Shown: positions 1-64,000 of the stretch, piece by piece
Numbering within the stretch: the first letter of the stretch is position 1
Layout of the letters: the number at the start of each line of letters is the position of its first letter
Source of the DNA: Oscillospiraceae bacterium
GTDB taxonomy: Bacteria; Bacillota; Clostridia; Oscillospirales; Acutalibacteraceae
Assembly (NCBI GenBank): GCA_015066385.1
Contig: SVOJ01000003.1
Location: 124,001-188,000, forward strand
Length of the DNA: 64,000 bases
Reading direction: 5' to 3'
Made by a program: the position numbers and the translations under genes
Notes under the pieces: model-generated
The model's database searches: none
Told to the model about the DNA's origin: nothing
Seen by the model: only the letters and a program-made list of their open reading frames with translations

Positions 1-39
1 ATATTCAATATTACGAATAATTATACAATCAATTATCAA

Positions 40-68
40 TTGACTTTTCATTCAGGGTGCATTATAAT
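40..68 (+). promoter_or_regulatory. Sigma-A promoter of galM
   Basis: TTGACT (40-45) and TATAAT (63-68) are separated by 17 bases. The ORF track opens galM at the TTG of this -35 element, which argues for the downstream ATG instead. Confidence 0.75.
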
Positions 69-111
69 ATTAGCAACAGAACTGTTATTAAACTTAAAAA
101 GAGGTTATGGT

Positions 112-1179
112 ATGACTGTTACAAAAGCACCTTTCGGCACAATGCCTGACGGTAGAGAAGTTTTTGAATTCACACTTGAAAATGACAACGGAATGAAAGT
201 AATGATACTTTCATTGGGCGCGACACTCAGAAGCATCATTTTGCCTGATAAAAACGGCAACGAACAGGATATTCTGCTTGGCTTTGATACGGTTGCCGAT
301 TATCTTGAAAAATCCTCTTATCAGGGCGCAGCGGTCGGGCCGTGCGCCAACAGAATCGGTAACGGAAAATTTGAAATTGACGGGCAGACTTTTGAAGTAA
401 TCAAAAATGAAACTGACAAAGACGGCAACGGTGTAACTTGTCTGCATGCCGGCGGTGAGTTCAGTTTTGAAGTATGGCAGAGTATTATCACTGACTCTGA
501 TTCCGTTGAGTTTTCTTACACAAGTCCCGATGGTCTGAACGGTTTCCCCGGTGAAATGAAAGTGCAAATTACATACAAACTCGGTCAGAATAATGATCTG
601 CACATTTCATATGAAGCAATCAGCACCCGCAAGACACCGATCAATCTTACAAATCATGCATATTTCAACCTGTCCGGTTTTGCAAGCGGTGATATTCTTT
701 CGCAGGTTCTGCAGTTGAATTGCAGTCAGATTACACCGGTTGATGCGCTGAGCATTCCAACAGGAGAATTGATGTCTGTTGACGGAACGGCTTTCGATTT
801 CAGAGTGGCAAAAACCATCGGTAAAGATATTGAGTGTGATGATGAACAATTAAAATTGACGGGCGGTTACGATCATAACTTTGTCATTGACGGTGCCGAC
901 GGAACTTTACGCAAATGTGCATATGCTTATTCAGAAAACAGCGGGATTGTAATGCATGTTTATACAACTATGCCCGGAGTTCAGTTTTATGCGGGTAATT
1001 TTCTGAAAGGGGAAACGGGTAAAGAGGGGAAATCGATGCAACACCGCAGTGGTTTCTGCCTTGAAACACAATTTTATCCTGACAGTCCGAACAAAACGTC
1101 TTTCCCGGATTGTATCTATGATGCAGGGCAGGAATTTATCTCTGAAACCGTTTATACCTTTGAAACACTTTCCGAATAA
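112..1179 (+). CDS. galM: Aldose 1-epimerase (mutarotase)
   Basis: This 355-aa protein interconverts the alpha and beta anomers of hexoses such as galactose and would feed the Leloir pathway in the cytoplasm. It shows the GalM beta-sandwich signatures: GPCANRIGNGKF near residue 76, NLTNHAYFNLSG with the proposed catalytic His182, and a C-terminal CLETQFYPDSPN carrying the catalytic Glu. The length is normal for the family. I chose the ATG at 112 rather than the TTG at 40 because GAGG lies 7 bases upstream of it and the TTG is part of the promoter. It appears to be monocistronic, between its own promoter and a terminator. The identification is confident; the preferred sugar cannot be read from the sequence. 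Confidence 0.93.
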   Translation: MTVTKAPFGTMPDGREVFEFTLENDNGMKVMILSLGATLRSIILPDKNGNEQDILLGFDTVADYLEKSSYQGAAVGPCANRIGNGKFEIDGQTFEVIKNETDKDGNGVTCLHAGGEFSFEVWQSIITDSDSVEFSYTSPDGLNGFPGEMKVQITYKLGQNNDLHISYEAISTRKTPINLTNHAYFNLSGFASGDILSQVLQLNCSQITPVDALSIPTGELMSVDGTAFDFRVAKTIGKDIECDDEQLKLTGGYDHNFVIDGADGTLRKCAYAYSENSGIVMHVYTTMPGVQFYAGNFLKGETGKEGKSMQHRSGFCLETQFYPDSPNKTSFPDCIYDAGQEFISETVYTFETLSE

Positions 1180-1183
1180 GTGA

Positions 1184-1227
1184 GACCAGCATCTGTCGCA
1201 TTTTCGGCAGGTGCTGATCTTTTTTTA
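1184..1227 (+). terminator. Intrinsic terminator of galM
   Basis: AGCATCTGTCG pairs with CGGCAGGTGCT around a short loop, with G-U pairs, and is followed by a T-run. It lies directly after the galM stop. Confidence 0.8.
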
Positions 1228-1235
1228 TATTGTTG

Positions 1236-1264
1236 TTGACTTTTACGGGAAATTGTTGTAAACT
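1236..1264 (+). promoter_or_regulatory. Sigma-A promoter of the surface protein/two-component row
   Basis: TTGACT (1236-1241), a 17-base spacer and TAAACT (1259-1264) lie 47 bases before the next start codon and directly after the galM terminator. Confidence 0.6.
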
Positions 1265-1310
1265 TATTTTAATTATTATAAATTTTATCGGGTTCGAAAG
1301 GAGCCGTCTC

Positions 1311-3473
1311 ATGAAATACAAAAAAATGTCCAAAACCGTCTGCGTGTTGTTGTGTTTTTCGCTTGCATTGTCTTTTGCGTTTTCTGCCTCTGCAGCATTT
1401 ACAACATTTGAAACGCAGTTTGAACATGAGCAGATCAACAAAGCATGGCTGACGGATCTGACTGTAAATGAGAGCCTGACCGGAATCAGTGATATGGTAA
1501 CCAGTGTAACTTTGGTTGCACAACCGGAATATCCGTACACAGAAACTCCGGAGTCCTTCAAGGATGATGTGAAGGATGCCTGTGCATTGTATGAATTGGA
1601 TGAAGGTTCGGCCAGGGCTGCATATATTTATCTGTTTGAAGTATTGAATAACAATTCATCCATTCTTGAAGATGATGCATCTGATACTGAAATCAAACAA
1701 TATCTGATTGATTTGGGAATTGTTTATCCCGATAACACGGATGCGGATACTCTTGTCATGGCACGTGCGCTGTATGTGATCCTGAAATCCGGCTCTTTGG
1801 ATTTGTATCTGCAAAATGATAAAATTCCAACAGGCACAGCACTTGAAGCAGCCATAGTCAGTTATATGAGTGTTATAACGGGAATTGATATGCTTGCCAT
1901 TCGTGAATGGACAACCGTTAGCGATAATCTTTCTTTGGATGAATACATTCTTGCAATGTCTAAATATTCTCTCTGGAGTGCCGGGTACGATGTCACAATG
2001 GATATGACAGAAGAAGAGGTTTATCGTCTTATTGCGCTTATGACAATCCGCAAGCAGGGAATCACTGCTCCTGATAATATCTCTTTTGAGGAAATCAAAA
2101 TTCGATATCTTGCAGCTATGCTCGGTACTCGTTATGGTGTTTCCTGTAATGCGGATGATCTTGCCGAAGCGGTTAATCAGGATTGTGTTGCTTTTTATCT
2201 GCTTCAATTGATGGGGCAGGATGCGCAACTCTCCCTTCGAATGGACAGCATTTTTTATGAAGATGCGTTTGCACGTGTTGCTGAATATACAGACCGATTT
2301 GATATGGAGATCGGTGAATTTTATGCTGATGTGTGCAATTATACCGCAACTCTGAAATACAAACGCAGTTCAATCTGGCTTTATCCCACAAGTTATGTTT
2401 GCAACAACGAAAACAATGCAGATATGATCACGATAACCGCCAATGGCAATGTTATTGAGGACGGCAACTTCAATGAAATCAAATTGAATCCGGAACTTGA
2501 ATCACAAGTTATCACAATCAAATGTGTTTATGATTACAATACCGAAAAATTTACTGCCACATACAATCTCAAAGTAGTGCAGGGCTTGATCTATTCCGAT
2601 TCTGTTCTTGTTGAAGATCCTGATATCAGCGATATATTAAGCGGCAACTATGAATTGGATGAATCTCTTTATGCACCCGGTTATATTCAGAATGACTCCG
2701 ATCTCGTTGGCAGCATTCTCGGTTCAATCGGTCTTGGGGTTGGCTTCGGTGATTTGTTGGATACTTTTACTTCTTCAAGTGTCGGCAATTCCACCGTCAG
2801 CGGCAGCATCGCAACAATCGCTCCGCCCGTCAACACCAATCCAACCGGATTGACCTCTGTTTTGGAAAACGGTTTTCTGACGATTTTGCCCTCTGCCGGC
2901 ACTTTTGGCAGCAGTTCCGGTGGTTTGAAAGACACTTCAATTACAATGTCTGTCACTTCAATGGAACAATTCAGTAAAATCAATCATGCGGAAAAAAGCA
3001 ATGTTGTCCTTAGCGGCATCGGTGGTTTGGAATTGTATTCCATTGCGGAATCAGTCGGTTCCTTGCTTCTTGCAGGCGGCTCTGCTGCCGAAAATGTTGC
3101 TTCGCCGATTGTCGGTTCGGTTATACATGATGCAATTTTTGATGATGGCGATACTGTTATCGGTGCATCCGTTTCGAATGGAGTGTCTGCTGATAATACC
3201 GCCTATGTTTCTGCTCTTTCTGATAAAGCGGTTTCTGTTTATGCAAACGGGGATGCTACTGTTGCGGGTAATATAAATCTTGATCAGTATCTTTCACATC
3301 AGCAACAAGCCAACAATTCCGCTGTCGATACACCCGTTTCCGGAAATGCTGTTATCAATGTCGAAAAACAAAGCAATTCTTCCGTTGTCTTGTTTATTGT
3401 CGCATCTTTGGCGGCTGTTGCGGGTGTTGTGTTAATTGTTGTTTCAAAACAGCGTAAAATTTCTTATCAGTAA
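1311..3473 (+). CDS. Surface protein with signal peptide and C-terminal membrane anchor, function unknown
   Basis: I do not recognise this 720-aa protein. It begins with a signal peptide (lysine-rich start, then CVLLCFSLALSFAFSASA). It ends in a membrane segment (SSVVLFIVASLAAVAGVVLIVV) followed by KQRK, so it should sit outside the cell, held by one C-terminal helix. The first ~380 residues are acidic and look helical. A short cadherin-like beta-sandwich may lie around residues 380-430, and a Gly/Ser-rich low-complexity stretch covers about 460-690. The ATG at 1311 has GAAAGGAG upstream; the track's TTG at 1230 lies before the promoter. It is 24 bases ahead of a response-regulator gene, so it may be a partner or target of that system. 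There is no LPXTG motif. Confidence 0.7.
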   Translation: MKYKKMSKTVCVLLCFSLALSFAFSASAAFTTFETQFEHEQINKAWLTDLTVNESLTGISDMVTSVTLVAQPEYPYTETPESFKDDVKDACALYELDEGSARAAYIYLFEVLNNNSSILEDDASDTEIKQYLIDLGIVYPDNTDADTLVMARALYVILKSGSLDLYLQNDKIPTGTALEAAIVSYMSVITGIDMLAIREWTTVSDNLSLDEYILAMSKYSLWSAGYDVTMDMTEEEVYRLIALMTIRKQGITAPDNISFEEIKIRYLAAMLGTRYGVSCNADDLAEAVNQDCVAFYLLQLMGQDAQLSLRMDSIFYEDAFARVAEYTDRFDMEIGEFYADVCNYTATLKYKRSSIWLYPTSYVCNNENNADMITITANGNVIEDGNFNEIKLNPELESQVITIKCVYDYNTEKFTATYNLKVVQGLIYSDSVLVEDPDISDILSGNYELDESLYAPGYIQNDSDLVGSILGSIGLGVGFGDLLDTFTSSSVGNSTVSGSIATIAPPVNTNPTGLTSVLENGFLTILPSAGTFGSSSGGLKDTSITMSVTSMEQFSKINHAEKSNVVLSGIGGLELYSIAESVGSLLLAGGSAAENVASPIVGSVIHDAIFDDGDTVIGASVSNGVSADNTAYVSALSDKAVSVYANGDATVAGNINLDQYLSHQQQANNSAVDTPVSGNAVINVEKQSNSSVVLFIVASLAAVAGVVLIVVSKQRKISYQ

Positions 3474-3497
3474 AATATGCAAGGGAGGGGGATTCAA

Positions 3498-4187
3498 ATG
3501 AACGAAAAAATAATGATTGTTGATGATGATCCCAATATATGTGAACTGTTGCGTTTATATCTTTCAAAAGAGGGCTATGCAACTGAAATCGTATATGACG
3601 GTCAATCTGCCGTTGAACTTGTGTCAACCATCAAACCGCATCTGATTCTCCTGGATGTTATGTTGCCCGAATTGGACGGTTGGCAGGTATGTCGCAAAAT
3701 TCGCGCCACATCGAATGTACCGATCATCATGGTGACGGCAAAAGGGGAAACATTTGACCGTATTCTCGGTCTTGAACTCGGTGCGGATGACTATATTGTA
3801 AAACCGTTTGAAACAAAAGAAGTGGTTGCACGAATCAAAGCGGTGTTGCGTCGTTCCAATAACGTAACGACTGATCCTGTGAAGGAAGTACACTATGATA
3901 AACTTTCCATCAATCTTACCAATTACGAGATGAAGGTAAACGGTGTACAGGTTGACACACCGCCGAAAGAACTTGAATTGATCTTCCATCTTGCAAGCAA
4001 TCCGAATCGCGTTTTTACGAGAGATCAATTACTTGATGAAGTCTGGGGCTATGAATTCTATGGCGATTCGCGTACAATTGATGTGCATGTAAAAAGACTT
4101 CGCGAAAAACTGGAAGGTGTTTCCGACGAGTGGGAATTACGTACGGTGTGGAGCGTCGGTTACAAATTTGAACTGAAAAAGAGCTGA
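3498..4187 (+). CDS. OmpR/PhoB-family response regulator
   Basis: This 229-aa DNA-binding regulator has a receiver domain (about 1-115) with the acidic pocket IVDDD, phospho-acceptor Asp53 in LILLDVMLPELDG, the conserved Thr in MVTAKG and Lys in IVKPFE. A C-terminal winged helix (about 130-228) contains RTIDVHVKRLREKL. The ATG at 3498 has GGGAGGGGG upstream. Its kinase gene follows 71 bases later and an HtrA protease gene comes after that, which resembles the Bacillus CssR-CssS-HtrA secretion-stress circuit. Family membership is certain; the stimulus and regulon are inferred from neighbours only. Confidence 0.93.
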   Translation: MNEKIMIVDDDPNICELLRLYLSKEGYATEIVYDGQSAVELVSTIKPHLILLDVMLPELDGWQVCRKIRATSNVPIIMVTAKGETFDRILGLELGADDYIVKPFETKEVVARIKAVLRRSNNVTTDPVKEVHYDKLSINLTNYEMKVNGVQVDTPPKELELIFHLASNPNRVFTRDQLLDEVWGYEFYGDSRTIDVHVKRLREKLEGVSDEWELRTVWSVGYKFELKKS

Positions 4188-4206
4188 TGATGAACTGAAA
4201 AATAAC

Positions 4207-4231
4207 AGCCGGTTTATAATCGGCTTTTATT
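4207..4231 (+). terminator. Weak hairpin between regulator and kinase genes
   Basis: AGCCG (4207-4211) pairs with CGGCT (4221-4225), followed by TTTATTTTTATT. The short stem suggests partial attenuation that would lower kinase relative to regulator, rather than a full stop. Confidence 0.4.
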
Positions 4232-4258
4232 TTTATTATAACAACAAGGAGCCTTGCA

Positions 4259-5740
4259 ATGAAACTGATAAAAAACAAGCGGCCTGTCAGTATTTTTGAA
4301 CATTATTTTATAATTCTGACCTGCCTTGTTCTTTTTTGTCTTTTGATTTCCTCACTGTCTTTGATGCTTTTTGTTGCTACAACATGGTCTGATGACCTGC
4401 AAAAGAAATTGACAGACGGATGCACTTTTCTTGTCAATGAAATTCGTGCAAATGATGAAAAAAATCTTTTTGCAACGGGTGATCTGAATAAACTGATGGC
4501 AAATCTGCAACACACTTCAAATGCCGACTTTTTGCTTTGTGATGAAAACGGAAAAATTGTAATGTGTACTGACGTACAAAACGAAACGGGTGAGACAATT
4601 TCGCAGGTTGTCTGTGAAAAACACCAAAATACTCTTTTTTCTAAAGCAACATTGCTTGCTACGGATTTGCAACCGCTTGGTTTTTTGCAAAAAGGTCCCA
4701 TCGATATCGATGCAACGCAAGATTATATTCTGATCGGTTTTTCTGCCGATTCAAAAGATGGAGCAAAGTTTTATCTTTTTGCCGTTCAGTTGCTGAGTGT
4801 CGGATATCAGCCGTATATTACACAATACCTGAAAATGACTGTCGGGGCCAGTTGCGTTGCTGTTATTATGGCTTTTTTCTGTTCTCTTGCCGTAACCTAC
4901 AGAATTGTGCGTCCCTTGCGAAAAATGGCAGAAGCCACAAAGCATTATGCCGCAGGCGATTTTTCGTATCGCATCCGCAATGTTGCGCATTATGAGGAAT
5001 TTAATGAATTATCTGCCGCGTTTAATTTGATGGCGAAAAATCTGGAAGAAAATGAAAAATCCAGTAAGAATTTTGTTGCCAATGTTTCACACGAACTGAA
5101 AACACCTATGACGACAATCGGCGGTTTTATTGATGGGATTCTGGATGGAACAATTCCGCCGGAAGAAACGGAGCATTATCTAAACATCGTTTCTGAGGTT
5201 GTGAAACATCTGTCCGGTTTGGTTGTTTCCATGCTCAATATGTCCAAAATAGAGGCAGGAAAAGTAGAACTTGAGTTTTCTGAATTTTCACTTGATCAAT
5301 TGCTGATTCAGGTATTTATCGGGTTTGAAAAAAATATAACGGACAAAAATATAGATATTATAGGTATTGAAAAATTAGATTCTGTCAGAATCCGTGCTGA
5401 CGAAGCGCTGATCCGACAAGTTGTATATAATCTCATTGACAATGCCGTTAAGTTTACACGAAATAACGGTTCGATTAAAATTGATTTATCAGCCGAAAAA
5501 CACGATGTCAAATTAACAATTGCCAATACCGGCAGTACAATACCAAAGGATGAGCTGAACAGCATCTTTGATCGTTTTTACAAGGTGGATAAATCCCGCG
5601 GACTGGATGCATCCAGTTTCGGTATCGGTTTGCACATTGTTCGCAGTATTGTAGAAATGCATAGCGGTACAATTCATGCGGTAAGCAAAGAAGAGCACAC
5701 AAAATTTGTTGTTCATCTGCCATTATTTAATAATGTTTAA
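4259..5740 (+). CDS. Membrane sensor histidine kinase
   Basis: This 493-aa kinase should autophosphorylate and pass phosphate to the regulator encoded just upstream. It has a first membrane segment at about 15-40, an extracytoplasmic sensor region of roughly 130 residues, a second membrane segment at about 192-213 and a HAMP linker to about 265. The HisKA dimerisation helix carries His278 in NVSHELKTPM. The HATPase_c domain shows NLIDNAVKF (N-box), FDRFYKVDKSRG (F-box) and SFGIGLHIV (G2-type box). AAGGAG lies 7 bases before the ATG. The sensor domain is not one I can name. An htrA-like gene 56 bases downstream suggests an envelope-stress role. Confidence 0.93.
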   Translation: MKLIKNKRPVSIFEHYFIILTCLVLFCLLISSLSLMLFVATTWSDDLQKKLTDGCTFLVNEIRANDEKNLFATGDLNKLMANLQHTSNADFLLCDENGKIVMCTDVQNETGETISQVVCEKHQNTLFSKATLLATDLQPLGFLQKGPIDIDATQDYILIGFSADSKDGAKFYLFAVQLLSVGYQPYITQYLKMTVGASCVAVIMAFFCSLAVTYRIVRPLRKMAEATKHYAAGDFSYRIRNVAHYEEFNELSAAFNLMAKNLEENEKSSKNFVANVSHELKTPMTTIGGFIDGILDGTIPPEETEHYLNIVSEVVKHLSGLVVSMLNMSKIEAGKVELEFSEFSLDQLLIQVFIGFEKNITDKNIDIIGIEKLDSVRIRADEALIRQVVYNLIDNAVKFTRNNGSIKIDLSAEKHDVKLTIANTGSTIPKDELNSIFDRFYKVDKSRGLDASSFGIGLHIVRSIVEMHSGTIHAVSKEEHTKFVVHLPLFNNV

Positions 5741-5796
5741 AGAAAACAGATAATAATTATTGATAAGATTCAATACCTTCAGAAAGGGGTATAAAA

Positions 5797-7548
5797 ATGG
5801 ACGATTTTGAAAATATGAACAAGACCAATGAAGTCGCAGATAATGAAGGGTTGCGGAAAAACGAAGAAATCTCTCAGATGCGCAATCAGGATGTTATTTG
5901 TGACACTAACGGCGATTGTGGAGCAAATATTCCCGCTGAGGAAGTTGCGCAACAGGAAACTGAAAATGAAGAACAAACCATGCAGACAATGAATGCGGAT
6001 TATTCACAGCCTGAAAATAGTGAAAATCACGCGCAGGCTTCTCCGGCAAATGAGTCGGAAAAGCCGCAGCCTTTTGTTTCGCCCGCTGCTTATCCGCAGT
6101 CACCATCATATGTGCAGCAGAATTATGGCGATGTGAATCGTTCGCACTATCAACAGCAGACTAATTCAAATACGTATGCCTACCCGCATGAGAAAAATAC
6201 GGCTGTTCCGAAAAAGAAATCAAAAGGAAAAGTTGCATTTCTTGCAATTGCCTGTGTTTTGCTTGTCTTTGCTGTCGGTATGTTTGCGATTGTGTTTACA
6301 AGCGATAGTGATTCAGGACGCAGCAGTGATAATGGTTTGCGTGACGTGCCTCATATTTCAACTGTCTCCTCTGCAGATAATGTGGCGGAGGGCCTTTCTG
6401 CTGCAGAAGTATATCAGAAAGTATTCAAAAGCTCCGTCAGCATTCTTGCTTATCAGCAGACAACCGGGGAACTCGGTGTTTTGGGATCCGGTGTGATCTG
6501 TCAGGAGGATACAAGTAACAAGTATACTTATATTGTTACTTGCGCACATGTCATCAACGATGCGGATTATAATATTAAAGTCGAACTTTGGGATGGCACT
6601 GTCCATACGGCAGAAGTTGTCAATTTTGATGACAGCAATGATATCGGTGTTATACGCATCCGTGCGACCGGTTTACAGATTGCCGAATTCGGCGATTCTG
6701 ATGAAATGCAACCCGGGGCTACTGTTTATGCGATCGGTTCCCCGTACAGTTCCAAATTTGCAGGCACGTTTACAAAAGGTATGGTGTCCGCCGTTAATCG
6801 CCTTGTTACCACGCAGACCAGTTATCAACTTTGTTGCATTCAGCATGATGCGCCGATCAATAACGGCAATTCCGGAGGGGCGCTTGTCAATGCATACGGT
6901 CAGATTGTCGGTATTAATGCGCTGAAAATTACCGCTGAAGGATACGAAGGGCTTGGTTTTTCCGTTCCCTCAACGACGGTTATCAAAGTTATCAATGCCA
7001 TAATTGAAACAGGTCTTGCGCCCAAAACACCCAAACTCGGTATTTCTTACGTGCAGGCAATCTATTACAGTCAGTTCCTGTCGGATCTGATTGAGGAAAA
7101 TAATCTTCCTGCCGGTTCGATTGTTATTGCTGATATTAACAAAGATTCCAGTCTTTATAACACCGAATTGCAGGTGAATGACATTGTTACAGCTGTGAAT
7201 GGTCAGGATTTAACCAATCCGGATCAGCTTGTTCAGTTAATTCAGAATTCCAATGTCGGCGATTCGTTTGAATTAAGCGTGGCTCGTATTATAATGAATG
7301 AAGACGGAACGGATTATGTTGACATCAAAAAGTTTACCGTAACGGCCACATTGGTCGAAAAAACAGATGCCGACAACGGGGTTGCGCCGGACGATGCCCA
7401 GGAAGATTTCTATGAGTACTTTGGTGATGACAGCGGTAATTATGAAGATTTTTATGATTACTTCTATGACTATTTCTACGGTGACGGCAATTCCTATGGC
7501 AACGGAGACACGCCGGAAGGCGACAATCGCTTTACTATTCCCGAATAA
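5797..7548 (+). CDS. HtrA/DegP-family membrane-anchored serine protease with PDZ domain
   Basis: This 583-aa S1C-family protease should degrade or refold misfolded exported proteins on the outer face of the membrane. A long cytoplasmic Gln/Asn/Glu-rich segment (1-145) precedes one membrane helix (about 146-168). The protease domain has the triad His251 (TCAHVIND), Asp282 (DDSNDIGVI) and Ser359 (NNGNSGGALV). One PDZ domain spans about 400-510, with ELQVNDIVTAVNG. The protein ends in an odd acidic, Tyr/Gly-rich tail (DFYDYFYDYFYGDG). AAAGGGG sits upstream of the ATG. The position after a two-component pair matches CssRS/HtrA logic. The tail and the long N-terminus are not part of the usual family. 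Confidence 0.93.
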   Translation: MDDFENMNKTNEVADNEGLRKNEEISQMRNQDVICDTNGDCGANIPAEEVAQQETENEEQTMQTMNADYSQPENSENHAQASPANESEKPQPFVSPAAYPQSPSYVQQNYGDVNRSHYQQQTNSNTYAYPHEKNTAVPKKKSKGKVAFLAIACVLLVFAVGMFAIVFTSDSDSGRSSDNGLRDVPHISTVSSADNVAEGLSAAEVYQKVFKSSVSILAYQQTTGELGVLGSGVICQEDTSNKYTYIVTCAHVINDADYNIKVELWDGTVHTAEVVNFDDSNDIGVIRIRATGLQIAEFGDSDEMQPGATVYAIGSPYSSKFAGTFTKGMVSAVNRLVTTQTSYQLCCIQHDAPINNGNSGGALVNAYGQIVGINALKITAEGYEGLGFSVPSTTVIKVINAIIETGLAPKTPKLGISYVQAIYYSQFLSDLIEENNLPAGSIVIADINKDSSLYNTELQVNDIVTAVNGQDLTNPDQLVQLIQNSNVGDSFELSVARIIMNEDGTDYVDIKKFTVTATLVEKTDADNGVAPDDAQEDFYEYFGDDSGNYEDFYDYFYDYFYGDGNSYGNGDTPEGDNRFTIPE

Positions 7549-7567
7549 AATAACAAGACCTAGCGAC

Positions 7568-7606
7568 AAAAAAGCGGCAGACTGTTGTTCACCCTGCCGC
7601 TTTTTG
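7568..7606. terminator. Bidirectional terminator between htrA-like and PHP genes
   Basis: AAAAAGCGGCAG (7569-7580) pairs perfectly with CTGCCGCTTTTT (7594-7605), giving T-runs on both strands between convergent genes. Confidence 0.85.
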
Positions 7607-7607
7607 A

Positions 7608-8276
7608 TTATTCGGATTTCTTTAATATGTAATTGCCGTTTTTTAATTCTGTAACAAGGTCTTGCGGGGTGAGGATTTCATGTTCAAACCATACCCCGCC
7701 TCTTGCAAGATCTTCATATTCGTGCAAATCAGATCCCGAAGTTTTAATTTTTCCGTTGCGCGTTGCCCATGCATCGGCAATTTCATTGCGAGAATTGTGC
7801 CTTTTGTTGCCGTTATAGACCTCGTATCCGTCAAGGTAATCCGGTTTCATGATTGTCATGGAATTCCGCATCGGATGTGCCTGTACGATCAGTACACCAT
7901 TACGGTGGGCAATTTCACTGCATTCACGCAGGCTTGTTCTGTTAAGATACGGATTGTCATACAGGAATTGTTCCGTCACCCCAAGTAACAAATAGTCGTT
8001 ATCGTTTTCGGGAAATCGGATCTCTGCGCCGGGAAAAACATGGAAATCCTGTGTTTCATGCTCTTTAGCGTCTCTGTAGCCGGCAAGGAAAGTATCAATG
8101 TATTCTTTCCAATCCGTAATCGGTGCGCCTTTGATGCCGCCGGGGGTAAAATGATCAGTGATCACAACACCACTGTAATTGTTTTCTTTTAACAGTTTTA
8201 CAATTTCTGTTGCACAGATTTTTCCGCAGCTGCTGACTTCAGAAGTATGGCAATGCAGTTCATACAGATAACCCAT
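7608..8276 (-). CDS. PHP-domain metal-dependent phosphoesterase
   Basis: This 222-aa protein is a stand-alone PHP domain, a TIM-barrel-like fold that binds two or three metals and hydrolyses phosphoesters. Visible metal-binding motifs are ELHCHTSEVS at the N-terminus, VITDHF near residue 40, PGAEIRF near 85, QAHPMRN near 135 and a C-terminal GSDLHEYED. The length matches the small phosphatase-like members rather than polymerase-fused ones. AAAGGA precedes the ATG. It faces htrA across a shared terminator and has no obvious operon partner. The substrate cannot be assigned; nucleotides or histidinol phosphate are possibilities known for the superfamily. Confidence 0.85.
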   Translation of the reverse strand: MGYLYELHCHTSEVSSCGKICATEIVKLLKENNYSGVVITDHFTPGGIKGAPITDWKEYIDTFLAGYRDAKEHETQDFHVFPGAEIRFPENDNDYLLLGVTEQFLYDNPYLNRTSLRECSEIAHRNGVLIVQAHPMRNSMTIMKPDYLDGYEVYNGNKRHNSRNEIADAWATRNGKIKTSGSDLHEYEDLARGGVWFEHEILTPQDLVTELKNGNYILKKSE

Positions 8277-8350
8277 TTTATTTCAGTCCTTTGTTTTTTC
8301 TTTATTATAAATCTATATTCTAACCATGTCTACTTTTTTTTAAAAAAGAA

Positions 8351-8379
8351 TTGATAATTTCTATTCTTTTTGCTATTAT
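8351..8379 (+). promoter_or_regulatory. Sigma-A promoter with extended -10
   Basis: TTGATA (8351-8356), 17 bases, then TGCTATTAT with its hexamer at 8374-8379, upstream of the GTG-started membrane protein. Confidence 0.7.
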
Positions 8380-8409
8380 ATATTCCAAATTATTCAGGAG
8401 GGGAGAACA

Positions 8410-8952
8410 GTGCGCGAAAGTTATAAAACAACGATCTGCGGTGTCACGGCATCATTGGCATTGGTGCTGATGTTATTGACATACATCAATCCCTTTCTGA
8501 CTTACACAAGTCCGCCGTTTGCAGGAGTGTTGCTGATTCTGATTATGATTGAGGTCGGCTACGGGTGGGCATTCGGGACATATACGGCAATCAGTCTGCT
8601 TGCCTTGTTTTTATTGTCTGATAAAGAAGCGGCTGTTATGTTCATTACATTTTTCGGATATTACCCGATGTTGCGTTCTGTGTTGGCAAAGAAAATAAAA
8701 CCGAAGGCAGTTCGATATATTCTTGAATTGCTTATTTACAATATTGCAATTGCACTTTCTGTTGTTGTGTGCATGTATGTCTTTGGTGTTGACTATGACG
8801 ACTTCGGAGACTTCGGAAAATATTCTCTTTTGATTACCGCTGTTTTGATGAATGTCATTTTTATGCTCTATGATTTTCTGGTTGATAAACTGATTTTTGC
8901 CTATCATTTGCGGTGGCAGAAAAATCTTCATAAAATTTTTCAAAAAAAATGA
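8410..8952 (+). CDS. Small polytopic membrane protein, function unknown
   Basis: This 180-aa protein is almost entirely hydrophobic, with about five membrane segments, the last followed by a basic tail (RWQKNLHKIFQKK). I do not recognise a specific family. Size and topology recall S-components of energy-coupling factor transporters or small integral proteins common in Clostridia, but no diagnostic motif was found. The start is GTG at 8410 with AGGAGGGGAG about 7 bases upstream, and no better ATG exists. It has its own promoter, and the tRNA-Ser promoter follows its stop directly, so it is probably transcribed alone. Confidence 0.75.
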   Translation: MRESYKTTICGVTASLALVLMLLTYINPFLTYTSPPFAGVLLILIMIEVGYGWAFGTYTAISLLALFLLSDKEAAVMFITFFGYYPMLRSVLAKKIKPKAVRYILELLIYNIAIALSVVVCMYVFGVDYDDFGDFGKYSLLITAVLMNVIFMLYDFLVDKLIFAYHLRWQKNLHKIFQKK

Positions 8953-8961
8953 AAATAGGGC

Positions 8962-8990
8962 TTGATTTTTTCAAAACAATTGTGTATAAT
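8962..8990 (+). promoter_or_regulatory. Promoter of tRNA-Ser
   Basis: TTGATT (8962-8967), 17 bases, TATAAT (8985-8990). The tRNA begins 13 bases after the -10. Confidence 0.8.
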
Positions 8991-9003
8991 ACTTGAGCAA
9001 CAC

Positions 9004-9095
9004 GGAGAGTTGTCCGAGATGGTCTAAGGAGCACGACTGGAAATCGTGTAAACGCCTAAAACGTTTCGAGGGTTCGAATCCCTTGCTCTCCGCCA
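9004..9095 (+). tRNA. tRNA-Ser(GGA), CCA encoded
   Basis: Acceptor arm GGAGAGT pairs with GCTCTCC, followed by discriminator G and an encoded CCA. The anticodon stem CACGA/TCGTG encloses CTGGAAA, giving anticodon GGA, which reads UCC and UCU. A long variable arm typical of class II serine tRNAs lies between the anticodon arm and the T-arm, whose loop has GGTTCGAATCC. It is a single tRNA gene with its own promoter and terminator. Confidence 0.97.
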
Positions 9096-9096
9096 A

Positions 9097-9130
9097 AAAA
9101 AAGACATCGCTTATGTGGTGTCTTTTTTTT
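9097..9130 (+). terminator. Terminator of tRNA-Ser
   Basis: AAAGACATC pairs with GGTGTCTTT around a short loop and is followed by eight T residues. Confidence 0.8.
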
Positions 9131-9205
9131 ATCACATCCGAGGGATTTATATTGATTGGTTTTTTTTCGGGCAAAAAAGTTGCCATGATATCTAACTTAT
9201 AAAAG

Positions 9206-9250
9206 AAAACATTGCAGGATGGTTTGTAATTGCCACACCTGCAATGTTTT
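9206..9250 (-). terminator. Terminator of the 13.1-9.2 kb minus-strand operon
   Basis: Thirteen-base arms AAAACATTGCAGG (9206-9218) and CCTGCAATGTTTT (9238-9250). The minus strand continues into TTTTCTTTTATA. The distal arm touches the last base of the stop codon. Confidence 0.8.
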
Positions 9251-11370
9251 TATATTGCTTTGTTGCCGACAGTTTCTCTTTTTGCGTTCTTGTAATCCAG
9301 AAGCAATTTATTCTCACCGCTGTCAATAAGTAAAGACGGTGATTTCCTTTTTGCTTTGCAAAATTTGCTGTCGTATCTGTCAAACACTTTGTCGGAAGGG
9401 GAGTTGTTTACGATAAATTCACCGTTATAGGATACCGATATATCGCCTGAAAGAGTGTTATAGTAAACTTTATTGCCTGTAAACTCTGCTGTATTATTAC
9501 TGATTCTTTCCTTGAACTGTTCAAATGTTTCTTTATCAGCATCGGAAAGTTCTGTTATATAAGCGTGATATGTACCGCCGTATCTGCACAAATCAAATTC
9601 ACTTTTGAGCGTACAACTGTCAGGGAAAATTCTGCTTTTGTGCACACCTTTTGCAGATGCAGTATCAAAAGGCTTGTATTGCAATCTGCCGTTTGCTGTC
9701 AGTGAAACAAATACACCGTTTTTTCTTGCAAAAACTCTGTCTTCCAGAAGTTCAAATTCGTCATAGAAATCTTTTGGCATGTAGGCATGCGTCATATCGG
9801 CAATTGCTGTTTCGCCAAGCCGCTTTTTATCAGGAAGTTTATAAATGGTTATGTTAACATTTTTGTGTTGTACACTCATAGGGCGTCTACCGTTGCCGAT
9901 CCAATAACCGGGGGACGAACCGTATCTGCCGTTACCGTTACCGGCCGGGTGCGTGGTAAACAGTGCAAGTGTTTCTCCGATGTTTGCAGTCCATTCATGG
10001 TCCTGTGCTCCGCACATATCCACATCCTTACAAATATCAGTAGAAAGACTGTAACGTGCTGTGCGGTATGTATAAACATTGCCTCTGCCCGTTGCAATAC
10101 CGTGTGGCACGATGTTGTGTTTTTCGGCAAACTTTTTCCAGTTAATTGCCCTGAAGACGGTCAGATTCAGGAATTTGAAATATCCGAGAAAAGAGTTTCT
10201 GTACATTTTGTTTTCTTTTAGATATTTCAGAGTGTTGTCGATAACCTGATGGTTTGTAAAGGTTTCAGCCCCGAGTTGCGCCATAATCTGATGCGGTTCA
10301 CAGCCGACAAATCCTTCTTCCTGCATATCCATAGTGGATAGACCGCAACCCATTTTGGAAACGAATGTTTCTTTTGACAGTGCCACATCCTTAATTGCAT
10401 CCGGTAAAACATAAAGACCTTTCTTAACAATATCCGTAAAGCACAAAACAATGTGGTTTGGCGTTTTGGCAAGACTTGCAGCGATTTCATTCTTTTCCCT
10501 TGCGGAAAGATAAGGATCTTTCAACACTTCCGCGACACCATCAGCACCCCACAGAATATTCATAGCACTCTGTATGCTGTTGCCGTAAAAATTACCAGCC
10601 TTGTTGTTTCCGTACATTCTTGAACTGACAGCAACAAAACGGTTGTTTACACTGTTGAGGGCAACATCAAACCACAAAATATCCATGATTATTTTCATTT
10701 GTTCCACGGACTTTTCATCTTTTGCGTATGCAATGAAATTTGCCATCGGGGCAATATCTTCAGCAAGATAATTGTTGCTGAGGTATTCAGCAAATCCAAA
10801 GTTAAAACGTTGCTCCATCCATGCAGCAATACGGACTTTTGCCTTTGCCATATGTTCTTTTCCTGTCATTTTGTTGTTGCTGAAAACCGCATCCGGCCAT
10901 TCCTGTCCTGCAAGGTACTCACTGACTGCAAACAGAATCTGGTGATTTTCCGACCAATAGCACATGCTGTCGTCACCGGGTTCATCCATGAAGTATTTGA
11001 AGTTTAGAAACGTGTTTTTGATAAGCTCCTTGCATTTTTCATTCAATACATTGCCACAGTCTTTGTAGATTTTAAACAGCATCTGTGCTCTGAAATCAGC
11101 ACAATCAAATCGCCTGCCCATGTAGCGGCTCTGGCGCTCAAGCAGTTCGTATATTTCTTCGTCTGTAAAAATATTTTTCGTTTCTTCACCGGCAAGGAAA
11201 AGGTATAAGTCTTCAAAACTTTTACCGTTCACGGAAGTTGAATACAAGTCTTTTTCTTGATCTTCGGGGAGCTCCTGTGCGGGTGTCTGTGCGAAAAGAT
11301 AAGCAATTTCAATTACAGTCAGAAATACAACTGCACCAAGAATGCCGAGAATAATATACAGAATCGTCAT
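9250..11370 (-). CDS. Large membrane-anchored protein of unknown function, possible alpha/alpha-toroid carbohydrate-active enzyme
   Basis: This 706-aa protein starts with one hydrophobic helix (about 2-25) followed by a Pro/Gln/Glu linker, so the bulk probably lies outside the cell. Residues about 40-400 look all-helical and rich in aromatic residues (CYWSENHQILFAVSEYLAG is the most distinctive motif). Residues about 450-690 look beta-rich. This order, helical toroid then beta-sheet region, resembles polysaccharide lyases or heparinase-like enzymes, but I see no motif that assigns a family. The start has GGAGGGAG upstream. It is last in a tight operon with a sugar isomerase and a hydroxyacid dehydrogenase, which fits a role in glycan breakdown. 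The function remains unknown. Confidence 0.7.
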   Translation of the reverse strand: MTILYIILGILGAVVFLTVIEIAYLFAQTPAQELPEDQEKDLYSTSVNGKSFEDLYLFLAGEETKNIFTDEEIYELLERQSRYMGRRFDCADFRAQMLFKIYKDCGNVLNEKCKELIKNTFLNFKYFMDEPGDDSMCYWSENHQILFAVSEYLAGQEWPDAVFSNNKMTGKEHMAKAKVRIAAWMEQRFNFGFAEYLSNNYLAEDIAPMANFIAYAKDEKSVEQMKIIMDILWFDVALNSVNNRFVAVSSRMYGNNKAGNFYGNSIQSAMNILWGADGVAEVLKDPYLSAREKNEIAASLAKTPNHIVLCFTDIVKKGLYVLPDAIKDVALSKETFVSKMGCGLSTMDMQEEGFVGCEPHQIMAQLGAETFTNHQVIDNTLKYLKENKMYRNSFLGYFKFLNLTVFRAINWKKFAEKHNIVPHGIATGRGNVYTYRTARYSLSTDICKDVDMCGAQDHEWTANIGETLALFTTHPAGNGNGRYGSSPGYWIGNGRRPMSVQHKNVNITIYKLPDKKRLGETAIADMTHAYMPKDFYDEFELLEDRVFARKNGVFVSLTANGRLQYKPFDTASAKGVHKSRIFPDSCTLKSEFDLCRYGGTYHAYITELSDADKETFEQFKERISNNTAEFTGNKVYYNTLSGDISVSYNGEFIVNNSPSDKVFDRYDSKFCKAKRKSPSLLIDSGENKLLLDYKNAKRETVGNKAI

Positions 11371-11394
11371 TATACTCCCTCCGCGTTTTCTTGT

Positions 11395-12390
11395 TTATGC
11401 CATCCTTTCGAGCATGTCAAGTGTAACTTCATATTTTGTTTCTTCGCCTTTATTAAAGCGTTCCATTTCCTCCATCATATAATAAGCCATTCTTTGCGGT
11501 TCATTACCGGTACTGCCTGCGATGTGCGGGGTCAGTACGGCATTCGGGCACCAGAACAGGGGATTGATGTACGGAAAGAACTCCTTTTTAAGTACATCCG
11601 CAACAAAGGTTCTTGACGGATGGAGAAGAAGAGATAAAGCAAGGGAATACTCTGCAACCTGTGCACCTCTGCCCGTGTTGATGAAGGTTGCGTGTTTTTT
11701 CATTTTTTTAAAGAGTTTATAGTTGAATACATTTTCAAGTTCCGGCTTATTGGCAAGGTGATTGCTGATGACATCGCAGGTGCTGAAAAGTTCTTCAAGG
11801 CTTACAAGAGTAACACCAAACTGTTTTGCTTTTTCTTTACTGACAAACGGATCGTAAGCAAAAACCTCAACATCAAGACCCTTCAATCTTTCGGCGACCA
11901 TCTGGCCGATTGCACCGAGTCCGACAAGTCCTACCTTGCATCCGAAGTTGCCCGGTGATGAATTTGCAAAAACAAAGGAACGAGGCAACAGGGAACGGTA
12001 ATATTTTGCCGCCTGAAAATAGCCCTTTGATGCCAGTGATATTTGTGCAAAAGTGTACTCTGCTACGGGTACAGCATTGGCGGCAAATGCACTGAAAACC
12101 TTGATTCCGCTTTCAAGGAAAGGTCTTGCAAAATATTGTACCGTGCCTGCCGAATAAAAAACAGCCTTGAGTTTCGGCATATATTCGCGTATTTCGTCTT
12201 TTGTGAATTTCGGCATTCCCCATGTCGCAAATGCTATTTCACAATCGGAAAGAAAATCCGCATTCTCCTTTAAGTTTTTTTTGTTGATTTTTTTGGACAA
12301 TTCACCGTATTCACCGAGTTTTTGCAATACTGTATCCGTGTAAACTTTTGAAAACTGTATTTGATTGGTACCAAACAGTGCGATTTTCAT
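11395..12390 (-). CDS. D-isomer-specific 2-hydroxyacid dehydrogenase family protein
   Basis: This 331-aa NAD(P)-dependent oxidoreductase would reduce a 2-keto acid or oxidise a D-2-hydroxy acid in the cytoplasm. The Rossmann motif GLVGLGAIGQMVAERL lies near residue 160. The catalytic Arg region is replaced by SNHLANKPELENVF near 220. NTGRGAQVAE follows near 248 and LTPHIAGSTGNE near 295 supplies the catalytic His. The usual Arg in the VxxHxPLT..T motif is not obvious, so it may be a divergent subfamily. It overlaps the isomerase gene by 4 bases and is followed 24 bases later by the anchored 706-aa gene, indicating co-transcription. The substrate is unknown; a sugar-derived acid is a reasonable inference. 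Confidence 0.85.
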   Translation of the reverse strand: MKIALFGTNQIQFSKVYTDTVLQKLGEYGELSKKINKKNLKENADFLSDCEIAFATWGMPKFTKDEIREYMPKLKAVFYSAGTVQYFARPFLESGIKVFSAFAANAVPVAEYTFAQISLASKGYFQAAKYYRSLLPRSFVFANSSPGNFGCKVGLVGLGAIGQMVAERLKGLDVEVFAYDPFVSKEKAKQFGVTLVSLEELFSTCDVISNHLANKPELENVFNYKLFKKMKKHATFINTGRGAQVAEYSLALSLLLHPSRTFVADVLKKEFFPYINPLFWCPNAVLTPHIAGSTGNEPQRMAYYMMEEMERFNKGEETKYEVTLDMLERMA

Positions 12391-13148
12391 TTGCCTTTCC
12401 CCGCCTTTTCTTTTATCTTCTGTATATCTTTTATCATATTTGATTTAAAACCCAGATAGCTGAATAAATATGTGTATTCAATAAGAAGATTGCCGTCAAA
12501 ACCTACGGATAAAATTTTATCTAAAAGTGCATCAATATAATCGGGCTTGTATTTCGGAAATTGTTCCCGCATCTGTTCAGAGAAAGAAATATGCACACTT
12601 TCCATATATGGAGCGGTGCGCTCAATTCTGTCAAGGTCATATTCTTTTCGACGATAACGGGACTGAAAATATGTTTTGAAATTATCACGGTCAATATCTT
12701 TGTAAATTTTCAAAAAGGAATCCGTATTGTTGTTATAGGTATTGTCGTGACATTCGGGGCAGACGGTGAGGTTGTATTTTGCCGCAACATCGCAGATGTT
12801 TTTCGCATCTTCAACAAGGGAATTATATATATCGATGTCAGTCAGCTCGCTGTCCTTTTTTCCCAGCCATACACGTACGGAGGATGCACCCATTGTTTTT
12901 GCAATTTCGCAGATTGTCTGCCATTCTTCCGTCTTTTTGTTACCCACGCAATAATAACTGCCGTAAGAACAAATCTTGATACCGGCTTCATCACAAAGTT
13001 TTTTTGCCAGTTTCGCCGAAGCGATATCTGTTACATGGATATCGCCGCCCCATTCAATGCAATCAACCTTCGCCTGTGATGCAATATCAACGATTTTATC
13101 AAGTTTTCTTATCTGCCTGAAAGATGTGGATGTAAAACCGATCTGCAT
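12387..13148 (-). CDS. Sugar phosphate isomerase/epimerase-like TIM barrel protein
   Basis: This 253-aa protein belongs to the xylose-isomerase-like AP-endonuclease-2 fold group. It opens with a beta strand and MQIGFTSTSFRQI. It shows DCIEWGGDIHV near residue 30, a metal-ligand-like PECHDNTYNN near 130, and a C-terminal LLIEYTYLF. Members isomerise or epimerise sugars or inositols with a divalent metal. It is the first gene of the three-gene operon, with its own promoter at 13185-13213, and its stop overlaps the dehydrogenase start (ATGA-type). The substrate cannot be read from the sequence; pairing with a dehydrogenase points to oxidised sugar metabolism. Confidence 0.85.
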   Translation of the reverse strand: MQIGFTSTSFRQIRKLDKIVDIASQAKVDCIEWGGDIHVTDIASAKLAKKLCDEAGIKICSYGSYYCVGNKKTEEWQTICEIAKTMGASSVRVWLGKKDSELTDIDIYNSLVEDAKNICDVAAKYNLTVCPECHDNTYNNNTDSFLKIYKDIDRDNFKTYFQSRYRRKEYDLDRIERTAPYMESVHISFSEQMREQFPKYKPDYIDALLDKILSVGFDGNLLIEYTYLFSYLGFKSNMIKDIQKIKEKAGKGK

Positions 13149-13184
13149 AATGTGCCTCTTATTATCTTTTTTATTTCAAAGAAA

Positions 13185-13213
13185 ATTATATCATCCGATC
13201 AAACAAAAAGCAA
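13185..13213 (-). promoter_or_regulatory. Promoter of the isomerase-dehydrogenase operon
   Basis: On the minus strand, TTGCTT, 17 bases, then TATAAT. It lies 37 bases upstream of the isomerase start. Confidence 0.6.
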
Positions 13214-13293
13214 CTATAAATCGAATGTTCGCAGTTTGCCGATTGTATGACAAATAATGTTTACAAATTATACATTTTTAACTGATCATAATT

Positions 13294-13302
13294 TGTTATA
13301 AT
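13294..13302 (+). promoter_or_regulatory. Extended -10 promoter of the YdjC-like gene
   Basis: TGTTATAAT (13294-13302) is a full extended -10; no good -35 hexamer is seen 17 bases upstream. The start codon is 30 bases downstream. Confidence 0.5.
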
Positions 13303-13332
13303 GAATACAAATAATAGGAAAGCGGTGTTATC

Positions 13333-14205
13333 ATGGCAAAATATCTTATTGTAAATGCTGATGACTGCGGCATGTGCGAGGCTGCCAATAAAGCAGTTTT
13401 TGAATTGCTTGAAGGTGGATTTTTAAAATCAACAACCATTATGATGCCTTGTGCTTTTGCCGAAGATGCAGTGCGTTATTCTATTGCGCATCCTGAATTT
13501 GCAATGGGCATTCATTTGACGGCAACAGCCGAATGGAAAGATTGGCGCTGGAAACCGTTGACGGACGGCAAAAGCCTTGTTGATAAGGACGGGTATATGT
13601 GGCACAACTGCGTGCAGGTCACCAAAAATGCAAAATTGGACGAACTTGAAAAAGAAGTCAGAGCACAGATTGATAAGGCTCTTAAAATGGGAATGAAACC
13701 TTCTCATATCGACAATCACATGGGATCTCTGTATGGTCACATCGGTCTCCGCTTTGAATTGCTGAAAATGACTCTTAAAGTCTGCGGTGAATACGGCTAT
13801 GCATATCGTTTGTACACAAAAGCAGATAAGCGTGTTCAACCTGCCGATATACCGTATTTTCTGCACTATATTTCTGCACTGATCGGCAAGGTATGGGGTA
13901 AAAAATTCAATGTCCTTATGCCCGATTATCTTTTATTCCCGAACTGGACCAAAGAAATGCGGCAGGGTACTTATGAAGATTATAAAAAACATATTCTGAA
14001 TATCTGGACAAATATTCCCGACGGCGTAACCGAAACGTTTGTACATCCCGCCTTGGAATGCGACGAACTGAAAAGCATCACCGGTTCGTGGCAGGATCGT
14101 GTATGGGAATATCAGTTGATGAAGGATCCCGAAACTCATAAATATTTAAAAGAACATGGAGTTGAAATGATCAATTACCGCGATTTGATTGCAATGCAAA
14201 AATAA
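13333..14205 (+). CDS. YdjC/ChbG-family carbohydrate deacetylase
   Basis: This 290-aa enzyme should remove an N-acetyl group from a small oligosaccharide, as ChbG does with chitobiose. The family's metal and catalytic residues are visible: NADDCGMCEAAN with the paired Asp near residue 10, MGIHLTAT near 57, and PSHIDNHMGS near 118. A C-terminal TFVHPALECDEL fits the last ligand region. AGGAAAGCGG precedes the ATG. It stands alone, divergent from the isomerase-dehydrogenase operon, and the shared intergenic region hints at common control. The exact acetylated substrate is unknown. The length is slightly above the E. coli enzyme. Confidence 0.88.
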   Translation: MAKYLIVNADDCGMCEAANKAVFELLEGGFLKSTTIMMPCAFAEDAVRYSIAHPEFAMGIHLTATAEWKDWRWKPLTDGKSLVDKDGYMWHNCVQVTKNAKLDELEKEVRAQIDKALKMGMKPSHIDNHMGSLYGHIGLRFELLKMTLKVCGEYGYAYRLYTKADKRVQPADIPYFLHYISALIGKVWGKKFNVLMPDYLLFPNWTKEMRQGTYEDYKKHILNIWTNIPDGVTETFVHPALECDELKSITGSWQDRVWEYQLMKDPETHKYLKEHGVEMINYRDLIAMQK

Positions 14206-14250
14206 CAGCAGTTTTTACAAAAATATTTTCATTTTTTTGTTAAAAAGTAC

Positions 14251-14279
14251 TTGCAAAATGAAAATGTTTATGTTATAAT
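14251..14279 (+). promoter_or_regulatory. Sigma-A promoter of rpsB-tsf
   Basis: TTGCAA (14251-14256), 17 bases, TATAAT (14274-14279). It gives a leader of about 90 bases. Confidence 0.8.
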
Positions 14280-14295
14280 TCTTGAGCAAATCGCA

Positions 14296-14350
14296 CGCAA
14301 TCGGATTTATGCAGTGTGCACTTTGGTGTCTGCATAAGATGAAGATTGCG
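14296..14350 (+). promoter_or_regulatory. Structured leader of rpsB, candidate ribosomal-protein autoregulatory RNA
   Basis: Outer stem CGCAATC (14296-14302) pairs with GATTGCG (14344-14350). Inner stem TTATGCAG (14307-14314) pairs with CTGCATAA (14330-14337). The structure ends 11 bases before the Shine-Dalgarno of rpsB and has no T-run, so it is not a terminator. S2 is known to repress its own operon in E. coli; the same role here is inferred. Confidence 0.55.
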
Positions 14351-14378
14351 GAGGTGTAACAAAAGGAGGAAAAAACAA

Positions 14379-15119
14379 ATGTCAGTAGTATCCATGAAAC
14401 AGCTTCTCGAAGCAGGTGTCCACTTTGGACATCAGACCCGTAGATGGAACCCCAAAATGGCTCCCTACATCTTCACCGAACGTAACGGTATCTACATCAT
14501 CGACCTTCAGAAAACGGTCAAAAAGCTTGAAGATGCATACATGTTCGTTCGTGAACTCTCCGCTAACGGCGGCGACATTCTGTTTGTAGGCACCAAAAAG
14601 CAGGCTATGGATTCCATCAAGGAAGAAGCAATCCGTTGCGAAATGCCTTTCGTCAATGCACGTTGGCTCGGCGGTATGCTCACAAACTTCAACACCATCA
14701 AGAAGAGAATCAAGAGACTTGAACAGCTCACTGCCATGGAAACAGACGGCACGTTCGATCTGCTTCCCAAAAAGGAAGTTGCTAAACTCAAACTCGAAAG
14801 AGAAAAACTTGAAAAGTTCCTCGGCGGTATCACCGGCATGAAGAGACAGCCCGCTGCTATGTTCATCGTTGATCCCCGCAAGGAAAGAATCGCTGTTCTG
14901 GAAGCTAAGAAACTTCACATTCCGATCGTTGCTATTGTTGATACAAACTGCGATCCCGACGAAATCGACTATGTCATCCCCGGCAACGACGATGCAATCA
15001 GAGCTGTTAAATTGATTGCAGGTGCTATTGCTGATGCTGTTATCGAAGGCAGACAGGGCGAAACCACAGCCCCTGTTACTGAAGAAGCTGCTGAAGAAAC
15101 CGCAGATTTCGCAGAATAA
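14379..15119 (+). CDS. rpsB: 30S ribosomal protein S2
   Basis: This 246-aa protein binds the 30S subunit and is needed for S1 docking. The N-terminus [25 protein letters not shown] is diagnostic, followed by the coiled-coil insertion ([20 protein letters not shown]) near residue 135 and the C-terminal [26 protein letters not shown] short acidic tail rich in Glu and Ala closes it. I chose the ATG at 14379 because AAAGGAGG lies 9 bases upstream. It has a strong promoter, a folded leader and a hairpin before tsf. Codons favour C-ending forms, as expected of a highly expressed gene. Confidence 0.98.
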
Positions 15120-15132
15120 GAAAATTCATATC

Positions 15133-15165
15133 GGACGCCTGTACCCGCGGTGCGGGCGTTCTTTT
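15133..15165 (+). terminator. Terminator-like hairpin between rpsB and tsf
   Basis: Twelve-base arms GGACGCCTGTAC and GTGCGGGCGTTC with G-U pairs and a 5-base loop, then TTTT. Lying inside an operon, it probably attenuates tsf relative to rpsB or stabilises the upstream transcript. Confidence 0.65.
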
Positions 15166-15187
15166 AAATTTAAGGAGGATAATGATT

Positions 15188-16117
15188 ATGGCATTTACCG
15201 CAAAAGACGTACAGGCTCTTCGTGAAAAGACCGGTGCAGGTATGATGGATTGCAAAAAAGCACTTACCGAAGCCGATGGCGATATGGATAAGGCAGTTGA
15301 CGTGCTGCGTGAAAGAGGACTTGCACTTGCTACCAAGAAAGCTGGCAGAGTCGCAGCAGAAGGCGTTGTTCTTGCTTACAATGATGAAGAAAAGAACATT
15401 GGTGTTCTTGTTGAAGTTAACTCCGAAACTGACTTCGTTGCAAAGAACGAAAAGTTCCAGAATCTTGTTCTCGATGTCGCAAAGACCATCGTTAATGAAA
15501 ATCCCGCTGATGTTGATGCTCTTCTGACCCTCAAACTTGCAGGTTCCGAAGACACCGTTCAGGAAGCATTCCAGAACGCAGTTCTTTCCATCGGTGAAAA
15601 CATGAAAATCCGTCGTTTCGTTCGTCACGAAGGTGTTGTTTCCACATACATCCATGCAGGCGGCAGTGTTGGTGTTATGGTCACTTTTGACTGCGCTGAT
15701 GAATCCTACAAGGCTGATGCTTTCAAGGCAATGGGTAAGGACGTTGCAATGCAGGTTGCAGCAATGAATCCCCAGTATCTTGAAGGTGCAACTGTTCCCG
15801 CTGATGTTATTGATCACGAAAAAGGCATCATGATCGCTCAGATGAAAGAAGATCCCAAGATGGCCAATAAGCCCGAAAAGGTTATGGAAGGCATCATCGC
15901 AGGTAAGATCAACAAGTTCTTCAAGGAAGTCTGCCTTCTTGATCAGGCTTTCGTTAAGGATGACAGCGTTAATGTCAGAACTTATGTTGCCAACACTGCA
16001 AAAGAACTCGGCGGTGCTTTCACTGTTTCCGGTTTCTATCGTTTCGCTAAGGGCGAAGGTCTTGCAAAACGTGAAGACAATTTTGCTGACGAAGTCGCTA
16101 GTATGATGGGCAAATAA
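15188..16117 (+). CDS. tsf: Elongation factor Ts
   Basis: This 309-aa guanine-nucleotide exchange factor recycles EF-Tu from GDP to GTP form. The N-terminal UBA-like domain (MAFTAKDVQALREKTGAGMMDCKKAL) and the core motif VLVEVNSETDFVAKN near residue 75 are unmistakable. Two dimerisation/core subdomains follow. Two in-frame ATGs exist; the one at 15188 is 9 bases from AAGGAGG and matches the family N-terminus, while that at 15182 is too close. It is transcribed with rpsB through a hairpin and ends in a strong terminator. Confidence 0.98.
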   Translation: MAFTAKDVQALREKTGAGMMDCKKALTEADGDMDKAVDVLRERGLALATKKAGRVAAEGVVLAYNDEEKNIGVLVEVNSETDFVAKNEKFQNLVLDVAKTIVNENPADVDALLTLKLAGSEDTVQEAFQNAVLSIGENMKIRRFVRHEGVVSTYIHAGGSVGVMVTFDCADESYKADAFKAMGKDVAMQVAAMNPQYLEGATVPADVIDHEKGIMIAQMKEDPKMANKPEKVMEGIIAGKINKFFKEVCLLDQAFVKDDSVNVRTYVANTAKELGGAFTVSGFYRFAKGEGLAKREDNFADEVASMMGK

Positions 16118-16128
16118 TTAAACTTTGA

Positions 16129-16158
16129 GAGCGGCGCAATTTCTGCGCCGCTTTTTTT
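16129..16158 (+). terminator. Terminator of rpsB-tsf
   Basis: AGCGGCGCA pairs with TGCGCCGCT across a 5-base loop, followed by seven T residues. Confidence 0.88.
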
Positions 16159-16163
16159 AATAT

Positions 16164-16194
16164 GTATATATTCCTTTGCAATACGCATATAAAT
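16164..16194 (+). promoter_or_regulatory. Possible sporulation (sigma-E-like) promoter of cwlD
   Basis: ATATATT (16166-16172), 13 bases, then CATATAAAT (16186-16194), which loosely resembles the sigma-E form. B. subtilis cwlD is transcribed by sporulation sigma factors. This is weak evidence. Confidence 0.3.
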
Positions 16195-16219
16195 AAAAAA
16201 ACTTTAAGGAGTATTGCAA

Positions 16220-16939
16220 ATGAATGTACACAAGAAGTTGATCTGCTTCACCCTTGCGTTATCCACCGTCTTTTTTCTTACTCTGATCTATATTGCAAAT
16301 CAAGAAAATGCATATCCGACCACCACCGCTGTCAGCGGTGTACCCACTGTTATTATTGATGCCGGACATGGCGGGGAAGACGGCGGTGCAATTGCCATTG
16401 ACGGCACATATGAAAAGGAAATAAACCTTCAGATTGCATTGCAATTGCAATCCTTTTGTTCTTTATTTGGTACGGACAGTATTATGATCCGCACAACCGA
16501 CACCGATCTTGCCGACCATAGTCTGCCGACGATCAGAAAAAGAAAAATATCGGACATCAATGCCCGCATGGAAATATTGAATAACAATCCGCAGGCTGTT
16601 TACGTCGGCATACATCAGAATCAATATAAGGATGCTTCCATCAACGGATTGCAAGTCTTTTATTCGCAAGGAACAGACATAAGCAGGCAAATCGCCTTAT
16701 CTGTTCAGGAATATACAGCATCAACACTGCAACCATACAATACACGCAACGTGAAAGCGGCAGGCGAGAATATTTATCTGCTGCATCATGCAAAATTGCC
16801 CGCAGTGATGGTAGAATGCGGTTTTATTTCCAATGACGAAGAGTGTCAACTTTTAAAAGAACCTGCCTACGGCACAAAAATATCCCTTTGCATAGCGGGG
16901 GGATTGATACGTTATTACACTACAGAGAGGATTGCTTGA
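16220..16939 (+). CDS. cwlD: CwlD-like N-acetylmuramoyl-L-alanine amidase (Amidase_3)
   Basis: This 239-aa zinc amidase probably acts in spore cortex maturation, where CwlD strips peptides from muramic acid before muramic-delta-lactam formation. An N-terminal signal anchor (about 7-25) precedes the Amidase_3 domain. Motifs: VIIDAGHGGEDGGA (Zn His), KEINLQIALQL (Zn Glu), VGIHQNQYKD (Zn His) and VECGFISNDEECQLL (catalytic Glu). The length matches CwlD. I chose the ATG at 16220, 8 bases after AAGGAG; the track's TTG is 6 bases earlier. Its stop abuts the radA start, so both are likely co-transcribed. The cwlD label rests on size and motifs and on the spore-forming context. Confidence 0.85.
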   Translation: MNVHKKLICFTLALSTVFFLTLIYIANQENAYPTTTAVSGVPTVIIDAGHGGEDGGAIAIDGTYEKEINLQIALQLQSFCSLFGTDSIMIRTTDTDLADHSLPTIRKRKISDINARMEILNNNPQAVYVGIHQNQYKDASINGLQVFYSQGTDISRQIALSVQEYTASTLQPYNTRNVKAAGENIYLLHHAKLPAVMVECGFISNDEECQLLKEPAYGTKISLCIAGGLIRYYTTERIA

Positions 16940-18319
16940 ATGGCTTCCAAAGTAAAAACTATTTATGTTTGCAGCAGTTGCGGTTGCACTGTGCCGAAAT
17001 GGTGCGGTCAGTGTCCTGATTGCGGCGAATGGAATACAATGAATGAAGAAATCCGTACCCCGACGACAGTTTCACACAAAGCCGTCAGTGGCAATGTACA
17101 ATTTTCTGCCGCAAAGCGATTAAATGAGATCACAGAAGAAAATACCGCCCGATATGACACAGGTATTGGTGAATTAAATCGGGTACTGGGCGGCGGTCTT
17201 GTAAAAGGCTCGCTTGTGTTGCTTTCAGGCGATCCGGGGATCGGCAAATCTACCATCCTTTTGCAGGCATGCGAAAATCTCGGAAAGTCACATAAAATTC
17301 TTTATGTGGCAGGGGAAGAGTCTGCGCATCAAATCAAAAGCCGAGCATTACGCCTTGGGGTAAAAACGGAAAATCTGTACATCCTGTGTGAAACCGATAC
17401 GCAATATGTCTGCGAATATATGCGCGCAGAATCTCCGGATGTTGTTATCATTGACTCCGTTCAGACGCTTGCAATCGCTGAAATTCAGTCTTTACCCGGC
17501 AGTATTACGCAAGTCAGAGAAAGTACAAACCTGCTCATGCGCGCGGCAAAAGGTCTGAATATTCCCGTGTTTATTGTCGGCCACGTAAATAAAGACGGGA
17601 ACATAGCTGGCCCAAAAGTGCTTGAACATATCGTTGACTGTGTTTTATATTTTGAGGGAGAAAAGCACGTTTCATGCCGTATTCTGCGCGCAGTTAAAAA
17701 CCGCTTTGGCTCCACTAATGAAATCGGCGTGTTTGAAATGTGCGAACAAGGCTTACTGGAAGTTACCAATCCGTCAAAAATGCTCATTTCAGGCAGAGCA
17801 AAGAATGCATCAGGCTCGTGTATTACCTGCACTATGGAGGGTTCTCGTCCGATTCTTGCCGAAGTGCAAGGGCTTGTAACCACATCCGGTTTCGGAAATC
17901 CGCGCCGCATGTCAACAGGGTTTGATTATAACAGAACCGCCATGTTGTTGGCAGTACTTGAGAAACGTGCAGGTTATTTTTTCGGTAACATGGATTGCTA
18001 TGTCAATATTGCAGGCGGCCTGCGCCTGGACGAGCCTGCAGCGGATTTATCGGTTGCCGTTTCGTTGGTTTCAAGCATGAAAGATACAATTGTACCTGAA
18101 AATATACTTATTTTCGGTGAAATCGGTCTTTCCGGCGAAGTTCGCTCTGTCAACAGTTGTGAACAACGCATCCGCGAGGGAATCCGCCTTGGGTTTGAGA
18201 AGTGTATCATTCCGTATTATAATAAAAAACAGTTATCCGCCAATTGGGGAGAGCAGATTGAAATTATCGGTGTACGGACTGTGCGCGAGGCCGTTATTGA
18301 AGCAGGCGGTAGTTTTTGA
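16940..18319 (+). CDS. radA: DNA repair protein RadA/Sms
   Basis: This 459-aa ATPase processes branched recombination intermediates. It has an N-terminal zinc finger (CSSCGCTVPKWCGQCPDC), a RecA-like core with Walker A GDPGIGKST near residue 95 and Walker B VVIIDSVQTL, the RadA-specific KNRFGSTNEIGVFEM near 255, and a C-terminal Lon-like domain (LDEPAADLSVAVSLVSS). The length is typical. It begins directly after the cwlD stop with AGAGAGGA as ribosome-binding site, and its TGA overlaps the next start by one base, which suggests translational coupling through the row cwlD-radA-next gene. Confidence 0.97.
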   Translation: MASKVKTIYVCSSCGCTVPKWCGQCPDCGEWNTMNEEIRTPTTVSHKAVSGNVQFSAAKRLNEITEENTARYDTGIGELNRVLGGGLVKGSLVLLSGDPGIGKSTILLQACENLGKSHKILYVAGEESAHQIKSRALRLGVKTENLYILCETDTQYVCEYMRAESPDVVIIDSVQTLAIAEIQSLPGSITQVRESTNLLMRAAKGLNIPVFIVGHVNKDGNIAGPKVLEHIVDCVLYFEGEKHVSCRILRAVKNRFGSTNEIGVFEMCEQGLLEVTNPSKMLISGRAKNASGSCITCTMEGSRPILAEVQGLVTTSGFGNPRRMSTGFDYNRTAMLLAVLEKRAGYFFGNMDCYVNIAGGLRLDEPAADLSVAVSLVSSMKDTIVPENILIFGEIGLSGEVRSVNSCEQRIREGIRLGFEKCIIPYYNKKQLSANWGEQIEIIGVRTVREAVIEAGGSF

Positions 18320-19062
18320 TGAATTTTGAAATTATTCCGACTCCGCATTTGCCAATAGGGAAGGTCTGTCACTTGCTGTGCGGATCCATTGCAAAAGAAT
18401 TGCAGGATTCACTATTGCAATATGTGGATTCATTGATTATCACAGAACGAGAACCGAAAGTTGAACCATCCTTACAAAGCCACGCTGATATTGCAGCATG
18501 TCCTTTGCCCGGTGAAAAGATAATCATTTCAAAAGAGCAATTGTTTTTGAAAGAAAAATTGATTTCGCTCGGATTTTATGTTATAATGCAAGATGATGTC
18601 AGATCACCGTATCCGAACGATTGCTTGTTAAATTTTATTAACACACAACATTATTCTATATATAATAAAGAAATTCACAAATATGCATTATTTCAACAGA
18701 ATGATAAGTGTTTGTCAACAAAGCAAGGATATGTCAAATGTTCCGTTGCGCCGATTGCACATAACGCAATCCTGACGGATGATCCGGGAATTGCCGGGGC
18801 GGCAGAACAAAATAATGTACAGGTTTGCTTTGTTGCAAAAGGGGATATCAGATTATCCGGGTATGATTATGGTTTTATCGGTGGTTGCTGCGGCAAATTG
18901 AGTGAACACGAGTTGGCTTTTTGCGGAAATCTGGAATCACACCGAGATCATAAAAAAATAGCCGCATTTTTGAATCGGTATGATATTAAGCCAATCAATC
19001 TGCTTGATGCGCAATTAACGGATGTCGGAAGTTTAATACCTTTAACACAAGAGAAAGGTTGA
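18319..19062 (+). CDS. DUF6873-like protein (guanidino-modifying-enzyme fold suspected)
   Basis: This 247-aa protein is not one I can name with certainty. The segment VRSPYPNDCLLNF, the conserved Asp/Asn-Cys pairs (GGCCGKLSEHELAFCGNLESH) and the overall pattern fit a small clostridial family described as DUF6873, predicted to share the pentein/GME propeller fold of arginine-modifying enzymes. No signal peptide is present. The ATG at 18319 overlaps the radA stop (TGATG), giving tight coupling. Whether it is catalytic is unknown: the Cys in CCGK and the Cys near the N-terminal PNDC could be functional. Absence of an obvious metabolic neighbour leaves the role open. Confidence 0.6.
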   Translation: MNFEIIPTPHLPIGKVCHLLCGSIAKELQDSLLQYVDSLIITEREPKVEPSLQSHADIAACPLPGEKIIISKEQLFLKEKLISLGFYVIMQDDVRSPYPNDCLLNFINTQHYSIYNKEIHKYALFQQNDKCLSTKQGYVKCSVAPIAHNAILTDDPGIAGAAEQNNVQVCFVAKGDIRLSGYDYGFIGGCCGKLSEHELAFCGNLESHRDHKKIAAFLNRYDIKPINLLDAQLTDVGSLIPLTQEKG

Positions 19063-19069
19063 AGTGGAT

Positions 19070-19186
19070 ATGAAAAAGAAAGTTATGGAAGCCAAAGCAA
19101 ACAGGTGCGCAACGATTGTTATTGTTGTCTTGAGTATTGCAATTATGCGTATTATTAAAAAATACGGAAAGGAACAAAAAGACTGA
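19070..19186 (+). CDS. Small single-pass membrane protein, 38 aa
   Basis: This short ORF is below the track's cutoff. It reads MKKKVMEAKANRC, then the hydrophobic CATIVIVVLSIAIM, then a basic/acidic end RIIKKYGKEQKD. That is a lone membrane helix with a strongly basic N-terminus. It starts 7 bases after the preceding gene; GAGAAAGG is suitably placed for either the GTG at 19064 or the ATG at 19070. The hydrophobic pattern and position make it plausible, but nothing identifies its function and it could be a chance ORF. Confidence 0.4.
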   Translation: MKKKVMEAKANRCATIVIVVLSIAIMRIIKKYGKEQKD

Positions 19187-19253
19187 CCTGATTTTTTTTC
19201 AAGTCGGCAATATAAGGGAAGTATAAAAGCGAGGCTTGTGTTACTCAATTTGC

Positions 19254-19283
19254 AATTATACAAAATCAATATTTTGTATAATT
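19254..19283. repeat. Perfect palindrome, dif-sized, upstream of the Xer-type recombinase
   Basis: Thirteen-base perfect arms AATTATACAAAAT and ATTTTGTATAATT flank CAAT. Read with a 6-base centre it is ATTATACAAAA-TCAATA-TTTTGTATAAT, exactly the 11-6-11 layout of Xer sites. The right half matches the E. coli dif XerD half TTATGTTAAAT at 8 of 11 positions. It could instead be an operator or an AT-rich hairpin; it contains a TATAAT usable as a -10. Confidence 0.55.
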
Positions 19284-19371
19284 CAGGGGAGAAACAAACG
19301 TGCTTGTCAAGGGTTTTTCTGTCTTTTTATGCTTATTTTATCCATTGTATTGCTTGAAAGGATTGTTTATC

Positions 19372-20376
19372 ATGGCTATTGCTCGCAGTACATTACCGCA
19401 ATTGTTGCGTGAATTTTTGATTGATCTGAATGTTGTCAAAAACAAATCCAATTTAACAGTTGAAGAATATGCTTCAGATTTGCGGACATTTCTTTTGTTC
19501 ATAACATCAAAACAAACCGGCGAAAAAGATTTTTCAAAAATTGATATCAGTCATTTTACGGCATCTGATTTTGCGCAATTAACCAATGACGATGTCTATG
19601 AATTTCTGGCTTTCTGCAAAACCGAACGTGATAATTCCGCAAAAACGCGAGCCAGAAAATTATCCTCCATCAGAATGTTTTATCGCTTTCTTGCAAACCG
19701 TCATTACATTGCATCAAATCCGATGTCCAATCTTGAATCTCCGAAAATCGAGAAAACTTTGCCTAAATTCCTGACACTTGAACAAAGCATTGATTTACTG
19801 AATTGCATTGACGGACCGAACAAAGAACGTGATTTTTGTATAATAACATTGTTTTTGAATTGCGGCATGCGCTTGGCTGAATTGGTTTCTTTAAATTATA
19901 ATGATATTTCATATACCAATAATTCTGTATATGTTATTATAACCGGCAAAGGCAACAAACAACGCATGGTTTATTTGAATCAGGCTTGTGTTGACGCTAT
20001 TGCATCTTACATGCGTGTGCGGCCGAAAGACGGTGTTATTGACAAAAATGCACTGTTCCTGAGTGACCGCAGACAACGGATCAGCCCCAAAACAGTGCAA
20101 CATCTTGTTAAAACATATCTTGAAAAAGCAGGCCTCGGCGACGGATATTCCGTTCATAAATTAAGACATACGGCAGCCACATTGATGTATCAGCACGGAC
20201 ATGTGGATACATTGGCATTGAAAGAAATTCTCGGACATGAGAGTCTTGCAACAACACAAATTTACACGCATGTATCTGTGCAACAGTTGAAAGCGGCGGC
20301 AGACAGCAATCCCTTGGCATCATACAAGTCAACAAAGTCAGAAGACAAATCGGTTGAAGATGACGGCGACAATTGA
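19372..20376 (+). CDS. Xer-type tyrosine recombinase
   Basis: This 334-aa site-specific recombinase of the XerC/XerD type would cut and rejoin DNA by a phosphotyrosine intermediate, most likely to resolve chromosome dimers. An N-terminal SAM-like core-binding domain (about 5-115) precedes the catalytic domain with every active-site residue: Arg167 (CGMRLAEL), Lys193 (TGKGNKQR), His262 and Arg265 (VHKLRHTAA), His289 and nucleophile Tyr298 (LGHESLATTQIYTH). The ATG at 19372 has GAAAGGA upstream; the track's GTG at 19300 has no better site. It is slightly longer than XerC/D because of an acidic tail. It is not near any phage or transposon gene. Its last 39 bases overlap a convergent gene. Confidence 0.9.
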   Translation: MAIARSTLPQLLREFLIDLNVVKNKSNLTVEEYASDLRTFLLFITSKQTGEKDFSKIDISHFTASDFAQLTNDDVYEFLAFCKTERDNSAKTRARKLSSIRMFYRFLANRHYIASNPMSNLESPKIEKTLPKFLTLEQSIDLLNCIDGPNKERDFCIITLFLNCGMRLAELVSLNYNDISYTNNSVYVIITGKGNKQRMVYLNQACVDAIASYMRVRPKDGVIDKNALFLSDRRQRISPKTVQHLVKTYLEKAGLGDGYSVHKLRHTAATLMYQHGHVDTLALKEILGHESLATTQIYTHVSVQQLKAAADSNPLASYKSTKSEDKSVEDDGDN

Positions 20377-20937
20377 CATACACATTCCCCCGCTGCAAAT
20401 GATAATCAGCACCAGGATGTACCGCTTCAGGTATGTCCTGATTTTTGTTTTTATAGCCGTATTATAAAAATAGTTATTATATAGATCAGAGCTGAAAAAT
20501 GCACTTTGAACACATGCTGCTATCTGAGCGATACTGTAAAAAACGGAAGAAAGAATGTAGTGTAAAAAGAAAAAAAGTATATTTTCACCGTTTTGCTGCC
20601 TGAAAAAAACAATTAAATATGAGGCAAGTGCAAAACCATATACAAACAACAAAACTATTGTAAACGGTTTACCAAGCATGCTGAATCCGTTCAAGAAAAA
20701 AAGAAGTGAACACAACAGATTGATCAGAAAAACGTATTGCACGATATTCTGATAACTGAATATTTCTTGCATCAGTGGACTTTGCATTTTCTCATCCGAC
20801 ATATAAACTGTATTTATGACAGCCAACAGCAATCCCATAAAGAAAGCAGCCAATAGATAAAATAACGGCAAGCTGTTTTTGACGGATTCACGTATATGAT
20901 TCAAGTCGTAAGTTTTATTGATCATCATTTTTTTCAT
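20338..20937 (-). CDS. Polytopic membrane protein, probable SpoIIM-like (stage II sporulation protein M)
   Basis: This 199-aa protein has about five membrane helices at roughly 24-45, 66-88, 92-112, 120-148 and 172-197. Size, topology and the segment LGKPFTIVLLFVYGFALASYL resemble SpoIIM, which with SpoIID and SpoIIP drives septal peptidoglycan hydrolysis during engulfment. In B. subtilis spoIIM also lies near xerD, which supports the guess. No strong Shine-Dalgarno is seen before the ATG. It follows the TIGR04086-like gene by 13 bases, so it is probably co-transcribed with it. The identity is inferred from topology and context and could be wrong. Confidence 0.6.
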   Translation of the reverse strand: MKKMMINKTYDLNHIRESVKNSLPLFYLLAAFFMGLLLAVINTVYMSDEKMQSPLMQEIFSYQNIVQYVFLINLLCSLLFFLNGFSMLGKPFTIVLLFVYGFALASYLIVFFRQQNGENILFFFLHYILSSVFYSIAQIAACVQSAFFSSDLYNNYFYNTAIKTKIRTYLKRYILVLIIICSGGMCMSIVAVIFNRFVF

Positions 20938-20950
20938 TCTTGGTTTTCTT

Positions 20951-21349
20951 TTATTGGTTCAGATTGGCACCAATGATGCCGCCGGGAATCCCGATAATGA
21001 CTGAAAGTATAAATAAAGCATACCCGATTGTGGAGATCTGTGCCGCATTGGCAATTACTGTGATCAACATTACAACAAAGGTCAGCAGAAAGGATGACAG
21101 TAAGCCGACAATCAGCCCTTTCATATTGCGGTTAGTATAAGCAGCGATCAAAGATGCGGAAAAACTTGAAATCAAAAGTGCGATAATGAAAAAATATTTT
21201 ATGTTATTCAGATCCATATTGCTATTCGCAATAATAGCAGCAGAAATGGCTGATAAAATCAGAAACAGCAAAAAACCGATTATTGCACTTGTGATGATTT
21301 TTCGAACAGAACGGTCGGATTTAGATTTGATTTTTCTTTCTTTTGACAT
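20951..21349 (-). CDS. TIGR04086-like small membrane protein
   Basis: This 132-aa protein has a basic N-terminus (MSKERKIKSKSDRSVRKI) and four membrane helices, ending GIPGGIIGANLNQ. The pattern and the position beside yajC match the clostridial TIGR04086 family, whose function is unknown. I chose the ATG at 21349 rather than the track start at 21364. The only Shine-Dalgarno, GAGG, lies inside the 3' arm of the yajC terminator, and the terminator's T-run leads straight into this ATG. Read-through mRNA would therefore hide the ribosome site in the hairpin. Confidence 0.8.
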   Translation of the reverse strand: MSKERKIKSKSDRSVRKIITSAIIGFLLFLILSAISAAIIANSNMDLNNIKYFFIIALLISSFSASLIAAYTNRNMKGLIVGLLSSFLLTFVVMLITVIANAAQISTIGYALFILSVIIGIPGGIIGANLNQ

Positions 21350-21382
21350 AAAAAAACACCTCATACAAAATGTATGAGGTGT
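21350..21382 (-). terminator. yajC terminator overlapping the next gene's ribosome-binding site
   Basis: Minus strand: ACACCTCATACA, 3-base loop, TGTATGAGGTGT, then seven T residues and ATG. The 12-base stem is perfect, and its distal arm contains GAGG, the Shine-Dalgarno of the following gene. Confidence 0.85.
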
Positions 21383-21399
21383 CGGACAAATTTATGCTC

Positions 21400-21855
21400 T
21401 TATTCTTCGGAAGATGTCATAGGTTCTTCAACAGGTTCACCCTTCTTGCGGCGCTTACCTTTTTTTCTTTCTTCCTTTTCAGCAGCCTGTGCAGCTTCCA
21501 GCGCTTTCTTTTCAGCTTCCGCTCTTTCATTTCCGGTGTTGTTGGTCTGGATAGCCCAACGCATAAGCTTCATCTTGGTACGGTCTGCACCGGTTTCAAT
21601 AACAATAGAATCTTCCTTAACAGTAACGATTCTGCCGACAATACCGCCGATGGTTGTGATTTCGTCGCCGATCTGAACAGAGTCACGAAGTTGCTGTTCT
21701 TCTTTCTGTTTTTTCTTCTGAGGACGAATGGTCAGGAAGTACATACCGATAACCATAACGCCCATAAGGACAAACATCATGATGGAACTGGATTTCTGTT
21801 CTTCAGGAGAAGCAGCAGTGTTTGCTGTCATGCAAAGGGTATAAAGGTCTAACAT
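21400..21855 (-). CDS. yajC: Preprotein translocase subunit YajC
   Basis: This 151-aa accessory subunit of the SecDF complex has one N-terminal membrane helix (SIMMFVLMGVMVIGMYFL, about 24-41). It is followed by the hallmark TIRPQKKKQKEEQQL and the SH3-like domain VQIGDEITTIGGIVGRIV. The C-terminus is longer than usual, with a charged Glu/Lys helix and a RRKKGEPVEEP tail. The ATG at 21855 follows CGGAGG by 8 bases; the track start is upstream of that site. It is third in queA-tgt-yajC, an arrangement known from many bacteria, and is closed by a terminator. Confidence 0.95.
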   Translation of the reverse strand: MLDLYTLCMTANTAASPEEQKSSSIMMFVLMGVMVIGMYFLTIRPQKKKQKEEQQLRDSVQIGDEITTIGGIVGRIVTVKEDSIVIETGADRTKMKLMRWAIQTNNTGNERAEAEKKALEAAQAAEKEERKKGKRRKKGEPVEEPMTSSEE

Positions 21856-21930
21856 TTTTTTTCCTCCGTTAATAAATTCCAATGTATTATACATGAAATA
21901 AGTATAAAAAGCAATAGCAAATAATAAAAT

Positions 21931-23061
21931 TTATATACGTTTGTCGAGAATAACGCGGTATTGCTGATAAAATTCTTCAAAAGTGCCGTTATCAAGATTT
22001 TCACGGATTTTCTCCATGAGCGTATTATAAAAGTATAGATTATGCATAACGCAAAGACGCATTGCAAGAATCTCTTTTGCTTTCATCAGATGACGAATAT
22101 ATGCTCTCGAATGAGCGCGACAAACAGGGCAATCGCATTCACTGTCGATCGGTGACATATCTTTTTCATATTTTGCATTGTTCAGATTGATAACACCGTT
22201 CCACGTGAACAGGTGGCCATGGCGGGCATTTCTGGACGGCATGACGCAGTCAAACAGATCAACTCCCCTGTATACCCCTTCGAGAATATTTACAGGTGTA
22301 CCGACCCCCATCAGGTAACGAGGCTTGTTTGCGGGCATATAAGGTTCGACAGAACTGATGATCCTGTACATATCTTCGGCAGGCTCCCCTACCGCCAAGC
22401 CACCGATTGCATAGCCGTCAAGATCGAGTTTTGCAATGTTTATCATGTTCTGCACACGCAGGTCGTCAAATACACAGCCTTGGTTAATGCCGAACAGCAT
22501 TTGTTTTTTATTGATCGTATCACAAAGTGCGTTCAATCTTTCATGTTCATCTTTACAGCGATACAGCCAACGTTCCGTTCTTTCACAGGACTTTTTCGAA
22601 TATTCATGTGTGGACGGATTTTCGACGCACTCATCAAATGCCATGGCAATGGTAGATGCAAGGTTGGATTGAATGCGCATGCTTTCTTCGGGGCCCATAA
22701 AAATACGTCTGCCGTCTATATGTGAATTGAAAGTAACGCCTTCTTCTTTGATTTTTCTCAGTTTTGCAAGAGAAAATACCTGAAATCCGCCGCTGTCAGT
22801 CAGAATCGGACCTTTCCATCCAGTCAACTGATGCAATCCGCCTAATTCTTTGATTGTCTCGTCCCCTGTTCTGACGTGAAGATGATATGTGTTGCAGAGC
22901 ATAACCTGACAACGGATTGTTTCAAGGTCATAGGCAGACAAACCGCCTTTGATTGCAGCCGCGGTGGCTACATTCATAAAACCGGGCAATTCTACCGTGC
23001 CGTGCACAGTTTCAAATCTGCCGCGTCTTGCATTGCCTTCTTTTTTTATCAATGTATACAT
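21931..23061 (-). CDS. tgt: tRNA-guanine transglycosylase (queuine tRNA-ribosyltransferase)
   Basis: This 376-aa enzyme exchanges guanine 34 of tRNAs with GUN anticodons for the preQ1 base, the committed step of queuosine modification. Motifs: catalytic DSGGFQVFSL near residue 90, HIDGRRIFMGPE, the nucleophile region GINQGCVFDDLR near 195, GGLAVGEP near 222, and the C-terminal zinc site CDCPVCRAHSRAYIRHL. The length is standard. It starts 13 bases after queA and 76 bases before yajC, so the queA-tgt-yajC operon is likely. No preQ1 riboswitch was noticed. Confidence 0.98.
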   Translation of the reverse strand: MYTLIKKEGNARRGRFETVHGTVELPGFMNVATAAAIKGGLSAYDLETIRCQVMLCNTYHLHVRTGDETIKELGGLHQLTGWKGPILTDSGGFQVFSLAKLRKIKEEGVTFNSHIDGRRIFMGPEESMRIQSNLASTIAMAFDECVENPSTHEYSKKSCERTERWLYRCKDEHERLNALCDTINKKQMLFGINQGCVFDDLRVQNMINIAKLDLDGYAIGGLAVGEPAEDMYRIISSVEPYMPANKPRYLMGVGTPVNILEGVYRGVDLFDCVMPSRNARHGHLFTWNGVINLNNAKYEKDMSPIDSECDCPVCRAHSRAYIRHLMKAKEILAMRLCVMHNLYFYNTLMEKIRENLDNGTFEEFYQQYRVILDKRI

Positions 23062-23073
23062 TTTATTTTCCTC

Positions 23074-24111
23074 TTATATAGAATCTGAAATATAGCAGAC
23101 ATCACCGAAAGAGAAAAAGCGATATTTTTCCTCAATGGCGGTCTTATAAGCATTGAGTGCATTTTCTCTGCCGCAAAAAGCAGACACAAGCATAATGAGA
23201 GTGCTTTCGGGCAGATGGAAATTGGTAATCAAAGAATCAATACATTTGAATTGATAGCCCGGGTAAATGAAAATATTTGTCTTATCGGCACAAGGACAAA
23301 GATATCCGTTTTCATCTGTACAGGATTCCAGTGTTCTCGTGCAGGTGGTGCCGACTGCAATTACCTTCCCGCCATTTTGCTTGCAGGAGTTGATTTTATT
23401 CGCCGCATCTTCATTGATTGAGAAGTGTTCATAATGCATTTCGTGATCTTCGATATTTTCGGCCTTCACGGGGCGGAAAGTGCCGATGCCGACATGCAAG
23501 GTTATGTAAGCAATTGAAACGCCTTTTGCCTCAATTTTCTGCAATAATTCGGGAGTAAAATGCAGTCCTGCAGTCGGCGCAGCGGCAGACCCTTTTTCCT
23601 TTGCATATACGGTCTGATAACGCTCTGAATCATTGAGTTTTTCATGAATATAATGCGGCAGAGGCATTTCACCGATTCTGTCAAGAACAGCATAAAAGCT
23701 GTTTCCATCATAATTGAACTTTGCAATGCGGTTACCGTTATCAAGAACATCAATCACATCACATTGCAACAGTCCGTCTCCGAACGTAAAAGATGTACCC
23801 GTTTTTGCTTTTTTACCGGGGCCGGTTATAACTTCCCAAGTGTCATTGCCCATATTGTGTAAAAGCAAAAACTCAACAACAGCACCCGTGTCAGTGCGTG
23901 TTCCGTAAATTCTTGCAGGCAAAACACGGGAGTTGTTCAGAACAAGACAATCGCCGGGGTTCAGATAATCGATGATGTCATAAAAATGTTTGTGCTCCAA
24001 TTGTTGTGAATGTTTGCCAATAAGAAGCATGCGGGAAGTATCACGCTTTTCAAGCGGCACTTGGGCAATAAGCTCTTCGGGAAGATCAAAATAAAAATCA
24101 GATTTTTTCAT
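23074..24111 (-). CDS. queA: S-adenosylmethionine:tRNA ribosyltransferase-isomerase
   Basis: This 345-aa enzyme transfers ribose from S-adenosylmethionine to preQ1 in tRNA to form epoxyqueuosine. The N-terminus MKKSDFYFDLPEELIAQVPLEKRDTSRML is diagnostic. It is followed by GDCLVLNNSRVLPARIYG near residue 52, AAPTAGLHFTPELL near 176, HVGIGTFRPVKAENIEDHEMHYE near 205, and TNFHLPESTLIMLVSAF near 305. It leads the queA-tgt-yajC operon and is divergent from asd. The start at 24111 fits the family N-terminus. Confidence 0.98.
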   Translation of the reverse strand: MKKSDFYFDLPEELIAQVPLEKRDTSRMLLIGKHSQQLEHKHFYDIIDYLNPGDCLVLNNSRVLPARIYGTRTDTGAVVEFLLLHNMGNDTWEVITGPGKKAKTGTSFTFGDGLLQCDVIDVLDNGNRIAKFNYDGNSFYAVLDRIGEMPLPHYIHEKLNDSERYQTVYAKEKGSAAAPTAGLHFTPELLQKIEAKGVSIAYITLHVGIGTFRPVKAENIEDHEMHYEHFSINEDAANKINSCKQNGGKVIAVGTTCTRTLESCTDENGYLCPCADKTNIFIYPGYQFKCIDSLITNFHLPESTLIMLVSAFCGRENALNAYKTAIEEKYRFFSFGDVCYISDSI

Positions 24112-24135
24112 TTTATTACCAACTTAAAAAAAGGA

Positions 24136-24164
24136 TTGACATACCGCCTTAGCGGTGTTAAAAT
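24136..24164 (+). promoter_or_regulatory. asd promoter with a palindrome in its spacer
   Basis: TTGACA (24136-24141), 17 bases, TAAAAT (24159-24164). The spacer holds the inverted repeat ACCGC-CTTA-GCGGT (24143-24156), well placed for a repressor. No riboswitch fits in the remaining leader of about 55 bases. Confidence 0.75.
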
Positions 24165-24225
24165 ACATTATACTTTTTTTCCCTGCTTTTTACAACAGGA
24201 ATTTTGCATTTTGGGAGGAATATTT

Positions 24226-25320
24226 GTGGATAAGAAGTATAAAATCGGTATAATCGGCGCAACAGGTATGGTCGGTCAGCGTTTTATTTCGCTTTTGCAC
24301 GATCATCCGTGGTTTGAAATCAAGGTTCTGGCAGCCAGTGCAAGATCTGCCGGCAAAACGTACGAAGAAGCACTTGGCGGAAGATGGGTCATGACCACTT
24401 CCCTGCCTGAAAATGTCAAGAATCTGACTGTTCTGGATGCACAGGCTGATATGGAAAAAATCGCTTCGCTTGTTGATTTTGTTTTCTGTGCAGTTGATAT
24501 GAAAAAGGATGAAATCCGTGCTCTGGAAAATGCATATGCAAAACTTGAATGCCCGGTTATTTCCAATAACAGTGCACATCGTTTCACTCCTGACGTTCCG
24601 ATGATCATCCCCGAACTCAACTATGATCACGCAAAGGTTATTGAAGATCAGAAAAAAAGACTCGGCACAAAGAGAGGGTTTGTTGCCGTTAAGTCCAACT
24701 GCTCTCTGCAGAGTTATGTTCCCGCATTGTATCCGCTCGATGAAAAATTCGGCGTGGAAGATGTGCTCGTTTGTACCTATCAGGCTATTTCCGGCGCCGG
24801 CAAGACCTTTGACCGTTGGCCCGAAATGATCGACAATGTCATTCCCTATATCGGCGGCGAAGAAGAAAAGAGTGAACAGGAACCCCTCAAAATCTGGGGT
24901 AAAGTAGAAAACGGTGAAATCGTTCCCGCTACTTCTCCGAAATTCACCGCGCAGTGTCTTCGTGTTCCCGTTTCCGACGGTCACATGGCTGCTGTTTTTG
25001 TACGCTTTAAGAACAAGCCCTCCAAGGAAGAAATCATCGCTGTTTGGGATAACTTTTCTTCTGTTCCGCAGGAACTTCAACTTCCCCATGCGCCGAAGAA
25101 ATTCCTGAATTACTTCACCGAAGACAATATGCCGCAGACCAAACTGCACAGAGATCTTGAAGGCGGTATGGCTGTTTCCGTCGGCAGACTTCGTGAAGAC
25201 AGTCAGTACGATTATAAGTTCGTTTGTCTTTCCCATAACACCCTTCGCGGTGCCGCAGGCGGCGGTGTGCTGCTTGCTGAACTGCTCTGTGCACAGGGAT
25301 ACATCGAACCTGTAAAATAA
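24226..25320 (+). CDS. asd: Aspartate-semialdehyde dehydrogenase (archaeal/fungal-type)
   Basis: This 364-aa NADPH enzyme reduces aspartyl phosphate to aspartate semialdehyde, the branch point to lysine, methionine, threonine and the spore compound dipicolinate. The Rossmann motif IGATGMVGQRF opens the protein, the catalytic Cys lies in KSNCSLQSYVPALYP near residue 157, and ISGAGKTFDRWPEMIDNVIPYI plus VSDGHMAAVFV complete the active site. Length and motifs fit the archaeal/fungal-like branch. The GTG at 24226, 6 bases after GGGAGGA, is the start; the track extends too far upstream through the promoter. dapA follows 19 bases later, so the pair directs flux to lysine, diaminopimelate and dipicolinate. 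Confidence 0.95.
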   Translation: MDKKYKIGIIGATGMVGQRFISLLHDHPWFEIKVLAASARSAGKTYEEALGGRWVMTTSLPENVKNLTVLDAQADMEKIASLVDFVFCAVDMKKDEIRALENAYAKLECPVISNNSAHRFTPDVPMIIPELNYDHAKVIEDQKKRLGTKRGFVAVKSNCSLQSYVPALYPLDEKFGVEDVLVCTYQAISGAGKTFDRWPEMIDNVIPYIGGEEEKSEQEPLKIWGKVENGEIVPATSPKFTAQCLRVPVSDGHMAAVFVRFKNKPSKEEIIAVWDNFSSVPQELQLPHAPKKFLNYFTEDNMPQTKLHRDLEGGMAVSVGRLREDSQYDYKFVCLSHNTLRGAAGGGVLLAELLCAQGYIEPVK

Positions 25321-25339
25321 AATTTGGGAGTGTCTTTTT

Positions 25340-26233
25340 TTGAAAGAAATTCTTTTTGAGGGATCGGCATGTGCACTTGTCACACCGTTTAAACCCGACA
25401 CAAAGGATGTTGATCTTTCAAAATCAGAGGAACTTTGTGAGTTTCAGATCCGTAACGGGACACAGGCACTTGTTGTCTGCGGAACGACGGGAGAAGCGGC
25501 AACGTTGACTTATGAGGAGCGTTGTGCTTGTATTCGCATTGCGGTTGAAACTGCAAGCAAAAAAATACCGGTCATCGCCGGGACGGGTTCAAACAATACG
25601 GAAACGGCTGTTCGTTTATCCAATGAAGCCGAAAAAGAGGGAGTTGACGGTTTACTGATCGTCACTCCCTTTTATAATAAAGCATCGCAGGACGGCATTA
25701 TTGCTCATTATGAATATATTGCCCAAAGAGTATCCGTGCCGATCATTGTCTATAACGTACCATCACGAACTGGCGTTGACATCAAACCGCAAACCTACGC
25801 ACAACTTTCAAAAATCAGAAAAATCGTCGGCATAAAAGAAGCAAACGGAAACATTTCTTCCGTTGCGGAAACGATGGCAGTCTGCAAAGAAAACATTGCA
25901 ATCTACAGCGGAAATGATGATCAGATAATACCGATCATGGCACTCGGCGGAAAAGGCGTTATATCGGTTGCCGCAAATGTAATTCCGCGAACAATGCGAA
26001 GTTTGGTGGATCTTTGCAGAAATGAAAATTACAAACGTGCCGCCGTATTGCAAAAAGAAATTACACCGCTTGAAAAAGCGTTGTTTGCAGATGTGAATCC
26101 GATTCCCGTCAAGGAATTGATGTCGCTTTGCGGATTTTGTGAAAACACGGTTCGCTTACCATTGACAAAATGCAATAAATCACTCAGGGATCTGCTGTCT
26201 GCTTTTGTTCCGATCATTCCGAAAATGTACTGA
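25340..26233 (+). CDS. dapA: 4-hydroxy-tetrahydrodipicolinate synthase
   Basis: This 297-aa TIM-barrel enzyme condenses pyruvate with aspartate semialdehyde, using a Schiff-base lysine. Visible motifs are VCGTTGEAATL near residue 45, VIAGTGSNNTETAV near 77, IIVYNVPSRTGVD with the catalytic Tyr near 135, and KIVGIKEANGN with the Schiff-base Lys near 162. The start is TTG at 25340, after GGGAG and a T-rich spacer; no ATG or GTG fits. It is co-transcribed with asd. Its product supplies cell-wall diaminopimelate and, in sporulation, dipicolinate. Confidence 0.97.
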   Translation: MKEILFEGSACALVTPFKPDTKDVDLSKSEELCEFQIRNGTQALVVCGTTGEAATLTYEERCACIRIAVETASKKIPVIAGTGSNNTETAVRLSNEAEKEGVDGLLIVTPFYNKASQDGIIAHYEYIAQRVSVPIIVYNVPSRTGVDIKPQTYAQLSKIRKIVGIKEANGNISSVAETMAVCKENIAIYSGNDDQIIPIMALGGKGVISVAANVIPRTMRSLVDLCRNENYKRAAVLQKEITPLEKALFADVNPIPVKELMSLCGFCENTVRLPLTKCNKSLRDLLSAFVPIIPKMY

Positions 26234-26267
26234 AAAAACAGCCCGCTGCTTGTGTCAGCGGGCTGAA
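26232..26267. terminator. Terminator between dapA and pckG
   Basis: Perfect 10-base arms CAGCCCGCTG and CAGCGGGCTG with a 7-base loop. The six-T run lies on the minus side, so it serves mainly pckG; the plus side has a poorer T-rich stretch. Confidence 0.85.
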
Positions 26268-26272
26268 GTTAT

Positions 26273-28054
26273 TTATTTTTGAAGATTGTCTTTGAGGGTC
26301 TGGAATTCTTTCAGAAGATCAGCAGGCATCTTGTCACCAAACTTTGCATAAAGTTCTTCAATACCGGAAACTTCGTCAGCCCAAAGAGCATTATCAACAG
26401 TCAGGATGCTTTCAAGTGTTTCAAGAGAAACTTCATCTTCAATACCGGAAAGGTCGATATCCTTTGCAAACGGCACATAACCGATGGCAGTTTCCTGTGC
26501 ATCGACTTTACCTTCGCAACGATCAAGAATCCAGTTGAGAACTCTGAGGTTATCACCGAAGCCGGGCCACAGGAAGTTACCTTCGTCATCCTTGCGGAAC
26601 CAGTTAACGTTGAAGATTTTGGGAGCCTTATCAGCATCAAGAGTCTTGCCGATATCAAGCCAATGCTGCCAATAATCAGCCATATTGTAGCCGCAGAACG
26701 GAAGCATTGCCATGGGGTCGCGGCGAACAACGCCGACAGCACCGGTAGCGGCGGCTGTGGTTTCGGAAGCCATGATGGAGCCTACGAACACACCGTTGTT
26801 CCAATCGCGGGACTGATAAACCAGCGGAGCGAGTTTTGCACGTCTGCCGCCGAAAACGATAGCGGAGATCGGCACGCCTTGCGGATTTTCAAATTCACTG
26901 CTCAGGCAGGGGCAGTTGACTGCAGGTGCAGTAAAGCGGCTGTTGGGATGTGCGCCCTTGTCGGTGCTTTCTTTGCCGTTCCAGGGATTGCCCTTCCATT
27001 CAAGTGCATTTTCGGGCGGATTCTTGTCAAGGCCTTCCCACCACACGGTGTTGTTGTCGAGGTTCAGTGCAACGTTGGTGAAAATAGTACCCTGCTTGGT
27101 GGAGGCGAGTGCGTTGGGATTGGACTTGACATTGGTGCCGGGCGCAACACCGAAGAAACCATTTTCGGGATTGATTGCATACAGTCTGCCGTCGTCACCC
27201 TTACGGATCCAGGAAATGTCATCACCGACACACCATACTTTGTACCCCTGCGCAAGATAGCCTTCGGGCGGAATCAGCATAGCGAGGTTTGTTTTGCCGC
27301 AAGCGGACGGGAATGCGGCGCAGATATAACGGACTTCCCCCTTGGGATTCTGAACACCAAGAATGAGCATGTGTTCTGCCTGCCAGCCTTCTTTCCAGCC
27401 CTGGTAGGAAGCAATACGAAGTGCAAAGCATTTTTTGCCGAGCAAAACGTTTCCGCCGTAACCGGAGTTAACGGAAATGATGGTGTTGTCCTGCGGGAAC
27501 TGGCAGATATAGCGTTTTTCTTCGTCGATCTGACAACGGCTGTGGAAGCCTCTTACCCAGTCTTCACTGTCGCCGAGGACATCGAGAACAGCCTTGCCTA
27601 CTCTGGTCATGATAACCATGTTCAGAACAACATAAATGCTGTCAGTCAGTTCAATACCGACTTTGGAGAAACGGGAACCGATCGGGCCCATGGAATAAGG
27701 AATGACATACATCGTTCTGCCGATATAGCTGTCGCGAGCGATATCATAAAGCATTTTGTAGCATTCATCGGGATCCATCCAGTTATTTGTGGGGCCTGCT
27801 TCTTCTTTTGTCTTGGTGCAGATGAACGTTCTGTGCTCAACACGGGCAACGTCATTGACAGCAGTTCTGTGAAGATAGCAATCAGGAAGAAGTTCTTCGT
27901 TGAGTTTTGTAAGTTCCCCTGTGGAGCAAGCGATTGCGCGCAGTTCTTCGATCTGTTCTTTGCTGCCGTCGATCCAGACAATATTGTCAGGCTTGACAAG
28001 TTTGACTTTGTCATCGATCCATTCAAGGACCGATTTGTTGGTTGTTAATGCCAT
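26273..28054 (-). CDS. pckG: Phosphoenolpyruvate carboxykinase (GTP-type)
   Basis: This 593-aa enzyme interconverts oxaloacetate and phosphoenolpyruvate with a nucleotide triphosphate. It belongs to the GTP class, not the ATP class usual in Firmicutes. The P-loop reads AAFPSACGKTNLAML with the hyper-reactive Cys near residue 270. Other class features are VIPYSMGPIGSRFSKVGIELTDS near 118, WVRGFHSR, and FGGRRAKLAPLVYQS near 415. The start has AAAGGAG about 8 bases upstream. It has its own promoter just after tsaD. In a fermenter it may run in the carboxylating direction and conserve energy. An antisense ORF of similar length is a shadow. Confidence 0.95.
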   Translation of the reverse strand: MALTTNKSVLEWIDDKVKLVKPDNIVWIDGSKEQIEELRAIACSTGELTKLNEELLPDCYLHRTAVNDVARVEHRTFICTKTKEEAGPTNNWMDPDECYKMLYDIARDSYIGRTMYVIPYSMGPIGSRFSKVGIELTDSIYVVLNMVIMTRVGKAVLDVLGDSEDWVRGFHSRCQIDEEKRYICQFPQDNTIISVNSGYGGNVLLGKKCFALRIASYQGWKEGWQAEHMLILGVQNPKGEVRYICAAFPSACGKTNLAMLIPPEGYLAQGYKVWCVGDDISWIRKGDDGRLYAINPENGFFGVAPGTNVKSNPNALASTKQGTIFTNVALNLDNNTVWWEGLDKNPPENALEWKGNPWNGKESTDKGAHPNSRFTAPAVNCPCLSSEFENPQGVPISAIVFGGRRAKLAPLVYQSRDWNNGVFVGSIMASETTAAATGAVGVVRRDPMAMLPFCGYNMADYWQHWLDIGKTLDADKAPKIFNVNWFRKDDEGNFLWPGFGDNLRVLNWILDRCEGKVDAQETAIGYVPFAKDIDLSGIEDEVSLETLESILTVDNALWADEVSGIEELYAKFGDKMPADLLKEFQTLKDNLQK

Positions 28055-28093
28055 ACAGAATACTCCTTTATCAAGATAATTTTTTTACAATTT

Positions 28094-28123
28094 AATATAC
28101 CATAATTTACCTGCTTTTGTCAA
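28094..28123 (-). promoter_or_regulatory. pckG promoter
   Basis: Minus strand TTGACA (28123-28118), 18 bases, TATATT (28099-28094). The -35 abuts the tsaD stop codon. Confidence 0.7.
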
Positions 28124-29155
28124 TCACAGAAGCGGTAAAATTGTATCAATATTGTCAATTTCACAAGTGGCTTTTGCATTCAATGATAAATCGGCCAGAT
28201 GTCCCGCCTGATATTCATAAAAAGCCTGTGCTCCGACCATTGCGGCATTGTCACCGCACAGATTCAACGTCGGATAAAACAATTGTACACCTTTATTATT
28301 GCACAGTTTTTGCATTTCGCAGCGAAGAATCGAATTGGCTGAAACTCCGCCTGCAAGAACCAATGTGTCAAATCCGAATTCATCAAGTGCCATTTCTGTT
28401 CTTTGTGTCAGGCAATGCACAACAGCATGCAGGTATGAAGCCGACAAATCTTTTATATCAACATTCTCCCCCTTTTGCTGCGCATTATGAAGCAGATTGA
28501 TAACACTTGTTTTTAAACCCGAAAATGAGCAATCATAAGGGGCATTATCCACCTTGGGATTCGGAAAAACAAAAGCTTTTTCATTGCCGTCAGCGGCCGC
28601 TTTGTCCATATGCAATCCGCCGGGATAGGGCAATCCTATTGCACGTGCCGCTTTGTCAAGTGCCTCCCCTGCCGCATCGTCCCGCGTTGCACCGATGATT
28701 TCAAAATCAGTATAGTCTTTCACTTTTACAAAAGACGTATGCCCTCCCGAAACCACCAATGCAAGAAACGGCGGTTTCAACTGCGGGTGACAGACATAAT
28801 TTGCCGCAATATGCGAGCGAAGATGATGAACGGGAATCAGCGGTTTATCAGCAGAAAAAGCAAGCCCTTTTGCAAAGTTGACACCAACAAGCAATGCACC
28901 GATCAAACCTGGACAGGCAGTTACGGCAATTGCATCAATGTCGTTTAAATCTGTTTTTGCTTGCGTGAGGGCGGCTGTAACAACCTGCGAAATTGCTTCG
29001 CAATGCCTGCGTGAAGCAATTTCAGGAACAACACCGCCGTATAATTTATGTTCTTCAACCTGCGAAGCCACAATATCGGAAAGGACTGTTCTGCCGTCTT
29101 CCACAACGGCGGCGGCTGTTTCGTCACAGGATGATTCGATGCTTAAAATTTTCAT
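28124..29155 (-). CDS. tsaD: tRNA N6-adenosine threonylcarbamoyltransferase
   Basis: This 343-aa ASKHA-fold enzyme transfers threonylcarbamoyl to A37 of ANN-reading tRNAs together with TsaB and TsaE. The N-terminus has SIESSCDETAAAVV; the iron-binding HHLRSHIAAN lies near residue 110; VSGGHTSFVKV near 135; the C-terminal LCGDNAAMVGAQAFYEY carries the last metal-binding Asp region. Its start overlaps rimI by 4 bases. The usual tsaB and tsaE neighbours are absent here; polA heads the operon instead. Confidence 0.97.
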   Translation of the reverse strand: MKILSIESSCDETAAAVVEDGRTVLSDIVASQVEEHKLYGGVVPEIASRRHCEAISQVVTAALTQAKTDLNDIDAIAVTACPGLIGALLVGVNFAKGLAFSADKPLIPVHHLRSHIAANYVCHPQLKPPFLALVVSGGHTSFVKVKDYTDFEIIGATRDDAAGEALDKAARAIGLPYPGGLHMDKAAADGNEKAFVFPNPKVDNAPYDCSFSGLKTSVINLLHNAQQKGENVDIKDLSASYLHAVVHCLTQRTEMALDEFGFDTLVLAGGVSANSILRCEMQKLCNNKGVQLFYPTLNLCGDNAAMVGAQAFYEYQAGHLADLSLNAKATCEIDNIDTILPLL

Positions 29156-29610
29156 GTCATTTCCTCGTTTAAATACAGTGTATAAAGATATGCATCTTCC
29201 GTTGGTTTTTTATAAAAATCAGGTCTTTTTCCGTTGCGTATAAAGCCGTTTTGCTCATATAAAGCGATGGCTCTTTCATTTGAAACTCGCACTTCCAGCC
29301 CGATAAACAAAGCACTCATCAACTTTGAAAGTGCAATCAGATGTTGCAACAAGGCTTTTCCGCAACCTTTGCCTTTATATTCATCTGCAACGGCAATCGT
29401 ATACAGATTGATTTCATCACAAATATTGCCAGCTATATAATAGCCGACGGCATTGTTCTGAACACAAATAACATAAAATAGTGAGTTGGTATCAGTCAAC
29501 GCATCAGTCAATGCATTTGCTGACCACGGTTCGGAAAAATTTTCCGCTTCAATCTGTGCACAGGGAAAAACATCCACTTGTGTTGCGGCTCTTATTTCAA
29601 AATCTTTCAT
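29152..29610 (-). CDS. rimI: Ribosomal protein S18-alanine N-acetyltransferase
   Basis: This 152-aa GNAT-fold enzyme is predicted to acetylate the N-terminal alanine of ribosomal protein S18. The acetyl-CoA loop is VADEYKGKGCGKALLQHLI near residue 75, and the typical GLEVRVSNERAIALYEQNGF follows near 105, with a C-terminal LYTLYL strand. The place between polA and tsaD, overlapping tsaD by 4 bases, is the classic rimI-tsaD pairing and supports the name over a generic acetyltransferase. Only 2 bases separate it from polA. Confidence 0.93.
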   Translation of the reverse strand: MKDFEIRAATQVDVFPCAQIEAENFSEPWSANALTDALTDTNSLFYVICVQNNAVGYYIAGNICDEINLYTIAVADEYKGKGCGKALLQHLIALSKLMSALFIGLEVRVSNERAIALYEQNGFIRNGKRPDFYKKPTEDAYLYTLYLNEEMT

Positions 29611-29612
29611 AA

Positions 29613-32219
29613 TTATCCCTTTGCATCATACCAGGTTTTGCCGATGTGTACATCCACTGACAGCGGAACAGCAAGTTGCATTGCATTTTCCATTTCTTCT
29701 TTCAGAATCAGAGCGGCCGTTTCGGCATATTTCTGTGGTGCTTCAAGTATCAATTCATCGTGCACCTGCATGATAAGTTTTACCTGCGGTAATTCTTTTT
29801 GCAAACGTTCAAAAACGCGGATCATGGCAATCTTAATGATGTCTGCGGCTGTTCCCTGAATCGGCATATTGCGTGCCACACGTTCGCCGAATGCACGCAT
29901 CATACCGTTGGACGAACGCAATTCCGGCAGATAACGCCGTCTGTGCAGCAAAGTTTCGGAATATCCGCACTCTTTGGCAATCTCAATACATTGATCCATG
30001 TATGTTGCCACACCGTGATAGTGTGCAAGATAATTTTTAATATATTGATCTGCTTCCCGACGTGTAACACCGATATCTTTTGCAAGCGAAAAGGCTCCGA
30101 TGCCGTAAACAATACCGAAATTAACAGCCTTTGCACGCGAACGCATAAGCGGTGTTATCATATCAATCGGCATATTGAAGACCTGCGAAGCGGTCACGGT
30201 ATGAATATCAACACCGTCCGTAAAAGCTTTGCACATGTTTTTATCAGCGGCAACCGCCGCCAGCACACGCAATTCAATCTGCGAATAGTCGGCATCAATA
30301 AGAACATTGCCTTCGCTTGCTTTGAAAAATTTGCGCATTTCTCTGCCAAGTTCTGTGCGAACCGGGATGTTTTGCAGATTCGGCTCTGAAGAGGAAAGTC
30401 TGCCTGTTCGCGTTTCTGTCTGATTCAGTGTTGAACGAATACGGCCGTCAGAATCAATTAGTTTCAGCATTCCCTCGCAATAGGTGGATCTTAATTTTGA
30501 AAATGCTCGGAAATCCAGAATTTTTTGCACGACCGGATAGTCTGCGGAAAGATTTTCTAAAATTTCTGCGTTTGTGGAATATCCTGTTTTGGTTTTTTTG
30601 CCATGCGGCAGTTGCATTTTTTCAAAAAGAACTTCACCGAGTTGCTTGGGAGAATTGATGTTGAATGTACAATCTGCTTGCGCATATATTTCCTGTTCGA
30701 GTTTTAAAATATCAGCATGCAAACGATCACCGAATGCGGCAATTCCCGCCGAATCCACACAAAAACCTATTGTTTCCATGGAGGCAAGTACACGGCAAAG
30801 CGGCAATTCAATATCATACAAAAGGTCAATCTGTCCGTTTGCCGTCAGATTTTCTTTGATTTTCTCGCATAAGATAAGGAAGTGTGTTGCATCCTCAATC
30901 AAAGTTTTGCTCTCTTCATCAACATCCTGCAGTTCCGATTGTGTGGGAAAACTCGGAATGTTCATGGTAATGCACTGTGTTTTGATGGTGTAATCGGATG
31001 CATTCGGGTTGATCAGATAACCGCCCAATTGAATATCCATACGGATATTCTGCACATCAACATCATTCGCAATACACCATTTGTGCAGTTGCTTGGCATC
31101 ATATACATATTTTTCGATATCTTTCGCTTCAAGAATCTCCTTGAACGCAGAAAAAAACGAAAGATGTTGTGCAACGCAAACGCAGATGCAATCTTCAAAA
31201 CAAAAAACCGTTGTTGCCACGGAATTATCTTTGAATAAGTTCAGAAAAGCGGCTTGTTTCTCATTTTTGCAACGTTGTAAAACATCCGCAATATCGGCAG
31301 AAATGATTCGGATCGGTTGTTTTTCTTGATCTTCTTCATCATCCTGTTGTGCGGCTTCAAGACCGAGTTTTTTTATAAATTTCACAAGTTCATGCTTTGC
31401 AAGCAGTTTGTACAACAGGGCTTTATCTGCTTCTTTGGACTTGTATGCGGTCGGATCATTTTCAATCGGCACCTGCAAACATATTTCACCGAGTTGTCGA
31501 CTTAAAAATGCACTTTCTTTTCCGGCTTCCAATTTTTTACGGACATTATCAGTCAGTTTCAGAGTGTCAAGCTGCTCGTATAATCGTGCAACACTTGCAT
31601 ATTGTTTGATCAGATCGCCTGCCGTTTTCGGACCGATTCCTGCAACACCCGGAATGTTATCCGAGGTATCACCCTGCAGGGCTTTAATCTCAATCATCTG
31701 CCACGGTTCAACACCGTATTCTTCCATCAGTTTTTGCGGTGTGTAATGTGTCAATACGGTCTGGCCGCCTTTTGTGGCAGTCAACAATACAGTTACATTA
31801 TCCCGCACAAGTTGCAAAGAATCGCGATCCCCCGTTGCAATATAGCAATGGTCACTCTCTTTGCAACCTGCGGATAAGGTGCCGAGAATGTCATCCGCTT
31901 CATACCCTTCCAGTGAGATAACATGATATCCGAATGCACGAAGCAATTCTTTGACAGGTTCAAGCTGCTCGTGTAATTCAGGCGGCATGCCTTTTCTGCC
32001 CGCCTTGTAGGCATCAAACATTTTATGACGGAATGTCGGTGCTTTCAGGTCAAAAGCAACTGCAACACCGTCCGGTTCAACCGATTCCGTCAACGAAAAA
32101 AGCATATTGAAAAAACCGAAAATTGCATTCGTATAATGTCCGTCTTTTGCTGTCAGAAGTTTGATACCGTAAAAAGCACGGTTTATAAGACTGTTCCCGT
32201 CAATAACAAGCAGTTTCAA
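29613..32219 (-). CDS. polA: DNA polymerase I
   Basis: This 868-aa repair and Okazaki-fragment polymerase has an N-terminal 5'-3' exonuclease (about 1-290; DGNSLINRAFYG, YEADDILGTL, GDTSDNIPGVAGIGPKTA). A middle region lacks the DTET-type catalytic motif, so 3'-5' proofreading is probably lost. The C-terminal polymerase domain has DADYSQIELRVLA (motif A), the O-helix RSRAKAVNFGIVYGIG and QVHDELILEAP (motif C). The start is TTG, preceded by GGGGGA and a T-run. It heads polA-rimI-tsaD. An extended -10 (TGCTATACT on the minus strand near 32265) is the likely promoter. Confidence 0.97.
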   Translation of the reverse strand: MKLLVIDGNSLINRAFYGIKLLTAKDGHYTNAIFGFFNMLFSLTESVEPDGVAVAFDLKAPTFRHKMFDAYKAGRKGMPPELHEQLEPVKELLRAFGYHVISLEGYEADDILGTLSAGCKESDHCYIATGDRDSLQLVRDNVTVLLTATKGGQTVLTHYTPQKLMEEYGVEPWQMIEIKALQGDTSDNIPGVAGIGPKTAGDLIKQYASVARLYEQLDTLKLTDNVRKKLEAGKESAFLSRQLGEICLQVPIENDPTAYKSKEADKALLYKLLAKHELVKFIKKLGLEAAQQDDEEDQEKQPIRIISADIADVLQRCKNEKQAAFLNLFKDNSVATTVFCFEDCICVCVAQHLSFFSAFKEILEAKDIEKYVYDAKQLHKWCIANDVDVQNIRMDIQLGGYLINPNASDYTIKTQCITMNIPSFPTQSELQDVDEESKTLIEDATHFLILCEKIKENLTANGQIDLLYDIELPLCRVLASMETIGFCVDSAGIAAFGDRLHADILKLEQEIYAQADCTFNINSPKQLGEVLFEKMQLPHGKKTKTGYSTNAEILENLSADYPVVQKILDFRAFSKLRSTYCEGMLKLIDSDGRIRSTLNQTETRTGRLSSSEPNLQNIPVRTELGREMRKFFKASEGNVLIDADYSQIELRVLAAVAADKNMCKAFTDGVDIHTVTASQVFNMPIDMITPLMRSRAKAVNFGIVYGIGAFSLAKDIGVTRREADQYIKNYLAHYHGVATYMDQCIEIAKECGYSETLLHRRRYLPELRSSNGMMRAFGERVARNMPIQGTAADIIKIAMIRVFERLQKELPQVKLIMQVHDELILEAPQKYAETAALILKEEMENAMQLAVPLSVDVHIGKTWYDAKG

Positions 32220-32307
32220 AAAAATCCCCCAAATCTGTTCCGAATTTACCTATTTTAAGTATAGCACAATTCTTTTCAAGAATCTACTTTATTTTTTTAA
32301 TTTTATG

Positions 32308-32316
32308 TGGTAATAT
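32308..32316 (+). promoter_or_regulatory. Possible extended -10 of dusB
   Basis: TGGTAATAT (32308-32316) is an extended -10 with no clear -35. It would start transcription only a few bases before the candidate start codons. Confidence 0.3.
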
Positions 32317-32346
32317 GTCTGTAATTCTTTGATGATGGTGACTAAT

Positions 32347-33312
32347 ATGAAAATCGGAAATATTGAATTGGATGCTTTTGCAGCCTTGGCACCGATGGCA
32401 GGGGTTGCGGATATTTCGTTCCGTACACTTTGCAGAGGATTCGGAGCGGCTTATACCGTCGGAGAAATGGTCAGTGCAAAAGGGATTCAGATGAAAGATA
32501 AAAAGTCAGATGAACTGTTATTGTTGGATGATGCGGAGCGACCGTCCGGCATTCAGTTGTTCGGAGATGATCCGTTTGTCATGGCACAAGCGGCGGTTCA
32601 TGCATTGCAGTATCATCCCGAATTCATTGACATCAACATGGGTTGTCCCGCTCCGAAAGTTACAAAAGGCGGAGCCGGCTCTTCGTTGATGAAAAACCCT
32701 GCTCTTGCAGGGGAAATTGTAAAGGCAGTCGTGCAGTCTGTACCTGTTCCTGTTTCTGTTAAAATCAGGGCAGGTTGGGATAAAGAACATATCAATGCCG
32801 TACAAATGGCTGAAATTGCAGAAAAGAACGGCGCTTTTGCCGTCACCGTACATGGAAGAACACGCGATCAGATGTACAGCCCGCCTGTGAATCTTGACAT
32901 TATAAGGGATGTAAAAAAAGCGGTTTCCGTTCCGGTGATCGGCAATGGTGATATCACAGATGCAAGATCCGCAGCACAGATGTATGAGGAAACCGGCTGT
33001 GATTTTATTATGGTCGGCCGAGGGGCACTCGGGAGACCCTGGTTGTTTTCACAGATCAACGCATATCTTACCGACAGCACCATTTTACCTGATCCTCCTG
33101 TTACCGAGCGGATGATGATTCTCTTGCGGCATGCGCAGGATATCTGCAATCGTAACGGTGAAAAACACGGTATCTGCGAAGTCAGAAAGCATGCATTATG
33201 GTACACCAAAGGTTTGCACGGTGCGGCGAGATATCGTCGAGAATTGAGCACCTTGCAATCGCTTGAAGAGTTACAACAATACGCATTTCTGATTGCAAAA
33301 GAGAATACTTGA
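32347..33312 (+). CDS. dusB: tRNA-dihydrouridine synthase (DusB-like)
   Basis: This 321-aa FMN enzyme reduces uridines in tRNA D-loops. Signatures: LAPMAGVADISFRTLC at the N-terminus, IQLFGDDPFVMAQAA near residue 67, INMGCPAPKVTKGGAGSSLM near 97 with the catalytic Cys, HGRTRDQMYSPPVNLD near 168, and VIGNGDITDA plus MVGRGALGRPWLF. I chose the ATG at 32347, which gives the family N-terminus MKIGNIEL. TTG, ATG and GTG codons upstream are in frame, and none has a good Shine-Dalgarno. It ends in a hairpin that overlaps the sigK ribosome site. Confidence 0.95.
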   Translation: MKIGNIELDAFAALAPMAGVADISFRTLCRGFGAAYTVGEMVSAKGIQMKDKKSDELLLLDDAERPSGIQLFGDDPFVMAQAAVHALQYHPEFIDINMGCPAPKVTKGGAGSSLMKNPALAGEIVKAVVQSVPVPVSVKIRAGWDKEHINAVQMAEIAEKNGAFAVTVHGRTRDQMYSPPVNLDIIRDVKKAVSVPVIGNGDITDARSAAQMYEETGCDFIMVGRGALGRPWLFSQINAYLTDSTILPDPPVTERMMILLRHAQDICNRNGEKHGICEVRKHALWYTKGLHGAARYRRELSTLQSLEELQQYAFLIAKENT

Positions 33313-33318
33313 AAAAGG

Positions 33319-33382
33319 ACCTGCACGGACATCTTTTTGTCAGCATATAAATGTTGCAAAAGATGAAGTGCAGGTGTTTTTT
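33319..33382 (+). terminator. dusB terminator fused to the sigK ribosome-binding site
   Basis: Two-part stem: ACCTGCAC (33319-33326) with GTGCAGGT (33368-33375), and CATCTTTT (33330-33337) with AAAAGATG (33358-33365), then six T residues running into the sigK ATG at 33383. The distal arm holds AGG, the only sigK Shine-Dalgarno. Confidence 0.75.
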
Positions 33383-34072
33383 ATGATTGAAAATATTCTT
33401 TCCTTGCTATTTTCAAAAATTATTTTTCTTGCGTTACACATTGATAATCCCGGAATTTTTCCCCCGGCATTAAAGAAAAACGAAGAAGAAAAACTCTTGC
33501 AACAAATGCAAAATGGGGATCAAAATGCAAGAAAAAAACTGATTGAACACAACTTGCGGCTTGTGGTGCATGTTATAAAGAAATATTATGCTGCAGATTG
33601 TGAGCAGGATGACCTGATTTCAATAGGAACACTCGGTTTAATCAAAGCAGTCAATACATTTCAACCCGACAAAGGTGTGCGTCTTGCAACCTATGCCGCG
33701 CGCTGTATTGAAAATGAAATTCTTATGTATTTCAGAAGTCAGAAAAAGAGTATGCATGATATTTCTTTGGATGAGCCGATTGAAACGGACAGCGAAGGGA
33801 ATCCGCTGACATTGATGGATATTCTGTATACGGATGATACCATTTTTGAGGATATAAACAGAAAAACAGACTGTCGCAAGGTTCGTCAGTTTGTGTCGGA
33901 AATTGAAGATGAGAGAGAAAGAATGATTCTCACCCTGCGATACGGCTTGGATGGTAATGAACCGATGACACAAATAGAAGTCGGAAATCTTCTTGGTATT
34001 TCCCGTTCCTATGTTTCAAGAATTGAAACAAAATGCCTGAAAAAGTTAAAAAGAAGACTCTGCAATGAGTAG
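33383..34072 (+). CDS. sigK: Sporulation sigma factor SigK
   Basis: This 229-aa sigma-70-family factor matches SigK, the late mother-cell sigma factor. A hydrophobic leader (MIENILSLLFSKIIFLALHI, about 1-20) resembles the pro-sequence removed on activation. Region 2 follows with LIEHNLRLVVHVIKKYY, LISIGTLGLIKAVNTF and RLATYAARCIENEILMYFR. Region 4 has LTLRYGLDGNEPMTQIEVGNLLGISRSYVSRIETKCLKKL. The gene is uninterrupted, so no skin element is inserted. The ATG at 33383 directly follows the T-run of the dusB hairpin. A CATATAAAT in the hairpin loop resembles the element before cwlD. Its stop abuts the convergent esterase stop. Confidence 0.93.
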   Translation: MIENILSLLFSKIIFLALHIDNPGIFPPALKKNEEEKLLQQMQNGDQNARKKLIEHNLRLVVHVIKKYYAADCEQDDLISIGTLGLIKAVNTFQPDKGVRLATYAARCIENEILMYFRSQKKSMHDISLDEPIETDSEGNPLTLMDILYTDDTIFEDINRKTDCRKVRQFVSEIEDERERMILTLRYGLDGNEPMTQIEVGNLLGISRSYVSRIETKCLKKLKRRLCNE

Positions 34073-34984
34073 TTATATCATGTGCTTTTTCAGAAAATCC
34101 GTCATCTCATTATTGGTGATAATACTTTCCGGATACCATGGCTCAACTATGTTAAAGACGTGCGGCAACGCATGGTCTTTTCCTTTGTCCCAGAAGTGTA
34201 AAATATAAGGAATGGAAAGTTCATCGAGTTTTTTGCAGAATTTTTTGGTTTCACTGCCGATAAAATCCTGCTTACTGCTTGATAAGTACATAGGCGGCAT
34301 TTTACATTCCGGCAACAATTGCGTTGCATTGCAATAACGGTTGAGTTGCTTGTCATTCAGTTCATCACCGAGTACAAATCGGGCATATGTGCGTGCGAGC
34401 GGAATTCTGATTCCCGCCAACATATTTGGCATGGAGAATGCACCGCAGGTGAACGCGGCGGCACGGATTTTAAAGGACGGAAGCGTCACACCAAAGACTG
34501 CGGGTAGTTTATCACTTCCGAAAATTTCACAACACAGAGCCGCCAGATGACCGCCTGCACTGTCGCCTGTCAAAAATACATTGTTCATATCGGCAGGATA
34601 TGCGCCTGCATGATCTTCTATGTAATGAAATGCATCAAAACATTCGCGGATCTGCGTTTTATAATTTGCCTGCGGTGCAAGCGTATAGTTCAGGCTGAAA
34701 ACGGTAAAACCGCGGGATGCAAGATACATATTGTAGTACTTATTGATCTCCTTGTAACCGTACATCCAGCCACCGCCATGAATATCAATAATGACCGGCA
34801 GTTTTTCGGTTGTGTTTTCAGGGAAATATACATCGAACAAATGACTCTTGATGCCATCTGCAATATATGCAATATCACAAACTGTTTCAATGCCCGTTGG
34901 AGGACTCTGACGGGCTATGCGTTTTGCATCGCCTTTTTCTGTCATCCCCCAGAATGCTGTCAGAATTTTTGCGGAAATACCCAT
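34073..34984 (-). CDS. Alpha/beta-hydrolase esterase (HSL-like family)
   Basis: This 303-aa cytoplasmic esterase has the oxyanion-hole motif DIHGGGWMYG near residue 78, the nucleophile elbow TGDSAGGHLA near 148, a likely acid in the segment SKQDFIG near 235, and the catalytic His in KDHALPHVF near 273. These fit the hormone-sensitive-lipase/carboxylesterase group, acting on short acyl esters such as acetylated sugars. It follows tmcAL by 15 bases and is probably co-transcribed. The stop codon abuts that of sigK with no gap. The substrate is unknown. Confidence 0.88.
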   Translation of the reverse strand: MGISAKILTAFWGMTEKGDAKRIARQSPPTGIETVCDIAYIADGIKSHLFDVYFPENTTEKLPVIIDIHGGGWMYGYKEINKYYNMYLASRGFTVFSLNYTLAPQANYKTQIRECFDAFHYIEDHAGAYPADMNNVFLTGDSAGGHLAALCCEIFGSDKLPAVFGVTLPSFKIRAAAFTCGAFSMPNMLAGIRIPLARTYARFVLGDELNDKQLNRYCNATQLLPECKMPPMYLSSSKQDFIGSETKKFCKKLDELSIPYILHFWDKGKDHALPHVFNIVEPWYPESIITNNEMTDFLKKHMI

Positions 34985-34999
34985 TTTAAAACATCTCCT

Positions 35000-36208
35000 T
35001 TATATCTCGATGAAAATATTTTTTGTTTTATCAACCCCGCCGGGAAGTGGATTCGGTAAACAAAGATTGTAAAAATCGTTGGCACTTTGATTGAAATTGT
35101 ATACCTGTAATGCATAGTCATCCAATTTTGCAGCATCTGCATGGCGCATGATAATTGGTAAGGTTGCTTCGGTCTGCATTTTTTTCAGCATGCTTCTGCC
35201 GGCCTGATTCATGGCAAGAACTCTGAGATACGGCACTTTTTTCATTGGCTGCAGTTTATACATCCCCAGTGTTGCCTGCAATAAAGTTCTTCTGATTCTG
35301 GCATGGGTTATCTGTTTGTTTTTTGCAATATCACAAGCCTGCTCAAACGTAACTGCGTGTTGTACAGCATCATATAGCCGATGTTGTATGCCATTTCCGA
35401 CATACGGCAAGGCTGTCAAATTATCCGGTGACAGCATCTGCAAGCGGGCAATGGCTGCGAGATTGAATTTATTCAAATCCACAGGTGCTGATTTGTTGTT
35501 GATTTCTGTGTTCAGCAGTTGCAAGGAGTGAATTGGCATCGCATTATACAAATTGTATATTTCAAAATCCGAATTATACATTCTGTAAATTTCATTCCGT
35601 AAAAAGGATGCACTTGCAAAAGAATCGGTCGACATTTCAGCATCATGTTCACAGCCGATGCGCAAAATCGGCAATGGCATCACATTCGAATCCGCAATAC
35701 ATTTGCAATACTCCATTGCCAGCATATTATTAGGCTTTGATAAAAATGCACAAACCTGCGTCTCCCCTGCCTTGACCAGTGCACTGCTGACAGCAGCAGG
35801 GTAAGAAAGGCCTTTTTCCAGCAGCTGTCTGATTTTTATTTGTGTTGTGTCCGCCTGCAACTTATTTATCGCATTTTGCAACAATTGTAAATCTGTTGAT
35901 TCGCATCCAAATGAAAGAATATCAACAATACCGGTGGCTTTTATAAGCTGCACGGCACCGTCTGCAAAATCCTGTGCCGCGCTTGCTGACCAGGGCAACG
36001 GCAGTTCGATCACAAGATCAACACCACATTGCACAGCAGCCTGCGCGCGGACAAACCGGTCTAACACGGCAGGTGTTCCCCGCTGCACAAAATTACCGCT
36101 CATAACTGCAATCACATGACTGCATCCTTTTTCACGCGTTTTTTGTATATGATAATTATGCCCGTTGTGAAACGGATTGTACTCTGCAATAACAGCCGCT
36201 ATTTTCAT
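35000..36208 (-). CDS. tmcAL: tRNA(Met) cytidine acetate ligase
   Basis: This 402-aa enzyme is predicted to make N4-acetylcytidine at the wobble base of elongator tRNA-Met from acetate and ATP. The nucleotidyltransferase signature AAVIAEYNPFHNGHNYHI opens the protein, followed by VIAVMSGNFVQRGTPAVLDRFVRA near residue 36 and DLVIELPLPWSASAAQDFADGAV near 70, both typical of the former YlbM/DUF795 family. I chose the ATG at 36208, matching the family N-terminus; the track's ATG at 36220 is too close to GAGGTG. It lies divergent from ackA, an arrangement known in clostridia and consistent with shared use of acetate. Confidence 0.93.
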   Translation of the reverse strand: MKIAAVIAEYNPFHNGHNYHIQKTREKGCSHVIAVMSGNFVQRGTPAVLDRFVRAQAAVQCGVDLVIELPLPWSASAAQDFADGAVQLIKATGIVDILSFGCESTDLQLLQNAINKLQADTTQIKIRQLLEKGLSYPAAVSSALVKAGETQVCAFLSKPNNMLAMEYCKCIADSNVMPLPILRIGCEHDAEMSTDSFASASFLRNEIYRMYNSDFEIYNLYNAMPIHSLQLLNTEINNKSAPVDLNKFNLAAIARLQMLSPDNLTALPYVGNGIQHRLYDAVQHAVTFEQACDIAKNKQITHARIRRTLLQATLGMYKLQPMKKVPYLRVLAMNQAGRSMLKKMQTEATLPIIMRHADAAKLDDYALQVYNFNQSANDFYNLCLPNPLPGGVDKTKNIFIEI

Positions 36209-36275
36209 GCCGCCATTCACCTCTTTTTTACAACAATATCATATTTACAAAACAAACTCAAGAATATTTTACGAT

Positions 36276-36299
36276 TGTAATATTTTTATGTAATATTTT
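36276..36299. repeat. Tandem TGTAATATTTT repeats upstream of ackA
   Basis: TGTAATATTTT occurs at 36276-36286 and 36289-36299. The core AATATTTT recurs at 36263-36270 and in the ackA promoter spacer (36319-36326). The A/T-rich boxes could be an UP-element or a regulator site. Confidence 0.5.
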
Positions 36300-36310
36300 C
36301 TGCATTGGGC

Positions 36311-36338
36311 TTGAAAAAAATATTTTTAATGGTATAAT
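36311..36338 (+). promoter_or_regulatory. ackA promoter
   Basis: TTGAAA (36311-36316), 16 bases, TATAAT (36333-36338). Confidence 0.75.
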
Positions 36339-36378
36339 ATGAAAGGTTAATTTTTAGTAGAAAACGGAGGAAAATATA

Positions 36379-37587
36379 GTGAAAGTTCTTGTTATTAACT
36401 GCGGCAGTTCTTCGCTGAAATATCAATTGATTGATATGGATGGCGAAATCACCATTGCAAAAGGTATTTGTGAAAGAATTTCCATGGGCGGTCATGTGGA
36501 AGCAAAAGTGATCGCAACAGGCGAAAAACTTGAATATGATATGGATCTTCCCAATCATACCGTTGCTTTTCAGGAAGTTAAAAAGTGCCTGACAGAAGGC
36601 ACAACAAAAGTCATTGACGATCTCAGCGAAATCGGCGCAGTCGGTCATCGTATCGTGCAGGGCGGCTCACTGTTCAACAAGAGTGTTCTTGTTGACGACA
36701 GTGTTATCGACGGCATTGAAAGTCTTTGCGATCTTGCTCCCCTTCACAATCCCGCACACATCCAGGGTATTCGCGCCAGTCTTGAAGTTTTCGGTAAAGA
36801 TGTTCCCGAAATTTGTGTATTTGACAATGCATTCCACTCCACCATGCCCCCTGAAGCATATCTGTTCGGAATTCCTTATGAATTCTATGAAAAATATGCA
36901 ATCAGAAAATACGGTTTCCATGGTACTTCCCATCGCTATGTAAGCGCTGAATGTGCACGTATTATGGGCAAAGATATTGAAGATCTCAAGATCATCACCT
37001 GCCATCTCGGCAATGGTTCTTCCATTACTGCAGTCAAGGGCGGTAAGGTAATCGATACCACCATGGGGCTCACCCCTCTGGATGGGCTTATTATGGGCAC
37101 TCGTTCCGGTGCAATTGACCCCTCCGCAGTTACATTCCTGCAGGAAAAAGAAGGTTGGACTCCTGCTCAAACCAGCAATTACCTCAACAAGCTGTCCGGC
37201 ATGAAAGCAGTTTCCGGCGTTTCCCATGATGACCGTGACATCCTTGCAGCTGCCGCCGAAGGCAACGAAAGAGCACAGATTGCACTGAATATGCTCTGGT
37301 ATCAAATCAGAAAGTACATTGGTGCTTATATCGCAGCAATGCAGGGTGTTGATGCCATCGTTTTCACAGGCGGCATCGGCGAAAACTCCCAGCCGCTTCG
37401 TAAGAATGTTGTTGAAAGTCTGTCTTATCTCGGCATCGGTTTCAATGAAGAAGTCAACAAAACAGCAATCAGAGGTAACGGCGGTGAACTTTCCACAGCA
37501 GATTCCAAGGTTCGCGTGTTTGTTATTCCGACCAACGAAGAACTTATGATCGCACGCGACGCTAAAGAAATTGCTTCTGCACTTTAA
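36379..37587 (+). CDS. ackA: Acetate kinase
   Basis: This 402-aa ASKHA kinase makes ATP and acetate from acetyl phosphate, the main energy-yielding step of many fermenters. Motifs: VLVINCGSSSLKYQLID at the N-terminus, IGAVGHRIVQGG near residue 88, VFDNAFHSTMPPEAYLFGIPY near 148, RKYGFHGTSHRYVS near 178, CHLGNGSSITAVKGGK near 207, TRSGAIDPS, and IVFTGGIGENS near 330. The start is GTG at 36379 after CGGAGG. The usual neighbour pta is not in the window. It has its own promoter and terminator. Confidence 0.98.
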   Translation: MKVLVINCGSSSLKYQLIDMDGEITIAKGICERISMGGHVEAKVIATGEKLEYDMDLPNHTVAFQEVKKCLTEGTTKVIDDLSEIGAVGHRIVQGGSLFNKSVLVDDSVIDGIESLCDLAPLHNPAHIQGIRASLEVFGKDVPEICVFDNAFHSTMPPEAYLFGIPYEFYEKYAIRKYGFHGTSHRYVSAECARIMGKDIEDLKIITCHLGNGSSITAVKGGKVIDTTMGLTPLDGLIMGTRSGAIDPSAVTFLQEKEGWTPAQTSNYLNKLSGMKAVSGVSHDDRDILAAAAEGNERAQIALNMLWYQIRKYIGAYIAAMQGVDAIVFTGGIGENSQPLRKNVVESLSYLGIGFNEEVNKTAIRGNGGELSTADSKVRVFVIPTNEELMIARDAKEIASAL

Positions 37588-37594
37588 TCATATT

Positions 37595-37632
37595 AAAAAA
37601 CAAAGCGGAATCCCATGCGGATTCCGCTTTAT
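37595..37632. terminator. Terminator after ackA
   Basis: Perfect 12-base arms AAAGCGGAATCC and GGATTCCGCTTT around a 5-base loop; the A-run on the left gives a T-run for the convergent coat gene on the minus strand. Confidence 0.88.
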
Positions 37633-37645
37633 CTTTTGTAATGTC

Positions 37646-37915
37646 TTACAATGTTGATTGTATTCCGGTGTATTTTGTCTTTGCCTGCTGCACTGCAGTC
37701 TGCTCGGCATTTGCCGGTGCATACCATCCGCGTTTTTTCATTTCATTAAAAACATCAGCCTGCATATTGTGTTCTTCTCGCAAAATGGTGAGCATATCCG
37801 TTCGCAAGGCATCATTGGTGCATTCATTGGAAAATGTGTTATAAATGCTTGCAATCATTTTCTGTCCTGAAAGCACATCGCTCATCATTTCTTTGTCACC
37901 CAAATTACCGTACAT
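37646..37915 (-). CDS. CotF-family spore coat protein
   Basis: This 89-aa protein matches the short Coat F domain, a ferritin-like helical fold found in spore coat proteins. Typical features are MSDVLSGQKMIASIYNTFSNEC, RTDMLTILREEHNMQADVFNEM and the aromatic RGWYAPANAEQTAVQQAK close to the end. It has no signal peptide. GGAGGAGTAT-type sequence precedes the ATG. It follows a second small helical protein by 12 bases, and the two likely act together in coat assembly under a mother-cell sigma factor. Confidence 0.88.
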   Translation of the reverse strand: MYGNLGDKEMMSDVLSGQKMIASIYNTFSNECTNDALRTDMLTILREEHNMQADVFNEMKKRGWYAPANAEQTAVQQAKTKYTGIQSTL

Positions 37916-37927
37916 AATACTCCTCCG

Positions 37928-38107
37928 TTACTGTAAGTGATTCAAAAGTGTATCAAAATGTTTTTTGTGTTGCGCAACAATCTGATCGCAACATGTTTTC
38001 AATTGCGGATCACTGAGTTGAGATGAGTAGGTTTTCATTTTCTTGATAATCAACTCTTCCGCACCAAGTTGATCTTCAATCGCTTTGAGTTCTTCTGCTG
38101 TCAGCAT
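37928..38107 (-). CDS. Small helical spore-coat-associated protein (partner of the CotF-like protein)
   Basis: This 59-aa protein (MLTAEELKAIEDQLGAEELIIKK onward) is predicted to be two helices with Cys residues in LKTCCDQIVAQHKKHF. It resembles the short partner proteins encoded next to CotF-type coat genes in Clostridia. I chose the ATG at 38107, 6-7 bases after AGGAGA; the track start runs into the promoter. It is first of the two-gene coat operon. The function is inferred from its neighbour. Confidence 0.75.
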   Translation of the reverse strand: MLTAEELKAIEDQLGAEELIIKKMKTYSSQLSDPQLKTCCDQIVAQHKKHFDTLLNHLQ

Positions 38108-38137
38108 GACGCATCTCTCCTTTTTTTTGAAATCAAC

Positions 38138-38169
38138 ATCAGTATGGCACGAAAAGATTTCAAGTATAC
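38138..38169 (-). promoter_or_regulatory. Possible sporulation promoter of the two coat genes
   Basis: Minus strand GTATACT (38169-38163), 16 bases, CATACTGAT (38146-38138), resembling sigma-E/sigma-K type elements. The match is loose. Confidence 0.35.
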
Positions 38170-38202
38170 AAAAAAACAGCCGATAGAGGCTGTTTTTTTT
38201 AA
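38168..38202 (-). terminator. Terminator of the DEDDh exonuclease gene
   Basis: AAAAAACAGCC pairs with GGCTGTTTTTT around GATAGA. The minus strand continues with T residues. Confidence 0.75.
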
Positions 38203-39065
38203 TTCTCATTATCCGTATCCTGCGTTTTTTTCATTTCAGTTATATTGGTTTTCACATCAATACGGTCGTAATATTCTTTGAACTTCACATGGAAGGTCAC
38301 CAATCGCTCACAATTTTTACATAAAAAGATAGCAGAAAATGACTGATTGATACACTTCCAGTCGCTCATTCGTTTCATCGGAGCAGAGCAAAGATCACAA
38401 TCGCATTTCATTTTCGACTTGTCGATTTTGGGATTGTTGATGTTGGTAATATACGCTGCCTTAAAAGACAGCTTTTTATAAAACGCATCGTCACAAATAA
38501 CAGCGAGATTAAGCAGATGTTCGCGGTTATAGCATTTCTTCAAGCAACGCAGACCAAGCAAACTATCTTCCAGTGCACGATGAAAATTGCAATTACTTAC
38601 ATCGATCCCCATTTCGGTTGCGGCATTCACCAAACCGATTTGCTGCGTACCGACATTGACAATGAATTCCTGGCAATATTTTTGCAAATCAACATATTGC
38701 GTTAAAAACGGGATTTGTTTGGTACCGCAAAACATATCAAAATTATCTACAAGTACACGAATGTCCGAATTTCCCCACGAGAGAAAAATGCAATCCCTGT
38801 TGCCGATCCATTTTTCAAATTCCGCAAAAGCGCGATGAAAAGAGATTCCCATGCGCATATCTTCATTTGTGATATGTGTAAGGTTTTTTACCCTGCCGGA
38901 CAATTTTTTAATCAATTGAGATTTAATAATTACGGAATACGTGTCTATAACATCCAGATGTTCGTCCACCAAAACTGCGCCGATTTCCAGTATTTCATTT
39001 ACAAAACATTTTTTGATCTTGTTGTAAGAATTATTCCACTCAAGATCCATGATCACATAAAACAC
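38199..39065 (-). CDS. DEDDh 3'-5' exonuclease with C-terminal zinc-ribbon-like segment
   Basis: This 288-aa protein has the exonuclease fold of the RNase T/DnaQ group. ExoI is MDLEWNN (Asp-x-Glu), with NEILEIGAVLVDE following; ExoII is in FLSWGNSDIRVL; ExoIII is NFHRALEDSLLGL with the catalytic His and Asp. After residue about 220, four cysteines in CDCDLCSAP and LCKNCERL suggest a zinc ribbon not found in the basic fold. It has no operon partner. Whether it acts on RNA or DNA cannot be told from the sequence. Confidence 0.88.
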   Translation of the reverse strand: MFYVIMDLEWNNSYNKIKKCFVNEILEIGAVLVDEHLDVIDTYSVIIKSQLIKKLSGRVKNLTHITNEDMRMGISFHRAFAEFEKWIGNRDCIFLSWGNSDIRVLVDNFDMFCGTKQIPFLTQYVDLQKYCQEFIVNVGTQQIGLVNAATEMGIDVSNCNFHRALEDSLLGLRCLKKCYNREHLLNLAVICDDAFYKKLSFKAAYITNINNPKIDKSKMKCDCDLCSAPMKRMSDWKCINQSFSAIFLCKNCERLVTFHVKFKEYYDRIDVKTNITEMKKTQDTDNEN

Positions 39066-39142
39066 TTACTCACCTCCGCCTGTTTTTTAAGAATAGCATA
39101 TTCAGCACAATAAATCAACAATAAATTAAAATATTATGCCGT

Positions 39143-39178
39143 AAAAAAAGAACACACCGCACATGACGATGTGTTCTC
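39143..39178 (-). terminator. Terminator of the dockerin-protein gene
   Basis: Minus strand AGAACACA, 13-base loop, TGTGTTCT, then seven T residues. Confidence 0.75.
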
Positions 39179-39189
39179 TTAAATTTCAC

Positions 39190-41130
39190 TTACGGTTCAA
39201 GACCAACCGAAATACGAAGAATGGAACGGGCATCAGCTGAAGTTACAGAGCCGTCTCTGTCATAATCGGCCATGTCTACACTGAGCGCACCTAACGTATC
39301 TACCGATTCAAGTTCAACCGCAATACGAAGCGCAAGACGAGCATCACCTGAAGTAAGTTTGCCATCGCCGTCTGCATCGCCGTAAAGAAGTTCTTCGTTT
39401 GCAATGATGGAAATAATCAATGCCGTGGTAACATTTCCATAACGCAATGTCACAAACTGAATGTCTTCATCGCTTGTAAGATCAAATCCGGATATAATAA
39501 CATCCTCAGGGGCAACGGCAATTGTTTCGCCGTTGGCAAGAGTTGCGGTAAGAGCAATACCTTTCAAATCCAATTGTTCATCGGAGAAACGGGTATATTC
39601 TCTTTTTACAGGTTGTTCCGTGATGGTCAGACTGATGGGGTCTGTGGGATCAGGCTTTTCTTCAACCGTAATCTCAAACGATGTTTCAATCTCGAAATAA
39701 CGCACTATAATGGTTTTTGTGCCAACCTCAGATAAATCAAAACCGATGAATTCAAGGTCATTCAGGCGAATATTTTCCACAGTACCGTCTGCATAAATGC
39801 CATTCACCTTCAGACCTGTTGTAACAAGTGTTTCTTCAGTATTCTGGAAATAATTTGTTTTGATCGGCAATGAAACAATCTGAAGTGTTTCGGGATAGAC
39901 TACCAACGGCTCAACTTCGACTTCAAATGTCGCAGTTACTGTGCGATAGGTTACCGTAATTGTCTGCTTGCCGATCTTTGAAGGATTGAAACCGCTTGCG
40001 ACAAGATCTTTTTCATCGACGGTTTTCACTCGTCCGTCTGCGAAGGAAGCTTTTACAACAATGCCGTTGAGCATAACTTCATCAACGGATTCCTGCTTAT
40101 AAACCAACAAATCGGGAGTCTTTTCGATCACAATGCCGGACGGAATATCGGGTTCAATTGTGATTGGCAAGCCGGTTGTTTTGCCTAAATATTCCAGTGT
40201 TACAGTAATTTCACCTATGGTTGTCGTTATAAAATCTTTAACAATAATATCTTCCAAATCTTTGCCTTTAAGCTCCCATGGACCAGAATCGGAGAAATTC
40301 GCAACAATTACAGCACCTGTCAAATCAAAAGGCTCAGTACTGTCTTGCAGATAAGACAACTTTGTGGGAGGGGTCTTAACATAGATATCCTCAGGAGTTG
40401 GAACGCCGACAAAAATAACATATTTGTCTGATACATTACCAAATTCAACCGTTACTTCATACATCATGTTTTGATCAATTGTATTGAACGGCTTATCGAG
40501 CTTAATTGTACAAATTTCAGGCGGAATTGTAGTTCTTATGCCGTTAGACCAAATTGCGGTAATATTTAACGAAGTAAAATCCGGTTCACTTACAAGACCA
40601 TCCGCCTCATAGAACATATCTTCCGGATCGCAACTGACTCTGATAGATGTAACCGTAGGAATTTCCCAAGTAACAGAACCGTCGGTAAGGATGGAAGAAT
40701 CTGCACCGGTGTTATCCATACTGATGTAAACATTCTTCATCGTTGCATTGAAACCGTAATTTTTGCTATTCGTATCCAGAACATCAAAATCGATTTTTAC
40801 CATTTTGCTCTTATATGCATGGGTGGCGGCAAAAAAATTGACAAGCAACTTGCCATCTTCCTGTTTTGTAACAGAGGCAAAATCACCTTCACGAGTCGAA
40901 ATGACTGCAGAAGATGTGTATTCCAGAACCTCTGCATCATATTCGACATAAAACTGGGTAGAAGTCAGGAATGTTGCACCGCCGGTAAATTCAACTGAAA
41001 TTGTGTTGTGGCTGGTTGGAATCATTTCCGCATCAATGACCGTATCAGCATTTGCGGAAAGAGCAAATGCAGCAAACAGACAAATCAAAGCCGTGAGCAA
41101 AAAGATAAGTTTAAACTTTTTCATTTTCAT
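39190..41130 (-). CDS. Secreted protein with cohesin-like domain, Ig-like repeats and a type I dockerin
   Basis: This 646-aa exported protein starts with a signal peptide (FKLIFLLTALICLFAAFALSANA). Residues about 25-155 look like a cohesin or related beta-sandwich (FYVEYDAEVLEYTSSAV, VKIDFDVLDTN). About four Ig-like repeats follow, with the repeated frame Y.Q...E.L...G..V.A.F.DG (about 165-570). The C-terminus is a dockerin with two calcium loops: DADGDGKLTSGDARLALRIAV and DYDRDGSVTSADARSILRISV. A dockerin at the end of a non-catalytic protein suggests a structural or adaptor part of a cell-surface complex. ATGs at 41133, 41130 and 41124 are all possible; the middle one is best spaced from AAAGGA. 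No catalytic domain is visible. Confidence 0.83.
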   Translation of the reverse strand: MKMKKFKLIFLLTALICLFAAFALSANADTVIDAEMIPTSHNTISVEFTGGATFLTSTQFYVEYDAEVLEYTSSAVISTREGDFASVTKQEDGKLLVNFFAATHAYKSKMVKIDFDVLDTNSKNYGFNATMKNVYISMDNTGADSSILTDGSVTWEIPTVTSIRVSCDPEDMFYEADGLVSEPDFTSLNITAIWSNGIRTTIPPEICTIKLDKPFNTIDQNMMYEVTVEFGNVSDKYVIFVGVPTPEDIYVKTPPTKLSYLQDSTEPFDLTGAVIVANFSDSGPWELKGKDLEDIIVKDFITTTIGEITVTLEYLGKTTGLPITIEPDIPSGIVIEKTPDLLVYKQESVDEVMLNGIVVKASFADGRVKTVDEKDLVASGFNPSKIGKQTITVTYRTVTATFEVEVEPLVVYPETLQIVSLPIKTNYFQNTEETLVTTGLKVNGIYADGTVENIRLNDLEFIGFDLSEVGTKTIIVRYFEIETSFEITVEEKPDPTDPISLTITEQPVKREYTRFSDEQLDLKGIALTATLANGETIAVAPEDVIISGFDLTSDEDIQFVTLRYGNVTTALIISIIANEELLYGDADGDGKLTSGDARLALRIAVELESVDTLGALSVDMADYDRDGSVTSADARSILRISVGLEP

Positions 41131-41156
41131 CATATTCCTTTCGCATAGATGTAATA

Positions 41157-41185
41157 ATTATAGCAAATAAAAAACGAATTTTCAA
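41157..41185 (-). promoter_or_regulatory. Promoter of the dockerin-protein gene
   Basis: Minus strand TTGAAA, 17 bases, TATAAT with a TGC extended element. Confidence 0.75.
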
Positions 41186-41229
41186 TAGTAAAATTTCATT
41201 TTATCATATTGTTTTCGCAATAACGAAAG

Positions 41230-41258
41230 TTGACAACAGTGTTTTCAGTATGTATAAT
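41230..41258 (+). promoter_or_regulatory. Promoter of the GH2 gene
   Basis: TTGACA (41230-41235), 17 bases, TATAAT (41253-41258): a consensus sigma-A promoter, divergent from the dockerin gene. Confidence 0.85.
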
Positions 41259-41278
41259 AGTATGCAAAGGAGGAATTG

Positions 41279-43654
41279 ATGATGAGAAAAACGATTGATC
41301 TGAACTTCGGATGGAAATATTCCGAAGTGTGTACTGATGAAATGCTGTTGGCGGGGTATGATGATTCTGCCTTTAAAACTGTTGATATTCCGCATGCAAA
41401 CAAGGAAATTCCTTACAATTACTTTGATGAATCAATATTCCAGTTTGTAAGCTGCTATCGCAAATATTTCAAACTGCCCGAAGAGGCTTATCTGCCCGGC
41501 AAAAAGGTGTTTTTGCGTTTTGAAGGCGCGGCCAACTTTGCGGAGGTCTTCATCAACGGCAAACTTGCAGGTTCTCATAAAGACGGCTATACTCCGTTTG
41601 CAGTTGATATTACCCCTTACATAAATAAAACCCGCAATGTGATTGCAGTCCGTCTTGATTCAACAGAAAGGCCGGAAATTCCTCCGTTTGGTAATGTCGT
41701 GGACTATCTTGTTTACGGCGGTATTTATCGCGAAGTCAGCATTGAAATCCTTGATGAAATCCACATTGAAGATATTTTTGTACGCACACCTGTCGTGGAA
41801 GCACCGAAAAAAGAACTGCTGGCTGATATCACATTTTCACAGAAAGCAAGCGGTGAAATCACTCTCACATTATGCAAAGACGGCAAAATCGTTTCTGAAA
41901 AAATGTGCAAAGCGGATAATGCAAAAGTTATGCGCGTCAAGTGGTCCATTCCCGATGTTGAACTCTGGCAACCGGACAAGCCCGTGCTTTACACCCTGAA
42001 AGTAAAATTTGCAGACGACGAAAAAGAAGTCCGTTTCGGTTTCAGAACCTGTAAATTCACGAGAAAAGGTTTTTATCTGAACGGCAAAAAGATCAAACTC
42101 AGAGGTCTGAACCGCCATCAGAGTTATCCGTACGTCGGCAATGCAATGCCTGCGTCCGCACAGATAGCAGACGCTGAATTGCTGAAATACAAACTTGGCT
42201 GTAATTTTGTCAGAACATCCCACTATCCCGATTCCGTTCATTTTCTGAACAGATGTGATGAAATCGGTCTGTTAGTCTTCACAGAAATGCCTTCCTGGCA
42301 GTTCCTGGGCGAAGGCGAATGGCGTCAGATCTGCCTTGAAAACATTCAGAGTATGGTAATGCGTGACCGCAATCATCCTTGCGTTGTACTTTGGGGCGTC
42401 CGCGTAAATGAAGGCAATGACTGTGATGAATTCTACACCGAAACCAATGCACTGGCTCATTCTCTGGATGATTCCCGCCAGACAGGCGGTGTCCGCAATT
42501 TCCCGCGCAGTCATCTGCTTGAAGATGTATACACCTATAACGATTTCTCGCATTCCGGCGGTCCGATTGCATTGTTACCTCCCGATCTTGTGGCAGGCGT
42601 GCGCGCTCCGTACCTCGTAACGGAATACAACGGTCATATGTATCCGACAAAATCCTTCGACCGTGAAGAAATCAGACGCGAAATGGCACTTCGTCATGCT
42701 CGCGTACAGAATAAATCTTACTCAAGTGATCGTTACTGCGGTGCAACCGCATGGTGCATGGCAGACTACAACACGCATAAAGACTTCGGCAGTGGTGACA
42801 GAATCTGTTATCACGGCGTAACGGATATGTTCCGCGTGCCGAAGCTCAGTGCCGCCGTTTATGCTTCGCAACAGGACAAGATCCCTGTCCTTGAAGTTTC
42901 TTCTTCCATGGATGTCGGTGAACATCCGGGCGCAATTGTCGGTCAGATTTATATTTTCACAAACTGTGATTATGTAAAAATCTACAAAAACGGCGTATAC
43001 AAATCGACCGCCCATCCCGATAAGAAAAAGTTTGCACATCTCCCCCATCCGCCCATTTTGCCTGCTGACTACATCGGCGACAGCCTTGTGAAAGAGGAAG
43101 GATTAAATGAAACCAGTGCGAAGTATATGAAAAAGGCAATGGTTGCAGCTGCAAAATACGGATATATCATGCCGCCGCATCACTATCTTGAACTTGCTGC
43201 TGGTGTCGTTGCCGGTGCACTGCCTATTCCGCGCGTTGTTGATCTTGTGACAAAATATTTCGCAAACTGGGGCGATGAACAGGTTGAATACAGATTCGAC
43301 GGTTATAAAGACGGCAGAGTTGTCAAGTCTGTCACAAAGACCGCAGTTATGTCAAAATCCCTGATCGCTTCGGCTGACAAGCTTGAACTCATCGAAGATA
43401 AAACATACGATGTAACCAGAATTGAGCTTCGTTGCGTAGATCAGAACGGCAATCAGCTTCCCTTTGCAAATAATGCAATCAAAGTAACCGTTGACGGTCC
43501 TGCAAAAATCATCGGCCCCGATCAGCTTGCTTTGATCGGCGGCGACAGGGCATTCTGGATCCGCACCATCGGTAAATCTGGTGACATTACTGTCACAATT
43601 GAAGCAGAAGGTTTAAATTCGCAGGTTATCAAATTGACTGCAGAAAAGAAATGA
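41279..43654 (+). CDS. Glycoside hydrolase family 2 (beta-galactosidase/beta-glucuronidase-like)
   Basis: This 791-aa retaining exo-glycosidase has the GH2 order. A jelly-roll sugar-binding domain covers about 1-170 (RKYFKLPEEAYLPGKKVFLRFEGA), an Ig-like domain about 170-270, and a TIM barrel about 270-560. Barrel features: LRGLNRHQSYPYVG, NFVRTSHYPDS, the probable acid/base Glu in WGVRVNEGND and the nucleophile Glu in LVTEYNGHMYP. C-terminal Ig-like segments end with ITVTIEAEGLNSQVIKL. No signal peptide is present, so it acts inside the cell on imported oligosaccharides. AGGAGG precedes the ATG; an ATG 3 bases later is equally possible. It overlaps a membrane-protein gene by 4 bases. Confidence 0.9.
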   Translation: MMRKTIDLNFGWKYSEVCTDEMLLAGYDDSAFKTVDIPHANKEIPYNYFDESIFQFVSCYRKYFKLPEEAYLPGKKVFLRFEGAANFAEVFINGKLAGSHKDGYTPFAVDITPYINKTRNVIAVRLDSTERPEIPPFGNVVDYLVYGGIYREVSIEILDEIHIEDIFVRTPVVEAPKKELLADITFSQKASGEITLTLCKDGKIVSEKMCKADNAKVMRVKWSIPDVELWQPDKPVLYTLKVKFADDEKEVRFGFRTCKFTRKGFYLNGKKIKLRGLNRHQSYPYVGNAMPASAQIADAELLKYKLGCNFVRTSHYPDSVHFLNRCDEIGLLVFTEMPSWQFLGEGEWRQICLENIQSMVMRDRNHPCVVLWGVRVNEGNDCDEFYTETNALAHSLDDSRQTGGVRNFPRSHLLEDVYTYNDFSHSGGPIALLPPDLVAGVRAPYLVTEYNGHMYPTKSFDREEIRREMALRHARVQNKSYSSDRYCGATAWCMADYNTHKDFGSGDRICYHGVTDMFRVPKLSAAVYASQQDKIPVLEVSSSMDVGEHPGAIVGQIYIFTNCDYVKIYKNGVYKSTAHPDKKKFAHLPHPPILPADYIGDSLVKEEGLNETSAKYMKKAMVAAAKYGYIMPPHHYLELAAGVVAGALPIPRVVDLVTKYFANWGDEQVEYRFDGYKDGRVVKSVTKTAVMSKSLIASADKLELIEDKTYDVTRIELRCVDQNGNQLPFANNAIKVTVDGPAKIIGPDQLALIGGDRAFWIRTIGKSGDITVTIEAEGLNSQVIKLTAEKK

Positions 43655-44262
43655 AAAAAGAAAATAACATCTCAGCTTCTGCCGTTGTCAGTTTTCTGAT
43701 TGACAGAAAGTACATATTTTATTCGGTGCTCAGTTGTCTGATCGGCTTGATCACGCTGATTCTCGGCATGATTATCTGTGATAAATCATTCTGGAATTAT
43801 ATGTTTGTATGGATTTTACCCGGCGCCGGTCTTGTACTGCTCGGCACGTATGCAATCAGCATGATGGACAAACATCCTATTATCCTTATTTTTCCGCCGA
43901 TCATCTTTTTTGCATCCCTGTTTATCCGCTATCTGGTAACATACGAATATCTGATCTTCCTGTTTTTGTTTTTGCAGATGATTCCGTTTTTGGTCTTTTG
44001 GGCAAATATCGTAAAAAAAGAACTCTATAATGAAACGCACATTGCGGTTACAACGGCAGTACTGTCGGTTATCTGTTTTTTGATAGCCGTGATTGCGGTC
44101 AATATTCTTGAGCGGGCAGACATTGTCAGCCTGCCGAAGGCAGAACACGTAAAACTTGAAATTCTGACCTATGTTGAGATTGCAACGGCAGCCTTTTACT
44201 ACGGAATCGGATTTTTGAACAAAGATATGCGAATATCCAACTTTTTGATGAATGACAAATAA
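43651..44262 (+). CDS. Six-helix membrane protein of unknown function
   Basis: This 203-aa protein has about six membrane helices (FYSVLSCLIGLITLILGMIIC, YMFVWILPGAGLVLLGTYAI, IILIFPPIIFFASLFIRYLV, LIFLFLFLQMIPFLVFWANIV, AVTTAVLSVICFLIAVIAVNIL, and EIATAAFYYGIGFL). I do not recognise the family and see no transport or catalytic motif. Its ATG overlaps the stop of the GH2 gene, so the two are translated from one mRNA. The pairing might reflect uptake or sensing linked to glycan use, but that is only inference. Confidence 0.75.
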   Translation: MKKENNISASAVVSFLIDRKYIFYSVLSCLIGLITLILGMIICDKSFWNYMFVWILPGAGLVLLGTYAISMMDKHPIILIFPPIIFFASLFIRYLVTYEYLIFLFLFLQMIPFLVFWANIVKKELYNETHIAVTTAVLSVICFLIAVIAVNILERADIVSLPKAEHVKLEILTYVEIATAAFYYGIGFLNKDMRISNFLMNDK

Positions 44263-44266
44263 ATGA

Positions 44267-44307
44267 AAAAAAACAGCTGCAGTGATTTTTTCACGGCAGC
44301 TGTTTGC
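44267..44307. terminator. Bidirectional terminator between the membrane-protein gene and metA
   Basis: AAACAGCTGCAGTGA pairs with TCACGGCAGCTGTTT (one bulged G) around TTTTT. A- and T-rich flanks serve both convergent genes. Confidence 0.8.
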
Positions 44308-44318
44308 TTATTACATTT

Positions 44319-45236
44319 TTATTGAATATCCGCAATATTGTACGGTGTGGTCTGATAAACAAAATAGTTCAGCCAATTGGAAAACAGGAGATTTGCATGA
44401 CTTCGCCAGGTAACAAGCGGCGTTTGGGTATCATCATTTCCGGGGAAATAATTTTCGGGAACATCAATGGGAAGTCCTGCGTTTTTGTCGCGGAAATATT
44501 CCTTTGCCAATGTGTCGGCATCATATTCGGAATGTCCTGTCACAAAAATGCGTCTGCCCTTGGGCGTTGCAACTACATACACACCTGCTTTTTCGCTGCT
44601 TGCAAGCACGCGCAGTTCATCAACCGCTTCGATGTCTTCCCTGCGTACAGTCGTGTGACGGGAATGCGGTGCAAGAAATACATCGTCAAACCCGCGGAAC
44701 AAAATTGATTTTTTATAATCAACCGTGTGTTCAAACACACCGAACAGTTTTTTATCAAGCGGATACTTCTGAATTCCGTAATGATAATACAATGCCGCCT
44801 GTGCACCCCAGCAAATGTGCAGAGTGCTTGTAACATGGGTTTTGGTCCACTCCATGATTTCGGTCAGTTCTTCCCAGTACTCTACATCTTCAAACGGCAA
44901 ATTCTCAACAGGAGCACCCGTGATAATCATACCGTCAAAATTACGATGCTTTACCTCGTCAAATGTCTTGTAAAAAGCAAGCATATGTTCTTGAGACGTG
45001 TGCTTTGATTTATGGGTTGCCGTCTGCAATAATTCCAATTCAACCTGCAAAGGTGAATTGCCGAGCAAACGGGAAATCTGCGTTTCCGTTACAATTTTTG
45101 TCGGCATCAGATTGAGCATAAGAATATGCAAAGGACGGATATCCTGCGTAATGGCACGCTTTTCGGTCATTACAAATATGTTTTCATCTTCAAGAATCTG
45201 CGTAGCGGGCAGTTCATTCGGAATTTTAATCGGCAT
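44319..45236 (-). CDS. metA: Homoserine O-acetyltransferase (MetA type)
   Basis: This 305-aa enzyme activates homoserine for methionine synthesis. The catalytic Cys142 lies in [12 protein letters not shown], and the catalytic His/Glu pair lies in [16 protein letters not shown] near residue 235. Residue 111 is Glu (GAPVENLPF), the residue known to favour acetyl-CoA over succinyl-CoA, so the product should be O-acetylhomoserine. That is exactly the substrate of the sulfhydrylase encoded 24 bases upstream. The length is normal. The pair metY-metA makes homocysteine directly from sulfide. Confidence 0.96.
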
Positions 45237-45260
45237 TTATGTTCCTCGATTTAACTTAAT

Positions 45261-46544
45261 TTATGCGTCAAGAGCCTGTTTCAGATCGGCAATAATATCA
45301 TCGGCATTTTCAATACCGACACTGAAGCGGACGAGTCCGGGATCGACACCTGCGGCAACAAGCTGTTCATCCGTCAACTGTCTGTGGGTCATGCTGGCAG
45401 GATGCAATACACAAGTGCGTGCATCCGCAACATGCACAACGATTTTTGCAAGGTCGAGTTTGTTCATCACTTTAACGGCAGCATCTCTACCGCCTTTCAT
45501 AATAAAGGAAATAACACCGCAACAACCGTTGGGGAAATATTTTTGTGCAAGTGCATAATCGGCACTTGATTCAAGGGCAGGATAATTAACAGATGCGATT
45601 TTTTCATGGCCCTCAAGGAATTTTGCCACTTTCATTGCATTTTCACTATGACGTTCCATTCGGACATGGAGAGATTCAAGACCGAGATTGAGAATAAAAG
45701 CAGAGAACGGGGACGGAATCATGCCATAATCACGCATCAGCTGCACACGGGCTTTTGTAATGTAAGCATTTTCGTTACCAAAATCATTGACATAGCGAAC
45801 TCCGTGATAGGATTCATCCACTTCGGTGAGTTCCGGGAATTTTCCGTTAGCCCAGTTGAATTTACCGCTGTCGATAATGACGCCGCCGACACAGGAAGCA
45901 TGTCCGTCCATATACTTTGTGGTGGAATGAATAACAACATCCGCACCGAATTCAAACGGACGGCAGAAGATGGGTGTTGCAAAGGTATTGTCAACAAACA
46001 GCGGAATATCATGTTTGTGCGCAAGATTGGCATATCTTTCAATATCCATCACCGTCAGAGCGGGATTTGCGATGGTTTCGCCAAAAATGAGTCTTGTGTT
46101 TTCATCAATCAGCGATTCAATTTCTTCATCTGTCATCCCGGGCTTTGTGAAACGGACTTCGATGCCGAGTTTCTTAAATGAAACAGCAAACAGGTTAATT
46201 GTGCCGCCGTAAATTGCAGGCAGGCTGACAATATTCTGTCCCGCCTTGCAGATATTGAGAATGGCAATGGTGTTTGCAGCTTGTCCTGAGGAACAAAGCA
46301 AAGCCCCCGAACCACCTTCAAGCGCTGCCATTTTCTTTTCAACGGCTTCCAGTGTGGGATTGGAAATACGGGAATACATGTGTCCTTCTGCTTTCAGGTC
46401 AAACAGGTCGCCAACATGCTCGGCAGTATCATATTTATAGGTTGTGCTCTGGTAAATGGGAAGCACGCGCGGTTCTCCGTTTTTTGGCTCATATCCTGCT
46501 TGCACGCAAAGGGTTTCAATCTTATAATCAGGCATTGTATACAC
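45261..46544 (-). CDS. metY: O-acetylhomoserine sulfhydrylase (aminocarboxypropyltransferase)
   Basis: This 427-aa PLP enzyme replaces the acetoxy group of O-acetylhomoserine with sulfide to form homocysteine. Motifs: YKIETLCVQAGYEPKNGEPRVLPIYQSTTY at the N-terminus, YSRISNPTLEAVEKKMAALEGG near residue 56, SSGQAANTIAIL near 85, the PLP lysine in HSTTKYMDGHAS near 212 and FGNENAYITKARVQLMRDYG near 265. Length and motifs separate it from cystathionine gamma-lyase. It heads the metY-metA operon under a consensus promoter. No S-box or T-box fits in the leader of about 20 bases. Confidence 0.96.
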   Translation of the reverse strand: MYTMPDYKIETLCVQAGYEPKNGEPRVLPIYQSTTYKYDTAEHVGDLFDLKAEGHMYSRISNPTLEAVEKKMAALEGGSGALLCSSGQAANTIAILNICKAGQNIVSLPAIYGGTINLFAVSFKKLGIEVRFTKPGMTDEEIESLIDENTRLIFGETIANPALTVMDIERYANLAHKHDIPLFVDNTFATPIFCRPFEFGADVVIHSTTKYMDGHASCVGGVIIDSGKFNWANGKFPELTEVDESYHGVRYVNDFGNENAYITKARVQLMRDYGMIPSPFSAFILNLGLESLHVRMERHSENAMKVAKFLEGHEKIASVNYPALESSADYALAQKYFPNGCCGVISFIMKGGRDAAVKVMNKLDLAKIVVHVADARTCVLHPASMTHRQLTDEQLVAAGVDPGLVRFSVGIENADDIIADLKQALDA

Positions 46545-46566
46545 CTCTTTATTTTATTATTTTGGC

Positions 46567-46595
46567 ATTATAACATACAGTATTGATTTTGTCAA
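46567..46595 (-). promoter_or_regulatory. metY-metA promoter
   Basis: Minus strand TTGACA (46595-46590), 17 bases, TATAAT (46572-46567): a full consensus promoter. The leader is too short for a SAM riboswitch. Confidence 0.85.
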
Positions 46596-46608
46596 ATAAA
46601 ACAAGAAA

Positions 46609-47580
46609 TTACAACCGCAACAAAAACAATTTTGTCAGCAGATAACCGAGAAATGCACAACCGGGAAATGTAAGACCCCAGGTCAGTATAATATCTGTTA
46701 TCAGTTTTTTATTGACTTTTTTACTGTCTGTAGCAAACCCCACCCCGACAACAGACATTGTCTTGACATGCGTTGTACTGACCGGTAAGCCTGAATATGT
46801 ACAGACTGTCATACCTATACAAGCAGAAAAATCAGATATAATCCCTTGTAAACCGTTCAAAGGAGTTATATTTTCTCCTACCGACAACACAATTCGTTTA
46901 CCGCCGCATAATGTGCCAAGTCCCATGAAAACCGCGCAACACAAGATAAAAGCCAAGCTGTTTTTAAAAAAAATATCTTCATTAACATAAGCAAACAGTA
47001 ACATAAGAACACCTAAAAACTTCTGTCCGTCCTGCGCTCCGTGTAAAAACGACAAAGCAGCCGCAATTGTAATTTGAAAATGTCTTGTTTTGATATTTTT
47101 CAAATTACGGCTCATCTTTTGCATGCCGTAAGAAACAAAAAATCCGATAAACACAGAAAAAAACAAACCGAAAAATACACGATACAATTCCGCTTTGTTA
47201 ACCGCAGCAAAACCGCCTTGTACAGCAACAGCACAGCCTGTCAAACTTGCAATCAGCGCATGACTTTCGCTTGTAGGAATACCGAAAAACCATGCCGCAA
47301 CAGCCCAGACAAGCACTGAAAACATGGAAACAGCAACAAATAAGAAGACCTCTTCCCTATCTGCATTCATATTTATCATATTATATAAGGAGTCTGCAAC
47401 GGCAGGTCGCAGGAATGATGTAATAAAAACACCTGCAAAGTTCATAACGGCAGACAAAATACAAGCCTGTTTCATACGGATTGCTTTTGTACCGACAGCA
47501 GTAGCAATTGCATTTGCCGCATCTGTAAAACCGTTTATAAAAATGACTGCAAGAATCACAATAAAAGCGACATAAAACAA
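46609..47580 (-). CDS. pit: Inorganic phosphate transporter, PiT family
   Basis: This 323-aa integral membrane permease should import phosphate with a cation. PiT signatures are in both halves: FINGFTDAANAIATAVGTKAI near the N-terminus and ISDFSACIGMTVCTYSGLPVSTTHVKTMSVVGVG near residue 255. About ten membrane helices are apparent. The start is TTG at 47580; no ATG is suitably placed. Its Shine-Dalgarno AAAGGGG lies in the 3' arm of the cotJ terminator, and the terminator's T-run overlaps this start codon. No PhoU-like DUF47 partner gene is adjacent. Confidence 0.93.
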   Translation of the reverse strand: MFYVAFIVILAVIFINGFTDAANAIATAVGTKAIRMKQACILSAVMNFAGVFITSFLRPAVADSLYNMINMNADREEVFLFVAVSMFSVLVWAVAAWFFGIPTSESHALIASLTGCAVAVQGGFAAVNKAELYRVFFGLFFSVFIGFFVSYGMQKMSRNLKNIKTRHFQITIAAALSFLHGAQDGQKFLGVLMLLFAYVNEDIFFKNSLAFILCCAVFMGLGTLCGGKRIVLSVGENITPLNGLQGIISDFSACIGMTVCTYSGLPVSTTHVKTMSVVGVGFATDSKKVNKKLITDIILTWGLTFPGCAFLGYLLTKLFLLRL

Positions 47581-47624
47581 AAAGACAACCCCTTTCTCAA
47601 ATCAATATGCAAAAGAGGTTGTCT
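47578..47624 (-). terminator. cotJ terminator overlapping the pit ribosome site and start codon
   Basis: Minus strand AGACAACCTCTTT, 16-base loop, AAAGGGGTTGTCT (13-base stem with one G-U pair), then TTTTTG, whose last TTG is the pit start. The distal arm holds AAAGGGG. Confidence 0.75.
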
Positions 47625-47665
47625 GTATGCAATGAAGCCGCAGAACTTCTCCTGCGGCTATGCGT

Positions 47666-48265
47666 TTACTTCTTGTCAAATGAGGGATTGTACATATAGT
47701 AGTTTTTGGAGTCGAGTCTGTCGGTCGCCAGACGCAGACCTTCACCAAAGCGCTGATAGTGTACGATTTCGCGTTCGCGCAGGAATTTGATCGGATCGGC
47801 AACATCGGGATCGTCCACAAGACGAAGAATATTGTCGTAGGTAGTACGTGCTTTCTGCTCTGCAGCAAGGTCTTCATGCAGATCAGTCAGAATATCCCCT
47901 TTACTCTGCATGGAAAGTGCACTGTAAGGCACACCTGCAGCTGCCTGCGGATATATCCCCGTAGTATGATCGACAAAATATTTATCAAAACCGCTTGCCT
48001 GAATCTGTTCAATACTCAGGTTTCTTGTCAGCTGATAAACGATTGCACCTATCATTTCAAGATGCCCGAGTTCTTCGGTGCCTATGTCCGTCAAAAGACC
48101 CTTCAATTCCGCATACGGCATGGCAAATCGTTGCGACAAATAACGCAAGGATGCACCGAGTTCTCCGTCGGGGCCACCGTATTGGGTAAGAATGATCTGC
48201 GCAAGTTTCGGGTTCGGATTTTTGATATTAACGGGATATTGCAGTTTTTTATTGTATGTCCACAT
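47666..48265 (-). CDS. cotJC: Spore coat protein CotJC (manganese-catalase family)
   Basis: This 199-aa protein has the ferritin-like four-helix fold of manganese catalases. Metal-ligand motifs are present: RYLSQRF near residue 41, GTEELGHLEMIGAIVYQL near 64, LHEDLAAEQKARTTYDNIL near 130, and REREIVHYQRFGEGL near 165. The N-terminus MWTYNKKLQYPVNIKNPNPKLA is diagnostic of CotJC, a coat component. It is the last gene of cotJABC, and its start overlaps the cotJB stop. A second hairpin (47637-47658), without a T-run, lies just downstream. Confidence 0.96.
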   Translation of the reverse strand: MWTYNKKLQYPVNIKNPNPKLAQIILTQYGGPDGELGASLRYLSQRFAMPYAELKGLLTDIGTEELGHLEMIGAIVYQLTRNLSIEQIQASGFDKYFVDHTTGIYPQAAAGVPYSALSMQSKGDILTDLHEDLAAEQKARTTYDNILRLVDDPDVADPIKFLREREIVHYQRFGEGLRLATDRLDSKNYYMYNPSFDKK

Positions 48266-48522
48266 TAGTCACAAGCACCTCCGTTTTCCCAGGGCCAGGG
48301 GTTTTTCAACCATTCCACACCCTGTGCAAATTTCGGTGTGAGAGGTCCGTAATTTTCTTCATATTCAGCCATCAATGCACTGCACTTTTTTTCATATTGT
48401 GCAAGCATGGAAGCCGCCTGCATATCAGACGGATGGGTATCAAGATACAGATGCAGCTCCCATACGGCAAACTGCGCTGAAGAAAGATTTCTTAAAAGTT
48501 TTTCGCGATTGGTCATTTGCAT
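48265..48522 (-). CDS. cotJB: Spore coat protein CotJB
   Basis: This 85-aa coat protein shows the CotJB pattern: MTNREKLLRNLSSAQFAVWELHLYLDTHPSD, then YEKKCSALMAEYEENYGPLT and a closing WLKNPWPWENGGACD. It overlaps cotJA by 10 bases at its start and shares the stop/start junction with cotJC. Together with CotJA and CotJC it forms a coat layer in spore formers. The assignment rests on sequence and operon order. Confidence 0.95.
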   Translation of the reverse strand: MQMTNREKLLRNLSSAQFAVWELHLYLDTHPSDMQAASMLAQYEKKCSALMAEYEENYGPLTPKFAQGVEWLKNPWPWENGGACD

Positions 48523-48722
48523 CCCGCCCTGAGAAACGGTTTATCAAGCACGGGAAACAAAGTGCCTCTGCAAAGGGCTGTTTCTGCTTCATATACTTTA
48601 TTATCAAGCTGAAACGGAACATACGCCATCGTTACAGCGGCATCTTCCGGCAATGCCGAAAGCATCGAAAAACTATCAATGCAATCAGGTCTGTCTTTTC
48701 GGGCGGAAGAATGTTCTTTCAT
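48513..48722 (-). CDS. cotJA: Spore coat protein CotJA
   Basis: This 69-aa protein carries the CotJA hallmark AVTMAYVPFQLDNKVYEAETALCRGTLFPVLDKPF near the C-terminus. I chose the ATG at 48722, which follows AAAGGAG by about 6 bases; the track's ATG at 48854 reaches back to the yunB region. It opens the cotJABC operon. An 11-base inverted repeat (48747-48769) lies just upstream and may be a regulator site. Confidence 0.92.
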   Translation of the reverse strand: MKEHSSARKDRPDCIDSFSMLSALPEDAAVTMAYVPFQLDNKVYEAETALCRGTLFPVLDKPFLRAGCK

Positions 48723-48746
48723 TTCAATGCTCCTTTTGGATGAATT

Positions 48747-48769
48747 GAGGAACAAAGACTTTGTCCCTC
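48747..48769. repeat. Inverted repeat in the cotJA leader
   Basis: GAGGAACAAAG and CTTTGTCCCTC flank one central base, 10 of 11 pairs matching. Both arms contain an RRACAAAG motif, loosely like a SpoIIID box. It lies 25-47 bases upstream of the cotJA start. Confidence 0.5.
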
Positions 48770-48810
48770 GGTTCATGCTATGCAACAAAAGGACAGATGT
48801 GCTTAAAAAT

Positions 48811-49464
48811 TTATTCCACAAGGTTTGGCCAGAGTTCATCATTTGCTCCTGCATAAATTTCAGGAATCATGCCGACTATAACGGTTTCGGCAATGGTGAT
48901 CTGTGTTTTTATTTCACTTGTGTTTGTCTTCCCCCATGACAATACCTTTACGTTAGCCGTTACCTGCAGAACGATCTGATGTTGTGTCTGGTTGATTCCC
49001 CGGGTAACAAACAAATTGCTCAGTTCACTTTCGGCCGTTGCGGAATACGACACGGAAAATGGGATCTCTGCTCCTTTGCCCGTAAAAAAATTACTGCCCG
49101 TCAAGGTGCCGATGGGAATTCCGGGATGAATGGTCTGTATATCCGCAAAAACCTCTGCAATTTTTGCGGTGACACCTGTTTTGATCTGATTCAAGACCAT
49201 GGAATCAATTCTGATTGCCACTACTTCTCCGTTTGTATCCGTTTGCAATTGGGCAATATCCGCATAATGCAATTGCAGTGTGTCAAGATATTCTTCAACC
49301 GTTTTATTGACTGCCTTTGTTGCATGGTTGACCGCCGTGGTTTGGGCAAACACGGTAACAATCGGTCTTGCCGTTTTAAAAATGCCAAACAATAGCAAAA
49401 AACAGCAAAGCAATAAAAACAAAGAAAATAATCTGTTTTTTCTTTTGGTTCTGCCATATTGCAT
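48811..49464 (-). CDS. yunB: Sporulation protein YunB
   Basis: This 217-aa membrane-anchored protein matches YunB, a sporulation protein of unknown mechanism in the mother cell. A basic N-terminus and one helix (LFSLFLLLCCFLLLFGIF, about 12-32) precede the domain, which has AVNKTVEEYLDTL, GEVVAIRIDSMVLNQIKTGV, HPGIPIGTLTGSNFFTGKGAEIPFSV and QHQIVLQVTANVKVL. I chose the ATG at 49464, downstream of AAAGGTG; the track's GTG is inside that site. cotJA begins 88 bases downstream. Confidence 0.9.
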   Translation of the reverse strand: MQYGRTKRKNRLFSLFLLLCCFLLLFGIFKTARPIVTVFAQTTAVNHATKAVNKTVEEYLDTLQLHYADIAQLQTDTNGEVVAIRIDSMVLNQIKTGVTAKIAEVFADIQTIHPGIPIGTLTGSNFFTGKGAEIPFSVSYSATAESELSNLFVTRGINQTQHQIVLQVTANVKVLSWGKTNTSEIKTQITIAETVIVGMIPEIYAGANDELWPNLVE

Positions 49465-49489
49465 ATGGATCACACCTTTAAATTTATTC

Positions 49490-49518
49490 TTGTTAAAAAT
49501 GTTTTCTTATGGTATAAT
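49490..49518 (+). promoter_or_regulatory. Promoter of the GH27 gene
   Basis: TTGTTA (49490-49495), 17 bases, TATAAT (49513-49518). It overlaps the upstream region of divergent yunB. Confidence 0.7.
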
Positions 49519-49561
49519 AATTACTATCAATGTATGCAAAATATCAACGGGAGGTAACAGA

Positions 49562-51274
49562 ATGAAAATAAAAACCATTGCAGCCCTTGCAGGCGGTACA
49601 GTAGCCACTGCGGCAATTATGAAAAAAAATAATATTTGTCCGAAGTGTGTTGCAAAAAATCTGCTTTCCAATTTCAAAGTAACAGATCCCGGTGCGGACA
49701 AATACAACAATGGTGTTGCATTGACCCCACCGATGGGATGGGCAAGCTGGAATAAATTCCGCCATCACATCAGCGAGGACATTATTTATGATATTGCCGT
49801 TGCTATGAAAAACTCCGGACTTGCCGATGCGGGCTATCAATTTGTCAACATTGATGATTGCTGGCAGTCATCAATGCGTGACGACCAAGGCAGACTGCAA
49901 AGCGATTTCACAACATTTCCCTCCGGCATTCCCGCACTTTGCAAAAAAGTCAATGATCTTGGTCTGAAACTTGGAATCTATTCTTCAAACGGTTCATTGA
50001 CCTGTGAAGATCTGCCGGCCAGCCTCGGACATGAACGCATTGATGCCGAAACTTTTGCACGCTGGGGTGTTGAATATTTCAAATATGACTTCTGTCATAA
50101 CACTCCGATACCGCGCATCGCTCCTGACGTTGAGAATATCAGAATTGAAATCCCCGGAGAAGTGACTGAAAAGGTTTATACCGCAGATATGGCAACACTT
50201 TCAGGGAATGCAAAACTGATGCATGAAGCCAAGTTGCCCACCGGCAAATATGTAACAGGTCTTTGTGCAGGCAACGGAAAGATGATTTTCAGCAATGTTG
50301 AAGCAGAGAAAGATGGAATATACGCTCTTACTATCGGCATTCACAAGGGAATTCAGGCAGACAAATATGCAGAAATAGTTGTCAATGAAACCGCTGTTTA
50401 CCCGATCATTGCAGGTCCGAGCCGCGGATTCACCAAAGACGGCAGGTTGCAAACACGCGTTTATCTGAAAAAAGGCAAAAACACCATTATGATTCACAAT
50501 CCGATCGGATCAAAAATGGACAGTGCCGCAAAACAATATGCCAATATGGGAAAAGAATTAAAGCGTGCAACAAAGCTTGTAGCAGCGGAAACAGGCATGC
50601 CTGAAAAACCGATTACTTTTTCCATATGCGAATGGGGAAAGAATATGCCATGGAAATGGGGTGCAACCGCCGGAAATCTGTGGAGAACAACCCCGGATAT
50701 CAGGCCGACATGGTATTCAATTCTCGGCATCTATGAATTCAATGTGAGATTGTGGAAATATGCAACCATCGGCGGCTGGAATGACCCCGATATGCTTGAA
50801 GTCGGAAACGGCAATCTGACCGATGATGAAAACAGAGCACATTTCTCACTGTGGTGCATGATGGCAGCCCCCCTGATTCTCGGCAATGATCTGAGAGAAT
50901 TTATCAAAGAAGACGGCACTGCCGACACTGAGAATAAAACATTAAAAACAGTCACAAATAAGCATGCGATCGCCATTGATCAGGATAAGCGCGGACTGCA
51001 ATGTCGTCGCATTCAGTTCGGTTCCGTTGACATTCTTGCAAAACCGCTTGAAAACAAAGAACTGGCACTTTGTGTGTTCAATAAAACGAGCAAACCGATT
51101 GATCAGGAAATTGATATAGAAGATATCATTGAACTGGGCTGGATTGATCTGCCTGAATCTTTACAATATGAAGTATATGATATTTGGAATGACGAAACGA
51201 CAGTAACAAAAGAAGATTTTGAAACAACAGTACCCGGACACGGTGTCAGCCTGTTCAGAATCAAAGCACTGTGA
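49562..51274 (+). CDS. GH27 alpha-galactosidase with an inserted carbohydrate-binding-like module
   Basis: This 570-aa retaining glycosidase should release terminal alpha-linked galactose or a related sugar. GH27 features: PPMGWASWNKFRHH near residue 56, FVNIDDCWQ near 94, LGIYSSNGSLTCEDLPASLGHE near 137, nucleophile Asp176 in YFKYDFC, acid/base Asp379 in LWRTTPDI, and GGWNDPDMLEVGNG near 404. About 130 residues (185-315) with beta-sandwich character interrupt the barrel between nucleophile and acid/base. The ATG at 49562 has GGGAGG upstream; the track start at 49280 is unsupported. The N-terminus is a short hydrophobic stretch, not a convincing signal peptide. It is followed 10 bases later by a GH95 gene. 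Confidence 0.9.
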   Translation: MKIKTIAALAGGTVATAAIMKKNNICPKCVAKNLLSNFKVTDPGADKYNNGVALTPPMGWASWNKFRHHISEDIIYDIAVAMKNSGLADAGYQFVNIDDCWQSSMRDDQGRLQSDFTTFPSGIPALCKKVNDLGLKLGIYSSNGSLTCEDLPASLGHERIDAETFARWGVEYFKYDFCHNTPIPRIAPDVENIRIEIPGEVTEKVYTADMATLSGNAKLMHEAKLPTGKYVTGLCAGNGKMIFSNVEAEKDGIYALTIGIHKGIQADKYAEIVVNETAVYPIIAGPSRGFTKDGRLQTRVYLKKGKNTIMIHNPIGSKMDSAAKQYANMGKELKRATKLVAAETGMPEKPITFSICEWGKNMPWKWGATAGNLWRTTPDIRPTWYSILGIYEFNVRLWKYATIGGWNDPDMLEVGNGNLTDDENRAHFSLWCMMAAPLILGNDLREFIKEDGTADTENKTLKTVTNKHAIAIDQDKRGLQCRRIQFGSVDILAKPLENKELALCVFNKTSKPIDQEIDIEDIIELGWIDLPESLQYEVYDIWNDETTVTKEDFETTVPGHGVSLFRIKAL

Positions 51275-51284
51275 GGTAAGAAGT

Positions 51285-53525
51285 ATGCATCTTTTACATC
51301 TTGAAAATATCGCCGAAAAATGGGATAACGGCACGCCGATCGGCAACGGTCACATGGGCCTCATGCTCTATGGTGATCCGCACTGTGAAAAACTGTATCT
51401 CTGCGAAGAAAGTATCTGGTCGCAAAAAGACGAAAACGGTTTAAATCCCGATTTTGCAGAGAAAATGGAGCATATCAAGAAATTATATCTTGAGACTTCC
51501 CCTGTTGAAGCTGAAAAGTGGGCAATTGAAAATCTGCAAAATGATTTTCATACCATTGCTTCCAATGAATATGCAGGCTTGCTCACTTTACAATTTGCGG
51601 CTAAAAGCAAAATTTCTTCCTACAACAGAGATCTGCACATTGATACTGCAGTTGCCGAAGTTTTCTATAAGAGAAACGGCAAAAAATGCAAACATGAAAC
51701 CTTTTCTTCAAATCCCGATAAAATTATGGCATATCGGGTTGAATCTGAGAGCAAACATAGCTTCACATTGCAATACAGCCGTGAGTGTCTTCGCACAATC
51801 AACACCGATGACACAAGTCTTTTTGCCGTCTGTGATACGGCTGTCGGCAATCATCCGTTCTGCGTCGGTATAAAAATTCAAACAAACGGCACTTCTGAAA
51901 AAAGCGGCAATAACATCCTTGTGAAAAATGCAACCGATACCATTGTGTGGATCAGCATTGTTACAAGTTTCCGTTATGAAAACTTTGAAGCAGAATGCAA
52001 GAACAGGCTTGCTGCTGCAGATAAAGGCTATGATACAATCAAAACAAGACACATTGCTGATTATCAGACGATTTACAAAAAGAGTGAAATCAATTTCAAT
52101 GATGAAGCCGACAGACAAAAACTCCCTGTCAACAAGAGATTGAATTATCTGAAATTACATCCGCTTAAAAGCGATTATTCACTTGCGTCATTGTACTTTA
52201 ATTTCGGTAAATATCTGCTCATTTCTTCGAGCCGAGAAGGCAGTCTGCCTGCAAACCTGCAAGGTATTTGGGTCGAAAAAATGCAAAACCCATGGAATGC
52301 GGATTTTCATACCAATATCAATCTGCAGATGAACTATTGGCCTGTTGAAGCTGCAAATATCCAGGAATGTGCAGAACCGCTGTTCTCTTATATGAACAAT
52401 GTGTTGCTTCCTTATGGTCAGAAAACAGCCGAAGTCAATTACAAAGCAAGAGGTCTTGTTGTGCATCATTTGAGCGATCCCTACGGTTTCACTGCCGCGG
52501 CCGACGGAATCTGGGGACTGTGGCCTTTGGGCGGGGCATGGCTCGCATTCCATATGTGGGAGCATTATCTGTATACAAAAGATAAAGATTTCCTCAAAGA
52601 AACCGCATATGAATACATCAAAAATGCCGCATTATTCTTCATAGACACCATGTTTGAAGATGCAGACGGCAGACTTTTGTCCGGTCCGTCAACATCCCCC
52701 GAAAACAATTTCTATGTCGGCAAGGAAACCTGCAATATGTGCATGTCGCCGACCATGGATATCGAAATCATCGGCGGTCTGCTTCGTTTTTATATCGAAA
52801 CGGAAAGTATTCTGCACATTGATGAAGAAATTGCAGAACTGGCAAAAGAAAAACTTGCAAAGATGCCGCCGTTGCAGATCGGAAAACACGGTCAATTGAT
52901 GGAGTGGCTTGAAGATTATAATGAGCCCGAACCCGGTCACAGACACATTTCCCATGCATTTGCATTGTACCCGGATCATGCAATCAACAGAAACACACCC
53001 GACTATTATAAAGCAATCCGCAAGACCATTGACCGCAGACTCTCACACGGCGGCGGTCACACCGGTTGGAGCAGAGCCTGGCTTCTTTGCCTGTTTGCAA
53101 GATTGCACGATGCAAAGGCTTTTGAAAAGAATCTGCGACTTCTGTTTACAAAATCAACACTCGGCAATCTGCTCGATACACATCCGCCTTTCCAGATCGA
53201 CGGCAATTTCGGTGCTACGGCTGCCATTTGCGAGTCACTTGTGCAGGGACATGAAGGCAGAATCTGTCTGCTTCCCGCAGTAAGTGAAAAACGAAGCGGC
53301 TATTTTAAAGGTTTGCTTGTGCACGGCGGATATGAAGTTGATTGTGTTTTTGAAAATGCAAAAGTGGTTTCCTGCTCAATCAAGTCTTCTTTTGATGGTA
53401 CAATCCGTCTGGAACTTCCCGCCTCGCAAAAGGGAGTTACCGCAAACGGAAAAACCGCCGATGCAGACGGATTTTTCACATTCCCCTGCAACAGCGGCAA
53501 TACATATCATTTTGAAATTCAGTAA
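51285..53525 (+). CDS. Glycoside hydrolase family 95 (alpha-L-fucosidase/galactosidase)
   Basis: This 746-aa inverting enzyme has the GH95 layout: an N-terminal beta-domain (TPIGNGHMGLMLYGD, EKLYLCEESIWS) and an (alpha/alpha)6 barrel. Barrel motifs are WNADFHTNINLQMNYWPVEAANIQECAEPLF near residue 345, GPSTSPENNFYV near 465, EPEPGHRHISHAFALYPDHAIN near 548, GHTGWSRAW and FQIDGNFGATAAICESL near 640. Known members cleave alpha-1,2-fucose, some alpha-galactose. No signal peptide is present. The ATG at 51285 follows GTGAGG. It is probably co-transcribed with the GH27 gene, and its 3' end overlaps the convergent sialidase by 7 bases. Confidence 0.92.
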   Translation: MHLLHLENIAEKWDNGTPIGNGHMGLMLYGDPHCEKLYLCEESIWSQKDENGLNPDFAEKMEHIKKLYLETSPVEAEKWAIENLQNDFHTIASNEYAGLLTLQFAAKSKISSYNRDLHIDTAVAEVFYKRNGKKCKHETFSSNPDKIMAYRVESESKHSFTLQYSRECLRTINTDDTSLFAVCDTAVGNHPFCVGIKIQTNGTSEKSGNNILVKNATDTIVWISIVTSFRYENFEAECKNRLAAADKGYDTIKTRHIADYQTIYKKSEINFNDEADRQKLPVNKRLNYLKLHPLKSDYSLASLYFNFGKYLLISSSREGSLPANLQGIWVEKMQNPWNADFHTNINLQMNYWPVEAANIQECAEPLFSYMNNVLLPYGQKTAEVNYKARGLVVHHLSDPYGFTAAADGIWGLWPLGGAWLAFHMWEHYLYTKDKDFLKETAYEYIKNAALFFIDTMFEDADGRLLSGPSTSPENNFYVGKETCNMCMSPTMDIEIIGGLLRFYIETESILHIDEEIAELAKEKLAKMPPLQIGKHGQLMEWLEDYNEPEPGHRHISHAFALYPDHAINRNTPDYYKAIRKTIDRRLSHGGGHTGWSRAWLLCLFARLHDAKAFEKNLRLLFTKSTLGNLLDTHPPFQIDGNFGATAAICESLVQGHEGRICLLPAVSEKRSGYFKGLLVHGGYEVDCVFENAKVVSCSIKSSFDGTIRLELPASQKGVTANGKTADADGFFTFPCNSGNTYHFEIQ

Positions 53526-54505
53526 AAACTGATTTCTGCAATTTTCAGATACCGACAGTCCATTGTTTCGTAAAAAACAAAGGCACTGTCGGTTATTTTA
53601 TTGTAGCAAACATCCGCATAACCGCCGGAACGATCCAACAACAGCGATTCCCATGTTTTTCCGTCATCCGTTGATTTGTACAGTGTCAGATTTTCGCGGG
53701 ATTGTTGCGAATTGCAATTTACAAACAATATACCGTCCGCACAATTGCACATACCGCCGAAACAAATCGGATCGGGCAAGTTCCGATCAATCTCCGGAAC
53801 TGTCCATTCCGTACATCCGTCTTTGCTATTTGCAACCGCGCGAAAATGTTCTGTATTTTCATTGCGGATATTCATCATAACACTGCCATCACTTAATTCG
53901 CCAAGTGCTGCTTCGCTCGCATCCTTCAGATTATCATTGAACACATGTCCGAGTGACCATGTATTTCCATGGTCTTTACTGCAAATAACGCCGCATTTTG
54001 ACGGATGATGCGAAAACATATCCTGCTGATTAAAAGCCATCCATACACTCGCAAATAACGTACCGGTTGAATGCGCAAGTCCGTGACCCGGTCCGCCTGC
54101 CACGCAACTCCAGTATTGCGAATCAAAAATGTCTGTCATTTCTATCGGTGCAGACCAGGTTATCCCATTATCCTTGCTTTGAATATGAAACATTCTTTTA
54201 TAATTTTCGCAATACAGCAAGTGCAGAGTGTTTTCTTCGGCAATCAATGTCGGATTATTAACGGCATTTCTTCCCTTTCCGCTGGCGGGAATCCTCCGTG
54301 TTGTCCATGATTTTCCGCCGTCAGAACTGGTTCTGAAGCCAATGTCGATAACAGACCAATCCGAATTTTGTCTGCACTCATAACAAACGGCAAGGGTTCC
54401 GTTTTGCAGTGCAACAATGCCCGGTATTCTGTATACCGGATATTCTTGTTGTGTACACACATCAAATGAGGATGTTTCAAGAATATTGCAATTCAGAATA
54501 TGCAT
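53519..54505 (-). CDS. Sialidase-like BNR-repeat protein (GH33 type)
   Basis: This 328-aa six-bladed beta-propeller resembles exo-alpha-sialidases. It has the arginine motif YRIPGIV near residue 25 and four Asp-boxes: SSDGGKSW, SKDNGITW, SKDHGNTW and STDDGKTW. A further conserved Arg sits in MMNIRNE near residue 215, and the region YADVCYNKITDSAFVFYETM gives the late Tyr/Glu. There is no signal peptide, so it would act on imported sugars, or may have another propeller function. GAGGT lies 6 bases before the ATG, just after the ispH-rpsA terminator. Its tail overlaps the GH95 gene. Confidence 0.82.
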   Translation of the reverse strand: MHILNCNILETSSFDVCTQQEYPVYRIPGIVALQNGTLAVCYECRQNSDWSVIDIGFRTSSDGGKSWTTRRIPASGKGRNAVNNPTLIAEENTLHLLYCENYKRMFHIQSKDNGITWSAPIEMTDIFDSQYWSCVAGGPGHGLAHSTGTLFASVWMAFNQQDMFSHHPSKCGVICSKDHGNTWSLGHVFNDNLKDASEAALGELSDGSVMMNIRNENTEHFRAVANSKDGCTEWTVPEIDRNLPDPICFGGMCNCADGILFVNCNSQQSRENLTLYKSTDDGKTWESLLLDRSGGYADVCYNKITDSAFVFYETMDCRYLKIAEISFY

Positions 54506-54515
54506 ACATATACCT

Positions 54516-54548
54516 CAAAAAATGAGCTGTCGAAAAACCGACAGCTCA
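54516..54548 (-). terminator. Terminator of the cmk-ispH/rpsA operon
   Basis: Minus strand TGAGCTGTCG and CGACAGCTCA around a short loop, then six T residues. The sialidase Shine-Dalgarno follows immediately. Confidence 0.88.
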
Positions 54549-54558
54549 CATTTTTTAA

Positions 54559-56670
54559 TTATTCAGCAGTTACTTCTTCTGCAGCAGCAGCTTCAGCAGC
54601 TTCGTTTTCCTTTGCCTTGGCGATCATTTCGTCAATAGACATGGTGATGGGAGCATCGTCAACTTCTTCTTCAACAACTTCTTCAACTTCCTTTACGGGA
54701 GCTTCAAGAAGTGCCTTGATGGAAAGGCTGATGTGCTTCTTTTCAAAGTCAACCTTGAGAAGCTGAACTCTGACGGTTTCGCCGATGGAAAGAACATCCT
54801 GCGGCTTTGCAATGCGTTCGTGGGAGATTTCGGAAATGTGGATAAGACCTTCCATACCGGGGAAGATTTCAGCAAATGCGCCGAAAGTGGTAAGAGAAAC
54901 GATCTTTACATCGAAATCACTGCCAACGGGATAATCTCTCTTGAGGATTTCCCACGGATTGTCTTCAGTTCTCTTGTAACCGAGGGAGATCTTTTTCTTT
55001 TCAGTGTCAAGACCCTTGATATAAACATCAACGACGTCACCGACATTGACGATCTCAGAAGGATGCTTGATACGCTTCCAGGAAAGTTCGCTTCTGTGGA
55101 TCATACCGACGACATTGCCGCCGAGATCTACGAAAGCACCGAAATCGGTCAGAGAAACAACAGTACCGGTGAAGCGATCTTCAACAGCAGCGGTTTCCCA
55201 GAACTTAGCCTGTGCAGCCTTGTTCTGTTCTCTTGCGGCGTCACGGATAGAACCGACAGCGCCTCTTCTTCTATCAAATTCAATAACCTTGAAAGCGACG
55301 GTCTTGTCGAGCATTTCTTCAAGACGACCGTTTCTCGGAACGGTGGACAGGGATGCGGGGATGAAAACGCGGAAGCCGTTGGAGAACACGATAAGACCCT
55401 TGCTGATTACTTCAACAACAGTGCCTTCCAGGATTGCTCCGTCCTTTGCAGCCTGTTCAATTTCCGCTCTGCGCTTCTTTTCGTCAAGGCGTTTCTTGGA
55501 AAGAAGAATTGTGCCTTCCACGTCATTGGTCTTCATGATGAAAAGCTCAATTTCGTCACCGACTTTGAGTTCTTTCATGGGATCTGCAGAGGGATCTGCG
55601 CTGTATTCGTCGAGAGGGATAATACCGGTCTGCTTACGACCGATGTCAACCTGAATTTCGTTGGGAGCGATGTGCATAACCACGCCCATAACAGTCTGGC
55701 TGTAGTTCAGGTTTTTGTAGGATTCTTCGAGTCCCTGCTCAAAGGACCAGTCTTCTGTTGCCTCAGCAGCCACGTTGAGAGCATGTCCTTCGCTCTCGAC
55801 TGCCGGTACGGCGTTTTCATTGATGATGTCGGACATTGTTTTTTGTACCTCCTTTATTATACAAACAGGCGTTGATGCGCCTGCAGTAAGCCCAATGGTC
55901 TGCATGCCGGAAAAATCAATCTTATGTAATTGATCGGCACTTTCGATCTGATATGTTTTGCATATCTTACTGCATAACTGTGTTAACTTCGCTGTGTTGG
56001 ATGAATTCCTTCCGCCGACCACAATCATGCAGTCACTTTCAGCGGCGAGAGAAATTGCTTCTTCCTGTCTTTTGGAAGTTGCAGAGCATATTGTATCAAA
56101 TATTTTTGGATTTGTACATAGTAATTTTTCATTTTTTAAACTTTTTTTTAATTCAACTGAATTAAATGTCGTTTGAGAAACGACAATAGGTGTTTTTTCA
56201 TTTTTTTGCTTTACTTCATCCAACAAAGCACTGAGTGCATCATTGTTTTCAAAGACATACGAATCGGCATTACAGCAACTGCGTATGCCGACAACTTCGG
56301 GGTGATTCGCATCCCCTGCAATCAAAACAGGTCTTCCGTCTGCAGATTGTTCATGCACAATTTTACGGATTTTTTCAACAAAAGGACAAGTTGCATCGTA
56401 ATATCTGATATTTGTCTGCTGTAACTTGTCAATGATCCCCCGTTCGACACCATGCGTACGCAAAACCAAAGTATACCCGTCCGGAACTTCTTCGATGCTG
56501 TTGACAACTTTCGCTCCGCGTTCTTCAAGTTGTGCAATAAACAACGGATTATGAATCAGCGGTCCGAGGGTACAAACGGATATACCCTGCTCAAGCAAAT
56601 GCTCGACTGTCTGCACTGCCCGTGCAACTCCAAAGCAAAAACCCGCAGTCTGTGCAAGTTTTACGGTCAT
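54559..56670 (-). CDS. ispH-rpsA: Fused IspH (HMB-PP reductase) and ribosomal protein S1
   Basis: This 703-aa protein joins two full functions. Residues 1 to about 285 are IspH, the [4Fe-4S] enzyme that makes isopentenyl and dimethylallyl diphosphate, with cluster cysteines in [18 protein letters not shown] and [13 protein letters not shown]. After a linker of about 35 residues, four S1 RNA-binding domains follow ([72 protein letters not shown]), ending in an Ala/Glu-rich tail. The fusion is known across Clostridia and is a useful lineage marker. Its start overlaps cmk by 4 bases. Ribosome binding of the fused form is inferred. Confidence 0.96.
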
Positions 56671-57329
56671 AATACCGCCTCCGCCATTTTTACAATTATA
56701 TCCGTAATTTCTTCAATCGACAAACCAGTTGAGTCAATCTCTGTTGCATCGTCTGCTTTTTTCAAAGGTGCGGCGGCGCGGTGTGAATCATTATAATCAC
56801 GCTGTATAATTTCAGTCAGCAAAGTATCATAATCAACCGGTGTGCCTTTTTGTTCAAGTTCCAGACAGCGGCGTCTTGTTCTTTCTTCCGCCGTTGCTGT
56901 CAGGAATATCTTGACCTGTGCATCGGGGAGCACAACCGTGCCGATATCTCTGCCGTCCATAATGCAGTTTGTTGTATTTGCAATATTCTTCTGCAAATCA
57001 AAAAGATACGCACGCACCTCGGGGATTGCAGAAACATTGGAAGCAGCCATGGATGCTTCGGGCAAGCGGATTGCTTTTGAAACATCTTCTCCGTTGAGCA
57101 GAATATGTTGTTCACCGGCCTGATATGCAAGTGCAATATGTGCATCATACAAAACGGATATTACTGCCCGGGCATCATCTGTCGGCAGATTGTGGCGCAT
57201 GACATGCACGCCGATTGCACGGTACATAGCTCCCGTATCTACATAAACAAAACCGAGTTTTTCGGCAACCTTACGGGCAATGGTGCTTTTACCTGCCCCC
57301 GAAGGGCCGTCTATAGCAATATTGATCAT
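56667..57329 (-). CDS. cmk: Cytidylate kinase
   Basis: This 220-aa kinase phosphorylates CMP and dCMP with ATP. Walker A is AIDGPSGAGKSTIARKVA at the N-terminus, followed by GFVYVDTGAMYRAIGVH. The CMP-binding region has MDGRDIGTVVLPDAQVKIFLTATAEERTRRRCLE near residue 120, and IIQRDYNDSHRAAAPLKKADDA near 168 completes the LID area. The start fits with a nearby GGAG. It overlaps ispH-rpsA by 4 bases and follows the HI0933-type gene by 13, a frequent clostridial order. Confidence 0.97.
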   Translation of the reverse strand: MINIAIDGPSGAGKSTIARKVAEKLGFVYVDTGAMYRAIGVHVMRHNLPTDDARAVISVLYDAHIALAYQAGEQHILLNGEDVSKAIRLPEASMAASNVSAIPEVRAYLFDLQKNIANTTNCIMDGRDIGTVVLPDAQVKIFLTATAEERTRRRCLELEQKGTPVDYDTLLTEIIQRDYNDSHRAAAPLKKADDATEIDSTGLSIEEITDIIVKMAEAVL

Positions 57330-57342
57330 TATTTGTTACTCC

Positions 57343-58584
57343 TTATTCGCTTGCAGCACTTGTGCCTGCAAGATTTCCGGTTGCAAATGCGATCTGCAGA
57401 TTGAAACCGCCGGTGTAAGCATCCACATCCAACACTTCACCTGCAAAATACAAGCCATTCAGCAATTTGGATTCCATCGTTTTGGGGTTGACTTGTGCAA
57501 CATTGACACCGCCTGTGGTGACAATGGCTTCTTCAATCGGTCTTTTTCCGGTGACAGTCAACGGCAACGATTTTATGAGTGCTCCGAGTGCTTGACGGTC
57601 ATCACGGGTGATCTGATTCACACGCAAGTCAGAGGGAATTTCCGACAGACGAACAATAATCGGAATCAGACTCTTCGGCAATAATTTAGCCAACGCATTG
57701 GCCAACGCCTTGTTCGGCATTTCTGCAAAATCGCGCAAAATGCGTGCGTCCAATTGTTCGTGAGAAAGAGCCGGTTTCAGGTCTATCAAAAGTTGATATC
57801 TGTCCTTTTTTATATCAGACAAATGCGCCGAGGCACTGAGAACAATCGGCCCCGATACACCAAAATGTGTGAAGAGCATTTCACCGAAATCGGTATACAC
57901 TTCATTGTATTTTTCAGCATCAAAAACTGTCAAGCGAACATTTTTCAAAGCAAGTCCCTGTGCTTCTTTGACCCAGTTCTCCTGTGTTTCAAGGGGTACC
58001 AAAGATGGTTTCGGATCAACGATATTATGTCCTGCCTGCTTTGCAAGTGTGTATCCGTCCCCCGTAGAACCGGTCAGAGGATAAGACATGCCGCCGGTTG
58101 CGACTACGACAGCATCTGCCTGATATGTATTTCCGCTTTCACATTTGACACCTGCAACAAATCCGTCTTCTTGCAGTAACGCAACAACACGTTCTTCGTG
58201 TCGTTTAACACCGTTCTGTTTGCAGAATTTATCCAATGCATCCACAACGTCAACGGCTTTGTCTGATTCGGGAAAAACGCGGTTTCCGCGTTCGATTTTC
58301 ATCGACACACCCGCTGTTTCAAAAAAGTCGATCACATCATACGGCATCATTCTTGAAAAAGCGGAATACAAAAAACGACCGTTGGTCGGAATAAAATCCA
58401 TCAGTTCATTCAACAACGTGCAGGCGTTGGTGACATTACAACGACCTTTGCCCGTTATCATCAGTTTTCTGCCGGGTCTGCTGTTTCGTTCCAGCAACAA
58501 AACCTGTGCACCGAGCGCAGCTGCCTGACCGGCCGCCATCATACCAGCGGCACCCGCTCCGATAACAATTATCCGTCTGCTCAT
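57343..58584 (-). CDS. HI0933/BaiN-like FAD-dependent oxidoreductase
   Basis: This 413-aa flavoprotein has an N-terminal dinucleotide fold IVIGAGAAGMMAAGQAA, then LERNSRPGRKLMITGKGRCNVTNA near residue 35, VVATGGMSYPLTGSTGDGYTLA near 165, and the C-terminal TTGGVNVAQVNPKTMESKLLNGLYFAGEVLDVDAYTGGFNLQIAFATG. This is the HI0933 family, variously called aminoacetone oxidase or BaiN. Its true substrate is not settled. It sits first in the cmk-ispH/rpsA row, a context repeated in many Clostridia. The ATG at 58584 has GAAAGGCGG upstream. Confidence 0.92.
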   Translation of the reverse strand: MSRRIIVIGAGAAGMMAAGQAAALGAQVLLLERNSRPGRKLMITGKGRCNVTNACTLLNELMDFIPTNGRFLYSAFSRMMPYDVIDFFETAGVSMKIERGNRVFPESDKAVDVVDALDKFCKQNGVKRHEERVVALLQEDGFVAGVKCESGNTYQADAVVVATGGMSYPLTGSTGDGYTLAKQAGHNIVDPKPSLVPLETQENWVKEAQGLALKNVRLTVFDAEKYNEVYTDFGEMLFTHFGVSGPIVLSASAHLSDIKKDRYQLLIDLKPALSHEQLDARILRDFAEMPNKALANALAKLLPKSLIPIIVRLSEIPSDLRVNQITRDDRQALGALIKSLPLTVTGKRPIEEAIVTTGGVNVAQVNPKTMESKLLNGLYFAGEVLDVDAYTGGFNLQIAFATGNLAGTSAASE

Positions 58585-58659
58585 AAAATTCCGCCTTTCG
58601 CATACATATTAAAATATTATACACACATGCGTATCCAATTGCAAGTAAAATAACCGTAC

Positions 58660-58699
58660 AAAAAAAAGATTGCACCGGTTTTTTCCGTATGCAATCTTA
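58660..58699 (-). terminator. Terminator of the endoA-like gene
   Basis: AAGATTGCA pairs with TGCAATCTT, with an inner CGG/CCG pairing; the minus strand ends in seven T residues. Confidence 0.8.
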
Positions 58700-58717
58700 C
58701 AAACATTATATTATTTT

Positions 58718-59062
58718 TTATTCAAGTCCGAAACTGACAAACAAAGCCTGATTGACACGATTCATATCCATGGTATCAAGGCAGCCCATGTGTTCACGCA
58801 AACGTCTTTTGTCAATTGTTCGCACCTGTTCAAGCAGAACAATGGAATCTTTCTGCAAACCGCAACCGTCAGCATTGACCTGAATATGAGTGGGAAGTTT
58901 TGTTTTATCTTTCTGACTTGTTATTGCCGCCGCAATCACGGTCGGACTGAATTTATTGCCGACATCGTTCTGCACAATCAAAACCGGACGGATTCCGCCC
59001 TGCTCCGATCCGACAACGGGGCTGAGATCGGCATAATAGATATCTCCCCTTTTAACAGTCAT
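58718..59062 (-). CDS. MazF/EndoA-family endoribonuclease (PemK-like)
   Basis: This 114-aa RNase toxin is close to Bacillus EndoA in layout. It has MTVKRGDIYYADLSPVVGSEQGGIRPVLIVQND at the start, with the catalytic Arg, then FSPTVIAAAITSQ with the catalytic Thr region, and DSIVLLEQVRTIDKRRL. I chose the ATG at 59062, which follows AAGGAG by 9 bases and matches the family N-terminus. No antitoxin-like ORF (such as EndoAI) lies upstream; the neighbour is a DUF1292 protein and there are only about 80 bases between them. If the antitoxin is absent it may be a housekeeping or unlinked-controlled RNase. Confidence 0.92.
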   Translation of the reverse strand: MTVKRGDIYYADLSPVVGSEQGGIRPVLIVQNDVGNKFSPTVIAAAITSQKDKTKLPTHIQVNADGCGLQKDSIVLLEQVRTIDKRRLREHMGCLDTMDMNRVNQALFVSFGLE

Positions 59063-59142
59063 GTACATAAACTCCTTTTATTCTGAATCACAATCCTATT
59101 GTGTGCAGAACCGCAAGGAAATAAACATACAAACACAAATAA

Positions 59143-59406
59143 TCAGTCTTCGTCAAAGATTTCTTCAAACGTAGCAGCAACCCGTTCAAAAAGTGCATCG
59201 TCATCAATGGATGAATATACTTCTTTTCCGTTTGTACCTTCCGTAAGGCGGAGCAGTACAATGCTTTCGTCATCTGTTTGCAGCAATGCCGCATATTCCG
59301 TCTGATCGATAACTGTCATTTCCAGAAATTCAAAGACAGCACGATTTCCATACTTGTCAGCAAGAATAATATTGCCGTCTTTTTCACCGACTTTAATAAA
59401 ATCCAT
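59143..59406 (-). CDS. DUF1292-family protein
   Basis: This 87-aa acidic protein (MDFIKVGEKDGNIILADKYGN onward, ending FEEIFDED) fits DUF1292, a small family found throughout Firmicutes and often beside ruvX/alaS-type housekeeping genes. Its biochemical role is unknown. It has the typical TEYAALLQTDDESIVLLRLTE middle. I chose the ATG at 59406 because GGAGGTG lies 7 bases upstream; the track start at 59424 is before that site. The gene lies between the spoIIIA operon and the MazF-like gene. Confidence 0.85.
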   Translation of the reverse strand: MDFIKVGEKDGNIILADKYGNRAVFEFLEMTVIDQTEYAALLQTDDESIVLLRLTEGTNGKEVYSSIDDDALFERVAATFEEIFDED

Positions 59407-59459
59407 TATACAACACCTCCGCAACTATTCTACTTCATTTTCACCGTTTGTCAAGTTTG

Positions 59460-59999
59460 TTATGCACCTGTAATGCGGATATTTTCAATGTTTTCACAAT
59501 TCGCATAGACAATATCACTGATTGCAAGAACAGAATCATCATTCAGGATTTCTTCTTCCACAACAATTTCTACAGCAGTTTCATCAATCTTGCAAATGCA
59601 ATTGCTGTTTACTTTTGCAGTAATCAGACTTTCCACTTCGTTTTCAAGCAAAATAGACGAATTCAACGCACTCAATTCAAGCACGGCAGCAACAGCGGCT
59701 TCCGATGAAGGGTCACAGGAATCAATAACAGTTTGTAAAGTTTCAACCGCCTCGTCACGTGCCGTGGTACGATCAAGTTTTGCAGCCGCAAAATATTCAT
59801 CAGCACTTTGCTCTGCGGTATTATCAACATATTCTGCCGCACCGAGAATCTCTTGCTGTGATGTTTCATTTACAGGCACATTTGCATCGTCAAGCAAATT
59901 ATCGTTTCCGTTATAATACCAATTGACAAAAACAGCAAGGCCAAGGGCAGCTACAAGGGTTGCCATAACAATTTGTTTTTTACCGATTATCATATTCAT
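59460..59999 (-). CDS. spoIIIAH: Stage III sporulation protein AH
   Basis: This 179-aa protein has one N-terminal membrane helix (KKQIVMATLVAALGLAVFVNWYYN) and a long acidic helix. A ring-building domain related to type III secretion YscJ/FliF subunits follows (TLQTVIDSCDPSSEAAVAAVLEL, then VNSNCICKIDETAVEIVV). SpoIIIAH in the mother cell binds forespore SpoIIQ to form the feeding-tube channel. It is the last gene of the spoIIIA operon. A good GGAGG precedes the ATG. Confidence 0.95.
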   Translation of the reverse strand: MNMIIGKKQIVMATLVAALGLAVFVNWYYNGNDNLLDDANVPVNETSQQEILGAAEYVDNTAEQSADEYFAAAKLDRTTARDEAVETLQTVIDSCDPSSEAAVAAVLELSALNSSILLENEVESLITAKVNSNCICKIDETAVEIVVEEEILNDDSVLAISDIVYANCENIENIRITGA

Positions 60000-60015
60000 G
60001 ATAAATTCCTCCGTA

Positions 60016-60543
60016 TTAACTGTTTATTTTTTTTTCAGAATACTGCGAAACATAGACTCTGTTAGCGGTTATCCCCAATGAAGCCGTAAGTAATGACGTC
60101 ACTTCATTTCTCACTTTTGCGCTCGCACCACCCTCACAAGTAACAGCAACTCCGCGGATCTGCGGTGCACGGATACGGATCGGCAATCCACCCTCGCTGC
60201 CGTCTGCATTTTCAACAACAACATATTCCAAGGAACTTTCATCGCTGTCGGTATCCGTATTTGCTGCATAAGAAGTTTCCTCAAGCAAATCAAACATAAT
60301 ACAGACTTTTGTTTTTCCGACACCGTCCACCGTTTCCAGAAAATCCTCCAATTTACATTCAAGTTCTTTTTCCAATGCATACACTTCTTTTGTTGTATCT
60401 TTTGTTTTTTCCGACGATGTTGCGAACAAATCACCGCTGCACAAAAGCAATAAAACAAAAATAGCCCCAAGCAAAATGTACATTTGTTTTTTGTTGTTTT
60501 TATACATTGCCGCCAAAATGTCTTTCACCTTATGATTCTTCAT
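60016..60543 (-). CDS. spoIIIAG: Stage III sporulation protein AG
   Basis: This 175-aa single-helix membrane protein (NNKKQMYILLGAIFVLLLLCSG, about 15-38) carries an extracellular ring-building domain with LEDFLETVDGVGKTKVCIMFD and PIRIRAPQIRGVAVTCEGGASAKVRNEVTSLLTASLGI, typical of SpoIIIAG. In B. subtilis SpoIIIAG forms a large ring in the channel. It overlaps spoIIIAF by 14 bases and precedes spoIIIAH by 16. Confidence 0.95.
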   Translation of the reverse strand: MKNHKVKDILAAMYKNNKKQMYILLGAIFVLLLLCSGDLFATSSEKTKDTTKEVYALEKELECKLEDFLETVDGVGKTKVCIMFDLLEETSYAANTDTDSDESSLEYVVVENADGSEGGLPIRIRAPQIRGVAVTCEGGASAKVRNEVTSLLTASLGITANRVYVSQYSEKKINS

Positions 60544-61024
60544 TTTTCACCTCTTGCTCAATGACAATTTCACAGGTAGGAAAAAAACTTTCCAATGCCT
60601 TTTGCAATTCTGACATATTATTGGTTTCAGAAAAAAGGATGATTCGAATCTGTTTTATATGTATGCACATGTCGGACAGAATATCCGTGTCCGTTTCTAT
60701 TTTATGCGGACCGTCGTAATATGCGGCAAGAACGGATGCAGCCTGTGCGCAAACAACATGTTCCGTTTCATCTTTCAAAAGGTCAATACTGCCCGTTACC
60801 TGCTCAGCTATTCTTTTCTCATCAATCAAAAAAAACGTACTGAGCGATTCATCTGAAATAAAATCCGAATAACATAACGGCAGAAAGATGAGTAACAGCA
60901 AAACAAAACGCAGTACGGTTTTTACAGTTTCTGAAATACGATCACGCGGCAGCAATAAGTACAGTACTGTACTTATCATTGTAAAAGCACAGATACTGAG
61001 CAACCATTCTTTTAAAGTTTCCAC
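60530..61024 (-). CDS. spoIIIAF: Stage III sporulation protein AF
   Basis: This 164-aa protein opens with two membrane helices (LKEWLLSICAFTMISTVLYLLLP and TVLRFVLLLLIFLPLCY) followed by a soluble alpha/beta domain near 70-164, ending with CEIVIEQEV. Position and topology identify SpoIIIAF, a channel component. It follows spoIIIAE by 4 bases and overlaps spoIIIAG. Confidence 0.93.
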   Translation of the reverse strand: METLKEWLLSICAFTMISTVLYLLLPRDRISETVKTVLRFVLLLLIFLPLCYSDFISDESLSTFFLIDEKRIAEQVTGSIDLLKDETEHVVCAQAASVLAAYYDGPHKIETDTDILSDMCIHIKQIRIILFSETNNMSELQKALESFFPTCEIVIEQEVKNEES

Positions 61025-61028
61025 AGTT

Positions 61029-62126
61029 TTACCCCATCCCGGATATAATTGTCAGCAGTGAAACGGCAATAATGTATAAAAATGACTGAAAAATCACAAC
61101 CGCTCCCATAATTGTAAATAAACTTTCAAATGCAGATATCAACTTGCAATCTGCATCTCTGCCGAGTAAACCTGCCGCGGAATTGAGTATTTTCAACGTA
61201 ATATTCCACATCAGCAATTCAATCAGTGTCGGTAAATTTATAAAAATCAAAATAAGGATTGCACAAACACCGACCGTGGACTTCAGCAGAGAAATACCAC
61301 TGATAACGGAATTCAAAGCATCTGCCAAAGCGCCGCCAACAACAGGAACTGCATTGCCCACAATAAACTTCACCCCTTTGACCGTAACCGTATCTGCACA
61401 GCCGGCAATGACGGATTTGACAGAAAGCAATGCAGAAAACAAGGCGGCTGAAAATGAAAGAAGCATTGTATAGCCTTTTTTGATCAATTCTGCAATTTTA
61501 TCTGTATTCACAAACGATGACATTGCACCGCAAACAGATAAAGAGGTATAAACTGCGCAAATTGACGGCAAACTTGTCCGAAACACTGATGTCAAAATCT
61601 GCGCCGAAGAAAAGCAAAACCCCTGAAAACAGACGGCAAGTGTCGGTTTTCCTGCGGCAGTCACAATCCCGGCAAGAACGGGAATCAGCACTTTTGTGAA
61701 ATCATTCGTACTGACACAAACACTCACGACATCAGAAATACAAGCAGTAATGGGAACAAAAAGTGTAAAAGTCAACAGAACCGTACCGATTGTCGAAATA
61801 ATATCACCAACGGAATCATCCGATGCAGTCAATGCTTGTATAATTGTAATTCCTGTCAGTAAAATAAAAGCGGATAAAACCGATTTCAACGGTTGTTTCA
61901 TTTCATTGCGACAAAGTGACAGAAACTGCTGTACAACATTTCTGAAATTCAGGTTTAAAATTTCATCGTATGAGCCGTTTTCAAGCCCGAATGATTCAAG
62001 CAGTCGTTGCACATCGGAATCTGTATTGTCATACATATAGCCGTAATACTGTTCGGCAGATTGCGATGCATGAGCAGGTATGGAAAAACAGATAAAAATG
62101 AAAAGAATAATAAAAATTTTTTTCAT
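61029..62126 (-). CDS. spoIIIAE: Stage III sporulation protein AE
   Basis: This 365-aa protein has a cleavable-looking signal (FIILFIFICFSIPAHASQS) and about seven to eight further helices. It includes the conserved GVKFIVGNAVPVVGGALADALNSVISGISLLKSTVGV near residue 250, a stretch typical of SpoIIIAE. It is the largest membrane part of the channel complex. It overlaps spoIIIAD by 4 bases. The identification is firm from sequence and order. Confidence 0.96.
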   Translation of the reverse strand: MKKIFIILFIFICFSIPAHASQSAEQYYGYMYDNTDSDVQRLLESFGLENGSYDEILNLNFRNVVQQFLSLCRNEMKQPLKSVLSAFILLTGITIIQALTASDDSVGDIISTIGTVLLTFTLFVPITACISDVVSVCVSTNDFTKVLIPVLAGIVTAAGKPTLAVCFQGFCFSSAQILTSVFRTSLPSICAVYTSLSVCGAMSSFVNTDKIAELIKKGYTMLLSFSAALFSALLSVKSVIAGCADTVTVKGVKFIVGNAVPVVGGALADALNSVISGISLLKSTVGVCAILILIFINLPTLIELLMWNITLKILNSAAGLLGRDADCKLISAFESLFTIMGAVVIFQSFLYIIAVSLLTIISGMG

Positions 62127-62515
62127 AACAAATTCTCCACAATTGCAGACAGTAAACCGTATAATTCCTTGAATGCGGGGGCTGCATTGATAAGAATGAG
62201 CACTTTGGCGGCAAGTTCAAATTTTACGGCGAGTGCTTGTTCTCCCGCATCCTTGCAAAGTTCGCAAATAAGACGTGAAATAATGGCAATACCACTTATT
62301 TTGATCAACAATTTCGTGAAGTCAAACTCCGATTTCACCGAATCGGTCAGATGTGCAAATATATCAAGCAGATTCTCAAGATACGGAAATACAAACAGCA
62401 ACAAGCCTGCCGTTGCGCAAATTTCCAGAACAAAGGCAAAATCTGCCCTGTCTTTTTTTAATAACACAAATCCCAAAGCGGCAATCAATGCCATTCCTGC
62501 AATTTTCAGAATCAC
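62123..62515 (-). CDS. spoIIIAD: Stage III sporulation protein AD
   Basis: This 130-aa membrane protein has about four helices and the family segment LLIKISGIAIISRLICELCKDAGEQALAVKFELAAKVLILINAAPAF. It resembles the FliQ/SctS-type export-gate elements, as does SpoIIIAC. It overlaps spoIIIAC and spoIIIAE by 4 bases each, showing translational coupling. Confidence 0.96.
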   Translation of the reverse strand: MILKIAGMALIAALGFVLLKKDRADFAFVLEICATAGLLLFVFPYLENLLDIFAHLTDSVKSEFDFTKLLIKISGIAIISRLICELCKDAGEQALAVKFELAAKVLILINAAPAFKELYGLLSAIVENLL

Positions 62516-62706
62516 AGATCAAACACCGACCTTATGTATGAAAACAAAGTGGATACATACGGCAGAATCATCATCAGTGCAATAATAAGTCCCGCAATTG
62601 TGGTAATCATGGTATATTCTTCCCTGCCGCTCCGGGATAAAATCTGATTAAGAACGGCGACGATGATACCGAGAGCTGCAATTTTAAAGATAACATCAAT
62701 TTCCAT
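62512..62706 (-). CDS. spoIIIAC: Stage III sporulation protein AC
   Basis: This 64-aa protein has two helices (FKIAALGIIVAVLNQIL and TITTIAGLIIALMMILPYVSTLF) joined by SRSGREEYTM. That loop and the size are typical of SpoIIIAC. It is separated from spoIIIAB by 37 bases and overlaps spoIIIAD by 4. Confidence 0.96.
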   Translation of the reverse strand: MEIDVIFKIAALGIIVAVLNQILSRSGREEYTMITTIAGLIIALMMILPYVSTLFSYIRSVFDL

Positions 62707-62743
62707 TTATTTATAACTCCTGTAGAAAAATTCATTGTCTTTT

Positions 62744-63244
62744 TTAATACAGCAAAACAAATATAAATGCACCGAAAAGCAGACTGCCCGACAGATACAA
62801 CTTTCCGTTTTTTGCAAGATTCATTTTTCTTTCACTGATCGCTTTTTCACTGAATTGTGCAAAGCGGTTGCATAGGCGAATTTGTTCCTCTATTGAACCA
62901 AGTCCGAATGAATCTGCAAACGATAAAAATTCTTCTTTCTCTGTTGCTGACAATAAATCAATTCCGGCAACTTCCAATCCATTGATCCAGGATTCCGAAA
63001 AAGTCGCACCTGACAGAAGATTTTCAGAAACACGCAGGCAAAAAGCGGGAAAAACATTTCTGTCACACAGCGCACGAAACAAAACAACTGCATCCGGTGC
63101 ACTGCCGCTGAGTATAAAATTGATCTGCTCATTTACTTGTTTTAAGTTTTTTAAAAGTTCTATGGCTTTGTATATTTTAACAAAACGCAACATAGCCAAA
63201 ACACATGGAAAACAACAGCAAGCAATCAACATCAGATTCCGCAA
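62744..63244 (-). CDS. spoIIIAB: Stage III sporulation protein AB
   Basis: This 166-aa protein resembles GspF-type secretion proteins. It has an N-terminal helix (LMLIACCCFPCVLAMLRF), a helical bundle with LLKNLKQVNEQINFIL, GLGSIEEQIRLCNRFAQFSEKAISE, and a C-terminal helix (KLYLSGSLLFGAFIFVLLY). It is slightly shorter than usual near the start. The usual GxxxxxxxxxxPLPEA-type motif is weak (ATFSESWINGLE). It overlaps spoIIIAA by 13 bases. Confidence 0.94.
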   Translation of the reverse strand: MRNLMLIACCCFPCVLAMLRFVKIYKAIELLKNLKQVNEQINFILSGSAPDAVVLFRALCDRNVFPAFCLRVSENLLSGATFSESWINGLEVAGIDLLSATEKEEFLSFADSFGLGSIEEQIRLCNRFAQFSEKAISERKMNLAKNGKLYLSGSLLFGAFIFVLLY

Positions 63245-64000
63245 TGAATCATCTCCGTTTTGTCAACAATCTCCGCTATTCTGCCGGGTGAAGAGTGCGG
63301 GTCAAGAAAAATAAACCGATCAAAAACCTGTTTTTCATAGAGTCGGATAAAACAATCTCTGCGAAAAAGTTCCTCCCGAACAGCGGCATGCATTGAACAA
63401 ATAAATTTTACACCACTGTTCAGACTGTCAAGTATTGCAGCCGCTTCTGCAAACGTACCAATCTCATCACAGACAATCACCTGCGGGGCACATAAACGCA
63501 ATGCCGCATTGATCCCTTTTTCTTTTTTGATACCTGATAAAACATCAGCACATGGTGATCGGATCAATCCATCCGGAAAAATTTCATTGCGTTCATCAAC
63601 CACACTTACCCGATAATATCGTCCGTATGTTCCGCCTGCAAGATTTTCCGCAATGCATCTGAGCATAGTTGTTTTGCCGCTTGCCGGCGGGCCTGCCAAT
63701 AACACCGAACAAAGCATGTCCGAATCAAACAAAAAATCAGTATCTGCTTTTATGAGTCGCCCGATACGAATGCGAACAGCGGTTATGGCAGAAAGATCAG
63801 CCGGGGCACCATGCATGGTTCCGAGTGTGCCGATTATTGCCATACGACATCCGTTGCCGAGACTGATGTATCCGTTCATCAATTCATTTCTGTGCGCATA
63901 CACCGAAAATCCGCAAGCGCGCAAAACCGCCTCCCGAACCTCAGTAAAAGAGACCACATGCATATCAGACGGACAATTCTGCACACATTTACCTTGCGGG
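63232..64000 (-). CDS. spoIIIAA: Stage III sporulation protein AA (ATPase), 5' end beyond the window
   Basis: This is the SpoIIIAA ATPase, a secretion-type motor for the mother cell-forespore channel. Walker A is LLAGPPASGKTTMLRCIA, followed by SVVDERNEIFPDG, CADVLSGIKKEKGINAALRLCAPQVIVCDEIGTFAEA (Walker B) and FICSMHA. The track's start (GTG at 63984) is not the real one: the frame stays open to base 64000, reading PQGKCVQNCPSDM. The usual ~300-aa protein therefore lacks about 50 N-terminal residues here. Upstream genes and the operon promoter lie outside the window. Confidence 0.95.
   Translation of the reverse strand, partial: PQGKCVQNCPSDMHVVSFTEVREAVLRACGFSVYAHRNELMNGYISLGNGCRMAIIGTLGTMHGAPADLSAITAVRIRIGRLIKADTDFLFDSDMLCSVLLAGPPASGKTTMLRCIAENLAGGTYGRYYRVSVVDERNEIFPDGLIRSPCADVLSGIKKEKGINAALRLCAPQVIVCDEIGTFAEAAAILDSLNSGVKFICSMHAAVREELFRRDCFIRLYEKQVFDRFIFLDPHSSPGRIAEIVDKTEMIHCGI

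Follow-up and report, generated by a model that had tools for sequence, protein, structure and literature searches.

A candidate family of toroid and beta-sheet lyases for uronic-acid glycans encoded in a conserved operon of gut Clostridia

Results

A conserved three-gene operon encodes a 706-aa anchored protein

The window, a 64,000-nucleotide stretch of an Oscillospiraceae bacterium contig, contains a tightly packed operon of three genes on the reverse strand. The first encodes a 253-aa sugar isomerase/epimerase-like TIM barrel (12387..13148 (-); PF01261, E=3.5e-14), the second a 331-aa NAD-dependent D-2-hydroxyacid dehydrogenase (11395..12390 (-); PF02826, E=1.8e-39), and the third a 706-aa anchored protein (9250..11370 (-)) that its AF2 model and PDB fold matches mark as a putative member of a lyase family. 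The first two ORFs overlap by 4 bp, and the 24-bp gap between the dehydrogenase and 706-aa genes contains a GGAGGG ribosome-binding site, read from the sequence as GGAGGGAG (11375..11382 (-)). All three ORFs lie where the preliminary description puts them; a promoter and terminator scan returned nothing beyond chance level. The divergent YdjC gene noted there is also present (13333-14205 (+); PF04794, E=8.6e-57). Of 20 related loci just one, that of the nearest relative (88% identical), has it next to the operon, and because this neighbourhood is not conserved we ruled out YdjC as a partner of the operon and dropped it as a component of the system.

The operon itself is conserved: the order isomerase-dehydrogenase-706-aa gene is kept in herbivore-gut Clostridia, with the isomerase gene upstream in 17 of the 20 related loci and the dehydrogenase gene found in 16. 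The sole PDB match of the isomerase is AsbF (E=2.6e-4). In the dehydrogenase, the Rossmann motif GLGAIG (a GxGxxG NAD site), the Arg of NTGRG, the Glu and the His of TPHIAGST all align with phosphoglycerate dehydrogenase (PGDH). It had been described as lacking the usual substrate-Arg context, which is wrong; the Arg lies in FINTGRGA, as is usual for D-2-hydroxyacid dehydrogenases, and the alignment rules out a defect at this position. Gene 2 thus shares with the PGDH-like enzymes the NAD fold and the Arg/Glu/His catalytic context that identify it, by sequence, as a D-2-hydroxyacid dehydrogenase; it differs from them in falling below every NCBIfam equivalog cut-off.

Fold matches of the full-length model point to a possible polysaccharide-lyase fold

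The 706-aa protein has no Pfam match above cut-off, no NCBIfam match and no significant PDB sequence or profile match, and we found no published description of its family in the literature searched. Matches to PF22185 (E 0.002, 36 residues, below cut-off) and to DUF5783 do not recur in the family and were therefore taken as chance. The AF2 model (pTM 0.81, mean pLDDT 72), together with hydropathy, backs the proposed order of a membrane anchor, a helical half and a beta-rich half. Specifically, a hydrophobic helix at residues 2-27 (11290..11367 (-); Kyte-Doolittle 2.71 over 19 residues) forms the predicted anchor. DSSP assignments then place a helical (alpha/alpha)-type domain at about residues 45-417 (10120..11238 (-)), with low confidence in parts past about residue 245, and a beta-rich C-terminal domain at about residues 431-701 (9268..10080 (-)). 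K and R are absent both before the 19-residue hydrophobic stretch and in the next 15 residues; the orientation of the protein in the membrane is uncertain.

To compare this architecture with known structures, we searched the full-length model against PDB folds. Every one of the best 20 matches is either a lyase of the (alpha/alpha)-toroid and beta-sheet class, to which PL12, PL15, PL17, PL21, PL33, PL35 and PL39 belong, or dermatan sulfate (DS) epimerase, which is related to them, in keeping with the polysaccharide-lyase-like domain order noted earlier; 11 of them reach E<=1e-3 and nothing unrelated ranked higher, with TM-scores of only about 0.33 and an rmsd of 17. The matches are led by PL17 and PL15, and PL35 and PL8 are also represented. 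The PL17 oligoalginate lyases Alg17c and Smlt2602 are the best (E 1e-4, probability 1.00), followed by the PL15 and PL35 lyases Atu3025, BIexoHep, VBAly15A and GAGase II. When only the toroid was modelled and searched, nothing matched, lyases included (best E 0.19). A viral fold library gave two matches below E 1e-3, to unnamed or uncharacterised proteins.

Sequence homology to PL17 is not detectable, and the 706-aa protein differs from PL17 in its membrane anchor, its longer helical region and its lack of the Pfam Hepar_II_III domain. Profile-profile comparison with the Hepar_II_III families by hhalign, of the family as a whole and by cluster, was insignificant with the motifs out of register, and the PL15 and PL35 family profiles also gave no match. 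These comparisons with named PL families ran through Pfam, PDB profiles and hhalign.

Invariant residues suggest a possible active site

The family's most conserved residues lie in CYWSENHQILFAVSEYLAG, the motif singled out in the preliminary description and indeed present in the protein. N142-H143, within W-S-E-N-H (10942..10947 (-)), is invariant in an alignment of 21 diverse members and is the candidate carboxylate neutraliser. Downstream, an E-x-x-S-x-x-Y motif (10768..10788 (-)) holds the invariant E195, S198 and Y201, the last a candidate catalytic Tyr; R251 (10618..10620 (-)), invariant in A4 and A5, may also belong to the active site, and H528, in T-H-x-Y-x-P of the beta domain (9787..9789 (-)), is a candidate beta-domain His that is invariant in all aligned members. 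The whole set, E141-N142-H143, E195, S198, Y201, R251 and H528, is invariant from Clostridia to Alphaproteobacteria and the haloarchaeon Haladaptatus.

The interval from N142-H143 to Y201 is 58-59 residues (58 from H143), a spacing in sequence only. In PL12, PL15, PL17, PL21 and PL35 the distance from His or Asn to Tyr is 53-57 residues (PMC4765187; PMC11921355; PMC12088678; PMC11848413). In PL17 an Asn-His dipeptide likewise precedes the Tyr by 56-57 residues, as in Smlt2602, with N207/H208 and the catalytic Y264 (PMC4765187), and the 53-54 residues of PL15 and PL35 are similar (PMC11921355; PMC12088678). In contrast, H528 lies much further along than the beta-domain His of PL15 and PL35, at a position relative to Y201 unlike that in known lyase families.

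Distant relatives lie among genes for unsaturated uronates

GH88/GH105, KduI and KduD process the unsaturated uronates that lyases produce. Members of the 706-aa family are annotated as hypothetical, and over 100 plasmid records of Rhizobium carry one, as do many gut Clostridia; the family spans Firmicutes, Alphaproteobacteria and Haloarchaea, and its distant relatives include soil bacteria. In 6 of 15 GH88-bearing Firmicutes genomes a GH88/GH105 gene directly adjoins the family gene, against about 0.05 expected. One locus (L065) carries KduI and KduD above NCBIfam cut-offs, a YteR/GH105-like GH88 and a GPH-like transporter; GPH-type (glycoside-pentoside-hexuronide) symporters occur in the operons of some relatives. 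Distant members lie within KduI-KduD/GH88/GH105 operons: Phyllobacterium and Shinella have the order GH88-kduI-[706-aa family]-transporter-kduD, and Thioclava, Pseudosulfitobacter and Salipiger have related gene sets with a family member. Rhizobium has [706-aa family]-GH88-GH28-ABC. In another locus (L156), a PL35-family protein (8khw, E=2.3e-73) takes the slot of the 706-aa protein beside the dehydrogenase and isomerase. These neighbourhoods support the uronic-sugar part of the pathway first suggested for the operon; we found no evidence for its acetylated-sugar part.

In place of KduI and KduD, the window's operon encodes an isomerase of the AP_endonuc_2 family and a 2-hydroxyacid dehydrogenase. 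In the window's genome GH88 is absent, no KduD scores above cut-off, and the only KduI-family match is IolB, beside IolC in an inositol cluster. Eda scores above cut-off, with neighbours that we judged by eye to be UxuA-like, SDR and KdgK-like genes. Because GH88 is absent but the KDG/KDPG lower pathway is present, our proposal is that the operon's isomerase and dehydrogenase take the place of KduI and KduD.

Discussion

The fold matches, the conserved spacing of N142-H143 and Y201, and the GH88/GH105/kduI/kduD neighbours together lead us to judge that the 706-aa protein is most likely one of a so far unrecognised lyase family whose members would cut uronic-acid sugar chains by elimination. 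To this reading as a whole, an unassigned toroid and beta-sheet uronic lyase family with the proposed residues and a route from uronate to KDG, we give a probability of roughly two in three. Counting against it are the low TM-scores, the negative search with the toroid alone, the insignificant profile comparisons with known lyases and, in the window's genome, the absence of GH88 and of a KduD above cut-off.

A glycoside hydrolase, or another (alpha/alpha)-barrel carbohydrate enzyme beside a lyase, would explain the adjacency to GH88 by shared substrate only, and would suit both the GH28, GH130 and GH63-like genes among the family's neighbours and the weak matches (E 0.1) that the fold search gave to GH146 and to one other beta-L-arabinofuranosidase. 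However, the top-ranked lyases have E-values about 1000-fold better, the Asn-His...Tyr spacing suits lyases, and five alphaproteobacterial kduI/kduD operons have no annotated lyase in the stretch examined; we consider this explanation unlikely. The same lack of a nearby annotated lyase speaks against a second possibility, a uronyl C5-epimerase sharing the lyase fold that would feed other lyases rather than cut. The top fold matches do include human DS epimerase 1 (6hzn, E 1.6e-4), which has both its fold and its Tyr in common with the lyases (PMC11848413), but the genes of the GH88-kduI-kduD operons require an unsaturated product, which makes an epimerase quite improbable. The isomerase-dehydrogenase pair has further partners, among them GH3 and GH95 enzymes and an FMN/FAD/SDR set, and is therefore not specific to the 706-aa protein; a general sugar-acid pathway in which that protein is non-catalytic or unrelated in role would fit the many loci that lack it, yet is just as improbable given polar residues invariant over very distant members and the recurring adjacency to GH88/KduI/KduD.

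For the uronic lyase, we predict an (alpha/alpha)-toroid and antiparallel beta-sheet enzyme acting on poly- or oligosaccharides. The carboxylate of the uronate would be neutralised by N142/H143, while Y201, together with H528, would remove the proton at C5 and donate one to the leaving oxygen, so that the cut chain ends in a 4,5-unsaturated uronate. Symporters of the GPH type may move the uronides. Once these are in the cell, the TIM-barrel isomerase would act on the opened unsaturated uronate and the NAD-dependent dehydrogenase would serve as the reductase, together giving 2-keto-3-deoxygluconate much as KduI/KduD do, and the genome's own KDG kinase and KDPG aldolase would complete the route. 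The wider proposal, a new PL family across Clostridia, Alphaproteobacteria and Haloarchaea with non-orthologous replacement of KduI/KduD in gut Clostridia, is tentative and, in our estimate, somewhat doubtful.

If the lyase assignment is correct, it would give a widespread hypothetical protein a function, along with a candidate active site and a reaction that can be tested directly. Breakdown of uronic-acid glycans would then be under-annotated both in root-nodule bacteria and in the guts of ruminants and horses, and unsaturated uronates may prove to reach KDG by an alternative pathway.

Organization and conservation of the operon

The operon lies on the (-) strand and comprises an isomerase-like gene (12387-13148), a dehydrogenase gene (11395-12390) and the gene for a 706-aa anchored protein (9250-11370). 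The isomerase and dehydrogenase genes share 4 bp, and the 24 bp that separate the dehydrogenase gene from the third hold a GGAGGG ribosome site; the divergent gene encodes a YdjC protein (PF04794, 8.6e-57). These positions and kinds, read from the ORFs, agree with the preliminary description. A PHP-family metal-dependent phosphoesterase gene downstream on the same strand (7608-8276) accompanies the operon only in the nearest relatives. The source genome (3.17 Mb, 52 contigs) has as its close relatives Clostridia MAGs from the guts of goat, sheep, cattle, deer, horse and buffalo.

We compared 20 related loci (58-88% identity). Upstream of the large gene, the isomerase gene is present in 17 and the dehydrogenase gene in 16, with one further locus ending at a contig end; an MFS_2 (GPH) sugar transporter gene lies immediately 5′ of the large gene in five and replaces the dehydrogenase gene in two of these. 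The suggestion that YdjC is a partner in the system did not hold, as it adjoins the operon only in L031, the 88% relative. MFS_2, GH63-like, GH130 and metallophosphatase genes are neighbours in a few loci each. In several gut Clostridia the operon adjoins a gene for an 834-852-aa protein (locus L034, 9143-11644; locus L032, 588-3143), which had no Pfam match in the one member scanned and may be another uncharacterised carbohydrate enzyme. One genome carries the large gene in two overlapping frames (507 + 247 aa; L046, 6941-9096, and L086, 9285-11442), attributable to a frameshift, to gene decay or to misassembly.

The 706-aa protein as a putative lyase

The 706-aa protein has no Pfam match above cut-off, no NCBIfam match and no significant PDB sequence match, alone or as a profile, and its distant relatives likewise lack Pfam matches. 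Relatives occur in 22 of 300 genomes of its own family and 7 of 399 of the phylum, and tblastn found them in 199 plasmid records (Rhizobium, 123; Pseudosulfitobacter, 40; also Sinorhizobium, Neorhizobium, Shinella and the haloarchaeon Haladaptatus), labelled hypothetical protein where annotated and seen. In another family of the phylum, locus L071 (7165-11316) has two family proteins encoded in tandem (721 and 662 aa) within a cluster of Gfo/Idh/MocA, FMN and FAD genes.

In an AF2 model built from 18 sequences (pTM 0.81, mean pLDDT 72), residues 2-27 form an anchor helix, the helical domain extends to ~417 and the beta domain starts at ~431. The first 20 Foldseek matches in the PDB are all PL17, PL15, dermatan sulfate epimerase 1, exolytic heparinase, PL35 GAGase or PL8 structures; the top match has E 1e-4 and probability 1.00, 11 have E<=1e-3, and unrelated folds begin at E 0.08. 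TM is only ~0.33, with an rmsd of 17, and when residues 45-425 were modelled separately (pTM 0.72) no fold matched significantly; the proposed fold accordingly depends on the match of the full-length model and on the catalytic residues. Profile comparison with 28 proteins found via Hepar_II_III_C was insignificant.

Residues invariant across the alignment, plasmid members included, are D89, C90, D92, F93, E141, N142, H143, G155, W184, E195, S198, Y201, R251, P497 and H528. In known toroid lyases the neutralising Asn/His lies 53-57 residues ahead of the catalytic Tyr, as in Smlt2602 (N207/H208/Y264; PMC4765187), VBAly15A (H226/Y280), Atu3025 (H311/Y365) and BIexoHep (H337/Y390; PMC11921355), GAGase II (N192/Y246) and heparinase III (N240/Y294; PMC12088678), and PL21 (H202/Y257; PMC11848413). 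In the 706-aa protein, N142 and H143 precede Y201 by 59 and 58 residues, in the same Asn-His order as in PL17. H528 is probably the beta-domain His; the Tyr-to-His distance is shorter in known families than between Y201 and H528. Overall, the protein probably belongs to a new family of toroid-type lyases.

The membrane anchor is clear. K/R residues follow the helix in many close members and precede it in several distant ones, and so the charges leave its orientation unsettled.

Neighbourhoods of distant members

Clostridia members at 35-40% identity show the gene order MFS_2, AP_endonuc_2, GH88/GH105, 706-aa family, and two of these loci add a divergent kduI, kduD and FAA hydrolase set. At L065, a distant locus, KduI (432 bits, cut-off 250) and KduD (403, cut-off 339) both exceed curated cut-offs, and the GH88 protein is YteR/GH105-like. 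GH88 is immediately adjacent to the family gene in 6 of the 15 GH88-bearing genomes with the family (5 genera; ~0.05 expected by chance); the genomes are not fully independent, which makes the nominal P of 6e-12 an underestimate. On alphaproteobacterial plasmids, the family gene sits within a GH88, kduI, family gene, ABC, kduD operon (Phyllobacterium, Shinella), with kduI/kduD/GH88/TRAP (Pseudosulfitobacter, Salipiger), with GH88/ABC/kduD/kduI (Thioclava) or with GH88, GH28 and ABC (five Rhizobium records); the single annotated exception is Haladaptatus, where isomerase and Gfo/Idh/MocA genes lie beside it. Unsaturated uronates made by lyases are the substrates processed by GH88/GH105 and KduI/KduD, and guilt by association is therefore strong.

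The isomerase-dehydrogenase pair and the uronate pathway

Judged by fold and motifs, the dehydrogenase (PF02826, 1.8e-39) is an ordinary D-2-hydroxyacid dehydrogenase, far under every NCBIfam equivalog cut-off. The remark that it lacks the usual substrate-Arg context was mistaken, because alignment to phosphoglycerate dehydrogenase shows the Rossmann motif, the Arg (INTGRGA), a Glu and the TPHIAGST His all kept. The isomerase (PF01261, 3.5e-14) has AsbF as its sole PDB match (2.6e-4).

Among 300 family genomes, 51 carry a dehydrogenase relative (E<=1e-60), and many of these lack the 706-aa protein; there the pair is accompanied by FMN oxidoreductase, SDR and FAD proteins, and by GH3, GH95 or NAGLU-like enzymes. 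At locus L156 (G267:C36, 6269-10136) a PL35-family gene (8khw, E 2.3e-73) lies directly upstream of the dehydrogenase and isomerase genes, after which come FMN oxidoreductase, SDR and FAD genes; its product is an analogous lyase that fills the operon position of the 706-aa protein. A cassette of FMN oxidoreductase (PF00724), SDR and FAD_binding_2 genes recurs near the pair or the family gene (L147, L149, L152, L153, L155, L157 and L159; also L046 and L071).

The window's genome has no GH88 and no KduD above cut-off. Its only KduI-family match was rejected as IolB within an inositol cluster; myo-inositol catabolism genes (IolC-like and IolB) lie ~10 kb before the window start (L080/L081, G000:C11). 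An Eda aldolase above cut-off stands beside UxuA-like, SDR and KdgK-like genes (neighbours read by eye), and the KDG lower pathway is therefore present. On these grounds we propose that the isomerase and dehydrogenase would substitute for KduI and KduD. PL15 and PL17 are exolytic and release monomers; a 706-aa enzyme acting likewise would also make GH88 unnecessary.

By eye, the alphaproteobacterial members examined lack a signal peptide; they probably act in the cytoplasm as lyases of oligosaccharides that ABC or TRAP transporters bring in. The company of GH105 and GH28 and the plant-associated or herbivore-gut hosts hint that the substrate may be a plant uronic glycan, for example rhamnogalacturonan.
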